64,000 bases of DNA, taken from assembly GCA_028823235.1 (NCBI GenBank), contig JAPKBW010000006.1, positions 124,001-188,000 of the forward strand, given 5' to 3'. This DNA is from Longimicrobiales bacterium. GTDB lineage: Bacteria; Gemmatimonadota; Gemmatimonadetes; Longimicrobiales; Gaopeijiaceae. Made by a program: the position numbers and the translations under genes. Under the pieces are notes generated by a model that was not told the DNA's origin, searched no databases, and saw only the letters and a program-made list of their open reading frames with translations. Below are positions 1 to 64,000 of the stretch, piece after piece (positions within the stretch are counted from its first letter, which is position 1; each line of letters opens with the position of its first letter).

Positions 1-195
1 GCTAGGGGCGGGCGGGGAGGCGACTTCGGCGCCGCTCGGAGCCAGCGCCGTGCACCGACTCCCAGATAGAGCCGAGATGCCCCGACACAGAACGCTCCAA
101 ATCAGGGAGCACTCACGGAATCCCGCTGACGTCCGCGCACCTCGTCACGGGCCCGACGCCCCATCCGGCCAAGCTCGGGCGGAGCATTTTCCTGT

Positions 196-2097
196 TTAGT
201 TGTTCTCCCTGAGCCACTTCCGTAGGTCGCCCAAGTCATACTGACCATTAGCGTTGCCCACTTCATCGAGATATGCGGCTTCACCTGGGGTGATACCCGC
301 TCGATCCGACTGCAGGAACTGCTGGAACAGATCGGGGACCTTCACAGTCCATTCCCCGGTCACGCTCACCGAAATGGTGACCTCATTCGAGACGTTCCCT
401 CCTGAGTCTCGAACCGCAAACGAATACTCGAACGACCCTGCCTCTCTAAGCGATCCGGCCAGGAAGAGCTCATCACCCTTGGCCACGAACACAAATCCAT
501 CGGGCAGATCACCTACACCCTGATACGGACCCCTGCCACCGGCGATCCGAACGCCCGCGTAGAAGGTCTTGATCTCGGTGACTTCAAAATTATCAGTGGG
601 CTCGATCAGTCGTGGGGTCTTGCCGGTCGAGATCACGAGTCGCGCCCGATCTCCCACGACGGCCACCTCGTGCACCTGGACCGTGGACCAGCTGTTGTTG
701 GCCAGGCGCAGGGCGGGAGCCGTCTCGGCGTTCAGTGGATTGCTGACCCCACCGACGCCCCAGGCGTCGCCAATCTCGCCTCGGCTGCCACCCTCGGTGG
801 CCATGAGCAACAGGCTTCCGTTGTTGTCCTGTTCAAGCATCGTGAGAAAGTACGGATCGCCCGTCGAAGGGTTGGGGCGTCTCTCCGCGTTCGTGTCGTT
901 CTTATAGAGCAAGACGCCCGTGCCCGGGAGTTGGTAATCGAATCCGATCAGGTCCCGAAACTCCGCGATCAGGAACTCATCACCCGCATCGTCGAGCTGG
1001 AAGCGAAGCACCTCGCCCGACGTCTCGATCGGAAACAGCTCGATCTCCTCGTTCCAGACCTCGCCGACCTCGATGTAGTCCGTCCATCCAAGAAACTCTT
1101 TGGAGTAGCCGAGCATATGTGTCGGTCCGAATGGCTCCCGGTCATCCGTAACTGGACCGCAGCCCCACGAGCCCGCAGCCATCAATGCCCAGCACCCCAT
1201 CACCCAACGCCGCCCGTACGGTCCGGCACTGAAGTCGATCCAGTGGTACCAGTCAGGCAGCCCTAGGGCATGGCCGAACTCGTGGGTGATCACGCTGGCG
1301 TCTTGGACGCTCTCACCCTCGCAGTCCGACGCACTCTGGGTGATGTAGTCAAGCACCAGAATCAGCTCGCCGTTGATTCCCAAGTCATCTGTCTCGAATG
1401 GATCGCCGGACGACGTTCTAACACCGGACCGATGCGGCCAGATGGCCGGGCCTCCGCACGACGCGGCGATCTCGAGGAACTCGATCGTAATGACATCCAC
1501 AAAACCATCGTCGTCGCCACTGTTCGCTAGGCCATCGGGGCCATCATTGTCGTAGACGGCAAAGTCGATACTTGGGTCCAACTCGGTCAGTGCCTCGACG
1601 ATGTACTGACCAACCCGCGCGTCCGCCCCGAGGCTCTGCTCGGTTCCGACCACCTGAGCCATCGTGAGGGTGCTCCGGGCCCATCCATAGACATCGCCCG
1701 TCACGGTGAGCGCATCACCGGACATTTCCAGATATGACTCGGTAATCGTTCCGCGCTCCGAGGGCCCGTCGAAAAGAGACGCCTGCACCATCTCGCGTGT
1801 AATGTGCGGCTGAGCTGGCGAATCACTGAAGAGAGCAAGCACTACAGGCAGCCGGACTTCGCCGAACGATGACGTTCGGTCCGGAGTGACTCGATTGAAG
1901 AGAGCGCGCTCGAATTCATAGAGGTCAGGCGTCTGTTGAATCGACTGAAAATACGACTCTGGAAGTTGGATCCCCCTGCGTGCCGCGGCAGCCTCGATGT
2001 CCTGAGCGTCCACCAGATGCGGTGAGCCAACGAGACAGATCAGAGACAGGCCAAGGAGCACCGCACTCGAAGCACGCACCGACGGAAGCGCGCTCAT
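196..2097 (-). CDS. Secreted M6-family metalloprotease with dockerin-like C-terminus
   Basis: A 633-residue exported zinc endopeptidase related to immune inhibitor A. A signal peptide covers about residues 1-31 (cleavage near VDAQ). The zinc site is HEFGHALGLPDWYH near residue 270, the HExxHxxGxxD metzincin-like pattern of M6 enzymes. The last 35 residues contain LDEVGNANGQYDLGDLRKWL, a single EF-hand-like calcium loop followed by a helix, which resembles half of a dockerin. The start codon overlaps the stop of the upstream lipoprotein gene by four bases (ATGA), so the two are probably translated together. Likely role: digestion of external protein. The protease call is firm; the dockerin reading is tentative. 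Confidence 0.9.
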   Translation of the reverse strand: MSALPSVRASSAVLLGLSLICLVGSPHLVDAQDIEAAAARRGIQLPESYFQSIQQTPDLYEFERALFNRVTPDRTSSFGEVRLPVVLALFSDSPAQPHITREMVQASLFDGPSERGTITESYLEMSGDALTVTGDVYGWARSTLTMAQVVGTEQSLGADARVGQYIVEALTELDPSIDFAVYDNDGPDGLANSGDDDGFVDVITIEFLEIAASCGGPAIWPHRSGVRTSSGDPFETDDLGINGELILVLDYITQSASDCEGESVQDASVITHEFGHALGLPDWYHWIDFSAGPYGRRWVMGCWALMAAGSWGCGPVTDDREPFGPTHMLGYSKEFLGWTDYIEVGEVWNEEIELFPIETSGEVLRFQLDDAGDEFLIAEFRDLIGFDYQLPGTGVLLYKNDTNAERRPNPSTGDPYFLTMLEQDNNGSLLLMATEGGSRGEIGDAWGVGGVSNPLNAETAPALRLANNSWSTVQVHEVAVVGDRARLVISTGKTPRLIEPTDNFEVTEIKTFYAGVRIAGGRGPYQGVGDLPDGFVFVAKGDELFLAGSLREAGSFEYSFAVRDSGGNVSNEVTISVSVTGEWTVKVPDLFQQFLQSDRAGITPGEAAYLDEVGNANGQYDLGDLRKWLRENN

Positions 2098-2471
2098 CGG
2101 CTATACGCCAGGCTATAGGGGCGGACGTCTGCGCGAAGTGCGTCATCGGGCCCGGCGACCTGTGACACGACCCACGCAGGCAGGTCAGTGGTGTCCGTCA
2201 CCGCTACTTGGAATGCGAGGTCGCCGCCCACTTGGTTGATCAGTACCAACTGGGTTCCTTCGACGCTCGTCTCCGCATACGCCTCGGTGTTCCCAAGGCC
2301 CGTGATCTCCCCAACACCATCGCCGAAAAGAGATACCAGGGCAGCGCCCTCGGCGCCGTTCGGGCCGACCAGTGTCGCTGTCATTGTCCCAGGGCTCGAA
2401 ACCGGAGCTTGATCGGAACACCCGGCCGTAAACAAAAGGACGGCAAAGAACATGAGTCGCATCGTGCGCAT
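2094..2471 (-). CDS. Small lipoprotein coupled to the M6 protease
   Basis: A 125-residue predicted lipoprotein. Residues 1-18 form a lipoprotein signal peptide ending in the lipobox FTAGC. The mature part is about 107 residues and looks like one beta-rich domain: short alternating hydrophobic strands, the phrase LAFQVAVTDTTDLPAWVVSQ, and a final strand ending YSLAYSR. I cannot assign a family with certainty. The strand pattern and its pairing with a protease carrying a dockerin-like tail make a cohesin-like surface anchor plausible. It overlaps the protease gene by four bases. An AGGA about ten bases upstream could be the ribosome binding site. Confidence 0.75.
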   Translation of the reverse strand: MRTMRLMFFAVLLFTAGCSDQAPVSSPGTMTATLVGPNGAEGAALVSLFGDGVGEITGLGNTEAYAETSVEGTQLVLINQVGGDLAFQVAVTDTTDLPAWVVSQVAGPDDALRADVRPYSLAYSR

Positions 2472-2556
2472 CAGTGGAAATCCTGGGTGTCAGCCGATTC
2501 AAATCTTCTCTGAAAGCTACGCCGAGATGGACTGAACTGTTTCCGCTCCGGCTCCG

Positions 2557-4569
2557 TCAGGAGATCGGACGTTCCGTCGGCTGCATCTTCACGGCCCACA
2601 TTCCAGAGTTAATGTCGGCAAAGAAAATATTGCCCTTCCACGGCATCACACCCCAGGCAGCAGCAGCGTTCGGTATGTATCCCTGGGGATCGTACGCCTT
2701 GAACACGGAAAGCTCCCGGCCCTGTGTGTAGAGATTCCCCATCAGGTCGCCGGAGATGTCCACCATCCGAATGCCGCCTTCATAGTACGCCTGGTACAGG
2801 ATGTCATCCTCGACCCACATGTTGTGGGTGCCGTACTCACTCGCCTCGTATCGCGCGAGCTGAACGGGGTTCATCGGATCACTGAAGTCGACGATCTGCA
2901 CGTACCCCGACGTCGATCGCGGATACCCTCCCTTGCCGGTCTCCGGATCATACTGCTGTCGGTGGTCAGGGCCCGTCCCTTCCCATGCCAGCCCCTCTCG
3001 CTGTACGCGCTCATCACCGACGATCAACAGGAGGCGGCCCGTCGACTCTTGGTAGTAGGGGAAAACCGCATGGGTCGATCCGGTCGTCAGCGGGAAGGAC
3101 GTCACGAAAGTTGGATTCTCGATTGAGCCCCCGTAAGCACCATTTCCGACATCGACGACCACGACGCCCGTCTCCCATTCGGCCGAGTAGGCGAGTCCAT
3201 CATGAACCCATATGTCGTGAGCGCGTGAATCGGGATGGTTGTACTCGCTCACGTAGCGTGGGTTCTCCAAGTCGGCCATGTCGAGGATGACATACTTGTC
3301 ACCGCCCGCGAGCACGAAGAGATAGTCATTCGTCGCGTACATGTTGTGCACGCCACCGGTCACACCATTGCCCTCGAAGGTCGATGCGATAGTGGGATGG
3401 GCCGGGTTCGCCAGATCGAGAATCACGATCCCGTTGCGGCGGTTCGAGGCACCTTCCCGTGAGATTACGCCATATCGCCCGTCAGGGGACGCCTTCACGT
3501 CGTTCGTGGTCCGGGCGTCAACCTGAATTGAGTCGGTCTTAAAGATGTTCGATGGGTTGGTCACATCCCACACCATCGAGATTCCGTCACCGTACTTCGA
3601 GCCCGTCAGGCCGTAGTCTCTTCCGTCCACACCTTCCCAGATCCACAGGTCGGTGGTGAACACACGCGACTCGCGGCCCTGCCCCACGATCTCGAGCTTA
3701 CGGACAGCCTGTCGAGATATGACCCGATAAGAGTACTCGGCCCGTGCGCCGCCAGTCGACGCGACAGCGGTGAAGACACCGGGCACATCCGCGACAATCC
3801 GACCATCCACGATTTGAGCGGGACCGGCCGGCGCCACGATCGAGTCGTCAGGTTGATATAGGTAGCTCCAGGTAATCGGTGCGTCCTCGATCGGCTCGCC
3901 GTTGTTTGAAAAAGCCATCGCAGAGAAGGACTGAACGTCACCTGTGCGAACCTGCGCCTCACCGCCAGACAGCTCGAGGTGAGCGACGGAAGATGCGACT
4001 GCTGCGTGGGCGATCGTGGCGCGAACTCCTTCAACCGAACCCGTGATCGTGACCGACCCCGCACCGACCGCGCGCACGTTCCCGAACGCATCCACGGTCG
4101 CTACCGAAGGGTCCGATGACTCCCACTGGACTGCCGGGTACGGCCGCTGAGAGCCATCGGCGTGGAAGGCAGTCGCCCGATGCGCGATGCGTGCACCCAC
4201 CAGGAGACGCCCGTTGCCTGCGCTGACCTGAACCCGTTCCACTGCGGGCCAACCAACAACCACGGGCACCTGCAAAGTGACGGGATCGCTACCGTCCTCC
4301 GGAACACTCGACACAAAGATCTGATACTCGCCGGCGGCGAGCGCGGTGACGATTCCATTTGAGATCTGAACACCGCCACGGGCGCCACTCACCCTCAGGG
4401 GGGCGGGCACTGGTTGACCCATGGCGTCAAAAGCCGTGATTGTCAGCGACGCGGTAGCCCCAGCAGTCAGCTCCAAGCGCTCTGGCTCAGAACTAAGACG
4501 GGTTACGGTCTGAGCCATCGCCGGTTGGGCGACAAAAAAGGCAAATCCGAGCGCAAGCAGTCTTTTCAT
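2557..4569 (-). CDS. Secreted Ig-like (BIG2) and LVIVD-repeat beta-propeller protein
   Basis: A 670-residue exported protein with signal peptide residues 1-19 (cleavage after AMAQ). Residues 20-290 hold about three Ig-like domains; the second has the BIG2 signature WESSDPSVATVDAFGNVRAV. Residues 300-660 contain repeats such as GIVILDLANPAHP, YVILDMADLENPR and YVQIVDFSDPMNP, the LVIVD repeat that forms a beta-propeller. It is probably a periplasmic or surface binding or adhesion protein; no catalytic motif is visible. GAGGGG just upstream of the ATG is a good ribosome binding site. The gene stands alone on the minus strand, with a GC palindrome in its leader. Confidence 0.85.
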   Translation of the reverse strand: MKRLLALGFAFFVAQPAMAQTVTRLSSEPERLELTAGATASLTITAFDAMGQPVPAPLRVSGARGGVQISNGIVTALAAGEYQIFVSSVPEDGSDPVTLQVPVVVGWPAVERVQVSAGNGRLLVGARIAHRATAFHADGSQRPYPAVQWESSDPSVATVDAFGNVRAVGAGSVTITGSVEGVRATIAHAAVASSVAHLELSGGEAQVRTGDVQSFSAMAFSNNGEPIEDAPITWSYLYQPDDSIVAPAGPAQIVDGRIVADVPGVFTAVASTGGARAEYSYRVISRQAVRKLEIVGQGRESRVFTTDLWIWEGVDGRDYGLTGSKYGDGISMVWDVTNPSNIFKTDSIQVDARTTNDVKASPDGRYGVISREGASNRRNGIVILDLANPAHPTIASTFEGNGVTGGVHNMYATNDYLFVLAGGDKYVILDMADLENPRYVSEYNHPDSRAHDIWVHDGLAYSAEWETGVVVVDVGNGAYGGSIENPTFVTSFPLTTGSTHAVFPYYQESTGRLLLIVGDERVQREGLAWEGTGPDHRQQYDPETGKGGYPRSTSGYVQIVDFSDPMNPVQLARYEASEYGTHNMWVEDDILYQAYYEGGIRMVDISGDLMGNLYTQGRELSVFKAYDPQGYIPNAAAAWGVMPWKGNIFFADINSGMWAVKMQPTERPIS

Positions 4570-4591
4570 GGTCCCCTCAACAACAGCGAGC

Positions 4592-4609
4592 GGCCCGCGC
4601 GCGCGGGCC
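4592..4609. repeat. 18-base perfect GC palindrome
   Basis: GGCCCGCGCGCGCGGGCC is its own reverse complement. It lies 22-40 bases upstream of the LVIVD gene start, in that gene's leader, so it could form a hairpin in the leader RNA. It has no T-tract that would make it a terminator for that direction. Confidence 0.6.
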
Positions 4610-5227
4610 TTCAGGCTTTTGTGTTAACCGGCATCTATTCCTGCCGCAATGCGTTCCTAGCGTCAGTCCGGGTGACCCGCAGTGCCAGAACGAGGATGGC
4701 TCCCCGACAGGTCGGGCAGGCACAAGCTGAGCGCCGGCCGCATAAGACAGGAGTGGTGCGTAACGCGCCCACAGCTGTTCCTTGCTCGGTATGGATGTCT
4801 GGGTAGGTCCGCTCGAGATCAGTGGCAAGGCCATCCAACGTGACGGCGGACTGATGATGAGTGACGCTGCCGGCGCGACCAAGATGCTCGGTCGTCTGTC
4901 CCGCTCAGCGTCGTGAGGGACAGCCACAAGCCTACGGGAGCTGGTCGGCGACCGCCGTTGTAATGGGGTGGTCCTGCGCCGGTGACCGTCTTACCCCGCC
5001 GTTCACACGGTTCGTTCTGCCGAAACCGTGGGGATCCTCACTCCTGCAGTCCGCCCATATGCGATAAGTCACTACACCGACCGGGGCTCCGCTGAGATCG
5101 TCGCACTCCGCTCCGAACGAGATTTCACGCAAACGTGGCAGGCCGGAGGGGTCTACGTAAGGCGCATTATAATATTCCGTAAGTGGGAGTAAGTGGCGCC
5201 TCTCATCACAAAATAAGCCCAGCCGGA

Positions 5228-5245
5228 ATAGAATGCGCATTCTAT
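5228..5245. promoter_or_regulatory. 18-base perfect palindrome, possible operator
   Basis: ATAGAATGCGCATTCTAT is perfectly self-complementary and lies in an AT-rich pocket 530 bases upstream of sufC. Its half-site AGAAT/ATTCT recurs in the shorter palindrome directly upstream of sufC, with one base between the arms instead of four. The regulator is unknown. Confidence 0.4.
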
Positions 5246-5671
5246 ATCTATTGCTACACTTCCAATGCCCCCTTACAGCTGGAACAGCAGCACTTTCACG
5301 ACGCTGGCTGCGGGCGAAGTCACTCCCAGGTCCTGGACGCGCATCCGAGGTCTTCTACCCATCCCCTCAACCCACCCATTAGGCCCGACTGGCGGGCGGG
5401 CCTGCCCATCGAGCGGGTCCCGCGGTTCTTTGCAACTTGCAAACCGCGAGCTCGTGGGCGATGTGCGCCCACGACTCGGGCCTGAGTCCCGGCACCCAGG
5501 CTCACGGTGCCACCGGTGACTTCATCCACGGCCTTGGCGACCTCCATTTGAGGCTGAGGTCGCTTGCCCTCGGGGCCGAGGACGGAGGCCCGCGCGCTAG
5601 CGCCCTTAGGCGGCCTAGGCATCGCTGAAAAATCCCCAAGATTCAGGCGTCTCAGCGCCCTCCTCGTCCGG

Positions 5672-5700
5672 TTGACCCCTCTAGTTTACATGTCTAGCTT
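5672..5700 (+). promoter_or_regulatory. Possible sufC promoter
   Basis: TTGACC (5672-5677) and TAGCTT (5695-5700) are separated by 17 bases, about 75 bases upstream of the sufC start. The -35 is close to consensus and the -10 is weak, as expected for a regulated promoter. Confidence 0.35.
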
Positions 5701-5715
5701 TCGGCTCCTGAAACA

Positions 5716-5728
5716 AAGAATCATTCTT
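5716..5728. promoter_or_regulatory. Possible Fur/PerR-type operator upstream of sufC
   Basis: AAGAATCATTCTT is a 6-1-6 inverted repeat located 48 bases upstream of the sufC ATG and just downstream of the proposed promoter. Its core AAT-N-ATT matches the centre of the Fur-family 7-1-7 box. A repressor bound here would block transcription of the iron-sulfur operon, which fits iron or peroxide control. This is an inference from sequence symmetry. Confidence 0.4.
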
Positions 5729-5775
5729 GATAAGCGGCGCCTCCGGGCTCCGCTTCATTTGTCTCCGAGGTACGG

Positions 5776-6567
5776 ATGAGCGACGCACCGATACTCAGTG
5801 TAGAGGGCCTCGAGGCCCAAGTAGCCGAAGGTGAGCTCGGGATTCTCAAGGGCGTGAACCTCAAGATCGGAAAGGGTGAGATCCATGCGATCATGGGGCC
5901 CAACGGGTCTGGCAAGAGCACGCTCGCCAAAGTGATCGCGGGGCATCCCAGCTACGAGGTCACCAGCGGGAAGGTGACGTTCCGCGGAGAAGACCTGTTG
6001 GAGCTTGAAGTCGACGAACGCTCGCAGGCCGGAGTTTTCCTAGCCTTCCAGTATCCACTGGAAATCCCGGGCGTCTCGATCGCGAACTTCCTCCGTACCG
6101 CAGTGCAGGCTCATCTCCCAGAGGGTGAAGAGCTCGACATCTTCGATTATGCGGACATGCTCACCGAGCGCATGGAGATGCTGGAGATGGATCTCTCCTT
6201 TGCCGAGCGTCATGTAAACGACGGGTTCAGCGGCGGGGAGAAGAAGCGCAATGAGATCCTTCAGATGGCCATGCTAAAGCCCAAGCTCGCCGTCATGGAT
6301 GAGACGGATTCCGGTCTCGACATCGATGCGCTCAAGATCGTCGCGAACGGCGTGAACAAGCTGGTCGAAGAAGATCCCGAGATGTCGGTACTGCTCATCA
6401 CGCACTACCAGCGCCTTCTCGACTACATCAAGCCGGACTACGTCCACGTCATGGTGGACGGTCGGATCGTACAATCCGGTGGCCCCGAAGTCGCACTGGA
6501 ACTCGAGGCCGACGGCTACAAGGAGTACGAGGACGCCGAAGCAGCAGCCAACGCCGCCGGATCTTGA
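5776..6567 (+). CDS. sufC: Fe-S cluster assembly ATPase SufC
   Basis: A 263-residue ABC-type ATPase of the cytosolic SufBCD scaffold. Walker A is GPNGSGKST at residues 41-49, the ABC signature FSGGEKKR is near residue 151, and the Walker B/D-loop is MDETDSGLD near 177; ETDSGLD is the SufC hallmark. Length is normal (about 250). It is first in a plus-strand operon sufC-sufB-sufD-Rieske-sufS-sufU. The protein powers conformational change in SufB/SufD during [4Fe-4S] assembly. The C-terminal tail is acidic and alanine-rich. Confidence 0.98.
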
Positions 6568-6602
6568 TCCGCGCAGCTGACCTGGACTAGAGGACCCTCC
6601 CG

Positions 6603-8018
6603 ATGCCTAGCAACGATACGATCCAGGACCTCAATCTCGACGAATATAAGTACGACTTCGTCACAGAGAGCGAGCCCGTTTTCCGCGCCCAAAAAGGGCT
6701 GTCTGAAGAAGTCGTCCGTCAGATCTCCGCGCACAAGGATGAGCCGGCGTGGATGCTCGAATTCCGGCTCAACGCTCTGAAGGTTTATGAGTCTAAGCCG
6801 ATGCCCAAGTGGGGCGGCGACCTAGACGACCTCGAGAACGTGCTCGACGAGATCTACTTCTACGTGCGCCCGCAGGATCAGATGGAGAGCTCGTGGGACG
6901 ACGTACCTGACAAGATCAAGGACACATTCGAGAAGCTCGGCATCCCCGAGGCAGAGCGTGAAGTCCTCGCCGGTGTGGGCGCTCAGTACGAGTCCGAGAT
7001 GGTCTACCACTCGCTGCGTGAAGAGTGGTCCAAGCAGGGCGTCATCTTCGATTCGATTGAAGACGGCCTGAAGAACCACCCAGAGCTCTTCCGGGAGCAC
7101 TTCGGCACAATCATTCCGACCGGAGACAACAAGTTCTCGGCCATGAACGGAGCGGTCTGGTCCGGTGGATCCTTCGTGTACATCCCGAAGGGCGTATCAC
7201 TCGACACACCGCTGCAGGCCTACTTCCGCGTGAACCAGGAGCGGATGGGCCAGTTCGAGCGTACGCTCATCATCGTCGATGAGGGCGCGCAGGCTCACTA
7301 CATTGAGGGGTGCACCGCCCCGGTCTACTCGACCGAGTCGTTCCACTCCGGCGTCATCGAAATCATCGTGAAGGACAACGCCCGGTTCCGATACACCACG
7401 ATCCAGAACTGGTCGAACAACATGTACAACCTGGTCACTCAGCGTGCGGTCGTAGGCGCTGGCGGCAACATGGAGTGGCTCGACGGGAACCTAGGGTCGA
7501 AGCTGACCATGAAGTATCCGTCCTGCTATCTCATGGGCGAGGGTGCCCACGGTGAGATTCTCTCTATCGCCTACTCGGGTGACGGGCAGCATCAGGATAC
7601 CGGCGGTAAGGTCGTTCACGCGGCCCCGCACACAACGTCTTCCATCGTGTCGAAGTCGATTTCAAAAGGGACCGGACGCTCGACGTACCGTGGGCTCCTC
7701 AAGGTTCACAAGGGAGCGCACCACGCCCGCTCGAACGTCGAGTGCGATGCGCTACTGATCGACGACACGTCGAGGACCGACACCTACCCATACATCGAGA
7801 TCGAGGAGAACGACGCGAACGTCGGTCATGAGGCCTCTGTCTCGAAGATCGGCGAGGAGCAGCTCTTCTATCTGAAGAGCCGGGGCATCGCCGAGGACGA
7901 GGCGATGGCCATGATCGTGCGCGGCTTCATTGAGCCGATCGCAAAGGAACTCCCGCTCGAGTACGCGGTTGAGCTGAACCGCCTGATCGAGCTAGAGATG
8001 GAAGGGTCGGTAGGCTGA
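6603..8018 (+). CDS. sufB: Fe-S cluster assembly scaffold SufB
   Basis: A 471-residue SufB. Typical blocks include [59 protein letters not shown] and [20 protein letters not shown]. The cysteine in the EGCTAP block and the C-terminal His/Glu region belong to the sulfur transfer and cluster assembly site. Length is normal (about 470). The gene begins 35 bases after sufC and its TGA overlaps the sufD ATG (TGATG), indicating coupled translation with its partner. Confidence 0.98.
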
Positions 8019-9370
8019 TGAGCGACGGAACGATGACGCAACAGGGTGAAGGCGTGACCGAGGCGCTGAACGCGAGTGCGGTCGATCGAATCGGAATGTC
8101 GGAGCCAGAATGGCTCAGCGCACGACGGATGCACGCGTGGGATGTGTACGAACAGACCCCGATGCCGACGACCCGGCTCGAGGAGTGGCGGTACACGGAC
8201 CTGAAGAAGAAGCTGGACCTGGACGCTCTCCGTCTCCCCGAGATCGAGCCGGCCGACAACGACCCCGAGACGTGGCCCTCGCTTCTCCGTGCGACCTTGG
8301 ATGAGGATCACGAAGCTTCGGGTCACATCGTATTGATCGACGGTCACGTTGTGCACTCGGACCTCAACGCAGATCTGGCGAGCCAAGGCGTGATCCTTAT
8401 GTCGCTTCACGAGGCCGTCGCCCAGCACGCCGACCACGTGCAGAAGCACCTCGCCACAAATGCTGTGCCCGCCGAGGATGGGAAGTTCGCCGCCCTGAAT
8501 GCAGCGCTCTGGGCAGACGGAATCTTTTTGTATGTGCCACGCGGCGTATCGCTCGATCTACCGGTGCGTGTCACTCGGTGGATCAGCGAGTCGGGTGCCG
8601 CGCTCTTCAGCCGTGTACTGATCGTTGCTGAGGCACAGAGCCAGGTGTCCTATGTCGACGAAGTCGTTTCTGACGACTTCGTCGCACAGACCTTCACCTC
8701 CACCGCAGTCGAGGTGATCGCGGAGCAGGCATCACAGGTTCAGTACGTAGCGGTGCAGCGGCTCGGTCGCGGCGCCTTCTATCATTCGGTACAGCGGACG
8801 CTCGCTCAGCGTGACGCCAAGCTGGACACACTGAACGTGGCACTTGGTGCTTCCGTGACGCGTGTCGACCTCAACGCAAAGCTACTCGGACCCGGCGCCA
8901 GTTCGGACATGCTCGGGCTCTACTTCGGCGATGGGCAGCAGCACTTCGACTTCAATACGAGCCAGGATCACATCGAGCCCCACACGGGCAGTGACCTGCT
9001 CTATAAAGGCGCGCTCGACGGAAACAGCCGCGCGGTCTTCCGTGGCATTATCCGAGTACACAAGGATGCGCAGCGAAGCGACGCCTACCAGACGAACAGA
9101 AATCTCCTGTTGTCGAACGGCGCGCGCGCAGACTCGCTTCCGAACCTCGAGATCGAGGCCGACGACGTGAAGTGCTCACACGGCGCGACCGTAGGTGAGC
9201 TCGACTCCGAGGCGAAGTTCTACCTGATGAGTCGCGGGCTCGACCTCGTGCAGGCCGAACGACTCGTCGTTCAGGGATTCCTTGGTGAAGTCCTCGCGAA
9301 GCTCCCCCTCGGCGGTGTTGTCGAGAAGGTCGGACGTGTCATCGAGGAGAAGCTTGCCCAGCACGGGTGA
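8018..9370 (+). CDS. sufD: Fe-S cluster assembly protein SufD
   Basis: A 450-residue SufD, the paralogue and partner of SufB in the SufBC2D complex. Recognisable blocks are TRLEEWRYTDLKK near the N-terminus, FAALNAALWADGIFLYVPRG, and the C-terminal LPNLEIEADDVKCSHGATVG with the conserved cysteine/histidine of the SufB-SufD interface, followed by KFYLMSRGLDLVQAERLVVQ. The start overlaps the sufB stop by one base, and its TGA overlaps the GTG of the downstream Rieske gene, so translation is coupled on both sides. Confidence 0.97.
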   Translation: MSDGTMTQQGEGVTEALNASAVDRIGMSEPEWLSARRMHAWDVYEQTPMPTTRLEEWRYTDLKKKLDLDALRLPEIEPADNDPETWPSLLRATLDEDHEASGHIVLIDGHVVHSDLNADLASQGVILMSLHEAVAQHADHVQKHLATNAVPAEDGKFAALNAALWADGIFLYVPRGVSLDLPVRVTRWISESGAALFSRVLIVAEAQSQVSYVDEVVSDDFVAQTFTSTAVEVIAEQASQVQYVAVQRLGRGAFYHSVQRTLAQRDAKLDTLNVALGASVTRVDLNAKLLGPGASSDMLGLYFGDGQQHFDFNTSQDHIEPHTGSDLLYKGALDGNSRAVFRGIIRVHKDAQRSDAYQTNRNLLLSNGARADSLPNLEIEADDVKCSHGATVGELDSEAKFYLMSRGLDLVQAERLVVQGFLGEVLAKLPLGGVVEKVGRVIEEKLAQHG

Positions 9371-9693
9371 GTAAGCCGGCCATGACGAACTGGATCAAGG
9401 TAGCCGCCGAGGGTGACTGCCCTGCCGGTCTGCTGAAGGGCGTCATGGCAGACGGCGTGCCGGTCGTGCTCGCCAACGTTGAAGGGACAGTTTGTGCCCT
9501 AAAAGATGTCTGCTCCCACGAGGACTACCCGCTTTCTGACGGGGAACTTGAGGGCACCGACGTGGTGTGCCTGTACCACGGTGCGCGCTTCGACGCCTGC
9601 ACCGGAGCACGCAAGACACTCCCGGCCATACGGCCGGTTCAATCCTTTCCGGTCGAAATCCGGGATGGCGAAATCTACGTGGATATCGGATAG
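9367..9693 (+). CDS. Rieske-type [2Fe-2S] ferredoxin in the suf operon
   Basis: A 108-residue soluble Rieske ferredoxin of the dioxygenase-ferredoxin/NirD type. Cluster ligands are C49-x-H51 (CSHEDYPL) and C68-x2-H71 (CLYHGARFD), and GARKTLPAIRPVQSFPV closes the domain. The GTG start overlaps the sufD stop by four bases (GTGA); ATG at 9382 is an alternative. Such ferredoxins lie between suf genes in some Actinobacteria and related lineages, where they are assumed to supply electrons for cluster assembly. That role here is inferred from position. Confidence 0.93.
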   Translation: MSKPAMTNWIKVAAEGDCPAGLLKGVMADGVPVVLANVEGTVCALKDVCSHEDYPLSDGELEGTDVVCLYHGARFDACTGARKTLPAIRPVQSFPVEIRDGEIYVDIG

Positions 9694-9724
9694 GGGCTCC
9701 CGACAGCCCCGGGATGAATCGATC

Positions 9725-10960
9725 ATGACCTTCGCCGCGTTTGACGCGATCCAGGTGCGAAAACAGTTCCCCATCCTAGATCAGACCGTCAACGGCAGCT
9801 CGCTCGTCTATTTGGACAGCGCCGCGACCTCACAGAAGCCTCAGTGCGTGCTCGACGCGATCGACACGTACTACCAGCGCGACAATGCCAACGTCCACCG
9901 TGGGATCCACGAGCTCTCTCACCGGGCGACAGTCAGCTACGAGAATGCGCGCGGAAAAGTCGCAGACTGGATCAATGCGAGCGAAGCCACAGAGATCATC
10001 TGGACCCGTGGCACGACCGAGGCAATCAATCTGGTATCGATGGCGTGGGGTCTCGACAATGTGCACGAGGGTGACGAGATCCTCCTCTCCGTTCTCGAGC
10101 ACCACTCGAACATCATTCCGTGGCAGCTTCTCGCGGCGCGCCGGAAGGCAAAGCTCCGCTACATCGAGATAGACGACGAGGGTCGGCTCATCCTCGACGA
10201 CCTCGACTCCTTGCTCTCCGAGAAGACGAAGATCGTAGCCATCTCGCACGTCTCGAACGCCCTTGGGACCATCAACCCAGTAAAACAGATCGCAGAGGCC
10301 GCCCACGCAGTCGGCGCGATTGTCTGTGTCGACGGCGCACAGGGCGCGGTGCACACGAAGGTCGACGTTCAGGACTTGGGCGCCGACTTCTACGCATTCA
10401 GCGGGCACAAGATTTGCGGCCCCACGGGAATAGGAGTTCTCTGGGGCAGAAAGGAGCTTCTCGAGAGCATGTCACCGTGGCAGGGTGGCGGTGAGATGAT
10501 CCATATCGTCGGACGGGATGAAAGCAGCTGGGCCGCTGTGCCCCACAAATTTGAAGCTGGCACACCGAACATCGCGGGTGCGATCGGTATGGGTGCCGCT
10601 ATCGACTTCCTTTCCGAGGTCGGGGCCGATGCGATTGCTGCGCACGAGCGGGACCTGATGGAGTACGCATTGGAGAGGATCGGCTCGATTCCGGGCATCA
10701 CGATCTACGGACCCAAATCACTCGATGAGCGCTCCGCCGTGATCTCGTTCACGCTCGGAGACGCACACCCTCACGATATTTCGACAATTCTGGATTCTGC
10801 TGGCATCGCCGTGCGAGCCGGGCATCACTGTGCCCAACTGGTCATGAAGCACTTCGGAGTTTCGGCAACAGCCCGAGCCTCCTTCTATCTGTACAACACA
10901 CGGGACGACGTTGACCGATTGATGGACGGACTCGAGCAGGTCCGGAGCATCTTCGGCTAA
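9725..10960 (+). CDS. sufS: Cysteine desulfurase SufS
   Basis: A 411-residue PLP-dependent group II cysteine desulfurase that removes sulfur from cysteine as a persulfide for SufU. The PLP lysine lies in SGHKICGPTGIGVLWG near residue 229. The catalytic cysteine lies in RAGHHCAQL near residue 369. The N-terminal block YLDSAATSQKP and the block NVHRGIHELSHRAT are typical of SufS. The ATG at 9725 is chosen because the protein then starts like its family; the frame is open upstream, but that part overlaps the Rieske gene. It lies 31 bases after that gene. Confidence 0.97.
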   Translation: MTFAAFDAIQVRKQFPILDQTVNGSSLVYLDSAATSQKPQCVLDAIDTYYQRDNANVHRGIHELSHRATVSYENARGKVADWINASEATEIIWTRGTTEAINLVSMAWGLDNVHEGDEILLSVLEHHSNIIPWQLLAARRKAKLRYIEIDDEGRLILDDLDSLLSEKTKIVAISHVSNALGTINPVKQIAEAAHAVGAIVCVDGAQGAVHTKVDVQDLGADFYAFSGHKICGPTGIGVLWGRKELLESMSPWQGGGEMIHIVGRDESSWAAVPHKFEAGTPNIAGAIGMGAAIDFLSEVGADAIAAHERDLMEYALERIGSIPGITIYGPKSLDERSAVISFTLGDAHPHDISTILDSAGIAVRAGHHCAQLVMKHFGVSATARASFYLYNTRDDVDRLMDGLEQVRSIFG

Positions 10961-11050
10961 GGCGCGTTTCCGGAGACTTAGCGACCACTTTCAGATGCGA
11001 GAACGTCCGCCAAGCCCTATATTGTCGGCCCGCAAACCGCGAAGGCACCG

Positions 11051-11503
11051 ATGGACAGTACCCAACTCAGTTCGTTGTACCAGCAGCTCATCCTCGAGCA
11101 CTACCGCAATCCGCGGCACAAAGCCGAGCTTGAGGGGAAGAGTGTAGAGATTCACATGGCCAATCCGGTCTGTGGTGATGAGATCCGCTTGCAACTGCGC
11201 ATCGAGGGCGATGAGATCGCCGAAGCCAAGTTCGTGGGCCAGGGCTGCTCAATTTCCCAGGCCGCCATCAGCATGATGACGACCAAGCTGCAGGGCGCGA
11301 AGCTGTCCGACGCGAGTGCTCTGGCCCAGCGGTTCACGGAGATGATGCACGGGGACGAGACCGCCGGGAACGACAAGTCGCTCGGCGATTTACGGGCACT
11401 CCAGGGCGTCAGCAAATTCCCGGTGCGCATCAAGTGTGCGCTACTCGGATTCGACGCTCTTCAAGAAGCCCTCAAGGATGGCGCCGGGGAGTCGACGCAC
11501 TGA
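11051..11503 (+). CDS. sufU: Fe-S assembly sulfur acceptor SufU
   Basis: A 150-residue IscU-fold protein of the zinc-dependent SufU type, which takes persulfide sulfur from SufS. The four metal/sulfur ligands are visible: C41 and D43 in NPVCGDE, C66 in GQGCSISQA, and C129 in RIKCALLG. The roughly 20-residue insertion between the second and third ligands, which separates SufU from IscU, is present. It follows sufS after 90 bases containing a possible TATATT. Its 3' end overlaps the next gene. Confidence 0.96.
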   Translation: MDSTQLSSLYQQLILEHYRNPRHKAELEGKSVEIHMANPVCGDEIRLQLRIEGDEIAEAKFVGQGCSISQAAISMMTTKLQGAKLSDASALAQRFTEMMHGDETAGNDKSLGDLRALQGVSKFPVRIKCALLGFDALQEALKDGAGESTH

Positions 11504-12048
11504 CTTCGGTCGAAGTTCACTCGGCTCATCTGCCCGGCACGCGCGCCGGGGCCATTACCATCTGGACGTCCCCAATCGGCGTCCGCCGCATAGAATTCGG
11601 TGCACTCCCTCGGGAACGACATACTGATCCCCCAGAGGCTTGGCCTGACAATCTCCGAGACGCAGTCGCACAGCTGGAAGCGTACTTCGCCAAAGAACGA
11701 ACCGTATTCGAGCTTGAGCTCGACTTTTTGGGGACGGCATCCGACTTCCAACTAGAGGTTTACGACCGGCTGCTGGCGCTCGAGTACGGACACGTCTCTT
11801 CCTATGGCCAGATTGCTCGCGACATCGGGAAGCCGGACCAGGCTCGCGCCGTCGGACAGGCGGTGGGCGCGAATCCGATCCCCATCGTGGTGCCATGCCA
11901 CCGGATCATCGCGTCCGACGGGCGGCTGACCGGCTTTTCCGGCGGGCTCGCAGCCAAGGTGTCCCTCTTGAAACTCGAAGGCGTTGGAGTTGGTGGATCG
12001 AGCCCCAACAGCAAGGTGCACCCTGAGGTGATCCCGCTCGATCTTTAG
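11434..12048 (+). CDS. ogt: Methylated-DNA--protein-cysteine S-methyltransferase
   Basis: A suicide DNA-repair protein that transfers alkyl groups from O6-alkylguanine to its own cysteine. The active site is VVPCHRIIASDGRLTGFSGG, preceded by the winged-helix segment YGHVSSYGQIARDIGKPDQA. The N-terminal ribonuclease-like half is short. The annotated GTG gives 204 residues and overlaps sufU by 70 bases. Homology seems to begin near TSVEVHSAHL, just after the sufU stop, but no ATG, GTG or TTG exists there, so the true start is unresolved. It is probably co-transcribed with the suf genes and meets the next gene tail to tail. Confidence 0.93.
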   Translation: MCATRIRRSSRSPQGWRRGVDALTSVEVHSAHLPGTRAGAITIWTSPIGVRRIEFGALPRERHTDPPEAWPDNLRDAVAQLEAYFAKERTVFELELDFLGTASDFQLEVYDRLLALEYGHVSSYGQIARDIGKPDQARAVGQAVGANPIPIVVPCHRIIASDGRLTGFSGGLAAKVSLLKLEGVGVGGSSPNSKVHPEVIPLDL

Positions 12049-12842
12049 TTGATCGGGTACATGTCCAGCCCCAGCCCGTTCAGATAGGCGATACGATTCG
12101 GCATGGTCTCGAGAATCGTCGCTAGCAGGGACTCCGAGATTCGATCAGCCCGGTGCTCAGCCGCGAGATAGGGCAGGAAACTCTCTGCTACATCCTCTCG
12201 GAATGGGAAGTCGCGCGCATAGTTGGAGATGAACGTTGGGTCAGCGTCCTGTGCGGCCATCCATCCCGCAGCAGTCGCGTGTGCAGCATCAAGTGATGTA
12301 TGAGCCGCCTCGTGGACGAACGTCTCTTCCAGAATGCCTTCCGCTATATACAAGTCTCCCTGTCCCACGTGAATCAGGAGGTTGTTATTCCCTCCCCCGA
12401 ATGGCTGGATGCCCTGATGGATCCAGACGGTCTCGACTTCCATGCGCAGCGCCGTGGGGAGCCGTCCGATTACCTCAGCGTAGAACTCAGCAACGACCTG
12501 AGACGCCGCACTGGAACCGAACTCGGGATTCACCTGCACCTCGATGGTGAGTCCGTCGTCATAGGTGGCATCGAAGAGGAACGGATCCGTGGTGATCCAG
12601 GAGACCCGACGATCGAACATCACCCGTGAATCCTGACCTGCAGGGACGAGGCCCACATAGGTGCTCGGATCCGCCGGGGTGATGATTTCAGGGTCGATAA
12701 AAATCGTCCCACCGAAGGGCGGTAGGGTGGGAGGGGTCGGAGCCGACTGTGTAGGGTTCTGTAACGGAGACCCTGCCTCACTACAGCCGAGAGCCATAAA
12801 CATGAGGAGCGCTTGGGCGAGACTGACCGAAGAGCGGATCAC
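12045..12842 (-). CDS. Lipoprotein with zincin-like HEAAH motif
   Basis: A 265-residue predicted lipoprotein starting at GTG 12842. The signal peptide RSSVSLAQALLMFMALGC ends in a lipobox, followed by a proline/serine/threonine-rich linker. The core contains EETFVHEAAHTSLDAAH near residue 176, an HExxH motif in a helix, with DVAESFLPYLAAEHR about 50 residues later as a possible third ligand. It is therefore a candidate zinc peptidase of no family I can name. The frame is open for another 175 codons upstream, but that part reads like antisense sequence. The gene converges with ogt and shares four bases with it. Confidence 0.75.
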   Translation of the reverse strand: MIRSSVSLAQALLMFMALGCSEAGSPLQNPTQSAPTPPTLPPFGGTIFIDPEIITPADPSTYVGLVPAGQDSRVMFDRRVSWITTDPFLFDATYDDGLTIEVQVNPEFGSSAASQVVAEFYAEVIGRLPTALRMEVETVWIHQGIQPFGGGNNNLLIHVGQGDLYIAEGILEETFVHEAAHTSLDAAHATAAGWMAAQDADPTFISNYARDFPFREDVAESFLPYLAAEHRADRISESLLATILETMPNRIAYLNGLGLDMYPIN

Positions 12843-13053
12843 TGTCGCTCGCCCTCGGCCACGTCGTACACGCCGGCAAGCTCTCCGGCCGTCGAGACAC
12901 TTACTACAGAGTGGGGGAGGAAGTGCACCATTAGGATTCAGCATCGGATCGAGTGACGATTCAAAGATACGCCCGGCGCACTTCGTGACGATAAGCCATA
13001 CGCGCTTCTCACTCTGTAATCCCACGACCGGCCACTGCTCAACGAGGATCCAC

Positions 13054-14058
13054 GTGCCAAGAATGACTACAGTTCTGACTGACCTGCTCTCCATCCAGAC
13101 CCCGATCGTGCAGGCGCCGATTTCGTCCGCCGCCACACCTGCGCTCGCCGCCGCAGTGTCGAATGCAGGGGGCCTGGGCATGATCTCCGGCACTTGGCAG
13201 GAACCCGCGGCACTACGAGTCCTCATTCGCAACGTCCGCTCCCGGACCGACCGACCCTTTGCCGTGAACCTCGGCTTGGAATGGGACCAGGAGGAGAGGA
13301 TAGCGATCTGCCTTGAGGAGGGAGTCCGGATCATTTCCCTCTTCTGGGGCGACCCGGCGCAATGCACGAGGCTGGCTCAAGAAGGGGGGGCGCTGGTTCT
13401 GCACACGGTCGGAAGTGCCGACGAGGGTGCGGCCGCAGTCGACGCCGGCGTCGATGCGGTCGTTGCCCAAGGATGGGAAGCCGGCGGGCACTTGGATAGC
13501 AAGATCGGAAATCTCGCATTGATTCCTGCCGTCGTAGATGCAGTCGGCTCCGTGCCTGTCATCGCGGCCGGCGGGATCGCCGATGGCCGGGCCATGGCGG
13601 CCGCACTCACGCTTGGCGCGTCCGGTGTCTGGGTAGGAACTCGTTTTCTTCTTAGCGAAGAGGCCGATGCCCATGCGCACTACAAGCAGCGCTTGCTTGG
13701 CGCGAGCGGGGGTGACACCGTGTTCTCCACGGTCTTCGATGTAGGCTGGCCGGACGCCCCTCATCGCACTCTCCGCAACTCGACGGTCGACATGTGGGAG
13801 GCCGCCGGACGCCCACCGATGGGTGAGCGTCCGGGTGAGGGCGAGCACCTGGGTTCCTATCCTGACGGCCGACCCATCACTCGCTACGATGTTGGGTTCC
13901 CAAGGCTAGGCGCATCCGGTGACGTGGATGCGACCGCGCTCTATGCGGGGCAGGGCGTAGGTCTTCTGACAGACATTCGACCGGCAGCCAAAATCGTGGC
14001 GGACTTCACGCAAGAAGCGCACGCCGCTCTAAATCACGCCCTGGCCGCCTTCCGCTAG
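13054..14058 (+). CDS. Nitronate monooxygenase
   Basis: A 334-residue FMN-dependent nitronate monooxygenase (2-nitropropane dioxygenase family), which oxidises propionate 3-nitronate and other alkyl nitronates. It is a TIM barrel with PIVQAPISSAATPALAAAVS at the N-terminus, VVAQGWEAGGHLD around the catalytic histidine, and the phosphate-binding IAAGGIADGRAM followed by LTLGASGVWVGTRFL. The GTG at 13054 is preferred because GAGGA lies five bases before it; ATG 13063 is the alternative. The 3' end overlaps the convergent ABM-domain gene by 30 bases. Confidence 0.92.
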   Translation: MPRMTTVLTDLLSIQTPIVQAPISSAATPALAAAVSNAGGLGMISGTWQEPAALRVLIRNVRSRTDRPFAVNLGLEWDQEERIAICLEEGVRIISLFWGDPAQCTRLAQEGGALVLHTVGSADEGAAAVDAGVDAVVAQGWEAGGHLDSKIGNLALIPAVVDAVGSVPVIAAGGIADGRAMAAALTLGASGVWVGTRFLLSEEADAHAHYKQRLLGASGGDTVFSTVFDVGWPDAPHRTLRNSTVDMWEAAGRPPMGERPGEGEHLGSYPDGRPITRYDVGFPRLGASGDVDATALYAGQGVGLLTDIRPAAKIVADFTQEAHAALNHALAAFR

Positions 14059-14358
14059 AGCAAGAGCAACTTCGAAGTGCTTCGCCCGGTCATCCCAGGT
14101 CAAGAGTAGCGCCTGAGCTGCCTCCGGCACGACCGCGACCTCAGGGTCAGAGCCCGTAAACGCGACGATAGACGAGAGGTCCATCCAACGACTGATCACA
14201 AGAAACTCATCGTGCAAATCGCCTGATCCCTGGAGAATGGTGATATCAAGGTTGCCGGCGACCGACTGCATTTCCGGCACCATGTGGTCCTTCAGAAAAG
14301 CGATATAGCCAAGTGCTGCACCTGGCTTTACGACTCCGGTCCATGTCCGCACGATCAT
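14029..14358 (-). CDS. ABM-domain (antibiotic biosynthesis monooxygenase-like) protein
   Basis: A 109-residue protein with the dimeric alpha/beta-barrel fold of the ABM superfamily. The pattern is an N-terminal strand (IVRTWTGVVKPG), a helix containing the MQSVAGNLD loop, the strand FLVISRWMDLSSIVAF and a C-terminal HFEVALA. Family members are small heme-degrading or quinol-type monooxygenases or proteins of unknown function; no substrate can be read from the sequence. It lies 13 bases upstream of the DadA-like gene's stop on the complementary layout and overlaps the nitronate monooxygenase tail to tail. Confidence 0.8.
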   Translation of the reverse strand: MIVRTWTGVVKPGAALGYIAFLKDHMVPEMQSVAGNLDITILQGSGDLHDEFLVISRWMDLSSIVAFTGSDPEVAVVPEAAQALLLTWDDRAKHFEVALALAEGGQGVI

Positions 14359-14371
14359 ATATCACCCATTG

Positions 14372-15640
14372 TCAGCTGAACCGCTGGGGGCTCAACGCTT
14401 CAATTCGCAGTTCGCCGGTCGAGAGCACATCGGCCGCGATCAGTTTCCCGGTCACCGGCCCGAGCGTGAGGCCTAGCATGCCATGTCCGGTCGCAACGTA
14501 TACGCCCTCCACGCCAGACAACGGCCCTACAATAGGCAGACCGTCAACGGACACGGGGCGGAGCCCCGCCCACTCCGAGATCGCGTGAGCCATCCCCATC
14601 TTGGGGAAGGCGGCTCGCGCAGCATTCGTGAGCTGCTGCAGACGGTCGGGCCGAAGAGCATCATTCTCGCCCGAGAACTCCATGGTGCCCGCAAATCGAA
14701 CGAATGTATCCATCGGCGTGCAGAACACCGATGACTCGGCTAGCACACACGCCTGTTGGAGCCGCGGGGCGCCATTAGGCCCGATTTTCACATCGCGATG
14801 GTATCCCTTTCCAGGCTGCACGGGGAGTCGACCGCTCCATCGTCGGAGCAGGTCCAGACTGAAGGGGCCGGTGGTTGCTACCACAGCGTCCGCCGCCACG
14901 AAGGCCAGCAAGCTTCCGTCGTCTGGCTGGCAGTCCACACCCTGTACGTACCCACCGGCCTCCGTGATGCCGACCACGTTCGTTCTTTCCTCAATGACGA
15001 CCCCAAGGCTCTGGGCCGCCTTAGCCAAACGCGCGAGAAACAGGGCCGGGTTCAGCGAAGCCGACTCTTTGTAGTGGATCGCCCCCACGACGCCGGGTCC
15101 GAGTGCCGGTTCGCGGCGAACCATCTCGTCACCATCGAGCACATCCGGTTCATAACCGTAACGCTCGATGGTCGCAGCCTCATGGCGCGCGGCCACCAGA
15201 CCCGCTTCCGTGTGACACACCTCGAAGTACCCGCCCGGCGAGTACTCGCACTCGATCCGTTCCTCGGTGAGAATCTCATCGAACGCCGCGAGGGCATCCC
15301 GGCCAAGGGGAGCCATTACGCTCATACAGTGCTCGACGTGCTCCTCAGTGCAGTACCGCCCGAAGCGCGCCAGCCAGGTCCAGAGCCGTGGGTCACATCG
15401 TGGCTGGATGTACAATGGGCTCGTTGGATCGAGCATCTGCCGAACTGCCTGCTTGATCCGACCCGGTCGGTTCAGCGGTGGGTGACCCGCCGCGATCGTG
15501 CCCGCGTTCCCTGACGACGCGCCCGCTCCAATGCGGTCTCTCTCTAGGAGCGTGACTTGAGCGCCGCCCTTGGCGAGGTAGTAGGCACAACTCACCCCGA
15601 CAATTCCACCTCCGATGACGACTACGCGCGGAGAGGTCAC
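14372..15640 (-). CDS. FAD-dependent D-amino-acid dehydrogenase (DadA-like)
   Basis: A 422-residue DAO-family flavoenzyme, probably oxidising D-amino acids or a related imino/amino acid. The Rossmann motif is VVVIGGGIVGVSCAYYLAKG at residues 6-25. SSGNAGTIAAGH follows and matches the DadA subgroup. The C-terminal FAD site is LRPVSVDGLPIVGPL followed by YVATGHGMLGLTLGPVTGKL. The ATG overlaps the stop of the upstream alcohol dehydrogenase by four bases, so the pair should form one pathway. Epimerised amino acids or hydroxyproline-type substrates would fit that pairing. Confidence 0.88.
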   Translation of the reverse strand: MTSPRVVVIGGGIVGVSCAYYLAKGGAQVTLLERDRIGAGASSGNAGTIAAGHPPLNRPGRIKQAVRQMLDPTSPLYIQPRCDPRLWTWLARFGRYCTEEHVEHCMSVMAPLGRDALAAFDEILTEERIECEYSPGGYFEVCHTEAGLVAARHEAATIERYGYEPDVLDGDEMVRREPALGPGVVGAIHYKESASLNPALFLARLAKAAQSLGVVIEERTNVVGITEAGGYVQGVDCQPDDGSLLAFVAADAVVATTGPFSLDLLRRWSGRLPVQPGKGYHRDVKIGPNGAPRLQQACVLAESSVFCTPMDTFVRFAGTMEFSGENDALRPDRLQQLTNAARAAFPKMGMAHAISEWAGLRPVSVDGLPIVGPLSGVEGVYVATGHGMLGLTLGPVTGKLIAADVLSTGELRIEALSPQRFS

Positions 15641-16893
15641 CCCTCGGCGGGGTCCAACAGCACCTTCACGGCTCCGGACCTTCGTCGATTTGCCGCCGTC
15701 GATAAGGCGTTCTGATACTCGCCAAGAGGGAAAACGTGTGTCACCATGTCTTCGACGGGCGTACCCGTCTCGAGCAACAGGTCGTGTGTAATCTGGAATG
15801 TATGTTCTGTTTTACCACGCCACGATTCGTCGCCGTAACACTGATACCCCTGAACCTGTAACTCGTTGGCCCACAAAAAGGTAAGATCGAGTTTCGGAAT
15901 CTCGGCCGCGCATCCCAGCAGAACGATCCGCCCGCGGACCGTCGCATATCGAAGCGCCTGCTTGATGGTTTGAGCGCTCCCCACGCAGTCGAATACCAAC
16001 GGGAACCCGCCTCCGGCGTATACCTCATCTCCCACGATTGGCATGTAGGCCTGTGCTCCGGTGCCGATCATTGCATCTCGAGCCTCGTCCCCTGGGGACA
16101 CGACGGAGTTCGCACCGAATCGGAGCGCCATATCGGCCTCATGCTTTCGCCGTACCTGTGCGACGATTTCTCCCTTATAGCCGGTGGCCCGAAGCGACCA
16201 CACGACGCCAAGCGCGATCGGGCCACTGCCGAGCACCAGAATTGGGCCATCTCCAAGAGGGCCGGATCGCAACGCTGCGTGCATTCCGACGGCGAGTGGC
16301 TCGATCAGGGCCGCGGTCCGGTCGGACATTTGGTCATCGACCGCGAACAGCTGAGACTCGTGAGCGACCATTCGCTCACCCCATCCGCCCGGCAGACTTC
16401 CGTGATATCCGATCGTCATCCCCCGCTGAATCGGTGCGCCGGCAATTATCGTCTCGCCGTCTTCCCCTGACCGCGTACAGGTCGCGGCAAGGCCGACCTG
16501 ACATGAGGGACACTGCCGTTCGCCCAAATAGCCGCGGACCACGCACGAGACCCCCGGGTCCACGGCGACGCGCTGCCCCTCCTCGACGCGACGCACTGCC
16601 GATCCAACCTCGGTGACCCGAGCCAGGATCTCGTGACCCAGGACCGCGGGAAATGACCCGAACGGCTCCATGGCCGGGCTCGACTTCAGGGTGAGGTTTC
16701 CGATATCCGAACCACAGATCCCCGCTTTCAGAATATCAAGCTTCACCCAGTCGTCACCCGGGAGCTCCGGCTCGCTGACGTCTGTGTACCTGACACCAGA
16801 GAGGCCTCCGTAGACGGCGGCTTCCGTGAGCTTGCCAAGGCTCTTGCCTACGAGGTAACTCGGGATGGTCACGTTGAATGTTACTGCGCGCAT
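15637..16893 (-). CDS. Zinc-type alcohol dehydrogenase (MDR family)
   Basis: A 418-residue medium-chain dehydrogenase. The GroES-like half has the catalytic-zinc region AGICGSDIGN and LGHEILARV. CPSCQVGLAATC is a structural zinc lobe with three cysteines instead of the usual four. The nucleotide-binding half has VLGSGPIALGVVWSLRATG. It is longer than typical members (about 350) because of an N-terminal extension and an insertion near AYMPIVGDEVYAGGG. Substrate unknown; translational coupling to the DadA-like gene suggests a shared catabolic route. Confidence 0.88.
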   Translation of the reverse strand: MRAVTFNVTIPSYLVGKSLGKLTEAAVYGGLSGVRYTDVSEPELPGDDWVKLDILKAGICGSDIGNLTLKSSPAMEPFGSFPAVLGHEILARVTEVGSAVRRVEEGQRVAVDPGVSCVVRGYLGERQCPSCQVGLAATCTRSGEDGETIIAGAPIQRGMTIGYHGSLPGGWGERMVAHESQLFAVDDQMSDRTAALIEPLAVGMHAALRSGPLGDGPILVLGSGPIALGVVWSLRATGYKGEIVAQVRRKHEADMALRFGANSVVSPGDEARDAMIGTGAQAYMPIVGDEVYAGGGFPLVFDCVGSAQTIKQALRYATVRGRIVLLGCAAEIPKLDLTFLWANELQVQGYQCYGDESWRGKTEHTFQITHDLLLETGTPVEDMVTHVFPLGEYQNALSTAANRRRSGAVKVLLDPAEG

Positions 16894-16975
16894 TCGCTCA
16901 ATCCGTCAGGCTTTGAGTTCGTCAGTCCGTATAACAACCATGCGTCGGGTGTCACCAAGGTTAGCACTCCGGCCT

Positions 16976-17533
16976 TCAGGGGGCGTCGCCAGACAGCGCT
17001 CGAAGAACAGAGCTCACAAAACGGGGGGCTCTGCCCAAAACCGCGATCCCACCGAAGAACACAGTCAGCGTGACAGCGACCCGAGGGGCCATCGACCCTG
17101 CTGAGACTTCCATCAGCTGGGCACTCGCATTAGCCGCCACTCCCGCGATAAGGGCGAGGCCTCGTTCCCGCCGACGCAGCCGAGGCCAGAAGCAAAACCC
17201 CATCCAAAACATCATCACTGGGCTCTTCGTGGCATCCCGTACCACCGTGACGGGACGGGACCGCCTCTGCATTTTGCTACCCGACGATTCAGCCTTTGCC
17301 GTAAGACGGACGGACCCGCCTCCTTCGACTTCGAGAATGTCCCTCACCTTGGTCACATCGATGTCGCGTACCCACAGGGTCGCCGAACTCATGCCGATTG
17401 CCGGGTCGTCGATCTGGAGACGAAACGGAATCCCAGCGTCGTCCAGAAACCCGGCCGCGAACTCAGCTTCGTGCCTAAACCCGTAGTGCGCGACCGCGAC
17501 CGTCTGGAGCCGCTCACTCACGCGCTTATTCAT
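16976..17533 (-). CDS. Membrane protein with DUF2007-like domain
   Basis: A 185-residue protein. Residues 10-75 resemble the DUF2007 'putative signal transducing protein' domain (VAHYGFRHEAEFAAGFLDDA, then the strand ATLWVRDIDVTKVRDIL), a small ferredoxin-like fold. A basic linker follows, then about three hydrophobic segments (near residues 110, 125-145 and 150-170) that should sit in the membrane. No enzymatic motif is visible. It lies 12 bases from the acetyltransferase upstream on the same strand and may share its transcript. Confidence 0.7.
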   Translation of the reverse strand: MNKRVSERLQTVAVAHYGFRHEAEFAAGFLDDAGIPFRLQIDDPAIGMSSATLWVRDIDVTKVRDILEVEGGGSVRLTAKAESSGSKMQRRSRPVTVVRDATKSPVMMFWMGFCFWPRLRRRERGLALIAGVAANASAQLMEVSAGSMAPRVAVTLTVFFGGIAVLGRAPRFVSSVLRALSGDAP

Positions 17534-17545
17534 GTACGAAGGCCG

Positions 17546-17986
17546 TCACAGGTCCTTCCGGTAGCAAACCTGCCGATGGGCCTCGACGAATCCGAGTGCT
17601 TCATGAAACAAACCACCGACGTCATTGATGAGATCACGGTCACTCGCCATTTCGGAGCATCCGTGGGACCGCGCCCATTGCTCGCCAACCGCAACCATCA
17701 TGCGCCCCACGCCAGACGTTCTGGCCTCCGGGTCGACATAGATGCCCTCAAGATATCCGACAGGTGAGGTCCTGCACCGCTCTGCGTAGTCACGAAGTCC
17801 GACTTCCACGATCCCGACGATCGATCCGTCCGGCCCCACAGCGACAAAACACACCCAGTGGCCGGGCGACTCGTCGAAATACTCTCGGATCTCGGATCTA
17901 TGCGCGTCAGGCGTCTCCGGCCAAAAGGCTGTCCGCAATTCGGACCAGCAGTCGGCGTCACCGGGCATTACCGGACGAACCGTCAC
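17546..17986 (-). CDS. AAC(6')-type aminoglycoside N-acetyltransferase
   Basis: A 146-residue GNAT enzyme with the family signature of aminoglycoside 6'-N-acetyltransferases: RPVMPGDADCWSELRTAFWP at the N-terminus, VEVGLRDYAERCRTSPVGYL, the acetyl-CoA loop DPEARTSGVGRMMV, GCSEMASD and the C-terminal QVCYRKDL. The GTG at 17986 is chosen because it gives the standard family length and start; the frame is open to 18154, but that part overlaps the M14 gene. It may confer low-level aminoglycoside resistance or act on another amine. No mobile element flanks it, so it looks chromosomal and intrinsic. Confidence 0.82.
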   Translation of the reverse strand: MTVRPVMPGDADCWSELRTAFWPETPDAHRSEIREYFDESPGHWVCFVAVGPDGSIVGIVEVGLRDYAERCRTSPVGYLEGIYVDPEARTSGVGRMMVAVGEQWARSHGCSEMASDRDLINDVGGLFHEALGFVEAHRQVCYRKDL

Positions 17987-18042
17987 GTCGATAAATCCGT
18001 CGGTGTCCCAAGCATCCAGGGGAAGGTCAGCACGGGGGTGGG

Positions 18043-20658
18043 TCACCGCCCGGGTCCAAGCAAGACCGCGTTCATGAACAGCAACTGGGTCGCTTCTGTA
18101 TACGCCCGATAGTTCGGCTCTTCGGCAAAGGAAATGATCTGCCCGCTGCCCCATCTTTCATGCATGAGAAAGGCCTTACTCGCCAGTTGGGGCCGAGCCT
18201 CTTCCCAAACCACGCCGCTCAATACGAGATCGTCGACGGGGCCGTACCTACCCACGTTGGTGCCATCGTCCAGTGTCATCGGCGAGAACACCCGGGACCC
18301 TACAACCAAGACTCCGATCTCACCGTCCGTACCAGCCGAGAGCCAGTGGCGCTGATCGAGGATCACCTTCAGGATGGCACCCGGCACATTCTCCGGTGGC
18401 TCGTCAGCGGGCACGATCTCGGCGAGATACTCGATCGGCTGATCCGGCGTGCCACCACTGGGCGCCTCGTCATCCGCCGCCCGCCCGCCTCTTCGCTCCA
18501 CCGAGGTGGACAGGAGGCCGACCCTGGTCGCCCACGCGGTCGAGTTCGCCATCGTAATCAGCGTACCTCCGTCCGACATCCAGTTCTGTAGCTGATCGAC
18601 CATACCGCTTTCGATCGATCCCGAATAGTTGGCGCTCGGCAGAATCACGACATCGAACTCCGCCAGATCAGCACGTCCGAGACTCGACGCCCGAACGGCA
18701 ACGACGGGCTGCCCATATCGCTGCTCTAGGATGTATCGCGTCCACCCAGTCGAATAGGTCGACACGGGTTCGTCGTACGCCAAGAGGATTTTGGGTGAGC
18801 GCAGCGCGCGTACGCTGTTAGCCCCGAGGGACGCACCCGCCGTTACATAGGAATCGTCGATCGGCACAACTTCGACACCGTGCTTCGCGGCGATACCGGC
18901 CAACGTCGTCCGCAGGTTACCGTTGTTTTCCGCCACTCGTAGGATTGCCGTGCCGACACCGTACTCACGGCCGCCAAGGGTAAACGACTCACCAGACGCT
19001 CGAACCCGAAGGCCTTCGCGCATGGCTTCCACGACCGCCGACACAGTCGCCGTGCCCCAGGGCATCAGGTACCCGACCCTCGCTTCCGGCAGAACCGGCG
19101 CTTGCCCGCTCACCGCCGTGCCGCCCACCGACACGAGATCCCCTGCGGCTCCGGTAGCCCGCTCGGATTCGAGAACCTCGACATCCCACAGCAGGCTCTG
19201 GCTCCATGCTGTCAGATCGTAGATTTCGTCCCCCTCTCTACGCGCCCGCCGCTCAATCTGCCGTTGAATGAAGGCCTCATCCATGGGCACGTGGTCATCG
19301 AGCAGGTTACGCGCGGCCTGATGCGCCGGCTGATCCATCGGCACGATGTAGGTTCCCGCCGCCGACAGCGTGCGTCCACCAACCGATACGGGACCAGTCA
19401 AGCGACGCACCTCGACTCCATTGCGCACGAGCATGTCCGCCATGCGGTTAGCCATGCCGGGGTCGTGAGCGGAGTGAATCACGATTTCGGCAGCGCCATT
19501 CTCACCCATCGCGATGCCGTCCCTCCGGTACGCGAGATAGTCCCGGAGAATCATCTCGCGATTCCGAGCGGCAGTTTCCGCCGTAGTAATGGCAGCGGTG
19601 AAGTGATGCAGCACACCGTCCCCATAGGTGAGGATGTCACCGTCACTCTTTTCGAGAACGAGCGCCCGTGCGGACGCCTGTTCGTACGTCATCCCCAGAG
19701 CTCCCTGATTCATGGGCCACATGTCCACGTAGCCCGGATAGAAAAGGTCGTAGACGTTCCGATTGAAGTACGCGAAGCCACGCGCATCGAACGCCTGTGC
19801 GTTTGCCCGTCCGAACACGTCCATCAGTGCAATCTGTCGATCGCCGTACCAGGGATTCTCCGGGGGTGCCGTTGGCGGGAAAAAGTATGTGGAGTTCCCG
19901 CCCATCTCGTGAAGGTCAGCAACGATGTTTGGCCGGTATTCGAGAAAAATCTCGACCTTTCCGCGCGTCTCCGGCTGGCTCTGAATGAAGAGATCGCGGT
20001 TCAGGTCAAAGAGGTAGTGATTCCCTCGCCCGCCCGGCCACGGCTCGTCGTGCTCCGCTGAGTAGGTCTCTCGATTCGGCCACGCTGCCCGTGATGACGT
20101 CGTGTGCTGCACGAAACGTGCGCGCCCGTCGGGGTTCTCGGCCGGATCGATCAGCACCAGTGATTCGGCAAGAATCAGGTCGGCCACGTCGTTACCCTGT
20201 GCGGCAAGCAGGTGGTACGCCTCAGCCATCGCCGCGCCACTTGAGCTGATCTCGTTCCCGTGCACCCCATGCATGAGGGCCGTCACTACGGGTAGTGTTG
20301 CAATTAGATTCTCGACTTCGCTGTCCGAGAGGCCCTTCACGGCGGAGAACCGTGCGATCTCGGCCTTCAGGTCGTCGAGACCAGCCATTCTCTCCTCCGA
20401 CCCAATGACCAAAACGAAAAGAGGCCGGCCCTCCCAGCTTTCTGCGTACTGAACGAGCTCGGTGCGGTCAGGTGCGGCTTCAGACAAGGCCTGGAAGTAC
20501 CGTACGATGTCAGACGGGCTCGTGATCTCCTCACCGAAGTCGTGACCCACAACCTGCTCGAGGGTGGGGATCGCCGGATCGTAACGAGTGCCTGGGACGA
20601 GATCCTCAGTCTGAGGCGGTACCTGAAGGAGCGCAGCTAGAACGAGGGTGCTAAGCAT
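18043..20658 (-). CDS. Secreted M14-family zinc carboxypeptidase with GATase-like C-terminal domain
   Basis: An 871-residue exported peptidase. A short signal segment starts at the ATG at 20658 (MLSTLVLAALLQ). The zinc site is HGVHGNEISSSGA (H and E) with NPDGRARF (substrate arginine region), a further histidine in VADLHEMGGN, and the catalytic glutamate probably in ALVLEKSDGD. Residues 600-850 form a separate Rossmann-like domain resembling class I glutamine amidotransferases (FDVVILPSANYSGSI, WMSDGGTLITMANS), as in other long bacterial M14 proteins. It removes C-terminal residues from peptides outside the cytoplasm. GGAAC precedes the start. Confidence 0.88.
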   Translation of the reverse strand: MLSTLVLAALLQVPPQTEDLVPGTRYDPAIPTLEQVVGHDFGEEITSPSDIVRYFQALSEAAPDRTELVQYAESWEGRPLFVLVIGSEERMAGLDDLKAEIARFSAVKGLSDSEVENLIATLPVVTALMHGVHGNEISSSGAAMAEAYHLLAAQGNDVADLILAESLVLIDPAENPDGRARFVQHTTSSRAAWPNRETYSAEHDEPWPGGRGNHYLFDLNRDLFIQSQPETRGKVEIFLEYRPNIVADLHEMGGNSTYFFPPTAPPENPWYGDRQIALMDVFGRANAQAFDARGFAYFNRNVYDLFYPGYVDMWPMNQGALGMTYEQASARALVLEKSDGDILTYGDGVLHHFTAAITTAETAARNREMILRDYLAYRRDGIAMGENGAAEIVIHSAHDPGMANRMADMLVRNGVEVRRLTGPVSVGGRTLSAAGTYIVPMDQPAHQAARNLLDDHVPMDEAFIQRQIERRARREGDEIYDLTAWSQSLLWDVEVLESERATGAAGDLVSVGGTAVSGQAPVLPEARVGYLMPWGTATVSAVVEAMREGLRVRASGESFTLGGREYGVGTAILRVAENNGNLRTTLAGIAAKHGVEVVPIDDSYVTAGASLGANSVRALRSPKILLAYDEPVSTYSTGWTRYILEQRYGQPVVAVRASSLGRADLAEFDVVILPSANYSGSIESGMVDQLQNWMSDGGTLITMANSTAWATRVGLLSTSVERRGGRAADDEAPSGGTPDQPIEYLAEIVPADEPPENVPGAILKVILDQRHWLSAGTDGEIGVLVVGSRVFSPMTLDDGTNVGRYGPVDDLVLSGVVWEEARPQLASKAFLMHERWGSGQIISFAEEPNYRAYTEATQLLFMNAVLLGPGR

Positions 20659-20801
20659 GATCTGTTCCGGTTTTTGAGATTGCCCGCCACGCGACTCCGT
20701 TCGAGCCATCATCGCAGATGTCGAGCGGGCCAATATACAGGCGGTGCGCCAGACCGGCAGGGTCGGTACTCTGTGGCAGACCCTCGACCTGGAGACTCTC
20801 C

Positions 20802-21410
20802 GTGCGGCTCGCTCGTCCTGCTCTATACGCTCTCGTTCTGCCCGCCATCGTCCTGACCATGTCGGCCTGCACCGAGACACCGCCGCCGGACACAGCGGCG
20901 GAAGCCGTCGACGCAGACCCGCAACTCCTGTATTGGGACACGTTGCAGGGCCTGTGTGGGCAAGCCTTCGAAGGCCGGGTGGTGGAGAGTGTCCCGCCGG
21001 ACGATGCCTTCGAGGGTCAGCGCCTGATCATGCACGTTCGCTCGTGCGACATGGCCGAGATCCGGATCCCCTTCTTCGTCGGGGACGATCGTTCTCGCAC
21101 CTGGGTGATTACTCCTACCGCGGCAGGCCTCCGGTTGAAGCATGACCATCGACATGAGGACGGCACCGAGGACGCCGTCACGCAGTATGGAGGGGATACG
21201 GAGGGTCGTGGCACCGCCACCACTCAGGACTTCCACGCAGATGCGTACACAGCAGATCTCGTTCCGACCGCCGCCACCAATATCTGGACCGTCGAGGTAC
21301 ACCCCGGTGCGATATTCGCGTACGCACTGAGGCGAGAAGGACGTCGCTTCCGCGTAGAGTTCGACCTGACCGCGCCGATCGGCGCACCGCCAGCACCCTG
21401 GGGAGGCTGA
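20802..21410 (+). CDS. Predicted lipoprotein of unknown function
   Basis: A 202-residue predicted lipoprotein starting at GTG 20802, with GGAG seven bases upstream. The signal peptide ends at the lipobox TMSAC near residue 20. The mature domain contains LYWDTLQGLCGQAFEGRVVE, two cysteines (LCGQ and VRSCDMAE) that could pair, and the strand-rich stretch RTWVITPTAAGLRLKHDHRH. I recognise the style (a family of exported proteins annotated as hypothetical) but cannot assign a function. The gene diverges from the M14 peptidase and converges with the permease. Confidence 0.75.
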   Translation: MRLARPALYALVLPAIVLTMSACTETPPPDTAAEAVDADPQLLYWDTLQGLCGQAFEGRVVESVPPDDAFEGQRLIMHVRSCDMAEIRIPFFVGDDRSRTWVITPTAAGLRLKHDHRHEDGTEDAVTQYGGDTEGRGTATTQDFHADAYTADLVPTAATNIWTVEVHPGAIFAYALRREGRRFRVEFDLTAPIGAPPAPWGG

Positions 21411-21419
21411 GCGACCCGG

Positions 21420-22301
21420 CTACGGCAGGAAGACAGAGCCGAGTGCTGCGAGCCCCGTAAGCCCGATCAACACGACGGCACAACGCCAGAACGTATGCTG
21501 GTCGAGCCTTCCGGAGAGCCAGTCGCCAACCCAGCCCCCAACCAATGCAACGGGCACTAGAAAGGCGGTGGCTCGCCAGACGGCTCCCGATACACCCACG
21601 ACTCCTGCCTGGAGCCCGAGCGAACCGACGTAAACCAGAAAAAAGAAGGTCATCATCGTTGCCCGCATCGCGTCCTTCCGAACGCACAGGGCAGCCAGAT
21701 ACAGCACGACCGGCGGCCCAGGCATCCCGAGTGCGACAGTCATCGCAGCGGCAATGCCACCGATCCCAGCTGCTGTCGACCCTCGCCACACGACGTCAGA
21801 CTCTCCCTGCCCGGGTGTGTCGACCAAGGACGGTCGACCGGCGTACCCTCTCCGGATCAGATAGGCGGCCGACCCCAGCACGATCACCGAGACCCCGATG
21901 AGTAGTTGCGACTCGTCAGCTCGGGTAAACAGGAGCAGGCCAACAGGCCATCCAATCACAGCGCCCAGCAGCATCTGACCCACCATACGCCAAATCACCT
22001 GATCACGCATTCTCCAGGCCAGGCCGGAGCAAATCGCAAGGGTAAGGACGATGACGAGCGGAACCGAGTCTGCGGAATCCGTAATCAACATCACGGACGG
22101 AAGCGCCAGCAGCGCGAACCCAAAACCCGCGGCACCCTGCACGACCGCCCCGACAAACACGACGGCCCCGAGTTGGGCTACTGAGACGAGGGTCAGTGAA
22201 TCGATGTAATACCCTAGGGGTGGCGTAACGTATGTGAGAAGCCTGAGTATATTGAAATACTTATGCAGTTCCAGATTTTCGGAGGATCGCAGATGGTTCA
22301 C
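21420..22301 (-). CDS. TauE/SafE-family (TSUP) permease
   Basis: A membrane protein of up to 293 residues with about eight transmembrane helices. It carries the TSUP signature VVQGAAGFGFALLALPSVML near the N-terminus and the second-half repeat GMPGPPVVLYLAAL. Family members export sulfite, sulfoacetate or similar organosulfur anions; the substrate here is unknown. The start is uncertain: GTG 22301 overlaps the divergent plug gene by nine bases, and no other ATG/GTG lies before the first helix except a GTG within it. Confidence 0.85.
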   Translation of the reverse strand: MNHLRSSENLELHKYFNILRLLTYVTPPLGYYIDSLTLVSVAQLGAVVFVGAVVQGAAGFGFALLALPSVMLITDSADSVPLVIVLTLAICSGLAWRMRDQVIWRMVGQMLLGAVIGWPVGLLLFTRADESQLLIGVSVIVLGSAAYLIRRGYAGRPSLVDTPGQGESDVVWRGSTAAGIGGIAAAMTVALGMPGPPVVLYLAALCVRKDAMRATMMTFFFLVYVGSLGLQAGVVGVSGAVWRATAFLVPVALVGGWVGDWLSGRLDQHTFWRCAVVLIGLTGLAALGSVFLP

Positions 22302-23108
22302 GCGCGACTACGCGCGTTCGCTCTGTTGAGGTTGGTGGTGGTAGTCGCGCTCGCAGCAGGAGTGGCGCTCCCGACAGCCGCGCAGACGATCGAGGGCACA
22401 TTGATGGAAGTGGAGTCGGGCACGCCGATTTCTCTCGGACTCATCATTCTGATGACCGAGGCGGGTGACTCCATTGCATCAGCAGTGTCCAACGGTCGGG
22501 GTCGATTCTCCGTCGAGACACAAGGGGCCGGATCCTTCGTCCTAATCGCTTCGGCCTTCGGCTTCAAGGAGACTGCGGCAGGCGTATTTGAACTCGGCGA
22601 CAGCGGCGAGATGGACGTGGAATTCAGGATCGCCGCAGCACCCATGCCAATCGACGGAATTCTTGTTTCGCTTCAGCGTCCCGCCCTCCAGCACCAGCTT
22701 GTGAAGAACGGCTTCGTCCGACGGGTCACGCGGGGACTTGGACACTTCATCACACCGATCGTCATTGAGAAATCCCCCGCAAGGACAGCCGAGGACCTCT
22801 TCATGGGAATTCCGGGCGTGCTGTTGGAATACCCCCAGGGTGGACTCAACGCCTTCGAGGGTATGACCGTCCGAATGACCGGCGTGGGTCAGTACTGTTC
22901 GCCAACGATCTACCTCGACGGCGCACGCATGTCGGTGAACATGACACAGGACATGCCCATCCAGCTCCTCGCGCCGCTTGAGATGATCGACGCGGTGGAG
23001 ATCTATCGGCGACCCGCCGAGGTCCCGATCGAGTACGGCATGACCACCAGCGGCGGCGCCTCCGGTGGACCCTGTGGCGTCATCGTCATCTGGACCAAGA
23101 CGCGGTAG
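22293..23108 (+). CDS. Carboxypeptidase-regulatory plus TonB-plug protein without barrel
   Basis: A 271-residue exported protein. GGAGG lies upstream of ATG 22293, which decides the start. Signal peptide to about residue 30 (LPTAAQ). Residues 32-115 form a carboxypeptidase-regulatory-like beta-sandwich (TIEGTLMEVESGTPISLGLI). Residues 150-271 form a TonB-receptor plug-like domain: EDLFMGIPGVLLEY, a cysteine-containing strand (QYCSPTIYLDGARM) and IDAVEIYRRPAEVPIEYG. The protein stops directly after the plug, so no beta-barrel follows. Two related large proteins lie at 52597 and 61455. Function unknown; it may be a periplasmic binding partner. Confidence 0.85.
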   Translation: MVHARLRAFALLRLVVVVALAAGVALPTAAQTIEGTLMEVESGTPISLGLIILMTEAGDSIASAVSNGRGRFSVETQGAGSFVLIASAFGFKETAAGVFELGDSGEMDVEFRIAAAPMPIDGILVSLQRPALQHQLVKNGFVRRVTRGLGHFITPIVIEKSPARTAEDLFMGIPGVLLEYPQGGLNAFEGMTVRMTGVGQYCSPTIYLDGARMSVNMTQDMPIQLLAPLEMIDAVEIYRRPAEVPIEYGMTTSGGASGGPCGVIVIWTKTR

Positions 23109-23121
23109 GGGCGATCCGGTC

Positions 23122-24402
23122 ATGACCGGACCACGCGCCCTGCGCGTTAGAGGGTTCGTCCTCGCAGGCATCGGAATTCTATGCGCCTGCACCCCCGGCG
23201 ACGACGCGGCGACATCCGGTCTGGCATCGGTCGGCTCCGGAGTGCAGCGCGCTGATTCGCTCGTCGAGTCATGGGTGCGCGAGGGGCAGATCCCAGGCGC
23301 CGTCCTGCTCGTGTCAAAGAATGGCAACATCCTTCACGAGAAAGCCTACGGATGGTCGAGAGTCGAGGACTTCGGCGCCGGCCAGTATCCTGACGCGCCT
23401 CCCCCCGAAGTCACCGAGGTCGCCACTCCTACTGCGATGATGGCCGAGACAGTCTTCGACCTCGCCTCCGTGACCAAGGTCATGGCTACTACAATGGCCA
23501 TCATGCTCCTCGTCGATCAGGGTCTGGTCGAGGTCGACGCCCCGGTGGTCGACTACCTGCCGGATTTCCGAGGTGGAGGGAGGGAGACGATCACTGTGCG
23601 CCACCTGCTCACACACACATCAGGACTCTTCCAGTGGCAGCCGACGTACTACCATGCCACCGATCGCGACGAAGCATACGCCTACATCAGGGACCTCCCC
23701 CTGAGATGGCCGGTTGGGGAAGGACGCCACTACTCGGATCTGGGCTTCATGCTCCTCGGACGCATCGTGGAGGAGCAAAGCGGCGAACGCTTGGACGCCT
23801 ACGTTGGGGGGGCGCTGTTCGAACCGATGGGCCTCTTGAACACCGGCTTCATCGCATCTACGCGCCGCGGGGAGTCGCATTTCGCCTCAACATCACACGG
23901 GAATCCGTTCGAGCGCCGCATGGTCCACGACCCGGATTTCGGCTACGCCATCGAGGGAGACCCCGACCGCTGGGACAATTGGCGACAATACACTCTCTCC
24001 GGCGAGGTCAATGACGGAAATGCACATCACGCGTTCCAAGGTGTGGCTGGCCACGCAGGCCTGTTTTCTACCGCGCGCGAGCTCTCGACTCTCCTTCAAA
24101 TGTTGATCGATGGCGGGAAGCACGACGGGCAGCGTCTGGTTGAGAAGGCCACCGTAGATCAATTCCTGACCCAGGAAGTCGATGGACAAGCCCTCGGGTG
24201 GCAGCTCCCCGACTATGCGCCTGCCGAGACGTTCGCCCATACCGGCTTCACGGGAACGTTCGTTGCGGCCCTCCCCCACTCGGACCTCACCGTCGTCCTG
24301 CTCACCAACCGTCAGAATTTCGGTGTGGACGAAAGCACCAACTACACCGACGTTGGACCCCTGCAACGTGCGGTCATCGAGGCCGTTACGACGCACCACT
24401 GA
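23122..24402 (+). CDS. Serine hydrolase, class C beta-lactamase family (lipoprotein)
   Basis: A 426-residue penicillin-binding-protein-like serine hydrolase. An N-terminal signal segment ends at ILCACTPG, a possible lipobox. The catalytic SxxK is SVTK in FDLASVTKVMATTMA near residue 120. The second motif is YSD (GRHYSDLGFML) and the KTG equivalent is HTG (AHTGFTGTFVAAL). Members act as esterases, D-aminopeptidases or beta-lactamases; the exact activity cannot be read. The ATG at 23122 lies 13 bases after the plug gene's stop and 33 bases before the M28 gene, suggesting one transcript. Confidence 0.88.
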   Translation: MTGPRALRVRGFVLAGIGILCACTPGDDAATSGLASVGSGVQRADSLVESWVREGQIPGAVLLVSKNGNILHEKAYGWSRVEDFGAGQYPDAPPPEVTEVATPTAMMAETVFDLASVTKVMATTMAIMLLVDQGLVEVDAPVVDYLPDFRGGGRETITVRHLLTHTSGLFQWQPTYYHATDRDEAYAYIRDLPLRWPVGEGRHYSDLGFMLLGRIVEEQSGERLDAYVGGALFEPMGLLNTGFIASTRRGESHFASTSHGNPFERRMVHDPDFGYAIEGDPDRWDNWRQYTLSGEVNDGNAHHAFQGVAGHAGLFSTARELSTLLQMLIDGGKHDGQRLVEKATVDQFLTQEVDGQALGWQLPDYAPAETFAHTGFTGTFVAALPHSDLTVVLLTNRQNFGVDESTNYTDVGPLQRAVIEAVTTHH

Positions 24403-24435
24403 CTGATCCAACTCTTCGAACACGCCGTGGTTTCT

Positions 24436-26574
24436 ATGACCAAGCACGCACGAGTCCATTCGCTCGCCCTGATCGCGACAGCCTTCTTCGCCTCGAGTCT
24501 TGCTGGACAGAGCTCGGTCCAGATTTCGGCGCCAGTCGGCTTCACTGCGACCAGCGCTGCCCGTCAGGCCTACTGCGAGGCCAAATTTGTCGGCCTTCCG
24601 TCAGGCGACAATTTCAGGGAGCATCTACGGATCATCACGGCGACCCCGCATCCAACTGGATCCGCTGCGCAGGTCGAGGTTGGCCACTACCTGGTCCGGG
24701 CCATGAAGGCCGCAGGCATGTCCGTTCGCGAACATCCCTACGACGTCTACTTGCCGCAGCTCACGGATGACGTCGAGGCACACATTGTCTCTCCGATCAC
24801 CATGCAGCTCAGCAATAGGGAAGCCGCCTTGCCAGAAGACCGGTTCTCCGGCCACCCGGACCTACTGAACGGATGGAATGCGTTTTCGGGAAGCGGTGAT
24901 GCCACGGCTGAGGTCGTCTACGCCAACTATGGGACGCGCGCCGACTACCGGGCCCTGGACTCGCTGGGGATCTCGCTCGAGGGCAAGATCGTCATCGCTC
25001 GCTACGGTGGGAATTTCCGTGGCTTCAAGGTGCTGTTCGCCGAGGAGCGCGGTGCCGCGGGTGTCATCATGTTCAACGACGCGCCTGAGGTGGAAGAGGA
25101 TGCGTACCCGGAGGGGCCCATGCTGAGCGGTGAAATCATTCAGCGTGGCTCGGTGCTTACGCTCGCCTGGACTGGGGATCCGCTGACGCCGTTCGTGCCG
25201 GCGCTCCCGATCGACGGGCCAGTGCAGGTCGAGCGTCTCGACCCGGACGAGGTCGGCCTTCACACGATCCCGGTGCTGCCACTCGGCTACAACGCTGCGG
25301 CTGAAATTCTCTCTCGCATGACGGGTGAAGTTGCGCAGGACGAGTGGCAGGGTGGGCTAGACATGCCATACCGACTGACCGGTGGATCAGAACTAACCGT
25401 GCGGGTCCGGGTGAATCAGCCGAAGGCGCTCACCCGTGCAACGAACGTCGTCGGCACCTTTGAGGGTAGCGAGTTCCCTGACGAGTGGATCGTCCTTGGG
25501 GCGCATTACGACCCCTGGGGCTTCGGAGCCATCGATCCGAATGGCGGCACCGCCATGCTCCTCGCTCTTGCGGATGCTCTTGGAGAGCTGGCTGACGAGG
25601 GCTGCAGTCCTCGACGCTCCATCCTGATCGCACACTGGGACGCCGAGGAGTACGGTGTAATCGGCTCCACTGAATGGGTCGAAGAGTTTCTCCCGGAATT
25701 GACGAGTGGAGCCGTCGCGTACATCAATGCGGACGGTGCGGTTTCGGGGCCGAATTTCGGCTCTTCCTCGTCACCATCTCTGAAGCAGCCGATCCTCGAC
25801 GCGATCCGAGACACGCCGTACCCGAAGGAAGGGCGCAGCGTCTACGAATGGTGGGCGGCGCAGGCCGAGAACGGCACACCCGTCATGGGGAACCTCGGGG
25901 GCGGATCGGATCACATCGCCTTCTACACGCACGCGGGAATTCCGTCGGCGGGCCTCACATCGAGTGGGCGCAGCGGCGTCTACCACTCGAACTACGACAA
26001 CTTCGCCTGGTTCGAGCGCTTCGGTGACCCCGACTGGGTCTATGGGCCCATGCTCGCCACGGCCGACGGCCTCCTGGCACTCCGACTCGCCAACGCCGAC
26101 TTGCTCCCGTACGACGTAACGCGTTACGCCATCGACACCCGCACGCACGTGAACACCCTGTTCGAGGTCGCTGAATTTCGACGTATCGATGTGAATCTCG
26201 ACCGCCTGGTGGCTTCGACCAATGCACTCGAAGAGGCCGCGACCCAGCTCGAAATGGCTCGGACAAACCGCATTGCCGCTGGCTCCGTTCCGAGTGAGGA
26301 CGCGGAAGCGATCAACGCCGAGTTCATTCGTCTCGAGAAGGCCTGGCTCGACAACCGCGGTCTACAGGATCGTCCGTGGAGCCGGTCGCTCTACGTGTCC
26401 CCTGACCCCTTCAGCGGATACGCGTCCTGGATGCTGCCGGGACTCAGGTATGAGATCGAAACGGACGATCCGGACGATGTTCCCGAATGGGAGACGCGGT
26501 ACGTAGAGGCCATCGATCGGCTCACCTCACAGATGAGCCACCTGGCCAACATGATCACGGCCAGCGCGCCGTGA
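24436..26574 (+). CDS. Secreted M28 metallopeptidase, glutamate carboxypeptidase II-like
   Basis: A 712-residue exported peptidase with the three-part architecture of glutamate carboxypeptidase II/transferrin receptor: PA insert (about residues 150-320), M28 catalytic domain (330-580) and C-terminal dimerisation domain (600-712). Zinc ligands are visible in LGAHYDPWGFGAIDPNGG (His, Asp), HWDAEEYGVIGS (catalytic and bridging Glu), YINADGAVSG (Asp) and GGSDHIAFYTHAGIPSAGL (His). Signal peptide ends near SSLAGQ. ATG 24436 is used; GTG 24427 is possible. It removes acidic or other terminal residues from peptides. The stop overlaps the next gene. Confidence 0.92.
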   Translation: MTKHARVHSLALIATAFFASSLAGQSSVQISAPVGFTATSAARQAYCEAKFVGLPSGDNFREHLRIITATPHPTGSAAQVEVGHYLVRAMKAAGMSVREHPYDVYLPQLTDDVEAHIVSPITMQLSNREAALPEDRFSGHPDLLNGWNAFSGSGDATAEVVYANYGTRADYRALDSLGISLEGKIVIARYGGNFRGFKVLFAEERGAAGVIMFNDAPEVEEDAYPEGPMLSGEIIQRGSVLTLAWTGDPLTPFVPALPIDGPVQVERLDPDEVGLHTIPVLPLGYNAAAEILSRMTGEVAQDEWQGGLDMPYRLTGGSELTVRVRVNQPKALTRATNVVGTFEGSEFPDEWIVLGAHYDPWGFGAIDPNGGTAMLLALADALGELADEGCSPRRSILIAHWDAEEYGVIGSTEWVEEFLPELTSGAVAYINADGAVSGPNFGSSSSPSLKQPILDAIRDTPYPKEGRSVYEWWAAQAENGTPVMGNLGGGSDHIAFYTHAGIPSAGLTSSGRSGVYHSNYDNFAWFERFGDPDWVYGPMLATADGLLALRLANADLLPYDVTRYAIDTRTHVNTLFEVAEFRRIDVNLDRLVASTNALEEAATQLEMARTNRIAAGSVPSEDAEAINAEFIRLEKAWLDNRGLQDRPWSRSLYVSPDPFSGYASWMLPGLRYEIETDDPDDVPEWETRYVEAIDRLTSQMSHLANMITASAP

Positions 26575-26861
26575 CGTCGAGAGAAGTCCTCTCCGGACAA
26601 ACGCTGACAGAGGCGACCGCCGACCTCACCGGATGGACCGTCGAGCAGGGAAAACTCCACAAGGAGTACGTATTCGCCGACTTCGTCGAGGCGTTCTCGT
26701 TCATGACCGCAGCCGCGTTATGCGCCGAGCGAGTGAATCATCATCCGGAGTGGTTCAACGTGTACCGGACGGTGCGCATCGATCTCTCCACGCATGATGT
26801 GGGTGGCATCACGATGTTCGATGTGGAGCTCGCCAGGGAGTTCGATCTGGCGGCGGGTTAG
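26571..26861 (+). CDS. phhB: 4a-hydroxytetrahydrobiopterin dehydratase
   Basis: A 96-residue pterin-4a-carbinolamine dehydratase that recycles the pterin cofactor of aromatic amino acid hydroxylases. Typical features are LTGWTVEQGKLHKEYVFADF, AERVNHHPEWFNVY with the catalytic histidines, and LSTHDVGGITMFDVELA. Length is normal. The GTG start overlaps the stop of the M28 peptidase by four bases (GTGA), an unusual coupling for this enzyme. No phenylalanine hydroxylase is in the window. Its last four bases overlap the convergent apt gene. Confidence 0.93.
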   Translation: MTSREVLSGQTLTEATADLTGWTVEQGKLHKEYVFADFVEAFSFMTAAALCAERVNHHPEWFNVYRTVRIDLSTHDVGGITMFDVELAREFDLAAG

Positions 26862-27391
26862 TGCCCCGCAAATTCACAAAGGGAGAAGCTCTGGCAGCCG
26901 AGCGAGCGTAGCCGGTCGGCACCGCCAAGGTCTGGGAGGTCGATCACAAAGCACGCCTCCTCGACTTCGCCTCCGACGCCACGAATCAACTCGAGTGCGG
27001 CACACGCTGTCCCGCCAGTCGCGATCAGGTCGTCGATGAGCAGCACCTTGGCGCCAGGTCCGATGGCGCCCACGTGCATCTCCATTCGGTCGGTGCCGTA
27101 CTCAAGCTCGTAGTCGATTCCGACTACCGCTCCCGGCAGCTTCCCGGCTTTGCGAATCGGAATGAAGCCGACCCCTAGCTCGTAGGCGACAGGCGTTCCG
27201 AAGATGAATCCACGGGCCTCGATTCCGGCAACGAGGTCCACGTGCTGATCGATGTACCGATGGACGAGTTGATCGACAGCTATGCGGAGTCCGCGCGCAT
27301 CCTCGAGTAGTCCGGTGACATCCCGGAAAAGAATGCCCGGCTTCGGATAGTCGGGCACGGTCCGGATGTAGGATGCGATCGAGTTCTTCAC
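26858..27391 (-). CDS. apt: Adenine phosphoribosyltransferase
   Basis: A 177-residue purine-salvage enzyme that makes AMP from adenine and PRPP. It has the N-terminal YIRTVPDYPKPGILFRD, IEARGFIFG, and the PRPP-binding VLLIDDLIATGGTA. Length is standard. Its ATG overlaps by four bases the stop codon of an upstream acetyltransferase remnant, so translation may be reinitiated from that remnant. It converges with phhB. Confidence 0.96.
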   Translation of the reverse strand: MKNSIASYIRTVPDYPKPGILFRDVTGLLEDARGLRIAVDQLVHRYIDQHVDLVAGIEARGFIFGTPVAYELGVGFIPIRKAGKLPGAVVGIDYELEYGTDRMEMHVGAIGPGAKVLLIDDLIATGGTACAALELIRGVGGEVEEACFVIDLPDLGGADRLRSLGCQSFSLCEFAGH

Positions 27392-27636
27392 ACCTCGGCG
27401 TCCGCAAGCCGGGTCCGGTACCCTAGAGCAACGAGGTGGTCCTCGGTGGCTTCATCCAGCTGGGTCGCTCCGTCAAACGCGAAGCTAACGGCTTGGTAGA
27501 AGCTTCGAGCGCCCTCGTTCAGTTCCACGATCCAGACGCCTGCCCGAGCCCGGTCGGCGCCACGCAGCCTGAGAGAGCGGCCGGCGTCTGCCGTTGTCGC
27601 GCTGGTCGAGAATTCGGCGTTCATGGGCGCCAACAT
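27388..27636 (-). pseudogene. C-terminal remnant of a GNAT acetyltransferase
   Basis: An 82-codon frame whose second half matches the end of GNAT-family N-acetyltransferases: VWIVELNEGARSFYQAVSFA, i.e. the pattern 'L..N.rA..FYe..GF' followed by a charged tail. The acetyl-CoA binding loop and everything before it are missing. Only 59 bases separate the frame from the dipeptidase gene upstream, so the rest has been deleted. It is still open and overlaps apt by ATGA, so it may be expressed as a leader peptide, but it should not be a working enzyme. Confidence 0.6.
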
Positions 27637-27695
27637 GTACTCAGAGCCGTCTCAGGATCAAGCGAAATCCTTACCGTCTAGAACTTGGGCTCAAA

Positions 27696-28856
27696 TCAGG
27701 ACGGCCAAACTTCATCAAAAAGGCGCACCCAATTTCCTCCGATCACCTTCTCTACCACCCTGTCCCCGTGGCCACGTCGGGCCAGACCGTCCGCGATCAT
27801 CTCCATCCGCCGCGGCGAGTTCAGGTCCTCGACGGTGAAGAGGATGTCCGGGTCTTCGTTGGGCGCAGCGATCCCGCGCTCAATTCGGCCGGCGACGAAC
27901 TGCCGATGCGCAGACCAGTAATCTTCGGAATCATCGATGGGTGTCGTCGACAGGTCACTACCGATCCCCACATGATCCTCTCCACACACATTGAGAGCAT
28001 GCTCGATGTGATTCAGCACATCGTCGAGCATGGCTACGCGGCCTGGTGTGAGAAACGGCATCAGATAGATCCCGATGACGCCACCGTTGTCCCCGAGGGC
28101 GCGTAGCTCCGCGTCATGCTTCGAACGTGGATGCTCCGCCACTGCGCTACATCCGCTGTGAGTGATCGCCATAGGGACGGTCGATGCCGCGATGCCTTCC
28201 GCGGTCGTGCGCTGACCGCAGTGACTCACGTCGACGAGCATGCCGAGGTCGTTCATGCGTTCAACCACCTGATGCCCGTATCGGGTGAGGCCTCCGTTCG
28301 CGGGCTCCAGACAACCGTCACCGACCAGGTTTCGCACGTTGTAGGTCAGCTGAGTGACCTTTACTCCGAGGGCCTGGAACGTGGCGATGTGGTCGAGGCC
28401 GCCTTCGAACGGGGTCGTGTCCTGGAACCCAAAAACGATACCTAGCCGCCCGCTCGCTTTCGCCTCGTTCAGTTGTGCGCGCGTGCGCACCTGCATCAAC
28501 GCCCCGGGGAAACGTTCGATCCGATCCATCCATCCAGAGATCTTGCGGACGGTTCCCTCGAAGTCACTCCCGCTAACCGTGAGGTTTACAGCCGTGATCC
28601 CCGAGCCGACCGCGTTCTGGATCATCTCTCCGTTCAATGGTGGATTGAGCGGATAGTTGAAGTAGCCGGGGCTCGCCAGAAAATCGACGACAATCGCCTC
28701 ATCGTATCCGGGCCAGAAGCGCCGTGATCCCGACGCCTCGGTTCCTGACACGGGGGACACCGCACCCTCCAGATTCTCGAGGCCAGTGGCGCCAATTCCA
28801 ATCGCAGCCGCACTCGCCAGAAAACGCTTCCGGTCCATCTTATTCATGCCGTTCAC
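27696..28856 (-). CDS. M19 (membrane/renal dipeptidase) family protein, Tat-exported
   Basis: A 386-residue M19-family protein. The N-terminus DRKRFLASAAAIGIG resembles a Tat signal with one arginine replaced by lysine. GTG 28856 is preferred because AGGAGA lies six bases upstream; ATG 28847 is the alternative. The fold is supported by LGIVFGFQDTTP, VTQLTYNVRNLVGDGCLEPA, MLVDVSHCGQRT, MAITHSG and DHVGIGSD. The usual HxD zinc ligands near the N-terminus are absent (VDFLASPGYF) and the bridging Glu is Gln in GFQD, so the metal site is not standard. It could be a dipeptidase with altered chemistry. Confidence 0.85.
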   Translation of the reverse strand: MNGMNKMDRKRFLASAAAIGIGATGLENLEGAVSPVSGTEASGSRRFWPGYDEAIVVDFLASPGYFNYPLNPPLNGEMIQNAVGSGITAVNLTVSGSDFEGTVRKISGWMDRIERFPGALMQVRTRAQLNEAKASGRLGIVFGFQDTTPFEGGLDHIATFQALGVKVTQLTYNVRNLVGDGCLEPANGGLTRYGHQVVERMNDLGMLVDVSHCGQRTTAEGIAASTVPMAITHSGCSAVAEHPRSKHDAELRALGDNGGVIGIYLMPFLTPGRVAMLDDVLNHIEHALNVCGEDHVGIGSDLSTTPIDDSEDYWSAHRQFVAGRIERGIAAPNEDPDILFTVEDLNSPRRMEMIADGLARRGHGDRVVEKVIGGNWVRLFDEVWPS

Positions 28857-28988
28857 ACCCTGTCTCCTGTCGAGCCGATCAAGGAGGTAAGCTATCCCGA
28901 CAGCCGACCGACACCAGCGAGTCCTGTGCTTGCCGATCCCCTCACCGTTCGGTCGATTGCTGCGGCAACCCTCAGCAAGGCAGCAACA

Positions 28989-29138
28989 ATGCGCACCTCT
29001 ACCTGTTATACCGTCGTGGGAGCTCTTCTGGTCGCGGGGGGCTTCGCTCGTCCCGAACCGGTCCAGGCACAGCCTCTCCCGATGGCGGTGCCCGAATCCG
29101 ACGGCAAGGGTGCACGAACGGCCCGGCGAGATGTATGA
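28989..29138 (+). CDS. Possible small exported peptide
   Basis: A 49-codon frame starting at ATG 28989. Residues 1-28 (RTSTCYTVVGALLVAGGFAR then PVQAQ) look like a signal peptide, followed by about 20 polar residues. There is no strong ribosome binding site, only AAGG 12 bases upstream, and no homology I recognise. It lies between the divergent dipeptidase and thiolase genes. It could be a chance frame. Confidence 0.3.
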   Translation: MRTSTCYTVVGALLVAGGFARPEPVQAQPLPMAVPESDGKGARTARRDV

Positions 29139-29264
29139 CGAGCAGGGAAGTGGAGACCGAGCACCCCAACACCGTGAACGCTTCGCGCAGATGTGGGCCG
29201 AGTCGGGCGCCGATCTGCGATCCAGGAAAGAGCGTGTGTCATCCAGAGCAACCGAACTGAGCCG

Positions 29265-30548
29265 ATGAGCCGAATCGATACCGCCGTCCTCGCGGGCTGC
29301 AGAACTGCCTTCTCTCGCTCCGGCTCGGTCTTTGCCGACATCTCTGCGATCGAACTGGGGAAGGTCGCGGTGCGCGATGCCTTGGCCCGCAGCGGAGTCG
29401 GCGGCGAACGAGTCGATCACCTCGTGTACGGAACGGTCGTCCACGACACGCAAGCTCCGAACATCGCCCGTGAGATCGGCCTGGGCGTTCTCCCGAAAGA
29501 CATCCCGGCCGTCACAGTATCCCGTGCCTGCACATCGGCGAATCAGGCGATCACGGACGCCGTCCAGATGATCGAACTCGGTCAGGCCGACGTTGTTGTC
29601 GCCGGTGGCGCGGAATCTCTGTCCCGGATTCCGATCACCGTGAGTGAGCGGATGTCAAAGCGACTTGTCGCCGCATCAAAAGGGGAAACGCTCGGACAAA
29701 GGTTGGCCCCGTTTCGCTCTCTCCGCCCCCGTGACCTCATCCCGGTGCAGCCAGCTATCGCTGAGCCCAGCACCGGCGAAACCATGGGCGCCTCGGCCGA
29801 GCGGATGGCCAAGGAGAACGGAATCACCCGTGAGGACCAAGACGCCTGGACGCTCCGCTCCCACGAGCGTGCAGCAGTCGGAACGGAGGACGGCCGCCTC
29901 ACGGCAGAGATCGCGCCGGTCTACGTGCTGCCCACCTTCGAGCAGGTAGTGCTTAGCGACAACGGTATCCGGTCCGACTCCTCGCTCGAGAAGCTCGAAC
30001 GGCTGCGTCCGGTATTCGACCGCAAGCATGGCTCCGTAACAGCCGGGAATGCATCGCCGCTGACCGATGGAGCCTCAGCGGTCGTGCTCATGAACGGAGA
30101 GAAGGCGCGCAGCGAGGGATTGAGGCCCCTCGGTTACGTCCGAAGCTGGGCCTGGACGGCCCTGGACCCGGCCGCTCAGCTCCTGCAAGGCCCTGCGTAC
30201 GCCGCGCCTCTCGCTCTGGATCAAGCGGGCCTCACGATGGCCGACATCGGCCTCATGGAGATGCACGAAGCGTTCGCCACTCAGGTTCTTTCGAACCTTC
30301 AGGCTCTCTCTTCGAAGACCTTCGCGCAGAAGGAGCTCGGTCGCTCCGAAGCCGTCGGCCACCCGAATGTGGACGCCATCAACGTGATGGGCGGATCACT
30401 CTCGATCGGGCATCCATTCGGGGCGACCGGCGGACGGCTTACCGTCACGATTCTGAATGAGATGGCGCGCCGGGACGTTCAATTTGGGCTGATTACGGTC
30501 TGCGCTGCGGGCGGTATGGGCTTCGCCATGGTCGTCGAGCGACGCTAA
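29265..30548 (+). CDS. Acetyl-CoA acyltransferase (thiolase, FadI-like)
   Basis: A 427-residue thiolase that cleaves 3-ketoacyl-CoA in beta-oxidation, or condenses acyl-CoAs in reverse. The nucleophile is C89 in VSRACTSANQAITD; the other catalytic residues lie in SLSIGHPFGATGGR (His) and CAAGGMGFAM (Cys). The length, and the block MHEAFATQVLSNLQALSSK, match the FadI/trifunctional-beta type rather than short FadA. ATG 29265 is chosen over an upstream frame extension for its match to the family start (RIDTAVLAGCRTAF). No hydratase/dehydrogenase partner is adjacent. Confidence 0.93.
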   Translation: MSRIDTAVLAGCRTAFSRSGSVFADISAIELGKVAVRDALARSGVGGERVDHLVYGTVVHDTQAPNIAREIGLGVLPKDIPAVTVSRACTSANQAITDAVQMIELGQADVVVAGGAESLSRIPITVSERMSKRLVAASKGETLGQRLAPFRSLRPRDLIPVQPAIAEPSTGETMGASAERMAKENGITREDQDAWTLRSHERAAVGTEDGRLTAEIAPVYVLPTFEQVVLSDNGIRSDSSLEKLERLRPVFDRKHGSVTAGNASPLTDGASAVVLMNGEKARSEGLRPLGYVRSWAWTALDPAAQLLQGPAYAAPLALDQAGLTMADIGLMEMHEAFATQVLSNLQALSSKTFAQKELGRSEAVGHPNVDAINVMGGSLSIGHPFGATGGRLTVTILNEMARRDVQFGLITVCAAGGMGFAMVVERR

Positions 30549-30885
30549 GCCGCATCCCTCAAACAATGATCATGTAAGGACGAGCAGGACTCTGGTTGTT
30601 TGCCCGTGCGGGGACTGCTTTCCAGCCTCGGTTCGTGCAACTCGTGGTCCAACTCTGCCCGCACTTCCGGCTTCCGCTTGGCGCCTGTGCCTAGGTTCGC
30701 CGACTCCACTCGGACGGCCTAGCTACATGATGTTAGGCACGCGAAACTCGGAAGAGCCGTACGCAAGCAGATTTCATGGTTACGGAAAACGTTGCTCTTT
30801 TGCAGACCATGACGGAACCTCGTTGCGGACGAATTGTGTACGTCCTTGAGAAGAAACTGCCCACACGCCTCCCTCGGGGTTTCAC
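30549..30885. other. Intergenic region, no feature seen
   Basis: About 340 bases between the thiolase and the transporter. I see no open frame with a credible start, no tRNA and no clear terminator; the only notable item is GGGG just before the alternative TTG start of the transporter. Confidence 0.5.
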
Positions 30886-30912
30886 TTGGACCAGAAAGAC
30901 CTCAGTCGTGGC

Positions 30913-32367
30913 ATGAGTAAGGCCCGCCGCACCGGCCTGATCGGCGGCATCGTCGTCTTCGTGCTCATGTTGCTCCTTCCTGAGCCCAGTGGGCTTAGTG
31001 AAGCCGGATGGCGGACCGCATCAGTCGCCGCCCTCATGGCCGTCTGGTGGATGACCGAGGCGATACCGATCGCCGCGACCGCCCTTCTTCCTCTCGTGCT
31101 GTTCCCTTTCCTGGGCGTGCTCGACGCACCAAATGCCTCGGCCCCCTATGGAAACGAGCTAATTTTCCTTTTCATGGGCGGCTTCTTCATGGCCGTCACC
31201 ATGGAGAAATGGGGACTGCATAAGCGCATCGCCCTGCGGATCATGGCTTTCGTCGGCACCAGTCCTGATCGGCTGATCCTCGGCTTCATGCTCGCCACGG
31301 CGTTCCTCTCGATGTGGATCAGCAACACCGCCACGGCGGCCATGATGCTTCCGATCGCCCTCGCCGTTGGAGAGATGTTTCGGTCTCAGGACCAAGAGGG
31401 GCCTTATCAGTTTGGTATCGCCCTGATGTTGGGCGTAGCCTACGCCGCGTCCATCGGCGGCATCGCGACGCTCATCGGCACACCACCGAACGCAGTGCTC
31501 GCCGGCGCCGCGAGTGAGATCCTCGGCTATGAGATCGGATTCGTGCAGTGGATGGGAGTGGGGCTTCCCGTCACTCTCATCATGTTGCCGATTACATGGA
31601 TCGCCCTAACGCGATTCCTGTATCCGCCGGGCGAGCTGTCCGGTGATGCCGCTGCGATCATCAATGCGGAGCGAGCGGCGCTCGGAACGCCGAGCAAGGG
31701 CGAGAAAATTACGGCAGTCGTGTTTACACTCACAGCACTCGCCTGGGTGATGCGCTCTGAAAAGGTCATCGGCGGTCTGACCATACCTGGGCTGCAAAGC
31801 TTCGCGCCTGAAATTCGTGACTCGACGATCGCGATGACGGCCGCACTCGTGCTCTTCATGATCCCGGTAGATCGGAAACGCGGAGAGTTCACGCTGGACT
31901 GGAAGACCGCGATGACGATCCCGTGGGACGTCCTCGTGCTGTTCGGAGGAGGGCTGTCCCTAGCCCGCGCCATGTCGCAATCGGGTTTCGCCAACTGGAT
32001 CGGGGCCATGGTTTCCTCGCTCGACACAGTCCCTGCACTCGCGATCATCGCGCTCGTTGCCACACTGGTCATTTTCCTTACCGAGATGACGTCGAACCTC
32101 GCGACGACCAGCATGGCCATGCCCATCATGGCCGGAGCCGCGCTGGGTCTCGGCATCCCACCTCTGCAGTTGATGGCCGTCGCTGCACTCGCTGCCTCCA
32201 TGGCCTTCATGCTCCCCGTCGCGACACCACCCAATGCCATCGTATTCGGTTCAGGCTACATCACGATTCCTCAGATGAGCCGCGCCGGAATCTTCCTCAA
32301 CCTGACCGCGATCGTGCTGATTACCATTATCGGTTCCGTCCTGGTTCCAATCTTTCTGGCCACGTAG
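30913..32367 (+). CDS. DASS-family sodium/dicarboxylate (anion) symporter
   Basis: A 484-residue membrane transporter of the SLC13/DASS family with 11-12 predicted helices. The two sodium-binding SNT-type motifs are visible: WISNTATAAMMLP in the first half and MTSNLATTSM in the second, together with GTPPNAVLAG and ATPPNAIVFGSGY. Substrates of the family are succinate, malate, citrate or sulfate; a dicarboxylate is likely. ATG 30913 is used; TTG 30886 with a GGGG upstream would add nine residues. It stands alone. Confidence 0.92.
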   Translation: MSKARRTGLIGGIVVFVLMLLLPEPSGLSEAGWRTASVAALMAVWWMTEAIPIAATALLPLVLFPFLGVLDAPNASAPYGNELIFLFMGGFFMAVTMEKWGLHKRIALRIMAFVGTSPDRLILGFMLATAFLSMWISNTATAAMMLPIALAVGEMFRSQDQEGPYQFGIALMLGVAYAASIGGIATLIGTPPNAVLAGAASEILGYEIGFVQWMGVGLPVTLIMLPITWIALTRFLYPPGELSGDAAAIINAERAALGTPSKGEKITAVVFTLTALAWVMRSEKVIGGLTIPGLQSFAPEIRDSTIAMTAALVLFMIPVDRKRGEFTLDWKTAMTIPWDVLVLFGGGLSLARAMSQSGFANWIGAMVSSLDTVPALAIIALVATLVIFLTEMTSNLATTSMAMPIMAGAALGLGIPPLQLMAVAALAASMAFMLPVATPPNAIVFGSGYITIPQMSRAGIFLNLTAIVLITIIGSVLVPIFLAT

Positions 32368-32648
32368 GAGACGTAGGTAGAGAACAGGTGTGGAGTGCTG
32401 CTCACAGTACTGGGGTCCGGTGACAGTGCACCCGCAGGGCGTCGACAAATGGGTCGGCGTCATCGGCCGGATCAGATGACCGCTGGGACGAGCAGGGCCA
32501 TGACCTCGACGTAAAGGTCAACCGTGAGATCTCACACTGCGGCATCAACTCGATCGAGATGCTATTCGATTCCGAGGGCGGGAAGGTCACGCAGCTGTGC
32601 GACACCCGAACCCAGGAGAACCCGACCCGACCCGCACGGTCGGTGGCC
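32368..32648 (+). other. Intergenic region with a protein-like fragment
   Basis: Between the transporter and the hydrolase (280 bases). One plus-strand frame (about 32470-32640) reads RWDEQGHDLDVKVNREISHC and then INSIEMLFDSEGGKV, which looks like real protein rather than antisense or random sequence. It has no start and runs into the hydrolase antisense. It may be the relic of a lost gene; I cannot name the family. Confidence 0.3.
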
Positions 32649-33500
32649 TTAGAGTTCCTCGAGGAATTCCTCGACAAGCCGGAGCGTCTCCGGCGCAGCG
32701 AGCACGTCCGTGTGCTCGCGGTCTTTGATAAGATGGTAGCTAAGCCCTGACGCCTCACTCAGGCGCTCTGCATGCCGCCGGATCACTCGTTGGTCGTTCT
32801 CGGGCTGGATGATCAGGATCGGAAGGTCGAGCTCCCGAATCCTCCGACTCGGCGTAAGCGGTCGAAAGCTCCCTCTCACCCGATGCCAAAAGAAGGGTCG
32901 CAGGACATTGACAATGAACCCGCCTGGAAGTCCCTGATCAGAGAGAAATTCTGCGGTGACATGAAGGACGTCAGCCGGCGCAGCCACGAGTATCAGTCCA
33001 TCTATCGGGGCCCCGTCGGCAGCCGCAAGGACGCCCGCCGAGCCGCCGAGGGAGTGGCCCACCAGGACGAGCTGTCGATCGGGAAACCGTTTCGCAGCAT
33101 ACCGGGCGACCGCCATGAGGTCATCACGAAAGTGTCGGATCGTTACAAAAGGAGCGGGGCCACTGCGACCGTGACCACGTACATCGAACAAAAGCACGTC
33201 GTGCCCGAGCTCAACCAGCGGCTCGGCAATCGCCAGCACCGTCGAATAGTTGGCGCTCCAACCGTGAGCCACCAGCAGAAGCGGCTCAAAAGGCTGGGCG
33301 CGTGACGGTTGGATCAGCCAGGCCGCGAGCCCTTGGTCACCGGACTGTATCAAGAGGTCTTCGTGCTCGACCCCGAGATCGGGCACAGTCCGCTCGAACG
33401 GACGCGACTCCGGGCGCAGAATTCGAGACGCCAACCGATCGAGGCCAAAAATGAGAAGCCCGATCGACACTGCTGCGATCGCGTAGCCCACCAGAGTCAA
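32649..33500 (-). CDS. Membrane-anchored alpha/beta hydrolase
   Basis: A 283-residue serine hydrolase. An N-terminal helix (YAIAAVSIGLLIFGL) anchors it in the membrane. The oxyanion region is LLLVAHGWSANYSTV, the nucleophile elbow is LVGHSLGGSAG, and the acid and base residues are in PENDQR and DREHTD. TTG 33500 overlaps the stop of the upstream FAD-subunit gene by four bases; GTG 33491 is a more usual start codon and would cost three residues. Its place at the end of the molybdenum-hydroxylase operon suggests co-expression, perhaps to process the same ester or thioester substrate. Confidence 0.85.
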   Translation of the reverse strand: MTLVGYAIAAVSIGLLIFGLDRLASRILRPESRPFERTVPDLGVEHEDLLIQSGDQGLAAWLIQPSRAQPFEPLLLVAHGWSANYSTVLAIAEPLVELGHDVLLFDVRGHGRSGPAPFVTIRHFRDDLMAVARYAAKRFPDRQLVLVGHSLGGSAGVLAAADGAPIDGLILVAAPADVLHVTAEFLSDQGLPGGFIVNVLRPFFWHRVRGSFRPLTPSRRIRELDLPILIIQPENDQRVIRRHAERLSEASGLSYHLIKDREHTDVLAAPETLRLVEEFLEEL

Positions 33501-34483
33501 GCCGCGCGCACCTGGGCGAGGGCCCGGCGAACAAATACGGGCACCATCGCACGTCTCCACTCCGGGTCGACGATGATGTTCTCCAGCGGGTGACACTGCT
33601 GGTGCGCCCTGGCCGCGAGATCTTCAATCAGCTCGTCATCAAGGATCCGGCCTGCGGCAACGTCGCTCCATTTTGCGAGCACGCGGGGTCGAGCGCCGAG
33701 CGCGGTCACAACACCTTCCAGGTGACGGACTGTTCCATCTCCATCCAGATCCGCCGCGATCGCGACGGTCAGTAACGGGAAGTCAATCGACTTCCGTTGC
33801 CTGAGCTTCGCGTAGGCCTGCCTTCTAGACGCCGACGACATAGGAATTCGGATCTCGGTAAGAACCTCGTCCGGCGCGCGGCGGGTGTTCACAATGCCAT
33901 CCGCAACGAAGAAGTCCCTGACTGGGACCTCTCGACGACCCTCGGGGCCGATCAATACCACCACCGCATCGAGCGTCATCAGCACGGGTGGCGTATCGGC
34001 CGAGTGAGCTGCTACACACTTTTTTCCTACCTTGGTCACGTGGCAGACGTCGCCGTCTTTCTTTAGGCAGTACCCAAGGGCTTCCCGCCAGAACGCAGTC
34101 TGGTTGTAGTAGGTGCAACGCGTGTCGAGGCAGACGTTACCGCCGATCGTACCGGCGTTTCGCAACTGAGGGCCTGCGACATGCGCGGCCGCGTCGGCGA
34201 GCGCAGGGAAGTGCTCGAGCACCTGGGCGTCACGGGACACGGCGCTCAGTGTTTCCCCCGCGCCAATTCGCAGGTGCCCGTCATCTTGACCCACACCCCG
34301 CAATTCTTGAATCCTCTTGAGTGCCACGAGGTGGCCAGGTTCGAACAGGCGGTGCTTCATATTCGGCACGAGGTCCGTGCCGCCCGCGATATACATCGCG
34401 TCACCAGCATGTTCTCCCATGACCGCAATTGCATGATCGACGGTGGTCGGGCGGTGGTACTTGAAGTGCGGCAGGCGCAACAT
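33497..34483 (-). CDS. Molybdenum hydroxylase FAD subunit with extra [4Fe-4S] loop (HcrB-like)
   Basis: A 328-residue FAD-binding subunit of a xanthine-dehydrogenase-family enzyme. FAD motifs are YIAGGTDLVPNMK near residue 32 and RNAGTIGGNVCLDTRC near 110. After the second motif comes a roughly 40-residue insertion with four cysteines (CLDTRC, GYCLKK, DVCHVTK, KKCVAAHSAD). This is the insertion that binds an additional [4Fe-4S] cluster in 4-hydroxybenzoyl-CoA reductase beta subunits and is absent from xanthine dehydrogenases. The start is one base after the DUF1460 stop. It passes electrons from an external donor, here probably a low-potential ferredoxin, to the other subunits. Confidence 0.9.
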   Translation of the reverse strand: MLRLPHFKYHRPTTVDHAIAVMGEHAGDAMYIAGGTDLVPNMKHRLFEPGHLVALKRIQELRGVGQDDGHLRIGAGETLSAVSRDAQVLEHFPALADAAAHVAGPQLRNAGTIGGNVCLDTRCTYYNQTAFWREALGYCLKKDGDVCHVTKVGKKCVAAHSADTPPVLMTLDAVVVLIGPEGRREVPVRDFFVADGIVNTRRAPDEVLTEIRIPMSSASRRQAYAKLRQRKSIDFPLLTVAIAADLDGDGTVRHLEGVVTALGARPRVLAKWSDVAAGRILDDELIEDLAARAHQQCHPLENIIVDPEWRRAMVPVFVRRALAQVRAA

Positions 34484-34484
34484 A

Positions 34485-35477
34485 TCAGCCGCCTCGTGCG
34501 GAAGAAGACTCGATCACTCTGGGCTCCGATGGACGTGCGACCATGATTCCGTCTTGTCCACTGATTCGTTGAATGCGAGCGGCGAGTGTCACCTCGCTGA
34601 TTTGCACTGCCTCACCAACAAGCGGTGCGTGCAGCAGATGCAGTTCACCGTCTACCCAGAGAGCCAAGCCGGTATGCGCTACGTCCAGACCTTCGACGGT
34701 ACTGGTCGCTGCAATGATGTCACCGTTTTGAATCTGATCGGAGACCTCTGCAATGCGGCCCTCAGGAATGAAGCGGCGCTCCTGTGTAGACAAGCGACCC
34801 TCGACCTGCCGGATGGCGTCGAGCGTCTCCGCGTCGGACAGCTGAACGTATGCCCCTGCATGGGTCGACATGAAGTCGATCGGTTCGGCATCCACTTCGC
34901 CTCCAAGTTCGGGCGTCACGTCGCGGACGAGCTGCTTTCTCTCGGCGTCTGCGATCCAGTCCGAGAAGTAGTGAAGTCGGCTCGGATACCCGTCGATCAC
35001 ATTTCCTCGATAGCGGAGCGCCCGCAGGGCGCGCTCGTACTCACCCTCCACGGACCCGCGATTCCCTAGACGACTTGCTGCACCTGTCTTCAAGAGCACG
35101 GACAGGGCGTAGACGTTCTCCACGAGGGTCACGCAGTCCAGCCCTCGCAGGTTCACAACCACTCGCTCTGGCCCATCGACTTCGAGGGTCTGCGGCACAT
35201 AGGCCGTGCCCACGAGGCCAGCACCCAACTGAGCCATCAACTCGCCCATTGGGAGCGCATCAAGTCCGGCAGAGGATGCCTGGCTGATTGTTCGTTCTAC
35301 AGTCGCCCAGTCTTCGTCCAGCCAGGTCGGGCTCCCAGAGGGCGCACCCGACGGGTCGGCAGGCGCTCGATGGGGCTCGAACGGTGAGTAGCAAACCCCC
35401 ACCACGAACAGCACCACCACGGCCAACGGTCCAAACACACCGCGGTATTGCCTCACCAAAATGGTCTTGGTCGACAT
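34485..35477 (-). CDS. DUF1460 (NlpC/P60-like amidase) protein inside the Mo-hydroxylase operon
   Basis: A 330-residue protein with an N-terminal transmembrane or signal segment (FGPLAVVVLFVVGVCYSPF). The DUF1460 domain has a catalytic-type cysteine in LRGLDCVTLVENVYALS, a histidine in GLDVAHTGLALWVDG, and another in LHLLHAPLVGEAV, as in papain-like N-acetylmuramoyl-L-alanine amidases. It should act in the periplasm on cell-wall fragments. Its ATG overlaps the Mo subunit's stop by one base, and its stop lies one base from the FAD-subunit start, so it is firmly inside the operon despite having no obvious link to it. Confidence 0.85.
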   Translation of the reverse strand: MSTKTILVRQYRGVFGPLAVVVLFVVGVCYSPFEPHRAPADPSGAPSGSPTWLDEDWATVERTISQASSAGLDALPMGELMAQLGAGLVGTAYVPQTLEVDGPERVVVNLRGLDCVTLVENVYALSVLLKTGAASRLGNRGSVEGEYERALRALRYRGNVIDGYPSRLHYFSDWIADAERKQLVRDVTPELGGEVDAEPIDFMSTHAGAYVQLSDAETLDAIRQVEGRLSTQERRFIPEGRIAEVSDQIQNGDIIAATSTVEGLDVAHTGLALWVDGELHLLHAPLVGEAVQISEVTLAARIQRISGQDGIMVARPSEPRVIESSSARGG

Positions 35478-37897
35478 CAGTTCGCGGAGCTCACGTCCCC
35501 GGGACGCCCATTCCGTGGCGGATCGGCGTCTGGCCCAGCCGGCTTGGCGAGATGCCCCGCTTCACGGGCAGCTTCGATTCCTCTCCACACGTTCGGAGCC
35601 GTGAACGGCAGTCGATCCATCCGCACACCGATGGCGTCATAGATCGCGTTTGCGATCGCAGGAATCGACGGATGGAGCGGACCTTCACCGGCCTCCTTGG
35701 CGCCGTACGGACCTTCCGGGTCGATGGACTCAACGATCAAGGCTTCGAGTTCAGGCGTGTCGAGGCTGGTAGGAATTCTGTAATCCAGAAGAGAAGGCGC
35801 GTTGTGCAGTCCCGCGCGGCCATGGTCCGCGTCCTTGTAGACCTGCTCCTCCATGAGCGCCTCACCGAAGCCCATGTAAGCGGAGCCCTCCATCTGACCC
35901 TCGACCAAAATTGGATTGAGCGCGCGCCCACAGTCGTGAGCGACCCAGATCTTCACTACCTCGACCACACCAGTCTCGACATCGACATCCACTTCGGCCA
36001 CGTGCGCCGTGAACGAGTAGGCTGGGGACGCACCGATTGTCCCGCCCCGGTACTTCCCGTGGACATCCTTCGGTGTGTTGTACGATCCGGTCGCACCGAG
36101 CGCACCAAATTGAGCCTCCGCGATATTGAACGCTTCAGCGATCGGTATCTGCCGTGAGGTGTCTTCGGACCATACCGCCAATCCACCGGCCAGAAGAACC
36201 TCACCGGGGACGACTTCCCAATGGCCGGCAACCGCTTCCTGCACCTTGCACCGTAGCTTGGTGGCAGCATCGATGGCTGCGTTCCCAAGCATGAATGTGA
36301 CTCGACTCGAATAGGCGCCCAGGTCTACCGGCGTGAAGTCGGTATCGCCCCGCATGACCCGAACCCACTCCAACGGCACCCCGAGCTCCTCGGCCGCGAT
36401 ATACGCGACGACCGAGTCGCAGCCCTGGCCGATCTCACTAGCCCCACTGAAGACAGCGACGCGTCCGCTTCGGTCGATCTGCATCTGGACCGCGGACTGC
36501 GGCATGTCGTTCGGATAGATCGGATAGTTCGTGCCCGAGATGTAGGTCGAACCAGCGACACCGATGCCCCGACCGAAGGGCATCTTTCGGAACTTGTCCT
36601 CCCATCCGCTCGCGCCCTCGACGGCGGACAGGCACTCGAGGAACCCGTTCGACGTGATACGCATCTCGTTCACGGTTCGCGTGTTTCGGCCGATGAAGTT
36701 GCGACGCCGAAACTCCATCGGGTCCAGGCTGGTCTGCTCGGCAAGCTTGTCGATCTGGACCTCAAAGGCGAACCGGGGCTGAACCGACCCGTGGCCGCGC
36801 TTCGGTCCGCAAGCCGGCTTGTTCGTATACACACGGGTGGAGTCGAATCGATACGCTGGCATGTCATACGGAGCGCAGAGGAGCTGACCAGAGTAGTAAG
36901 TCGTCACCAGCCCGAACGACGCGTAAGCCCCGCCGTCGAGCAGGATCTTCGCGTCGACCGAAGTGAGCATGCCATCCGCCGTCGCCCCAGTGCGGTAGTG
37001 CATGTGAAATGGGTGCCGCCCTCGGTGCGCGTAGAAGACCTCTTCGCGCGTGTACAGAATCTTCACGGGTCGACCGGTGTTCATGGCCAGTTTCGCCACA
37101 CAGAACTCGAGATCGAACGGCTCGCTCTTACCACCGAAGGCACCACCGACCAACGGCTGAAGAACCCTCACGTTGGCCTGATCGACCTCAAGAACCCGTG
37201 CGAGCTCGCGATGCAGGTAGTGAGGCACCTGCGTGGCGGACCAGACGGTCAACTTGCCAACGCCGTCCCACTGACCGATCGCACAGTGCGGCTCGATCGG
37301 CGTGTGCGTGGTCCCTTCGAAGAAATAGTCGCCTTCAACAACGACATCAGCTCGCTCGATCCCTTCGTCCACTTCACCAAACTCGAGCTGGACGACCTTT
37401 GTGATATTGCCGTTCCAGCCCTCCTTCTTCGCATCGTGCACATAGGGCGTCGACCCGTCCGCGGCGGCAGAATCCCGCGGGTCGAAGAAGGCCGGTAACT
37501 CGTCGTATTCCACGTCGATGAGGTCGAGTGCCTGAAGCGCAGTGTCCTCGTCCACCGCCGCTACAGCCGCGACACCATCACCGATGTAGCGGACGCGGTC
37601 CACACACAGCGGGTATTCGTCGGGCGTCCATGGGATGATGCCATAGGTCACGGGCATGTCCTTCCCGGTGATCACCCCGTGGACACCTTCGAGCGCCTCT
37701 GCCCGAGACACGTCGATCGAAACAATGCGCGCGTGCGGCAGCGGGCTTCTGAGGATCTTCCCATGTAGCATGCCCGGGAACGTCACGTCATCAGTATAGA
37801 CCGCCCGGCCGGTCGACTTCGCCAGGCCTTCGATCTTCCTCATGTTCGTGCCGATTAACTTCTGGTCCGACTTATGCTTACCGGTATTCTCAGGCAT
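35477..37897 (-). CDS. Molybdopterin-binding subunit of a xanthine dehydrogenase-family hydroxylase (HcrA-like)
   Basis: An 806-residue catalytic subunit. Molybdopterin-binding blocks include GGAFGGKSEPFDLEFCVAKL, KPACGPKRGHGSVQPRFAFE and SGASEIGQGCDSV; the catalytic glutamate is in AKEAGEGPLHPSIPAIANAI near the C-terminus. GKAVYTDD-type sequence (GRAVYTDDVTFPGMLHGKIL) opens the protein. With the small and FAD subunits it should form a 4-hydroxybenzoyl-CoA reductase-like complex that reductively removes a hydroxyl group, or hydroxylates an aromatic/heterocyclic substrate. ATG 37897 overlaps the small-subunit stop by eight bases; the longer frame is antisense-like. Confidence 0.92.
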   Translation of the reverse strand: MPENTGKHKSDQKLIGTNMRKIEGLAKSTGRAVYTDDVTFPGMLHGKILRSPLPHARIVSIDVSRAEALEGVHGVITGKDMPVTYGIIPWTPDEYPLCVDRVRYIGDGVAAVAAVDEDTALQALDLIDVEYDELPAFFDPRDSAAADGSTPYVHDAKKEGWNGNITKVVQLEFGEVDEGIERADVVVEGDYFFEGTTHTPIEPHCAIGQWDGVGKLTVWSATQVPHYLHRELARVLEVDQANVRVLQPLVGGAFGGKSEPFDLEFCVAKLAMNTGRPVKILYTREEVFYAHRGRHPFHMHYRTGATADGMLTSVDAKILLDGGAYASFGLVTTYYSGQLLCAPYDMPAYRFDSTRVYTNKPACGPKRGHGSVQPRFAFEVQIDKLAEQTSLDPMEFRRRNFIGRNTRTVNEMRITSNGFLECLSAVEGASGWEDKFRKMPFGRGIGVAGSTYISGTNYPIYPNDMPQSAVQMQIDRSGRVAVFSGASEIGQGCDSVVAYIAAEELGVPLEWVRVMRGDTDFTPVDLGAYSSRVTFMLGNAAIDAATKLRCKVQEAVAGHWEVVPGEVLLAGGLAVWSEDTSRQIPIAEAFNIAEAQFGALGATGSYNTPKDVHGKYRGGTIGASPAYSFTAHVAEVDVDVETGVVEVVKIWVAHDCGRALNPILVEGQMEGSAYMGFGEALMEEQVYKDADHGRAGLHNAPSLLDYRIPTSLDTPELEALIVESIDPEGPYGAKEAGEGPLHPSIPAIANAIYDAIGVRMDRLPFTAPNVWRGIEAAREAGHLAKPAGPDADPPRNGRPGDVSSAN

Positions 37898-38456
37898 TGG
37901 ACGCCTCCGAACCTGATTCATCGGGCGCTGCACCAGTTTCGATCGCAGACCTACCGTAACCGCCTGCTGGACTGCCACTTGCAGAAAGTCGCACCCCTGC
38001 CGCCTCTACGGCGTCATAAATCTTTGCATAGCCGGTACACCGGCAGAGATTTCCGGCTAGGGCATCTTGGATTTCAGACCGACTCGCCGCTGGGTTTCGA
38101 TCGAGCAGAACCGCCGCCGAGCAAAGGATGCCGGGCGTGCAGAAGCCACACTGGGCAGCGCCATTCAGGTCGAATTCGTCCTGAAGTGGATGCGGGCCCT
38201 CCGGCCCGGCGAGACCCTCGACGGTCACGACCTCGCGGTCTTCAGCCTCCCATACAGGCGTAAGACACGCCAGCGTGGGCTCTCCGTCGAGAATGACGGT
38301 ACAGGCACCACAGTCGCCCTTGTCGCAGCCCTGCTTAGAGCCCGTGAGACGGATGACATAGCGGAGCGACTCGAGAAGCGTGAAGTGCGATGGCACTCCA
38401 ACCTCGTGAACGTCGCCGTTCACCTTCAGTCGCACGATTTCAGTAGTAGTAGGCAT
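37890..38456 (-). CDS. Molybdenum hydroxylase small subunit, two [2Fe-2S] clusters (HcrC-like)
   Basis: A 188-residue electron-transfer subunit. The plant-type cluster is bound by GCDKGDCGACTVILDG and a later TLACL; the second, helical cluster by QCGFCTPG and NLCRCTGY. Core length is normal (about 160) with a C-terminal serine/glycine-rich extension of about 25 residues. It is the first gene of the five-gene minus-strand operon small-large-DUF1460-FAD-hydrolase. Confidence 0.95.
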   Translation of the reverse strand: MPTTTEIVRLKVNGDVHEVGVPSHFTLLESLRYVIRLTGSKQGCDKGDCGACTVILDGEPTLACLTPVWEAEDREVVTVEGLAGPEGPHPLQDEFDLNGAAQCGFCTPGILCSAAVLLDRNPAASRSEIQDALAGNLCRCTGYAKIYDAVEAAGVRLSASGSPAGGYGRSAIETGAAPDESGSEASNA

Positions 38457-38517
38457 GGGGACACAAGGTCGCCAGACGGCCCTTCGCTCCGCAACGGGAT
38501 CACTTAACGGGATTCCT

Positions 38518-38546
38518 TTGGACGGACTTCAATCTTGATATATCAT
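38518..38546 (+). promoter_or_regulatory. Possible promoter of the bacilliredoxin gene
   Basis: TTGGAC (38518-38523) and TATCAT (38541-38546) with a 17-base spacer, in an AT-rich stretch about 55 bases upstream of the bacilliredoxin ATG. Confidence 0.4.
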
Positions 38547-38601
38547 TGAGCGACTACCTGCACTTGGGTGGTCGCATTCACAGAGTCGCAGGGAGGCATC
38601 G

Positions 38602-39018
38602 ATGCCATATCCAGAAATGATGGTCGCCCCGATGCGCGAGGATCTCGTTCGCGTCGGGTTCACTGAACTCCGCACCCCAGATGACGTCGAGTCGACCCTG
38701 GGCAGCGAGAAGCGCTCAACCTTGGTCGTGGTGAACTCCGTATGTGGTTGCGCGGCCGCAATGATGCGGCCGGCGGTCTACATGTCGCTCCAGGGCGAGA
38801 AGAAGCCCGAAGTGCTCACCACGGTCTTCGCAGGGCAAGACATGGAAGCTACGGACAAGACGCGTGAGTACATCACGGGCTTCCCACCTTCCTCGCCGGC
38901 TGTCGCACTCTTCAAGGATGGCGAGCTCGCGTACTTCATGGAGCGCCATCAGATCGAGGGGCGAAACCCGGAAGACATCGCCGCCGACCTGCAGGCCGCC
39001 TACGAGGAGCACTGCTAG
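38602..39018 (+). CDS. Bacilliredoxin, BrxA/BrxB family
   Basis: A 138-residue thioredoxin-fold protein. The active site is the CGC motif C48-G-C50 in VVVNSVCGCAAAMMRP, which identifies the BrxA/YphP family. The rest of the fold (LTTVFAGQDMEATDKTREYI, SSPAVALFKDGELAYFMERH) matches. In Bacillus, such proteins remove bacillithiol from protein cysteines. Whether this organism makes bacillithiol is not shown here. Monocistronic, with its own promoter-like site and a downstream hairpin. Confidence 0.95.
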   Translation: MPYPEMMVAPMREDLVRVGFTELRTPDDVESTLGSEKRSTLVVVNSVCGCAAAMMRPAVYMSLQGEKKPEVLTTVFAGQDMEATDKTREYITGFPPSSPAVALFKDGELAYFMERHQIEGRNPEDIAADLQAAYEEHC

Positions 39019-39094
39019 GCATCGCCGAGCGCGATTAAGCAGCGTTGCTCACGCATCACTGCAATGGCCCGGCGAGCGTCGACACGAAAGACCC

Positions 39095-39127
39095 GAACGG
39101 GGCCCGATGAAAAATCGGGCCCCGTTC
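39095..39127. terminator. Strong hairpin after the bacilliredoxin gene
   Basis: A perfect 14-base-pair stem (GAACGGGGCCCGAT / ATCGGGCCCCGTTC) with a five-base loop, 76 bases after the stop codon. Only a short T-run (GTTCTTC) follows, so it may be a terminator in either direction or an RNA-stabilising hairpin. Confidence 0.6.
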
Positions 39128-39179
39128 TTCGTAGCAGGGCTGCGTGCGATGAACGATGCTATTCGCTGCAACCTTCTTG

Positions 39180-39480
39180 GTCCGACTCCGAGAAAGCCTC
39201 GCGTTTTCATGCTCTTGTAACCGTCGTGACCAAGCAGCCGTCCTCGGGAGAGGAGCTGCGTCCACCGCACCAGGTCACCCGCACTCGTACAGACGCGGCC
39301 CCTGCGGATGGAGCATCTCTCTATCGACATCCTGATAGCCCAGCCGTCACATGGGAAAACTGCGCAGAGACGTCGAAGACGAAGTTCCTCGACGCAAGTG
39401 CTGACCGGTGCGTCTAGGTCGATCGTGCCCTCCTCCATCGCGGGCTTAATACTGGAGGGTACTGGACGGACGGAACCGCT
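39180..39480 (-). pseudogene. Decayed serine hydrolase (beta-lactamase family)
   Basis: A minus-strand frame (open from 39534 to 39049) contains two separated matches to serine hydrolases: AMEEGTIDLDAPVSTCVEEL, typical of the segment after SxxK, and VCTSAGDLVRWTQLLSRGRL with LGHDGYKSM, typical of the region near the C-terminus. The roughly 150 residues that should separate them, including the YxN motif, are reduced to about 30, and the SxxK motif itself is missing. It is therefore an internally deleted relic. An intact family member follows on the other strand at 39586. Confidence 0.6.
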
Positions 39481-39585
39481 CGGCTCCAGCCACTCCCCAC
39501 ACGATGCTGGGCATGGTGGACGGATCAGACCCACTTAGGTCGGACTTCGGTTGTCATTCCGGCGCGGTGCGGATTAGGATGCCAC

Positions 39586-41106
39586 ATGATCCCAATTCAG
39601 CCTGTAACCGTGTTGCATTTCTTCATCTCCCAACGAGAGACGCGTGAGTCCCTTCGATTGCGCCGTCCGGACGGTCGTCTCGGCTGGCTAGTGGGTTTGC
39701 TAGTCGCGATCACAGCGATCTCGCTTCCCGCCGCATCAGGAGCGCAAACGCCCGCTCAGACCGCTCGGGCGGACTCTCTCTTCTCAGAGCTCACCGAGAG
39801 CACACCGGGCGCGGCGGCCGTCGTTGTTCGTGAGGGCGTCGTTGTGTTCCGGGCGGGCTACGGAATGGCCAATCTCGATCACAGCATCCGGATCACGCCT
39901 CAGACCGTCTTCGACGTCGCCTCGGTCTCGAAACAGTTCGATGGATTCGCGGTGGCCTCGCTCGTCGAATCGGGCGCCATCGACCTCGACGCCCAGGTGC
40001 GGGACTACCTGCCCGAGTTGCCGGATTTCGGGCTGTCGCTCACGGTTCGGCATCTGGTACATCATGCCAGCGGCATCAGGGACTGGCCCATCACCCTCGC
40101 GGTCGCCGGATGGCGCTTCGACGACGTGATCTCGTTCGACCAGATCCTGCGTATGACATGGAGCCAGCGCGAACTCAACTTCGAGCCTGGTAGCGAATAC
40201 AGCTACTCGAACACGGGGTACAACCTGCTGGCCGAGATCGTGCAGCGGGTGACGGGCCAGACGTTCAGAGCGTGGACCGACGAGAACATCTTCGAACCCC
40301 TCGCGATGTCTAGCTCGCACTTCCAGGACAATCACCTCGAGGTCGTCCCGGGGCGGGCATACGGCTACAATCCGACGCCAGCGGGAGAATGGACTGTCTC
40401 ACCCAACGGACTGACCGCACTCGGCTCGAGTTCTCTGCACAGCTCTGTCGACGACATGGCTCGTTGGTTGATCAACTACGACACCCACGTCGTTGGTGGG
40501 AGCGCCGTCATCGAACGGATGCAGACCCCCGGGGTCCTGACCTCGGGCGACACCAACGTCTACGCCTACGGGCTCAATGGTGTGGAGTGGCACGGCGCTC
40601 GGACCTATACGCACACCGGCTCCTGGGCCGGGAACCGAACCGTCATCATGCACTTCCCGGACATCCAGTCGGGGGTCATAGTCCTCGCGAATTCGGGCGC
40701 CTACAATCCAACCCCTCCCGGTCGGGGCCTCGCGGAGATCTTCCTGGACGACCTGCTCGGACCCTCAGACCCCGAGGAAGCCGGGGCCCAAGGTCAGTCG
40801 ACGCAGCCGCCCCCCTCCCCTGCGCCCGAACTGTCATCCGATGAGTTGGAGGAGTACGCCGGCGACTGGGTGAGCGAGGAACTGGATACGCACTACGTCC
40901 TCTCAGTAGTCGACGGCACGCTGGTCGCACAGCACTACCGCCACGGGACCATTCGCCTGACGGCGCAGAAGCCGGACATCTTCGTCGGGAACCTCTTCTT
41001 CTTCCGGCCGGTCCGGTTCGAACGAGACACCTCTGGTGCGCTCGGTGACATGTTCGTCGGAGAGGGTCGCGCACGTAATCTGAGATTCGTGAGGGCCGCA
41101 CGATGA
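39586..41106 (+). CDS. Exported serine hydrolase (beta-lactamase family) with C-terminal domain
   Basis: A 506-residue secreted serine hydrolase. The signal peptide follows a long N-region (hydrophobic LGWLVGLLVAITAISLPA, cleavage near SGAQ); a downstream TTG near LRRPDG could be the real start. SxxK is VASVSKQFDGFA, the second motif is YSYSNTGYNLLAEIVQ, and the third is HTG in YTHTGSWAGNR. After the catalytic domain, a proline-rich linker leads to a roughly 90-residue beta-barrel-like domain (ELEEYAGDWVSEELDTHYVL), as in DUF3471-containing relatives. Likely an esterase or peptidase; substrate unknown. Confidence 0.9.
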   Translation: MIPIQPVTVLHFFISQRETRESLRLRRPDGRLGWLVGLLVAITAISLPAASGAQTPAQTARADSLFSELTESTPGAAAVVVREGVVVFRAGYGMANLDHSIRITPQTVFDVASVSKQFDGFAVASLVESGAIDLDAQVRDYLPELPDFGLSLTVRHLVHHASGIRDWPITLAVAGWRFDDVISFDQILRMTWSQRELNFEPGSEYSYSNTGYNLLAEIVQRVTGQTFRAWTDENIFEPLAMSSSHFQDNHLEVVPGRAYGYNPTPAGEWTVSPNGLTALGSSSLHSSVDDMARWLINYDTHVVGGSAVIERMQTPGVLTSGDTNVYAYGLNGVEWHGARTYTHTGSWAGNRTVIMHFPDIQSGVIVLANSGAYNPTPPGRGLAEIFLDDLLGPSDPEEAGAQGQSTQPPPSPAPELSSDELEEYAGDWVSEELDTHYVLSVVDGTLVAQHYRHGTIRLTAQKPDIFVGNLFFFRPVRFERDTSGALGDMFVGEGRARNLRFVRAAR

Positions 41107-41252
41107 GCGCACACGCGATGGAGTTGATCTGGACCGCGAGCTGACTCCGGTCGTCAGGTTTCTGGAGGCGCCAATAAACATACGCAGCACCACTCTCGAT
41201 ATTCGGTCCATCGTTCCACGAGTCAGCTCAAGAGGTGACCCCGGCTGGGCCT

Positions 41253-42053
41253 CTAGCGTCCGCGGATACGTTCCCGCTGTTGAGCAGCAATCTCCACCAA
41301 GCGCCGTAGCTCCCGGATCGGCTCATCAGAGTCGTCGACCTGCAGCCGCAACACTACATCGTTGTTGAGCCAAACGCCGCCGTCCTTCTTCACGATGACC
41401 ATCGCGGCCGACTGCATGCCACGCTTGTCACCGCCTGCCGCCTGTCCGGCCTCCAGGGCCGCCATCAGTCGTAGCGACAGATGTCCCTCCGTCTCTTCGA
41501 ACGCGGCCACCATATCATCGACGACCGCTTGCCCGGCAAGAATATTTCCCTGAGCCGACACGTGTGTCCCCACCCTGTGCCCAGCCCAGTCAGAAGCGCT
41601 TGGTCCCGTATGAGTCGCCACGCTCCCGGCGGCGTCCATTACCGAAAACTGTCGCCCCTCGATCATCCAGCGCTCTGGGCGCGGATTGGGATCATTTTCT
41701 AGAATGGTCTCAACGACCTTCTGAGGCGCCATACCCCCTCGCAGGAGTTCAATGCCCTGCGGCCCGTAGCTCACATCGACGACAGCCTGCGTCGCGACGA
41801 CTCCGACGTTGGCCTCGGCCCAGAGCACTCCATTTCCGACTGAAAACACCCGAGACTGCACCGCACCACCGACCTCACCTGTCTCGGCGTCATACCCGAG
41901 CACGGAGAAGGTGGCCACCGGTGGCCAGCGCTCGACTTCCTCCAGTGGTGAGACGGCCGATTCGACCTGGGTTTCAACGTTTAGCTGGCTCCACCCGGCA
42001 ACGGCAACGAGAGTGATCCCACAGGACACGAGAAGTCCTAGTCGAAATCTCAT
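41253..42053 (-). CDS. DUF1028 protein (Ntn-hydrolase-like), exported
   Basis: A 266-residue protein with an N-terminal signal peptide (LGLLVSCGITLVAVAGW). The DUF1028 domain is clear: ATFSVLGYDAETGEVGGAVQ, VGNGVLWAEANVGVVATQA, SYGPQGIELLRGGMAPQKVV and AQGNILAGQAVVDDM. The family is related to Ntn hydrolases and often sits near peptide and amino-acid catabolic genes. Its ATG overlaps the stop of the cupin gene by four bases, in a row with an M20 peptidase. Confidence 0.9.
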   Translation of the reverse strand: MRFRLGLLVSCGITLVAVAGWSQLNVETQVESAVSPLEEVERWPPVATFSVLGYDAETGEVGGAVQSRVFSVGNGVLWAEANVGVVATQAVVDVSYGPQGIELLRGGMAPQKVVETILENDPNPRPERWMIEGRQFSVMDAAGSVATHTGPSASDWAGHRVGTHVSAQGNILAGQAVVDDMVAAFEETEGHLSLRLMAALEAGQAAGGDKRGMQSAAMVIVKKDGGVWLNNDVVLRLQVDDSDEPIRELRRLVEIAAQQRERIRGR

Positions 42054-42373
42054 CGATACTCTTCGCGCACCGGCGAGAAGACATCAAGAATGCGGCAGTC
42101 CCTATGGGCCTGGCCGCTATGTGCCGCATCGCCAGGGATTACGAGAACCTCACCGGCATGAACCACGAACGTCTCACCGGCCACGACAAGCTCATACGTA
42201 CCCTCGAGCACATTCACGATCTGTTCATGAGGATGACTGTGCTCGGGCAGGACCGCGCCCGCCTCGATCGTCCAGTATACGTGGGTTGTGTGCTCAGAAT
42301 GGATGAACCGGCCGTGATGCCCGGGGACGAGTTCGCGTGCGTCCAGTGAGGTCAGTTCGTAACGCTCTGCCAT
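42050..42373 (-). CDS. Cupin-domain protein
   Basis: A 107-residue single-domain cupin. Metal ligands are in LPEHSHPHEQIVNVLEG (three His and Glu/Gln of cupin motif 1) and VIPGDAAHSGQAHRDC (motif 2). Function unknown; small cupins bind a metal and a small ligand. The start overlaps the M20 gene stop by one base and the end overlaps the DUF1028 start by four, giving a tightly coupled M20-cupin-DUF1028 set. Confidence 0.9.
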   Translation of the reverse strand: MAERYELTSLDARELVPGHHGRFIHSEHTTHVYWTIEAGAVLPEHSHPHEQIVNVLEGTYELVVAGETFVVHAGEVLVIPGDAAHSGQAHRDCRILDVFSPVREEYR

Positions 42374-43806
42374 CAGAAATCCTCCATCACCGGCCTCGTG
42401 GCCGCAAATCGTTCAAGGATTCGAAGTGTCATCGCGACGCCCCGCCGAATGTTCTGCTCAGTAACACGTTCATCGTTTCCGTGCACCCCTCCTGAGTCTT
42501 CCGCTGGCGTCGCCGTAGCGGAGTAGCCGTAGCTCGTGATGCCGAGGTCACGGAAGAAGTGACTGTCAGTGAACCCGCCTGAGACCTGTGGAACGAACCC
42601 AGCGTCAGGGAATTCCTCGAGAGTCACATCACGAACGGTGCGATACAGGTCGGTGTCGGTTGACGAGACCGCTGGCGTAAAGCCCATCAGTACCTCGACT
42701 TCGATCTCGTCACCGAGCACGGAACGGACCTCCGCAAGCCAGCTGTCCGGGTCCTGGTCGGGGAGCAATCGGCAGTCGATCTCCGCCGCGACCTCCGGCG
42801 AAACAACATTGATCTTAGTGCTCCCTTCGAAGCGTGTGATCGAGCAGGTGTTGCGAGTCAGGGCATGGAGACCGGGGTTGTACAACTGCAGTTCTCTGAG
42901 AACGCCCGGCTTATCCACATACGCGCCCATGTCGGCAAAGCGGCGCTTCCACGGCTCAGTATGACCATCCGCAATCCCCTTCAGGTGCGTATCGACCGCG
43001 GGAATCACCCTCGGGGCAAACTGGTGGAGCCGGAAGCGCTCCAACGCCTCGATCATCTTTACAGAGGCGTAGGTCACAAGCGGCCTCGAGCCGTGGCCGG
43101 GCTCTCCCGTCGCCGTGAGACGGAGCCAGTAGGGCACTTTCTGTGTCACTTCCAGCCCGAAGTTCACGGTGCCGTCAACATCAGACCCGCCGCCACCCTC
43201 ATTTAGAAGGAAGCCGATTCCTTCGAAGATCTCCGCGCGATTCTCAACGAGCCATCCCGCGCCGAAGAAGCCACCGGCTTCTTCGTCTGCGGTCGCCATG
43301 AACAGAACGTCCCGGTTCAGTGGGGTCTCGGTACGGTGCAACGCCAGGAAGGTGGCCAGGTGGAGAATGCCACTCGTCTTCGTATCGAGCGCCCCTCGAC
43401 CGTACACGTACCCGTCCCGCAATTCTCCGGAAAGTGGGTCCGAGGTCCAGAAACGCTCATCGGCGGGAACCACGTCCATGTGGTGGATCAGGAGAATGCC
43501 AGGCTCATCCCCACCCTCGAGGCGGGCCCAGATATTTCCTCGTCCAGGAGCCGACTCCACCATTTCGTACTCGATGCCCTCCGCCTCGAAGATCTGAGCG
43601 AAGAACTCCGCACCCCGGGTCTCATTGCCCGGCGGGTTCACGGTGTTGATCTGGATGTAGTCCTGAACCCATTGGACGGCCTCGTCCTGAAGGGCCTCAA
43701 GGTCGATCTGAGCCTCTGTCGCAGCGGGCGCGAGCAGGGCTAGCAACACGCCCACCGTGACGCAGGTGAGCCTCATGGCGAAATGGGACGTCGATCGTCG
43801 GATCAT
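42373..43806 (-). CDS. Exported M20-family metallopeptidase
   Basis: A 477-residue zinc exopeptidase. ATG 43806 is preferred because GAGG lies seven bases upstream; a signal peptide then ends near AATEAQ. Metal ligands: LLIHHMDVVPAD, YGRGALDTKTSG, and the catalytic/metal pair in TADEEAGGFFGAGW; GEPGHGSRP is the dimerisation-domain histidine. It resembles carboxypeptidases that degrade di- and tripeptides outside the cytoplasm. It is followed without a gap by the cupin and DUF1028 genes. Confidence 0.92.
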   Translation of the reverse strand: MIRRSTSHFAMRLTCVTVGVLLALLAPAATEAQIDLEALQDEAVQWVQDYIQINTVNPPGNETRGAEFFAQIFEAEGIEYEMVESAPGRGNIWARLEGGDEPGILLIHHMDVVPADERFWTSDPLSGELRDGYVYGRGALDTKTSGILHLATFLALHRTETPLNRDVLFMATADEEAGGFFGAGWLVENRAEIFEGIGFLLNEGGGGSDVDGTVNFGLEVTQKVPYWLRLTATGEPGHGSRPLVTYASVKMIEALERFRLHQFAPRVIPAVDTHLKGIADGHTEPWKRRFADMGAYVDKPGVLRELQLYNPGLHALTRNTCSITRFEGSTKINVVSPEVAAEIDCRLLPDQDPDSWLAEVRSVLGDEIEVEVLMGFTPAVSSTDTDLYRTVRDVTLEEFPDAGFVPQVSGGFTDSHFFRDLGITSYGYSATATPAEDSGGVHGNDERVTEQNIRRGVAMTLRILERFAATRPVMEDF

Positions 43807-43981
43807 GGAGAGCCTCGCACCAGCGTTTCGGAGAAAGTACCCGGGTGTAGAACGGTTTTCCGGGGGGCGCCAAGATGCATCGCACCTCGACCGCCTGCAA
43901 CGCGTAACGCCGGGTCTCGCGGGCCTACTGTCCGCCAACTACAGGCCCGGGCATCCCGGTCAAGATAGTCGCAGCTTCTCG

Positions 43982-45661
43982 TCAACGTCCCTGACGGCCG
44001 AAGTCAGCCTCGAACAACGTCCACGAATTCGGGTCGAGCCTCACGTCTGTCGGCTCCGCGTCCACCGGAATGACAAAACGATGGAACCCGCCGTCCAGGT
44101 CCACGCGCTCGATCGTCGTCGGCAAGACCTGACCGTCCTGGTAGATGCCGATCTCCAGTGGTATCTCGAACATCGGACCCACGGTCTGGGTCTGATTCAG
44201 CTCGATCCGTACGGCCCGGGCACTGGCATCGTAGTCCCACCACCCCTGGAGCTTTGGATTCCCGCCGTCCCGAAGCCATTGATCGAAGAAAGTCTGGAGA
44301 TCGAGGCCCGATGCCTGTTCCATTGCTGCCTGGAAGTCGGATGTGGTCGCATTTTGGTTCATGTAGCGGGCGTAGTAGGCCCGGATGCCCGCCCAGAAGG
44401 CTTCGTCACCCATCCGCCCGCGGAGCATGTGAAGAACCCACGATCCCTTCTGGTAGGTCGCACCGCTCGACACGCGGCTCATGTCGTCGAGATCGTCATG
44501 GACGATCCGGTAACCTGGGTCACTCTCGTACTGAGTAAACACTCTCTCCGCTGAGCTCTCTAGGCCGTCCACGAACTCGTCCCGCCCGTATGCGTGCTCA
44601 ATGAATAGCAGCGTGAAATAGGTAGCAAAGCCTTCGCTCAGCCAGACATCGTCCCAATCCGACTCCGTCACAGCGTTGCCGAACCACTGATGAGCGATCT
44701 CGTGGATAATCACGTTTCGCCACCGAACGGTGCGATCACCCGTGACGGAATTCTCGTGGTACATGATGGCAGTCGCGGCCTCCATACCTCCGCCTGTGAC
44801 CGGCGAAGTGATGTTCGCGAGCCTCTCATAGGCATACGGCCCGACGTGGTCCGCATAGAACTCCATGACCTGCTTTGTCGGGACCGCGAAATCGTAGAAG
44901 CCCGCATCGCGATCCTGCCGATAGACCCACGTCTGAATCGGCAGTCCCCGAAAATCGTCGACGTGCTGAACGGCGAACTCTGCCACCCCGAGCACATAAA
45001 GCCACGTCGCGATCGGCACCGACTGCTTCCAATGCGTGACCCGGGTCCCCGCGGCACCGTCGGTCTCCTCTACCAACAAGCCATTCGACACGACCTGATA
45101 GTGCGCCGGAGCCGTGACGACCATCTCGCTCATCGCCTTGTCGTAAGGATGATCGATCGTCGGTAACCAGTTCCGGGCCCTGTTCGGCCAGTTGTCACTG
45201 AAGAAGGTGCGATCCCCGTGCTTGTTCGGCCCCGCATGGAGACCGGACGCCGGCACCCCGTTGTAAGACACGGTCACATCGAGCGTCGCCCCTGCAGGTC
45301 CCGCCTCCGACAACGAAATCCGCAAGAGATCCGACTCGTGTGTGAAGTCGAGCGGGCGCCCCGCCACTTCTACCGATGTCACAGTCATGCCCTGGCCCTC
45401 GCCGTTCGCCCCAATGAGGTCGAGCGAAAGCTCGGTTACGCCGACGTTCGTGAAGCGGACCGAAACCGTCGCGCGCCCTTCGATCACATCGCTGTCATCC
45501 CGCAGGGTGAGCTCGAACCGATAGTTCTCAATGTCGATGCCAATCCGCCGGGGATACTCGTCGATCGCGGCGACGACATCGTGAACGGGACCAACCCACG
45601 GGAGTGAGCCAGTAACACCGAGCGTGACCGCCACGAGACCTGCGATGAAAAGGGTGTGCAT
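43982..45661 (-). CDS. Exported M1-family aminopeptidase
   Basis: A 559-residue gluzincin. Signal peptide about residues 1-18. The substrate motif is GGGMEAATAIMYHEN (a GxMEN variant). The zinc site is HEIAHQWFGNAVTESDWDDV followed by WLSEGFATYF, i.e. HExxH with the third ligand Glu. The protein ends after the catalytic and a short beta domain, so it is shorter than classic PepN (about 870) and like other compact bacterial M1 enzymes. It cleaves N-terminal residues from peptides. It lies 175 bases upstream of the M20 gene on the same strand. Confidence 0.94.
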   Translation of the reverse strand: MHTLFIAGLVAVTLGVTGSLPWVGPVHDVVAAIDEYPRRIGIDIENYRFELTLRDDSDVIEGRATVSVRFTNVGVTELSLDLIGANGEGQGMTVTSVEVAGRPLDFTHESDLLRISLSEAGPAGATLDVTVSYNGVPASGLHAGPNKHGDRTFFSDNWPNRARNWLPTIDHPYDKAMSEMVVTAPAHYQVVSNGLLVEETDGAAGTRVTHWKQSVPIATWLYVLGVAEFAVQHVDDFRGLPIQTWVYRQDRDAGFYDFAVPTKQVMEFYADHVGPYAYERLANITSPVTGGGMEAATAIMYHENSVTGDRTVRWRNVIIHEIAHQWFGNAVTESDWDDVWLSEGFATYFTLLFIEHAYGRDEFVDGLESSAERVFTQYESDPGYRIVHDDLDDMSRVSSGATYQKGSWVLHMLRGRMGDEAFWAGIRAYYARYMNQNATTSDFQAAMEQASGLDLQTFFDQWLRDGGNPKLQGWWDYDASARAVRIELNQTQTVGPMFEIPLEIGIYQDGQVLPTTIERVDLDGGFHRFVIPVDAEPTDVRLDPNSWTLFEADFGRQGR

Positions 45662-45879
45662 GTATTCTCCCGGGGAGCAGGCATTGGGGGACGACTGGCA
45701 CCTTGGGGTGCCTTGAAGAGAAATAATGCGGAGTGGCCGGCCTTTGGGCTACATTTGCCTCCGGATGTAGAGAGCGACACGCCTGCCCGGAGGGGCGGAG
45801 TCAACACGGCCCCCGGGTTCTTAAGTACCGGAACCCGTGGCCAGCCGTCTGAAGACAAAGACACTCTAACTGCTTTTAT

Positions 45880-46428
45880 ATGAGCGACGAAAAGATCGAG
45901 CCGCCTGCAGAGGCTAGGCGCAGTTTTCTGACAAGTATGAGCGCGATTGTCCTCGGAGCGGTCGCTTCGATCGTTCCCGTGGCGGCGGGCGTGACTGCCC
46001 TGCTCGATCCACTGCGCAAAAAGGAGACTGCTTCGGCCCAGGTGTTCGTCACGCGCCTTTCCGCCGTGCCCGAGGATGGGTCGCCCAAAAAGTTCACCGT
46101 CGAGATGGATCGGGTCGACGCCTGGGCGACTTATAGCAACACGCCCGTCGGCGCCGTCTACCTGAGACGGACCGAATCCGGAGATGTGGCAGCTCTAAAC
46201 GTCGTCTGTCCCCACGCCGGCTGCTTCGTCGGACTCGCCGAGGACAAAGCACGATTTGGTTGCCCTTGTCACAATAGCAGCTTCGACCTCGACGGAGTGG
46301 TGAACGATCCGTCGAGCCCAAGTCCACGCGACATGGACTCACTGGCAGTCGACGTTAGGAACGGGGATGAAATCTGGGTGGCTTTCCGGAATTTCCTCCC
46401 TGGCCGGCACGATAAGACTCCGGTCTGA
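45880..46428 (+). CDS. qcrA: Rieske iron-sulfur subunit of a cytochrome bc complex
   Basis: A 182-residue membrane-anchored Rieske protein. The N-terminal helix AIVLGAVASIVPVAAGVTAL follows RRSFLTSM, a Tat-like motif. Cluster ligands are C110 and H112 (CPHAGC) and C128 and H131 (CPCH), with C115 and C130 forming the disulfide; SSFDLDG closes the site. It transfers electrons from menaquinol or quinol to the cytochrome c domain. The gene is 12 bases upstream of the cytochrome b fusion, so the two form one operon. Confidence 0.95.
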   Translation: MSDEKIEPPAEARRSFLTSMSAIVLGAVASIVPVAAGVTALLDPLRKKETASAQVFVTRLSAVPEDGSPKKFTVEMDRVDAWATYSNTPVGAVYLRRTESGDVAALNVVCPHAGCFVGLAEDKARFGCPCHNSSFDLDGVVNDPSSPSPRDMDSLAVDVRNGDEIWVAFRNFLPGRHDKTPV

Positions 46429-46440
46429 GGCCAACTACCA

Positions 46441-48228
46441 ATGGAGAACCTGCTCAACTGGCTTGATGACCGCACGGGATACAGATCTCTCGTGAAGAAC
46501 GCTCTTTACGAGCGTATTCCTGGCGGCGCCCGTTGGCGATACGTCTGGGGTAGTACCCTCATGTTCGCGATGTTCGTTCAGTTCGTGACCGGACTCGTCC
46601 TCTGGGCTGCTTATAGCGCGAACGCGCAGGGCGCATGGGAGAGCGTTCACTACATCCAGAACGTGATGTACGGAGGATGGATGCTGCGGGGCATTCATCA
46701 CTACATGGCGCAGGTCACGATCGTCCTGCTCGTGTTGCACCTGATGCAGGTTTTGATCGACGGTGCGTACCGTGCACCTCGCGAGGTCAACTTCTGGTTT
46801 GGCCTTGGGCTTCTGGGCCTCGTGCTCGGGCTCTCACTGACCGGATATCTGCTTCCCTGGGACCAGAAAGGCTACTGGGCGACAAAGGTGGCGACGAGTA
46901 TCGCCTCCATGACCCCGGTCGTCGGGCCCGCGATGCAGCAGTTGATGGTCGGAGGAGCCGAGTACGGCCATCATACGCTCACGCGCTTCTTCGCACTCCA
47001 CGCCGGCGCCCTGCCTGCGGGGATCGTCCTGCTGATCGTTGGGCACGTTTACCTGTTCCGACGGCACGGCATCACCGTGCCCAAGAAGGCCGCAGAGAAG
47101 CCGGACGGATGGTTTTGGCCGGAGCAGGTCCTCAAAGACTCTGTCGCATCGCTGATCGTAATGGCGACGGTTCTGGCTCTGGTGCTCTGGAACGGCGGCG
47201 CTCATCTCGGGGCTCCCGCTGACCCGACGGAGCCCTACGCTGCCGCTCGGCCCGAGTGGTACTTCATGTTCCTCTTCCAGTGGCTGAAGTACTTCCCCGC
47301 AGGCTGGGAGGTGGTCGGGGCGCAGATCATTCCGGGAATCGCAGTCGGTATGATTGCCGCGATGCCTATCATTGGGAAGTGGCGGCTCGGGCACCGCTTC
47401 AATCTCGGTGTCGCCGCATCCTTGTTGCTTGGTATCACAATGCTGACATGGACGGCATATGCTGCGGACCAAGCTGATCCTGCCTTCGTCCAGGCTCGCG
47501 CTCAAGCAGAATCGATTGCGGAGCGGGTCAGTGAACTAGCCGGGTCTCCAGATGGAATACCCGCAGCCGGGGGCCTCGCGATGCTTCGAGGGGACCCTGC
47601 GACCCAAGGGCCGATCATCTTCGAGGCCAATTGTTCGATCTGCCATCAGTACAACGGACACGACGGACTGGGCGGGACCCCGGACGACGAGCCGTCGGCG
47701 TCTGACCTTGGTGGCTATGGCAGCCGCGAATGGTTGACCGGCCTTCTCGACCCGGACCGAATCAATACGCCCGAGTACTTCGGGAATACGGAGCACACCA
47801 ACGGCAGGATGGCTCGCTTCGTCCAGAGGGGCATCGCAGGGTTCGATGACGATCAACGCGCGGCGCTTCGCAATGTGATCCTTGCCGTTTCGGCGGAGGC
47901 AGAGTTGCCGTCACAAGCTACCGCGGACGAGGCCGACCAGGACGCAATCCGAGAGGGACGCATCGCCATCAGCAGCGAGGCAATCGACTGCACCCGATGC
48001 CATACCTATGCCGACGTAGCCGAGGGTGACGTGGCACCAGTCCTTACCGGATGGGCCTCCCGCCAGTGGATCATGGGCATGCTCCGAAACCCGTCTCACC
48101 CGCTCTACTACGCAGACAACAACGATCGCATGCCCGCGTTCGGTGACGAGGGCATCCTCTCAGAGGCGGAAATTGGCCTGGTCGCTGACTGGCTCCGCGG
48201 CGATTGGTTCGTGCCTGACGGGAACTAG
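46441..48228 (+). CDS. Cytochrome b fused to a diheme cytochrome c domain
   Basis: A 595-residue quinol-oxidising subunit. Residues 1-340 are a full-length cytochrome b: heme histidines around H86/H87, H100, H187 and H202, YLLPWDQKGYW in the Qo region, and PEWYFMFLFQWLKYFP (the PEWY motif at 271-274). After about residue 345, a periplasmic part carries two c-type heme sites, CSICH (398-402) and CTRCH (517-521), each with a distal methionine candidate (GRMARF, DRMPAF). The fusion replaces a separate cytochrome c1, so the Rieske gene and this gene may encode the whole complex. Confidence 0.95.
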   Translation: MENLLNWLDDRTGYRSLVKNALYERIPGGARWRYVWGSTLMFAMFVQFVTGLVLWAAYSANAQGAWESVHYIQNVMYGGWMLRGIHHYMAQVTIVLLVLHLMQVLIDGAYRAPREVNFWFGLGLLGLVLGLSLTGYLLPWDQKGYWATKVATSIASMTPVVGPAMQQLMVGGAEYGHHTLTRFFALHAGALPAGIVLLIVGHVYLFRRHGITVPKKAAEKPDGWFWPEQVLKDSVASLIVMATVLALVLWNGGAHLGAPADPTEPYAAARPEWYFMFLFQWLKYFPAGWEVVGAQIIPGIAVGMIAAMPIIGKWRLGHRFNLGVAASLLLGITMLTWTAYAADQADPAFVQARAQAESIAERVSELAGSPDGIPAAGGLAMLRGDPATQGPIIFEANCSICHQYNGHDGLGGTPDDEPSASDLGGYGSREWLTGLLDPDRINTPEYFGNTEHTNGRMARFVQRGIAGFDDDQRAALRNVILAVSAEAELPSQATADEADQDAIREGRIAISSEAIDCTRCHTYADVAEGDVAPVLTGWASRQWIMGMLRNPSHPLYYADNNDRMPAFGDEGILSEAEIGLVADWLRGDWFVPDGN

Positions 48229-48298
48229 GTCTGTCGGGCGAAGTGACAGAGCGCCCCCACATGCGATGACCCGTTGGTCTGGCGCGGGAAGAAGGACG

Positions 48299-48694
48299 CT
48301 AGTTGTTCTTCGCACCCTCGTTGATCCAGTTCATGATGACCTCGAGATCCGTAGGCGGAACCGGATCTCCGTCTTCCGGCATGTCCCCAGACTGGATCAT
48401 ATCGACGAGGAGGCTGCCGTCAGCGTCACCGGGGTCAATGATGGTTCCGTAGTCCGAACCGGCCATCACGCCTTCGTACGTATTGAGCTTGAGACCGAGT
48501 TCCGCATTGTCCTCGCTGTGGCACTCCCAGCAATGCTTCTCCAACAGCGGCAGAACCTCCGCAGAAAAACTGACCTCTTGATGACTATCGGCGACCGACG
48601 CAGCGGCCCTCGGGTTGTCGGTATCCGACTGAATCGCGAGACCGATCGCGGCGGTCACGGCGAGTGCAGTGAGTACGTCAGAACGAAGCAGCAT
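48299..48694 (-). CDS. Exported Planctomycete-type monoheme cytochrome c
   Basis: A 131-residue protein with an N-terminal signal or anchor (LTALAVTAAIGLAI). The single heme site is HCWECHSEDNAELGLKLNTY, the pattern of the 'Planctomycete cytochrome C' (PSCyt1) domain, with a possible distal methionine in MPEDGDPVPP. It converges with the cytochrome b-c fusion gene and could accept electrons from it, but the opposite strand argues against co-transcription. Confidence 0.88.
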   Translation of the reverse strand: MLLRSDVLTALAVTAAIGLAIQSDTDNPRAAASVADSHQEVSFSAEVLPLLEKHCWECHSEDNAELGLKLNTYEGVMAGSDYGTIIDPGDADGSLLVDMIQSGDMPEDGDPVPPTDLEVIMNWINEGAKNN

Positions 48695-48835
48695 TGGTAT
48701 CTATCCTCAAGAAACTTTCGGGCGGAACTGAAAATGGTCTGCGGCCGACTCGTCGGTCGACCTGCGCTATTACTGGCAGCAAGGCCACGCGGTTCCCGTG
48801 CAAGCGTGAACCCTCACCGCCCTGCCTGCTCCGGA

Positions 48836-49801
48836 TCAGGCATTATCTGATCCGAAAAGATCCGTGGATATGTACCGCTCTGCGAAGCTTGGCAAGACCG
48901 CGACAATGGTCTTGCCTACCATCTCATCTCGCTTCGCCACCTGGATAGCCGCCCAGATCGCAGCTCCTCCGCTGATTCCGCACGGCAATCCCTCCGTTTT
49001 CGCGGAGTCACGTGCCATCGCAAGGGCATCATCGTTGGCAATCGTCATAACCTCGTCCACGACGTCCATGTTGAGGATATCCGGTACGAAGCCTGCACCA
49101 ATACCCTGAATCATGTTGCCGGGCCCGGGCTCCCCGCCCGACATCACCGGACTGGTCTCGGGCTCGAGCGCTATGGAGTGAAGCGCAGGATTGCGCTCCT
49201 TTAGAACCTCAGAAACGCCGGTGATCGTACCGCCCGTTCCAACGCCGCTAACGAAGACGTCGACATCGCCGCCGGTGTCACGCCAAATCTCCAGCGCGGT
49301 CGTACGACGGTGCACTTCCGGATTGGCAGGATTCGTGAACTGACCGGCCTGGACAGCTCCTTCGATCTCCTCGGTGAGACGATCCGCCGCAGTGAACGCA
49401 CCACCGATTCCCTCTTCCTTCGGCGTCAGAACGACCTCGGCTCCGAGGTGTTCGAGCATCTTTACCCGCTCCATAGACATCGTCTCGGGCATCGTCAGTA
49501 CACAACGGTACCCACGCGATGCTGCCATGAAGGCAAGCGCGATACCGGTGTTACCGGAAGTTGGCTCAACTATGGTGGAGTCTGCCGTGAGGACCCCTCG
49601 GCGCTCGAGATCTTCGATCATCGCGATGCCGATTCGATCCTTTACGGACGCCATCGGGTTGAAAAACTCGCACTTGAGCAGGATGTCCGCATTCGCCCCG
49701 TACCTTTCCCTGAGTCTAGGGATTCTGACGAGCGGCGTGTCGCCCACAGTGGCGGCGAAGTTGTCATAAACGCGGCCTCTGCCTGGGGTGTGGTCAGACA
49801 T
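48836..49801 (-). CDS. cysK: Cysteine synthase A
   Basis: A 321-residue PLP enzyme that makes cysteine from O-acetylserine and sulfide. The PLP lysine is in NPMASVKDRIGIAM, the substrate loop is PTSGNTGIALAFM, and the phosphate-binding loop is SGVGTGGTITGV; GLPCGISGGAA lies near the C-terminus. ATG 49801 gives the normal length; an upstream TTG (49837) would add twelve residues without homology. The DLFGSDN tail lacks the usual C-terminal isoleucine ending. It may feed cysteine to SufS. Confidence 0.95.
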   Translation of the reverse strand: MSDHTPGRGRVYDNFAATVGDTPLVRIPRLRERYGANADILLKCEFFNPMASVKDRIGIAMIEDLERRGVLTADSTIVEPTSGNTGIALAFMAASRGYRCVLTMPETMSMERVKMLEHLGAEVVLTPKEEGIGGAFTAADRLTEEIEGAVQAGQFTNPANPEVHRRTTALEIWRDTGGDVDVFVSGVGTGGTITGVSEVLKERNPALHSIALEPETSPVMSGGEPGPGNMIQGIGAGFVPDILNMDVVDEVMTIANDDALAMARDSAKTEGLPCGISGGAAIWAAIQVAKRDEMVGKTIVAVLPSFAERYISTDLFGSDNA

Positions 49802-50150
49802 GTGTTGTCCATTGCTGAGAAGAACCGATTGAGGCAACGCACCTCGCTCTCTGACAGAACGGAACTAATGCCGAACAGGATCACACGCCATATCGTGTAC
49901 GGTCGGTTGAGTCGGTCGGTAGCACACTCTTCTCCCCCAAGGAGCCCTGAACTGGGATCGATGGTTACCTCTCGCGTATGTGTCAGTGATGCCCGAGCAC
50001 CTTCGTCCCCGTGGGACATCTATGTCGCTCCTCGATCGAGGCCCGACTCCCCACACGAATGTATCGTCACAACCCTATGGTGGCGTAACGCCACGCTCGC
50101 ACTAATCTTGACGTCCCGTTTCGAAGATCGAGATAAGAAGGAGCCCGTCC
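49802..50150. other. Divergent intergenic region
   Basis: About 350 bases between cysK and the plug-like lipoprotein. It holds a small hairpin (GTGGCG-TAA-CGCCAC, 50080-50094) and AAGGAG just before the lipoprotein ATG. No gene, riboswitch consensus or clear promoter could be identified. Confidence 0.45.
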
Positions 50151-50549
50151 ATGAGTCCTCAGTCATCCACAAAAGTCGTCCTTTTTGCTTTCGCCCTGGC
50201 ACTGGGCCTGACCGCGTGCGCGTCGGGCGGCGGCGGCGCTAGTAGTCGGCCAGCAGGCGCGACAAGTAGCCGTATCGTCCGGGCAGAAATCGAGGCGCTA
50301 CCGCCAATGGATGCACTCACGGGGATCCAGCGCCTCCGGCCGCGCTGGTTGCAGTCCCGTGCCGGATCCGGCGCCGGGGATCCTCCAGTTCTTTATGTGG
50401 ACGGGGCCCGACGCGGCGCCACGACCGACTTGGCTACGATGCGGGTAGCCGAGGTTGAGCAGATGAATTACATGAGTGCGAGCGATGCAACCACTCGTTA
50501 TGGCACAGGTCACGGCGGCGGGGCGATCCAGGTCACGACCAGGCGCTGA
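50151..50549 (+). CDS. Minimal TonB-plug-like lipoprotein
   Basis: A 132-residue lipoprotein. The signal peptide ends at the lipobox LTACASGGGG. The mature part ends with PVLYVDGARRGATTDLATMR, EVEQMNYMSASDATTRYGTG and GGGAIQVTTR, the closing half of a TonB-receptor plug (the '..vyvDG..', '..v..ievl.g..A..yG', 'gGvi.i.TK' pattern). Nothing follows: no barrel. AAGGAG lies seven bases before the start and a terminator follows, so it is a complete stand-alone gene. It is the smallest of four such proteins in the window. Confidence 0.85.
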   Translation: MSPQSSTKVVLFAFALALGLTACASGGGGASSRPAGATSSRIVRAEIEALPPMDALTGIQRLRPRWLQSRAGSGAGDPPVLYVDGARRGATTDLATMRVAEVEQMNYMSASDATTRYGTGHGGGAIQVTTRR

Positions 50550-50567
50550 CGAAAGTGTCAACGGAAC

Positions 50568-50603
50568 AGCGTCGGGTCACCGCAGGGTGGCCCGGCGCTT
50601 TTT
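50568..50603 (+). terminator. Rho-independent terminator after the plug-like lipoprotein
   Basis: AGCG-t-CGGGTCACC pairs with GGTGGCCCG-g-CGCT around a short loop (GCAG), followed by TTTTT. It starts 18 bases after the stop codon. Confidence 0.75.
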
Positions 50604-50608
50604 CTTAC

Positions 50609-51811
50609 CTACCCGTCAGGGTCAGCCCGCCCATCGCTAGAAACTAGATCCCGAGCGAACTGCTCCAGTACGTCGGCACAGGTGCGGATCTCGTCGACCG
50701 CGACCCATTCGTCCTTCGTGTGAGCCTGCTCGATACTCCCAGGGCCATAGCAGACCGCCGGGACCCCAGCCTCGTTCAGGAACGCTGCGTCGACCCAGGC
50801 GGTCATACCCTCTACCACAGGAGGTACGCCTAGCGACGATCCCGCCGACAGCAGGCCCTGCACCAGGCCGCTGCTGGTCGGTACTTCTGTTCCAGGCCTC
50901 ACCAGTGTCATCTCGAGAGCAGCGTTCAGGTCGGGCTCCGTGGACCGAAGCTCACCCAATACCTCTTCGAACTCCGCGATGACCTGAGCGGGATTCTCCC
51001 TGGGCATGGTCCGCCGCTCGAGCAGCAGAGAACATCGGTCCGGGTACACGGACTCCGCGGAACCACCCGATATAGTGCCGGCGTGGAGCGAGCCGTAGTG
51101 CAGTAACGGGTGCGCAACTCGCGAACGAAGTCGGTCAGACAGCCCATCGAGCGCGGCTAGATAAAGCGCCGCATGGCGGATCGCGTCGATACCAACGTCC
51201 GGCCGGGAGCCGTGAGCCGCTCGACCGTGAAACGTCGCTTCGATCCAGGCGAACCCCTTATGTGCGGGCATGACCTTCAGACTCGTGGGCTCGCAAATGA
51301 CGGCCATGTCGGCGGCGTGTGACCCACTTGCGACCAGATCGGCCATTCCGATGCTCGCGTGCTCCTCGTCCGCCGTGAGCGCAATAACAAGATTCGGACG
51401 CGGGCCACCGGAAGCGAGGCGACATCCCGCCGCCATTAAGGCCGCGACCCCACCCTTCATATCGCACGATCCTCGGCCCATCAGTCGCCCTTCCTCGATC
51501 GTTGCACCAAACGGATCGATCGACATCCCGTCGACGCCGACGGTGTCGAGATGCCCATTCAACAACAGCGTGGGCCCTGAGCCTTCAAGGCGCGCCACCA
51601 CATTGGGACGACCCGGCCCTACTTCATCGACGTGAACCGTGAACCCCCAAGCCTCCAAAAGCTCCGCTGTTACAGCGGCCATACCCGCCTCACCCGCGCC
51701 ACCCAGAGCCAGCATCGGGTTCACTGATGGGGTTGAAACAAGGAGCTGAGCTAACCCGACAGGGTCGCCAACTCGAGCTGTCTCAACGTACAGGTTTAGA
51801 TTTATGTCCAT
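50609..51811 (-). CDS. M20-family deacylase, ArgE/DapE-like
   Basis: A 400-residue cytoplasmic M20 metallohydrolase without a signal peptide. Metal ligands lie in LLLNGHLDTVGVDG, GRGSCDMKGGVAALM and LTADEEHASIGM, and the dimerisation region has GRAAHGSRPDVGIDAI. It resembles acetylornithine deacetylase or succinyl-diaminopimelate desuccinylase, but family members have varied acyl-amino-acid substrates. ATG 51811 is chosen; the 26-codon upstream extension lacks homology. It is transcribed alone toward the terminator of the convergent lipoprotein. Confidence 0.88.
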   Translation of the reverse strand: MDINLNLYVETARVGDPVGLAQLLVSTPSVNPMLALGGAGEAGMAAVTAELLEAWGFTVHVDEVGPGRPNVVARLEGSGPTLLLNGHLDTVGVDGMSIDPFGATIEEGRLMGRGSCDMKGGVAALMAAGCRLASGGPRPNLVIALTADEEHASIGMADLVASGSHAADMAVICEPTSLKVMPAHKGFAWIEATFHGRAAHGSRPDVGIDAIRHAALYLAALDGLSDRLRSRVAHPLLHYGSLHAGTISGGSAESVYPDRCSLLLERRTMPRENPAQVIAEFEEVLGELRSTEPDLNAALEMTLVRPGTEVPTSSGLVQGLLSAGSSLGVPPVVEGMTAWVDAAFLNEAGVPAVCYGPGSIEQAHTKDEWVAVDEIRTCADVLEQFARDLVSSDGRADPDG

Positions 51812-51925
51812 ATAAGACCGTCGCCAACTCGAGCGAAACCTTGTGGGCGTCTCGATTGTACAGATATAGGGAGACGGTGACGAGATCATCGTCTTTCATG
51901 GGAACACCACTTCAAAGGAACCGTC

Positions 51926-52093
51926 ATGAAGAACTTCGCGATTGGCCTGCTTGGTGCGGCCGCGCTCGCGACGACGATTCTCCTGGTGCGACTGGCGAAA
52001 GAAGTGGAGCTGAGCACCGTCCGCCTCGTTCCGGCGGGCGAAACTCAGCCCACCACACTTTCACTAGAACGCATCAGGGAGCTAGGCCTATAG
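51926..52093 (+). CDS. Small exported or membrane protein (55 residues)
   Basis: A 55-codon gene. AAAGGA lies seven bases before the ATG. Residues 1-22 are a signal or anchor (FAIGLLGAAALATTILLVRL), then a polar tail with SLERIRELGL at the end. TTGTGG and TATAGG 18 bases apart lie about 55 bases upstream, and a strong terminator follows 23 bases after the stop. Promoter, ribosome binding site and terminator together make it a likely real gene. No family recognised. Confidence 0.6.
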   Translation: MKNFAIGLLGAAALATTILLVRLAKEVELSTVRLVPAGETQPTTLSLERIRELGL

Positions 52094-52115
52094 CGCAAAT
52101 CGTCGTCTGAGTGGT

Positions 52116-52159
52116 AAAAAAAGAGCGGCGGGGGCATCGGCCCCTCGCCGCTCTTTTTT
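52116..52159. terminator. Bidirectional Rho-independent terminator
   Basis: A-tract, then GAGCGGCG-g-GGGC pairing with GCCC-ct-CGCCGCTC, then TTTTTT. The A- and T-tracts on both sides let it end both the small plus-strand gene and the minus-strand ferredoxin gene. Confidence 0.85.
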
Positions 52160-52187
52160 ATAACTCTGGCCGACGGCCAATCCTGAG

Positions 52188-52421
52188 CTATCCGAAGTGC
52201 TCTCGGTTCTTATCGACGTAACTCGTCCATTCAGCGGGAACGTCTGTATCAGGAAAGATGGCCTGCACCGGGCATTCGGGCTCACAGGCGCCGCAATCGA
52301 TGCATTCATCGGGATGGATATAGAACTGATCCTCGGCCTCGTAGATACAATCTACGGGGCAGACCTCGACGCAGCTGGCGTCTTTGGTCTCAATGCAAGG
52401 CTGGGTAATGATGTAGGTCAT
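52188..52421 (-). CDS. fdxA: 7Fe ferredoxin ([3Fe-4S][4Fe-4S])
   Basis: A 77-residue ferredoxin. Cysteines C9, C17, C21, C25, C40, C43, C46 and C50 follow the Azotobacter FdI layout: C9/C17/C50 for the 3Fe cluster, C21/C40/C43/C46 for the 4Fe cluster, and C25 unbound. ATG 52421 gives the family N-terminus ([13 protein letters not shown]). It could supply low-potential electrons, for example to the HcrB-like reductase, but that is inference. It ends at the shared terminator. Confidence 0.95.
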
Positions 52422-52596
52422 GGCTGCCTGAAATCCATGGAGTGGTACGGCGCCAAGAAGCTTTAACCAAGCTGTAGCCAAGGTCAAGCATAAGCCGCAT
52501 CGAGTAGCTGTCATTCTCCGGCACCTGTGCAAATCCCGTCGCGTCGCCGTATGCTAGACTAAGGGCTGATACCGTCGCCTGACTGCGCGTGGAAAG

Positions 52597-53919
52597 ATGA
52601 CTGAAGCCTTGAGAATCCGCCTGATGATTGTAGCCGCCCTGCTTGTATGGGCGCCTCCGGGGATGAGTGCGCAGTCCGGAATCGTTTTCGGAACAGTGTA
52701 CGACTCGATCGCGAATGAGCCACTTCCCGATGCCGCCGTCTTCCTCTGGGAAACGCCGTACTCTGCGGAGACTGACAGTCAGGGACGGTTCCGCATCGAG
52801 GACGTGCCGGCCGGAGACTACAGTATCCTTTTTTTCCATACGCGGTTGGGTGAGCGCGGCATCTCGACCGGTTCCCGAGCCATCTCTGTCCAAGCGGGCG
52901 TTGACCAGCAAATAGACCTCGGCATGCCTTCCCTTGCGACCCTTGTTCGAAGCCAGTGCCTTATGGAGAGTCGGTCCGAGGGCGCTGGGGCGCTCGCCGG
53001 AAAAGTGACCGATAGTGAGTCGGCGCTCGCACTCGGGGGTGCCCGCGTCACGCTGTCATGGCACGAAGAGAGCCTCACGGTTCCAAGGAGGCTAGAGGCA
53101 GTGACCGATCAGGCTGGTTGGTATCGTAGCTGCGCTGTGCCCGTTGGGATCCCCATTCTGCTCTCGGTCGACTTCTATGGTCGTCAGGGACGCCGCCGGG
53201 AAGTCACGGTCGGAGCGAGTGGGTATCTCGAGGCCAACGCAGAGCTTTTCGCGAGTCGCCCGGTTGAGGTCTCAGGAAGGCTGCTCGACAGGGATTCAGG
53301 AGCGCCCGTAGAGGGTGCCGATACCTGGCTCCGGGGCACTAGGTTTCGCATGCTCACGTGGCCCAACGGTGAGTTCTCGTTCGACGACGTGCCCACCGGC
53401 ACATACATGCTGATGACCGACCATCTGGCGTACGGCACCAAGATGGACACTCTCTTCGTTCCGAACGGGACCGACCTCCGCATAGAAATGATTCTGGATA
53501 ACCGGCCGATCGAGATCGCCCCGCTTACCGTCGTCACGAGCGCACCGCCCGTCGCGATCGCCCAGCGCAGAGGCGGCATCGTGATCACCAGTGACGCGAT
53601 CGACAAGGTCCGACAGCGCTCGAGAGACGCATCCGACATCATTCGATCCCTGAACATCCCCGGGATCCTGGTTCGACACCTTACCGGCGGAACCATCTGC
53701 GTCGGCTATAGCACCGGACAAGTGATGATGAATCGGGCCGGCTGCGTGGGGATGCTGATCTTCATCAATGATGTGCGGGCGACCGACGCGAACATGGCGC
53801 TCAGACTGCCCCCGGATGCGATCGAGCGCATGGTGGTGTACAAGCCGGTGGACGCCGGGACTCTCTTTGGCCTCGGCGCCGCCAACGGCGTCTGGATGAT
53901 CTACACGCGAGGCAACTGA
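52597..53919 (+). CDS. Carboxypeptidase-regulatory repeats plus TonB plug, no barrel
   Basis: A 440-residue exported protein; GGAAAG lies just before ATG 52597. Signal peptide ends near GMSAQ. Three carboxypeptidase-regulatory-like domains follow (starting near GIVFGTVYDSIANEPLPDAA, LAGKVTDSESALALGGARVT and VSGRLLDRDSGAPVEGADTW), each with the 'D..G.F....vp.G.Y' pattern. From about residue 300 comes a plug-like domain (ITSDAIDKVRQRSRDASDII, a cysteine in GTICVG, another in AGCVGMLIFINDVRA) ending in IERMVVYKP and GVWMIYTRGN. The chain stops where a beta-barrel would begin. Close in design to the protein at 61455. Confidence 0.88.
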   Translation: MTEALRIRLMIVAALLVWAPPGMSAQSGIVFGTVYDSIANEPLPDAAVFLWETPYSAETDSQGRFRIEDVPAGDYSILFFHTRLGERGISTGSRAISVQAGVDQQIDLGMPSLATLVRSQCLMESRSEGAGALAGKVTDSESALALGGARVTLSWHEESLTVPRRLEAVTDQAGWYRSCAVPVGIPILLSVDFYGRQGRRREVTVGASGYLEANAELFASRPVEVSGRLLDRDSGAPVEGADTWLRGTRFRMLTWPNGEFSFDDVPTGTYMLMTDHLAYGTKMDTLFVPNGTDLRIEMILDNRPIEIAPLTVVTSAPPVAIAQRRGGIVITSDAIDKVRQRSRDASDIIRSLNIPGILVRHLTGGTICVGYSTGQVMMNRAGCVGMLIFINDVRATDANMALRLPPDAIERMVVYKPVDAGTLFGLGAANGVWMIYTRGN

Positions 53920-53953
53920 CCCGCAGCGTTCCCCCGGTCAGCACCCTGCCGAT

Positions 53954-54529
53954 CTAGATCCGCTTCACGAACGTCCGACTCCAATGCGCGTAGCGGACCG
54001 CCAGCTTCCGATGTGTCCGTTGGGCGAACGGTAACCAGGCAGAAGTGACCTCGGCGTGCGTGTCAGCCCAGGTATCAATCAGATCCGGGCGCATGTGCAG
54101 ATGCCGGAGGTGATCAAGCCGTTCTGCGAGTACCGCCAAGGCGCTGCCTGGGCCGAGTGCAACTAGGCGCTCGACTAGTCGCTCATCACCTGGCCGTGGT
54201 ATCGCAGTTAACACGCTCACTGACACCTCGCCACCAAGAGCGTCCGCGATCTGCGTGGCAGCAGGCCTCAGTTTCAAGTCTGTGGACTCGTGGAGCAGAC
54301 CAAGAATAACTACTGATACGTTGACGGATACTACATCTTGAAGCAGGATAAGCGCCGTTCGTCCTGGGTGCAGATAGGCGGGATGATGGTCGTCTGCCAG
54401 AAGCCCGACACGGGCCTGCATCGCCAGGTCATGAACTCGACGGACGGCTTCCACATCCATAGCCGAAAGATCCACCGACCGAGCCGCCTTGCCCACCGAT
54501 GCGACCATCTGACGTGCCCGCTCAGACAT
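53954..54529 (-). CDS. RelA/SpoT-type HD-fold protein with altered active site
   Basis: A 191-residue protein resembling the ppGpp hydrolase (MESH1/SpoT) HD domain: AYLHPGRTALILLQDVVSVN, ILGLLHESTD, LAERLDHLRHLH and a final helix with YAHW. In active enzymes these are 'HP..vA.iL', 'LLHD..ED' and 'LADrL.NLR'. Here HD has become HE, ED has become TD and the last Asp is Glu, so metal binding is probably changed or lost. No synthetase domain. ATG 54529 follows the adenosyltransferase stop by four bases; ATG 54556 is possible. Last gene of a four-gene unit. Confidence 0.7.
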   Translation of the reverse strand: MSERARQMVASVGKAARSVDLSAMDVEAVRRVHDLAMQARVGLLADDHHPAYLHPGRTALILLQDVVSVNVSVVILGLLHESTDLKLRPAATQIADALGGEVSVSVLTAIPRPGDERLVERLVALGPGSALAVLAERLDHLRHLHMRPDLIDTWADTHAEVTSAWLPFAQRTHRKLAVRYAHWSRTFVKRI

Positions 54530-54533
54530 GAGG

Positions 54534-55088
54534 CTACGGCTTTTCCCACTCGACATCACCGCAACCAGCTCGGTGGTTCTCGAGACGCCCAAGCGTAAAC
54601 AAAAGGTCGGAGAGTCGATTCAGATACGTCAAGACTTCGGCGCGCACGACATCCGATTCTGCGAGCGTGACCGCCCTTCGCTCAGCTCGTCTGCAGACCG
54701 TGCGCGCCACGTGGAGAGCCGCCGCCCCCGTGGTACCACCAGGGAGTACGAACGCCCGGAGCTCCGGAAGCTCCGCATCGGCCTCGTCCATCCACGCTTC
54801 CATCTCGGCCGCGCGGGCCACCGGAAGTCGCGGGGGTTCGGGTCGAACCCGGCCCTTCCGGGCTGGAGGCGTCGCGAGGTCCGATCCCAGCGTGAATAGA
54901 TCATGCTGCAGGAGCTGCAGTCGATCTCGAATCACTTCATCGCTGACCTGGCATACGGCCCACCCGATCGCCGCATTCAACTCATCTACGGTCCCGTAGG
55001 CCTCAACCCGTGCGTGATCCTTCCGCACCCGTCCACCGCCAAAGAGCGCAGTTTCGCCATCGTCGCCCGTCCGTGTATAGATCTTCAC
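54534..55088 (-). CDS. Cob(I)alamin adenosyltransferase, PduO type
   Basis: A 184-residue ATP:cob(I)alamin adenosyltransferase that makes coenzyme B12. Signatures: the N-terminal YTRTGDDGETALFGGGRVRK ATP loop, AYGTVDELNAAIGWA, VARTVCRRAERRAV and YLNRLSDLLFTLGR. Length is normal. It lies nine bases after the coiled-coil gene and four bases before the HD-fold gene. It should serve a B12-dependent enzyme such as methylmalonyl-CoA mutase elsewhere in the genome. Confidence 0.96.
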   Translation of the reverse strand: MKIYTRTGDDGETALFGGGRVRKDHARVEAYGTVDELNAAIGWAVCQVSDEVIRDRLQLLQHDLFTLGSDLATPPARKGRVRPEPPRLPVARAAEMEAWMDEADAELPELRAFVLPGGTTGAAALHVARTVCRRAERRAVTLAESDVVRAEVLTYLNRLSDLLFTLGRLENHRAGCGDVEWEKP

Positions 55089-55097
55089 GCGCGGACG

Positions 55098-55349
55098 TCA
55101 GCGCAGCTTCGTGAGTTTGCGAATGCTCTGAGCCTTTTCCAAAAGGGAGATGGTTTTGTCGGTCTTGTCGGCCTCCGCGGGCATCAGGAGATCCCTGATG
55201 TCGAGGAGTACTTCGAGCTGTAGCTGGTCCCGCTGATACTCCCTGTCAAGAGTCGCCATTTGCTCGGAGTTGCTCGCCGTATCGGCTGCGGTGAATGCCT
55301 CGCGATACACCTTTTCTAGGCTCTGAAGCACCCGCTCTCGATTTCGCAT
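55098..55349 (-). CDS. Small predicted coiled-coil protein
   Basis: An 83-residue, almost entirely helical, charged protein (SLEKVYREAFTAADTA, DREYQRDQLQLEVLLDIRDL, DKTISLLEKAQSIRKLTKLR). Heptad-like leucines suggest a coiled coil. No family recognised. It is kept as a gene because it sits with 9- and 16-base gaps inside a same-strand unit between the alpha/beta hydrolase and the adenosyltransferase. Confidence 0.7.
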   Translation of the reverse strand: MRNRERVLQSLEKVYREAFTAADTASNSEQMATLDREYQRDQLQLEVLLDIRDLLMPAEADKTDKTISLLEKAQSIRKLTKLR

Positions 55350-55365
55350 ACATACCTACCCCTTG

Positions 55366-56010
55366 TTACACCGCGACGAGATGTCGTACCCCGGGACCGG
55401 ATTCATAGTAGCCACAGACAGCCCCCCGAAGCTCGTCGAGTCTGTCGGCGAAATAATGACCGGTACCCGGAATGCGCACCAGCGTAATGTGGCTGCCGAG
55501 AGGAGCCATCGCAGCGGCCACTTGCTCACCCGACCCGAACTCATCGTTCTCTCCCTGTACGACAAGCACCGGTTTTCCTGCATGGGCCAGGTAGTCGAAA
55601 TCGTACCGGACATCGAGGTCGACCGGGAGCCCCATACCCAGCAAAGCCACGACCCGTGGGTCATCGGCTCCAACAGTGAGCCCGACCATTGATCCGAAGG
55701 AAAAGCCACCCATAACCAAGGGCAAATGGGGATACTCCTTCTCCAGCCAGTCGAGCGCAGCAACGGAGTCCTCCTGCTCACCGATTCCCTCGTCATGGCT
55801 ACCCGTGCTGGTCCCGACCCCGCGGAAGTTGAATCGAAGGGTTATCAAACCAGCATCATTGAAACCCTGAGCGGCACGATACACCGCCTTCGTATGCATC
55901 GTCCCGCCATGCAAAGGGTGTGGATGACACACTACGGCCGCGCCCCGAGGGGAACCGGGCGGGACCTTCACGATCGCTTCAAGGTGGCCGTGTGCGACGG
56001 GGACTCTCAC
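55366..56010 (-). CDS. Alpha/beta hydrolase (dienelactone hydrolase-like)
   Basis: A 214-residue cytoplasmic hydrolase. The segment AAVVCHPHPLHGGTMHTKAV is the HPHP-type oxyanion region of this subfamily; the nucleophile elbow is MGGFSFGSMVG; the acid and base lie in QGENDEFG and PGTGHYFAD. GTG 56010 gives the usual family start (RVPVAHGHLEAIVKVP); longer starts reach into the divergent gene. First gene of the unit hydrolase-coiled coil-adenosyltransferase-HD protein. Confidence 0.85.
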   Translation of the reverse strand: MRVPVAHGHLEAIVKVPPGSPRGAAVVCHPHPLHGGTMHTKAVYRAAQGFNDAGLITLRFNFRGVGTSTGSHDEGIGEQEDSVAALDWLEKEYPHLPLVMGGFSFGSMVGLTVGADDPRVVALLGMGLPVDLDVRYDFDYLAHAGKPVLVVQGENDEFGSGEQVAAAMAPLGSHITLVRIPGTGHYFADRLDELRGAVCGYYESGPGVRHLVAV

Positions 56011-56135
56011 GGGAGGCACCTGCCTGTTAAGTCGGAAAACCCCGTCGGACGCCGACTTACAGCTATGCCCCACGGAGGAGAGGGAGTTATGTTCAACCCG
56101 CGGTCGTGACCGGTCAAGCCACAAGGAGCATTACG

Positions 56136-56633
56136 ATGCACGCCTCCGATGTCACACCAGAGGTCATCGAGCGGGTCAGGCAGTTGTACTGGCACTCCGA
56201 TGAGAGCGTCAACAAAATCGCGGATGCCTTGGACCTCTCTAAGGGCGCCCTCTATGCGGCGATTCCCCACCTTCCCAGCGGTCTAGGTTGCCCGCTTTGC
56301 GGCGATCAGGTCAGCTATCCGAATCGCACGGCTAGAGATCAGGAACAGCTGGATTGTCTGACATGTGATTGGGACGGAAATCCCTATGAGACCTTAAGTT
56401 ACAAGGCAACACCCGATGAAGTCGATGCCGAGCGCGAGCAGGAAAAACACCCGCCTGTGCCAGCCGCGCAACCAGCCACGGCCGTTGAGGGGGGCCATGA
56501 GCCCTCCGGCGTCCACGCGCTTTCTGAATTTCCTCCACCGTTTATCGCTCCGCGGATGAGCACGATCGCAACAGGCGCTCTCGTGGGTGGGGCACTCGGC
56601 CTTGTGTTGGTGCTTTGGGCACGACGCCGGTGA
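56136..56633 (+). CDS. Membrane-anchored HTH/zinc-ribbon protein
   Basis: A 165-residue protein; AAGGAG eight bases before ATG 56136 decides the start. Residues 8-45 resemble a helix-turn-helix (VIERVRQLYWHSDESVNKIA, LDLSKGALYAAI). Residues 52-77 form a zinc ribbon with CPLCGDQ (C52, C55) and CLTCDWDG (C74, C77). A proline-rich linker then leads to one C-terminal transmembrane helix (TIATGALVGGALGLVLVLWA, followed by RRR). The combination suggests a DNA-binding regulator tethered to the membrane. No homologue named. Confidence 0.75.
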   Translation: MHASDVTPEVIERVRQLYWHSDESVNKIADALDLSKGALYAAIPHLPSGLGCPLCGDQVSYPNRTARDQEQLDCLTCDWDGNPYETLSYKATPDEVDAEREQEKHPPVPAAQPATAVEGGHEPSGVHALSEFPPPFIAPRMSTIATGALVGGALGLVLVLWARRR

Positions 56634-56729
56634 TACGGGCAGTCACAGAATCCGAGGCTACTCACCGATCGTAGGGACCGTGGTCGTCATGGACGGAGCA
56701 GAGAAAAGTGAGAACTGGAAGGTGGCACT

Positions 56730-57590
56730 TTGACTACTGAGGGATATCCCTCGGATCCGGCTGGGACCGGGAATTCGAGCGGGCTGCCATGTGATATCGC
56801 GTCTCGGTTTGCGGATCGTCTCGAGATCACCGCTCCGATCAAGCACAATCCGAAGCTGCAGGCCGTGCTCGACATCGTGAATGCCGATGACGATCTCTAC
56901 GGGCTCTGGATTGCGGCTAATGTGAACGCAGTGGAGCGGCTCAATATGACCGATCACGGGCCGGTTCATGTCAAGCTTGTCATGAACATGGCTCTGCGCC
57001 TGCTCAGACTTCTCATGGATTCGGGAGTGGAGTCGGGTGTCAGCCGGAATTACGGCATGTCGACGCAGGACGCTGAGGTAGTGGTGGCACTGGCGGCGCT
57101 GCTGCATGATGTGGGCATCTCGATTCATCGTGCGGATCACGAGTCGTTTTCACTTTTCGTCGCCCAGGGCAAGCTTCAAGAAATCTTACCCGCGGTCTAT
57201 GACGCCCGTGAGAGCACGATCATTCGGGCAGAGATCCTCCACGCGATCATTGCCCATCGTTCTGGTGGAAGTCCGCTTACGCTGGAGGCCGGTGTGGTGC
57301 GCATTGCCGACGCCCTCGACATGGCAAAGGGGCGCTCCCGAATCCCCTTTGAAGCCGGGTCGCTCTCGATCCATTCGGTATCCGCCGCAGCGGTTGAATC
57401 CGTGAGCATCGAGAAGGGCGAAGAACTCCCCGTCCGGGTGACTGTGGAGTTGTCGAACTCCGCCGGGCTCTTTCAGCTCGATCAGCTTTTGCGCAACAAG
57501 ATGGAGGGTAGCGGTCTGGAGAGCCGGATCGAGATTCAGGCGAAGCTGGGTGAAGAAGAGAAGAGATTGCTTACAGACTTCCGGCTTTAG
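56730..57590 (+). CDS. HD-domain phosphohydrolase
   Basis: A 286-residue cytoplasmic protein. The HD metal site is spread over MTDHGPVHVKLVMNMALRL, AALLHDVGISIHRADHE, ILHAIIAHRSGG and VRIADALDMAKGRSR. It is a full HD fold with an additional C-terminal alpha/beta domain of about 90 residues (residues 195-286). It starts at TTG 56730 with GGAAGGTGG upstream. Substrate unknown; probably a nucleotide. The stop lies nine bases before the CcdA gene, so it appears to share a transcript with the disulfide-relay genes. Confidence 0.85.
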   Translation: MTTEGYPSDPAGTGNSSGLPCDIASRFADRLEITAPIKHNPKLQAVLDIVNADDDLYGLWIAANVNAVERLNMTDHGPVHVKLVMNMALRLLRLLMDSGVESGVSRNYGMSTQDAEVVVALAALLHDVGISIHRADHESFSLFVAQGKLQEILPAVYDARESTIIRAEILHAIIAHRSGGSPLTLEAGVVRIADALDMAKGRSRIPFEAGSLSIHSVSAAAVESVSIEKGEELPVRVTVELSNSAGLFQLDQLLRNKMEGSGLESRIEIQAKLGEEEKRLLTDFRL

Positions 57591-57599
57591 GAGCGACTG

Positions 57600-58334
57600 G
57601 TGGACGTCACTATTTCCTTTCCTCTGGCTTTTCTCGCTGGCATCGTCTCGTTTCTTTCTCCCTGTATTCTTCCGGTTGTCCCGAGTTATCTGGCCTTCGT
57701 ATCAGGCCTCACGTTCAGCGAACTCAAGGACCAGCCGACGCGGGAAATCCGCCGAACCGCTGTGCTCAATTCCGTGCTGTTCGTAATCGGATTCAGCGTG
57801 GTCTTCATGACCATGGGTCTGGCGGTCACCTCGGTCGGAGTAGCGATCTCCTCGGTCCTGCCCTGGGTGAGTCGGATTGGTGGTGCAGTAATGCTTCTTT
57901 TTGGACTCCACCTTGCTGGGTTGCTGCGCATCCCTGTCATGATGCGGGAAATGCGACCCGGTTGGATGTCGCGGCCAACAGGTGCAGTCGGTGCGTTCAT
58001 CGTTGGGATCGCATTTGGAGCGGGGTGGACACCCTGCATTGGCCCCATCCTCGGTTCGATTCTACTCTATGCTAGCCTTGAGGGGACTATGATTCAGGGC
58101 ACGTTTTTGCTCGGGACCTATGCTTTGGGCTTGGGTATACCGTTCGTCGTGTCGGCCGCAGCGTTGAATTGGTTCCTCGCCGGGAGCAAACGCGCTAGAA
58201 CGTGGATCCTTCCGCTACAGAAGGTCGCGGGAACCGTGCTTATCTTGATTGGTCTTCTCATGGTAAGTGGCCGTTTTACCACCATGACTGCTTTTTTGGC
58301 CGGAATGGGCCAACTCATCAACTTGGATTTATAA
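57600..58334 (+). CDS. ccdA: Thiol-disulfide membrane transporter CcdA
   Basis: A 244-residue membrane protein with six predicted helices. The two redox cysteines are in FLSPCILPVVPSYLAFVSG and GWTPCIGPILGS, the CcdA/DsbD hallmark. It carries electrons from cytoplasmic thioredoxin to periplasmic proteins for cytochrome c maturation. GTG 57600 has GGAG upstream. The next gene starts one base after its stop. Confidence 0.95.
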   Translation: MDVTISFPLAFLAGIVSFLSPCILPVVPSYLAFVSGLTFSELKDQPTREIRRTAVLNSVLFVIGFSVVFMTMGLAVTSVGVAISSVLPWVSRIGGAVMLLFGLHLAGLLRIPVMMREMRPGWMSRPTGAVGAFIVGIAFGAGWTPCIGPILGSILLYASLEGTMIQGTFLLGTYALGLGIPFVVSAAALNWFLAGSKRARTWILPLQKVAGTVLILIGLLMVSGRFTTMTAFLAGMGQLINLDL

Positions 58335-58335
58335 C

Positions 58336-59091
58336 ATGAGGCTCACTTCTTTCCCGGTTCTGCTCCTCGCTGCTGGACTGGTGATTTCCGGTTGTTCTGA
58401 AGAGGCTGGTAAGGACGGCACCAGCGATCTCAGCAGAAGCATGCTGTCGGAGCCGCCCGGTGACGGCCTTTCGACACCCATCGCGAGCGCACCCACCAGC
58501 GGGCCGGGCGAAGAGCCCTTGGTCCAGGTGACTTCTCTCGGGATCAATCGAGGATCGCTCGAGGCGCCGGTAAAAGTGGTCGAGATGTCCGACTATGGGT
58601 GCGGATATTGCCGGCAGTTTCATCAGGAGACCTTTCCCACCCTCCTTACGGAATTCATCGACAGCGGGATGGTCGAGTGGAAATTCGTACCCTACATAAC
58701 TGGGATGTTTGGGAACTCACTCCCTGCGACATCGGCGGCCGAGTGCACCTATGTCCAGCAGGAAGCCGCATTTGAGCGGCTAAACTCCCGACTCTGGAAC
58801 GAGCAGAGTGTCTGGAAGGGCTCCGACGAGCCAGCTGAAGTGATCCGGCCTTGGGTCGAGGAACTTGGTATCGACATGGTGGTTTTCGATGCCTGTATTC
58901 AGGGGGACGAGCGGCTTGATCGGATAGCATCAGCTACCACCCTCGCTCGCCAACTCGGGGTTCGGGGCACTCCAACGTTCGTGGTCCTTGGGTATGGGCC
59001 ACTCCAGGGTGCGCTTCCATTGGAGACCTTCCAAGATCTCTTGGCTGCAGTCCACACCGATCTCACGGGAACCCCAGGTATTCCTGAATAG
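58336..59091 (+). CDS. DsbA-family thiol-disulfide oxidoreductase lipoprotein
   Basis: A 251-residue lipoprotein with lipobox LVISGC, a 50-residue linker, then a DsbA/thioredoxin fold: VVEMSDYGCGYCRQFHQETF carries the CGYC active site, and RGTPTFVVLG the cis-proline. It resembles the DsbA-like family used for disulfide formation or isomerisation at the outer face of the membrane. It is translated directly after CcdA, which probably keeps it reduced, so cytochrome c maturation for the bc complex and PSCyt1 protein is a likely task. Confidence 0.9.
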   Translation: MRLTSFPVLLLAAGLVISGCSEEAGKDGTSDLSRSMLSEPPGDGLSTPIASAPTSGPGEEPLVQVTSLGINRGSLEAPVKVVEMSDYGCGYCRQFHQETFPTLLTEFIDSGMVEWKFVPYITGMFGNSLPATSAAECTYVQQEAAFERLNSRLWNEQSVWKGSDEPAEVIRPWVEELGIDMVVFDACIQGDERLDRIASATTLARQLGVRGTPTFVVLGYGPLQGALPLETFQDLLAAVHTDLTGTPGIPE

Positions 59092-59807
59092 GGAGGGCTT
59101 ACTTGATTAGGTCCAAGGGTCGGCCCCCACAGGCTCCTAGTTAAAACCGCCTTGTGGTTCAATTGGCCGGGGTCGGTCCCATTCACTGTATTGTCTTGAA
59201 CCAGAGGTGCGGTTCTAGTTTACCCACACCGACGGAGCGCCGCCTCGCACGGCTTGGAGACAACCGACAAAAAGCTTAACGCCGGTTATATGAGTTTCAA
59301 TGGTTGCGCAATCAGGCGACATAGTAAGTCAGGCAAGCCTGGGGTATGTGCCCCAAGGTGAAAACGGAGCCAAATGGTCGAGCGCCTCACGGCGTGCCGG
59401 GGGTCGAGAACTCTGAGCAGCAAGCGGATGTCGTTCGCGGCGGCGAAAACCCCGTGCCCCCAATCGTACCTGCGGGCGGGGCTCGGGCATTACTTCGGCC
59501 GAGGGTTGATCTGAGTCGGCACTATTTGAGGAGCGGCTGGAGTCGGAGCAGCACCACTTCTCGCGCTAGCTACTGAGTCCTCCGCAATAACCGCGACCGA
59601 GGACGCTAGCTGCCGTTGGCCCGCCGGCCGAGGTAGGGCACCGCCTCTATCCTGCCCCTTCATACCCTCTCTTTCGGGGAGACACAGGGAGGATATCCCG
59701 TACATGACCGATTGCGGGCGGACAGTACCGCTTGCATATCCCTTGTGTGCAGGGGATCATCTTCAGCCGATTTCTCCCAACACCACTGCTTGGCTACAAC
59801 GACGCTC
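59092..59807. other. Intergenic region (about 700 bases)
   Basis: No gene, tRNA or mobile element could be supported. It contains small hairpins (CAGGC-AA-GCCTG near 59330, GGGG-TATGTG-CCCC near 59341) and low-complexity GC stretches. Open frames there lack starts and domains. Confidence 0.45.
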
Positions 59808-60761
59808 ATGCCCATCTCAACTCTGACCTGCAAGCCAGCCGCACCCACCCGCACGGTCGCCGTGGTGTTCATGCTGTTCGGCATCCTTGGTTGCGAGGAG
59901 CCGGCGGCGGAGTGGACGCTCGGGTCGGTCCCAGTGCCAGTCGTGTTCGCTGCGGGGGTGATCTCCTCGGACGATCGGGACTACGGCATTGCCTTCACTC
60001 CGGACGGTGCGGAGGCGTACTTCACGCGCAGGTCTCGTCGCGGCCCCCCGCAGATCTACATGACAACATTCGAAGAGGGAGGGTGGACTGAGCCGGGTCT
60101 CGCGCCGTTCGCAACGGATCGTGACGAGGCGCCGTTCATCACGCCGGATGGGAGCTCACTGCTGTTCTCGTCCCGACGGGTTGCCCCCGGCACGTGGGAC
60201 CGCAGCGAAAACATCTGGAGCATGGTGCGCACTCCCGCGGGGGCGTGGTCTGAACCGGAGCTTCTTCCCGGCTCTGTCAATCAACCGCGTGATGAGACCA
60301 ACGAGTTCACGACCGGTAACGAGTTGGGACCGATTCTTCTCCCTGACGGATCCCTTCTCTATTCGACCCAGATGGACCCAGAGTGGGGCTCGGACCTGTA
60401 CGTCGCACACCGGAACGCCGAGGGGGCCTACATCGAGGCGAGACCACTTCGCGTGAATTCCTACGGTGACGAGTCGAATCCCGCCATGTCACCAGACGGT
60501 CGCTACCTCGTGTTTCAGGGATACGGATCAGGGGACGCACGGGGAGAGCAGGACCTCTACGTCTCCGAGCGCACCGAGTACGGATGGGGCTACCCACGTC
60601 TGCTCCCGGAGCCGATCAACTCCACTCGCAGTGACGGATGGCCCAGCTTCTCCCCCAACGGACGCCATTTCTTTTTTGCCAGCGATCGCGACCGTCGCGG
60701 GGGTTACTATGACATCTACTATGTAGACGTCGTGGCTATTGAACTTGGGGTATATCAGTAG
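59808..60761 (+). CDS. TolB-like beta-propeller (PD40) lipoprotein
   Basis: A 317-residue lipoprotein; lipobox LFGILGC near residue 28. The mature part has repeated PD40/WD40-like blades: YGIAFTPDGAEAYFTRRSRR, EAPFITPDGSSLLFSSRR, LGPILLPDGSLLYSTQ, NPAMSPDGRYLVFQGYGSG and GWPSFSPNGRHFFFASDRD. About five to six blades. It is probably a surface or periplasmic binding protein. ATG 59808 is chosen because it gives the lipoprotein signal directly. Confidence 0.88.
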   Translation: MPISTLTCKPAAPTRTVAVVFMLFGILGCEEPAAEWTLGSVPVPVVFAAGVISSDDRDYGIAFTPDGAEAYFTRRSRRGPPQIYMTTFEEGGWTEPGLAPFATDRDEAPFITPDGSSLLFSSRRVAPGTWDRSENIWSMVRTPAGAWSEPELLPGSVNQPRDETNEFTTGNELGPILLPDGSLLYSTQMDPEWGSDLYVAHRNAEGAYIEARPLRVNSYGDESNPAMSPDGRYLVFQGYGSGDARGEQDLYVSERTEYGWGYPRLLPEPINSTRSDGWPSFSPNGRHFFFASDRDRRGGYYDIYYVDVVAIELGVYQ

Positions 60762-60769
60762 GAAGTGAT

Positions 60770-60795
60770 CCCGTCGTAAAGATCGGACGGGTTTT
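60770..60795 (+). terminator. Terminator after the propeller lipoprotein
   Basis: CCCGTC and GACGGG form a six-pair stem around a ten-base loop, followed by TTTT, nine bases after the stop codon. Confidence 0.5.
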
Positions 60796-60959
60796 CCTGA
60801 GAACCTTGGATTCTACTGAAGGCACCACGGATATTTTGTCTCGAAAGAGGAAGGCCGCCAATCCTTTCGCACGGCGGGTTCTCTGTGATTCACCTGCCGT
60901 GATCTCGGCACGAATGATGTTGAGTGTGACCGACTCCAGCCCACCCAAGTGGTAGCGAG

Positions 60960-61433
60960 CTAGCGGAGCAGGCCCGCTTCGTCGAGAAGCTGTCGCAGCT
61001 CCGCCACGCGAGCCGCGTTCACTCCGAAGTCTCCCCTTCCGACGCGGGACGCCGAACGAACGATCAACTCGTGGTCCGGTGCCAGCAACAGCTCCACGTC
61101 ATCGACAAAACGGAAGACCTTACTACGGACTTCCACGTGCAGGTAGTGTTGGGTTTCGGTGACAATGCGGGAACGCGGAATCGCTTCGGCCGCAGCCCTT
61201 AGCTCAGACATCACGTCCCGGCGCAGGACGCTGTCTCTGATCTGCATCCGCTCCGTGCCGTCCGGATAGCCCATCCCGGTATGAACACAGTTTGGCGTGC
61301 CCGGGCAAGAGGCGAGATTTTCCGAGCGCTCCCCAAGATTGTCCGGGGGGCCACCCCAACAACTGCTCATGACCAGCATGCATGTGGCCACAATACTGAG
61401 GCGAAAAGGTGGACCAACCCAGGCACTCCGCAT
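60960..61433 (-). CDS. DUF1499 lipoprotein
   Basis: A 157-residue lipoprotein (lipobox VMSSC). The DUF1499 domain is clear: LASCPGTPNCVHTG at the start, then YLHVEVRSKVFRFVDDVELL and IVRSASRVGRGDFGVNAARV. Function unknown across the family. It lies 21 bases downstream of the large plug protein's stop on the same strand, so the two are probably co-transcribed. Confidence 0.9.
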   Translation of the reverse strand: MRSAWVGPPFRLSIVATCMLVMSSCWGGPPDNLGERSENLASCPGTPNCVHTGMGYPDGTERMQIRDSVLRRDVMSELRAAAEAIPRSRIVTETQHYLHVEVRSKVFRFVDDVELLLAPDHELIVRSASRVGRGDFGVNAARVAELRQLLDEAGLLR

Positions 61434-61454
61434 TGTTTCGACCCTAGCTGCGAA

Positions 61455-62828
61455 TCAACGCGTGTAGATCGCAATCGCGCCGTTCCCAGCAACTGATCCA
61501 AACTGGAACTGTGCATCGACGGGACTCAGGATCTCGATTCGGTCGATGACGTTGGGGTCGAGAGTGCGGAGCAGCTCAGCCCCCGATAGCACCACAACAT
61601 TGTTCAATGCGACCGCCGCAGGCACACAGCCTTCGCCAGCAGATCGACGTGAGACCTCGACACACAGAGTCGGAAGCATCACGCCCGTGATTTGGTCGAC
61701 CTCATACACCTCACGAATTCGCAGACCAGGAGTGTTCATGCTCCGCAACAAATCCGCAGTGGCGACGACTCGCGGCAGCATAAGTTCTATTTCTTCACGT
61801 GAAATGAAGTCGGAACGCTTCGCATCTCCAGCAAGGCTGGTGCGGCCGAAGCGTGTGCGCGCAGTCACCACCAGACCCTCGACCTCAAGAGCCTCAGTGG
61901 CCATGCGCACCTCGATATCGACGGTCTCCTGCGAGAAGACCGTTACGGAATCAGTGCGCTCTTCGAAGGCCAAATGGTCTGTCGTTACCAAGTGACGCCC
62001 CGGCGGAAGATCATCTAGAACGAACCGACCCGTCAGATCTGAAAGCGTCGAACTCGGCGTTCCCATGACAGCTATGACGGCGCCCGCAACCGGATCACCC
62101 GTGATATGGTCACGCACGTAGCCGGCCAGAGTACCCTCGGACGACATCATGAGCACCAGATCTTGAACGGATGCCGTGCCCGGCTCGAGATAGACCTCCA
62201 GGCTGACGCCGGAACTCGGTCCGAAGTGCGCCTGAAGCTTCATGTCGACCTGGGGGCGCACCGAGCAAATCCGGAAGTACCCTGCGTCATCGGTACGTAC
62301 TTCAACCGCCTGCAGTCCCACCACACGCCCCATCGGCTCCGCAACCACGATCGCTCGCGGCATGGGCACACCCGTGAGCGAGTCGGTCACAAAGCCGGCG
62401 ATGGCGGCATACCCTGGCGCAGGCTGTTCCGCTAGGCACCAGCCAAGGAGCAGGGTCTCATTCGAGGGGATCGAGAGGGTGATGTCGACCGTTTGTCCCG
62501 ATGAGAAGGTCACCTGGCGAGACTGCGGACTAACTCCGAGCTGCTGGAGTCGATCGTGAAAGAAGGACACCCAATGGGTGCCAGCCGGCACCTCCCCGAC
62601 TACGAAAGTTCCGTTCGGGTCGGTGTCGCCCAGTGCAGTCGTACCCAGCACCGCGACACGAGCACCTGCAAGCGTGGACATCGACGTCGAATCGAACACG
62701 ACGCCGCGCACGGTCGCGGTCCCCTGGCCCTGCACCTCTGACAGGGGGGCAAGCGCCAACGTGACCGCAAGCAGAACGAAGCTGGCAACCCGACTAGTAA
62801 CTCTCTGACTTTCCGACGCTCTCATCAT
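61455..62828 (-). CDS. Carboxypeptidase-regulatory repeats plus TonB plug, no barrel
   Basis: A 457-residue exported protein. Signal peptide ends near SEVQGQ. Three regulatory-like beta-sandwich domains begin near TATVRGVVFDSTSMSTLAGA, AIAGFVTDSLTGVPMPRAIV and LAGYVRDHITGDPVAGAVIA. The plug-like domain follows from about residue 350 (SREEIELMLPRVVATADLLR, TLCVEVSRRSAGEGCVPAAV) and ends NVIDRIEILSPVDAQFQFGS, then GAIAIYTR as the last residues. No beta-barrel. Cysteines around the plug occur at the same places as in the protein at 52597. The start is uncertain among several close ATG/GTG codons. Confidence 0.88.
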   Translation of the reverse strand: MMRASESQRVTSRVASFVLLAVTLALAPLSEVQGQGTATVRGVVFDSTSMSTLAGARVAVLGTTALGDTDPNGTFVVGEVPAGTHWVSFFHDRLQQLGVSPQSRQVTFSSGQTVDITLSIPSNETLLLGWCLAEQPAPGYAAIAGFVTDSLTGVPMPRAIVVAEPMGRVVGLQAVEVRTDDAGYFRICSVRPQVDMKLQAHFGPSSGVSLEVYLEPGTASVQDLVLMMSSEGTLAGYVRDHITGDPVAGAVIAVMGTPSSTLSDLTGRFVLDDLPPGRHLVTTDHLAFEERTDSVTVFSQETVDIEVRMATEALEVEGLVVTARTRFGRTSLAGDAKRSDFISREEIELMLPRVVATADLLRSMNTPGLRIREVYEVDQITGVMLPTLCVEVSRRSAGEGCVPAAVALNNVVVLSGAELLRTLDPNVIDRIEILSPVDAQFQFGSVAGNGAIAIYTR

Positions 62829-63018
62829 CCTCACACTGGACCCGTGGGCCCCTTTGTCTTTCATCCACCGCCACACCCATCTCCTCTTCATACGACAAGA
62901 CACCTGGAGGATGACCGGATGCTGACGCGGGACGATCCCCCATCTACTGGGAGCTGGACACTGCGTAGCCCTATCAAGATAGGGAAGTCATGGTGCCCGG
63001 AAAGGATTTTTCTTCGAC

Positions 63019-63687
63019 TCAGCCCCAAACGTCAAAAAAGTCGACCGATCCGGATCCGGCCCCGGCACCCTTCCGTGTCAGATATCCAGTGAGCAAAGAC
63101 CGGCACTCCTCGATAATTACTTCGCGTGAAAGGCGATCTCCGACCGCGTGAAACTCAGTGTCGACCACACCCAACACAGCCCTAAGTCCCAGTCGGACAG
63201 CTTGTTGAGGATTGTCATGATCGATCTCTTCGACTTTTTGTATCAAGAGTTCACCCAGCCCCACCAGGAGTTCGGACTGAAAGTGCTCGAAGGCGCGCCC
63301 CTGAGCGCTTCCTGCCCGATCGAGCGCCTTCAGGTAAGCAGAGCGCGATCTCTGGGCATCGATAAGCAGGCCGACCGCTCCCTCGACAATCTCTGAGAGG
63401 TCGAAACCACTCCAGTCCCGCGAGGTGATCGCCTGATTCCAACGCTCGAGCGCTTCGGTCCACACACGCTCGCCCAGGTAGTCCAGTAGATCATCCTTTC
63501 CTTTGAAACGGGCATAGAAGGATCCAACGGAAGAGTCAGCCTTTGCGACGACCTTGTGGACCGTGAGGCCATCGGGACCCTCTGTCGCGAGGAGTTCGAG
63601 AGAGGCGGCGACAATACGCTCAAGGGTCCGCTGAGACCTAGACTGCTTCGGCAGGTTGATCCGTGCGGGCCTTGGTGCGTTCAGCAT
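63019..63687 (-). CDS. TetR-family transcriptional regulator
   Basis: A 222-residue repressor-type protein. Residues 15-70 form the TetR HTH: RTLERIVAASLELLATEGPD, then LTVHKVVAKADSSVGSFYARF and KGKDDLLDYL. The C-terminal helical domain is not similar to any subgroup I can name, so the ligand is unknown. The C-terminus ends in a glycine/serine-rich tail (GAGAGSGSVDFFDVWG). Divergent or neighbouring targets could be in the sequence beyond the window edge. Confidence 0.93.
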   Translation of the reverse strand: MLNAPRPARINLPKQSRSQRTLERIVAASLELLATEGPDGLTVHKVVAKADSSVGSFYARFKGKDDLLDYLGERVWTEALERWNQAITSRDWSGFDLSEIVEGAVGLLIDAQRSRSAYLKALDRAGSAQGRAFEHFQSELLVGLGELLIQKVEEIDHDNPQQAVRLGLRAVLGVVDTEFHAVGDRLSREVIIEECRSLLTGYLTRKGAGAGSGSVDFFDVWG

Positions 63688-63771
63688 TTCTGTGCCATTT
63701 AGCAGAAACGAGACTAGAAGTATGGTTCCAGAATAGGTACAAGCTTGAGGCGGTGCAACGTATTGATCTTA

Positions 63772-64000
63772 TCAGCACCAACTCACCAACCCCGTGTCGA
63801 GACGCACCGTCCTTACATGCACGGATGTGAGGCTGATTTTGCGCCGGATCCGCAACTCGGCCTCCTCTCTTGCCCCGTACCGCAACATCTCAACTGTCAC
63901 CGGGGGCCGAACGCCGCCCAAGGAGGCCGCTCGTATGCCCGGATCTGGCTCATGGCTGCAGCAAAGTACAAACACACCTCCGCGGACCAGCCGGAGACCT
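63772..64000 (-). CDS. Possible 3' end of a gene running off the window
   Basis: A minus-strand frame is open from the window edge to a stop at 63772. Near the edge it reads LRLVRGGVFVLCCSHEPDPG, which faintly resembles a methyltransferase motif, and ends TVRLDTGLVSWC. I cannot confirm that it is coding; the tail is not recognised. Confidence 0.2.
   Translation of the reverse strand, partial: GLRLVRGGVFVLCCSHEPDPGIRAASLGGVRPPVTVEMLRYGAREEAELRIRRKISLTSVHVRTVRLDTGLVSWC

Follow-up and report, generated by a model that had tools for sequence, protein, structure and literature searches.

The window, that is, the whole 64,000-nucleotide stretch of DNA analysed here (C6:124001–188000), belongs to a 3.14 Mb genome of 90 contigs, and a sequence search for relatives of this genome recovered almost exclusively assemblies of Gemmatimonadota. 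Genes were called using a purpose-made codon-usage caller, and signal peptides and the names of neighboring genes were judged by inspection. Free-plug protein 1 is encoded on the plus strand at positions 52597–53919, and has a length of 440 residues. It begins with a signal peptide, which is followed by three transthyretin-like domains, then by a TonB-box-like linker, and last by a plug domain that runs directly to the stop codon. The linker around PIEIAPLTVVT (53509–53541, plus strand) was identified by profile alignment, in which the position of the family linker corresponds to VDEVVVTG, the TonB box of Bt1763. The plug domain (53539–53916, plus strand) was assigned from an AlphaFold model, its PDB matches, and the family-invariant cysteines C368 and C383. 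Free-plug protein 2 (61455–62828, minus strand) has the same layout and shares about 31% identity with protein 1. It contains 457 residues when read from the ATG at 62828, which is probably the start codon, rather than 62903. A gene for a TetR-family regulator (63019–63687, minus strand; named by inspection) is located upstream of it in the same direction. Free-plug protein 3 (22293–23108, plus strand) has a single transthyretin-like domain between its signal peptide and its plug, and is 271 residues long from the second ATG; its start is probably at 22293 and not at 22263. Protein 4 (50151–50549, plus strand) is a short lipoprotein of 132 residues that contains only the C-terminal part of a plug and has syntenic homologues in three other genomes (G136, G075, and G035). 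It has no transthyretin-like domain, no visible TonB box, and no Pfam match. The preliminary description placed four exported proteins in the window, in agreement with the Sec signals and the protein 4 lipobox LTAC recognized by inspection. It also gave three of them one or three carboxypeptidase-regulatory-like domains, and Pfam finds CarboxypepD_reg three times in protein 1, three times in protein 2, once in protein 3, and not at all in protein 4.

All four reading frames terminate where a plug has its C-terminal boundary, as originally proposed, but the idea of a whole plug fails for protein 4. The cut-off of the Pfam Plug model (PF07715) was exceeded by protein 3 (2.2e-8), and proteins 1, 2, and 4 individually stayed below it. 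Because Pfam is silent for the single sequences of proteins 1 and 2, their plug status was established using relatives. Ten of the 20 family members match Pfam Plug at E ≤ 0.05, and the 20-member profile is colinear with the N-termini of SusC and RagA (E of 8.6e-11 and 1.3e-10, respectively). The colinear stretch comprises the third transthyretin-like domain, the TonB box, and the plug; it continues to the C terminus, which coincides with the end of the SusC and RagA plugs. Since fold searches with whole proteins were swamped by the transthyretin-like domains, the plug of protein 1 was folded separately, with a pLDDT of 83.3 and a pTM of 0.77. The 45 best PDB matches of this model are all TonB-dependent transporters, which upholds the plug fold of the preliminary description. 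VIA-align superposed it onto Fiu with a Z score of 10.4 (107 residues, 2.7 Å) and onto Bt1763 with a Z score of 9.7 (108 residues, 3.5 Å). The transthyretin-like part resembles the NTE of SusCdex (PDB: 9hfj; VIA-align Z 12.8, rmsd 4.0, 80 residues aligned), and Pfam scans of the window proteins and 20 relatives gave no match to the STN domain (PF07660). Proteins 1 and 2 are almost certainly free folded plugs. For the last 52 residues of protein 4 the score is 17.2 bits, compared with 5.3 bits for the best of 2000 shuffles, and judged by its sequence this protein is a partial plug.

In all 22 complete orthologues of protein 2, the stop position agrees to within a single residue, and TGA, TAA, and TAG are all used as stop codons. 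Selection on these orthologues is purifying, with median dN/dS values of 0.16 for the transthyretin-like part, 0.12 for the plug, and 0.07 for the 26-residue linker, which is the most constrained stretch. No barrel sequence was detected in six frames within 3.5 kb downstream of the four window copies, or in any frame downstream of 20 of 21 orthologues; in the remaining case (L081), the barrel is that of a complete SusC encoded separately. The positive control for this search was a SusC gene from a Bacteroidota-group genome (L131:3089–6267, plus strand, genome G153), which is broken by a frameshift just past the plug and was recovered at 8e-33. The positions of genes 1, 2, and 4 are syntenic across genera, and gene 3 has a syntenic orthologue in a second genome of the genus, G082. 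That the four genes are artefacts of assembly, or TonB-dependent receptors cut short by truncation or a frameshift, is thus extremely improbable. In L131, which is such a case, the barrel continues in a different frame immediately after the plug frame. This reading is refuted for proteins 1 and 2 by the conserved stop, the low dN/dS, the synteny, and the absence of a downstream barrel, and for proteins 3 and 4 by synteny and the absent barrel, as the preliminary description had maintained.

The TetR gene upstream of gene 2 is retained, co-directional, in 21 of 23 loci, and the other neighbors vary. The other genes next to the window copies are either unrelated or of the housekeeping type. A serine-hydrolase (beta-lactamase-like) gene begins 14 bases past plug gene 3 (the pair spans 22293–24402), and this order is kept in G082 (L122). 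Between genes 1 and 2 lie CcdA-like and DsbA-like (CGYC) genes (57600–59091), possible disulfide machinery, which are kept in several genomes as one block. They were rejected as a specific disulfide partner of the plugs, since they are part of that conserved block and are absent beside many orthologues. A transporter split into plug and barrel genes was also rejected: all PF00593 matches in the genome are in frames that also carry a plug and none is in a barrel-only gene, although divergent barrels could escape the model.

In the phylum Gemmatimonadota, 146 of 150 genomes contain a match to protein 1, the full-length matches being mostly in frames of 440–540 residues. Among 80 genomes centred on Flavobacteriaceae, the family profile retrieved SusC N-termini, and the matches listed were all in frames of at least 681 residues. 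At the search sensitivity used, the triple-domain free plug seems to be peculiar to Gemmatimonadota. A relative with 57% identity to protein 2, which runs out of frame, occurs in an assembly labelled Planctomycetota (L084:3609–4784), where its presence probably reflects a binning error. Counted by eye from the tables, Pfam Plug matches in frames under 600 residues make up 22 of 97 in four Gemmatimonadota genomes and 4 of 133 in three Bacteroidota-group genomes, a contrast that weakens to about 5 of 67 versus 3 of about 105 at the matched strict threshold of E ≤ 8e-11, because the free plugs of Gemmatimonadota score low on the Pfam model. Plug-domain counts overstate the number of receptors in Gemmatimonadota. 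The four window copies had been regarded as one expanded family, which the plug-region tree, built from a short domain and having long branches, contradicts. Proteins 1 and 2 fall in a well-supported clade of 23 free plugs, protein 3 in a second, and the relatives of protein 4 in yet another. As a whole, the free plugs do not form a single clade on this tree, which requires five changes, at least two of them forced. The four copies therefore represent at least two lineages that are forced and three that are seen.

The source genome encodes further free plugs at C2:171102, C3:89985, C25:14967, and C25:20458, and on contig C11. Two different free plugs (L089:4968–5756 and L089:10459–11274, both minus strand) flank one SusC/SusD pair on contig C25, and the C11 plug (L062:9676–10863, plus strand), which has a C-terminal, apparently membrane-spanning extension, is located directly past another such pair. 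Short lipoprotein-like plugs with a YGTQ-type TonB-box region are encoded directly upstream of SusC/SusD in the Bacteroidota search group (L127:4477–4989, minus strand) and in the Gemmatimonadota genome G069 (L124:2448–3020, plus strand), and have lengths of 170 and 190 residues, respectively. They resemble the window copies in being barrel-less plugs with genes of their own, but differ from them in adjoining SusCD, lacking plug cysteines, and nesting among SusC plugs on the tree.

TonB plugs are known as parts of transporters. The open-access full-text literature that we searched contained nothing relevant on barrel-less or standalone plugs. The SusC/RagA-type transporters Bt1763 and RagA share with the free plugs the order of transthyretin-like NTE, TonB box, and plug, as well as the plug fold. 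The free plugs differ from them in that the reading frame ends at the plug, without the 22-stranded outer-membrane barrel in the same chain, in the two extra transthyretin-like domains of proteins 1 and 2, and in a pair of plug cysteines that is absent from the 13 full-length plugs compared. Oar-like TonB-dependent transporters similarly have a PF13620 domain before the plug and the TonB box, but Oar has a barrel, and both the plug and the TonB box are important to its function in transport (PMC6434023). Proteins of the type of 1 and 2 are known domains in a new arrangement.

Cysteines C121, C179, C368, and C383 are invariant in 20 homologues. Two plug-region cysteines are present in 26 of 36 free plugs and any cysteine in none of 13 full-length transporter plugs, counts in which the rows are phylogenetically non-independent, as 23 free rows form one clade and one "free" row is the frameshifted SusC of L131. 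From this conservation we infer that a disulfide may staple the free plugs. The preliminary description had cysteines recurring at matching points of the plug; one position is indeed common to proteins 1, 2, and 3, but the partner cysteine differs, and the plug part of protein 4 has none. In protein 3, the shared cysteine precedes the IDG strand (IYLDG) and is presumably paired with a cysteine in the last strand. The anchor cysteine is common to the two geometries, which suggests more than one gain of the staple. Because a working plug must be moved or unfolded by TonB (PMC11658791), which a staple would hinder, the cysteines would argue against a functioning gate. The exchangeable gate proposed earlier is thus disfavored both by the cysteine pair of proteins 1, 2, and 3 and by the confinement of PF00593 barrels to plug-bearing frames.

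Deletion or mutation of the TonB box of Bt1763 causes a levan growth defect like that from the loss of SusD (PMC7782687). In the AlphaFold model of the whole of protein 2, the linker is disordered, yet it is the most constrained part of the protein, as expected of a docking motif. The genome encodes three proteins with the TonB C-terminal domain (TonB_C). The best explanation overall, which we hold tentatively and put somewhat short of an even chance, is that the proteins are periplasmic plugs that still present a TonB box and interact with TonB but transport nothing. Proteins 1 and 2, as full-length products, retain the periplasmic N-terminal portion of a SusC-type receptor, composed of a transthyretin-like NTE, a TonB box, and a folded plug; they have lost the barrel and carry two more transthyretin-like domains in front. 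Engagement would not lead to transport, since there is no barrel and the locked plug would resist being pulled open. Such proteins could serve as TonB-binding adaptors, buffers, or competitors for the transporters of the cell, and their transthyretin-like domains may bind a partner or ligand. Protein 3 may act alike; the same does not have to hold for protein 4, which has no TonB box. As read from the sequences, the engagement of TonB by proteins 1 and 2 has close to an even chance of being correct, and the role as buffer or competitor is doubtful. The decoy, the signalling module, and the binding module of the preliminary description are all candidate roles; a TonB-facing role is the most economical because the TonB box is retained. 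Against it, tonB, exbB, and exbD were not recognized beside the window copies, the TonB box is absent from protein 4 and weak in protein 3, and the conservation of so short and hydrophobic a linker may have reasons other than TonB.

It is possible, albeit rather unlikely, that the plug is a plain periplasmic or surface module that binds a glycan, peptide, or metal complex and makes no contact with TonB, with the transthyretin-like domains serving as spacers or as additional sites of binding, while the cysteines would stabilize the fold. The cysteine pair suits such a static domain, many proteins of binding and adhesion are among the matches of the transthyretin-like domains, the upstream TetR gene suggests ligand-controlled expression, and protein 4 manages without a TonB box. 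However, a binding module has no need for a linker that is the most constrained stretch or that aligns with a TonB box. The proximity of free plugs to SusC/SusD pairs in the source genome, two beside the pair on C25 and one beside that on C11, together with loci in G069, G234, and one Bacteroidota-group genome that were picked for this adjacency, would fit accessory plugs that bind the barrels or plugs of SusCD-type transporters and regulate or protect the channel. We consider this quite unlikely for the window copies, none of which is near a TonB-dependent receptor, and the PF00593 matches of the genome include no barrel-only gene. Furthermore, most short plugs adjacent to SusC (L124, L127, L130, and the upstream copy of L089) lack the cysteine pair and are perhaps of another kind, so two functional classes of free plug are possible.

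On the preferred reading of plugs that engage TonB without transport, soluble disulfide-locked plugs across the phylum might bind TonB and tune or divert the energy for outer-membrane transport, a regulator derived from the receptor's own gate, although in this full form we regard the proposal as improbable. Plugs that are maintained by selection without a barrel but with their TonB box would be a natural soluble substrate for studies of how TonB couples to the plug, and would indicate that control is also exerted through competition for TonB.
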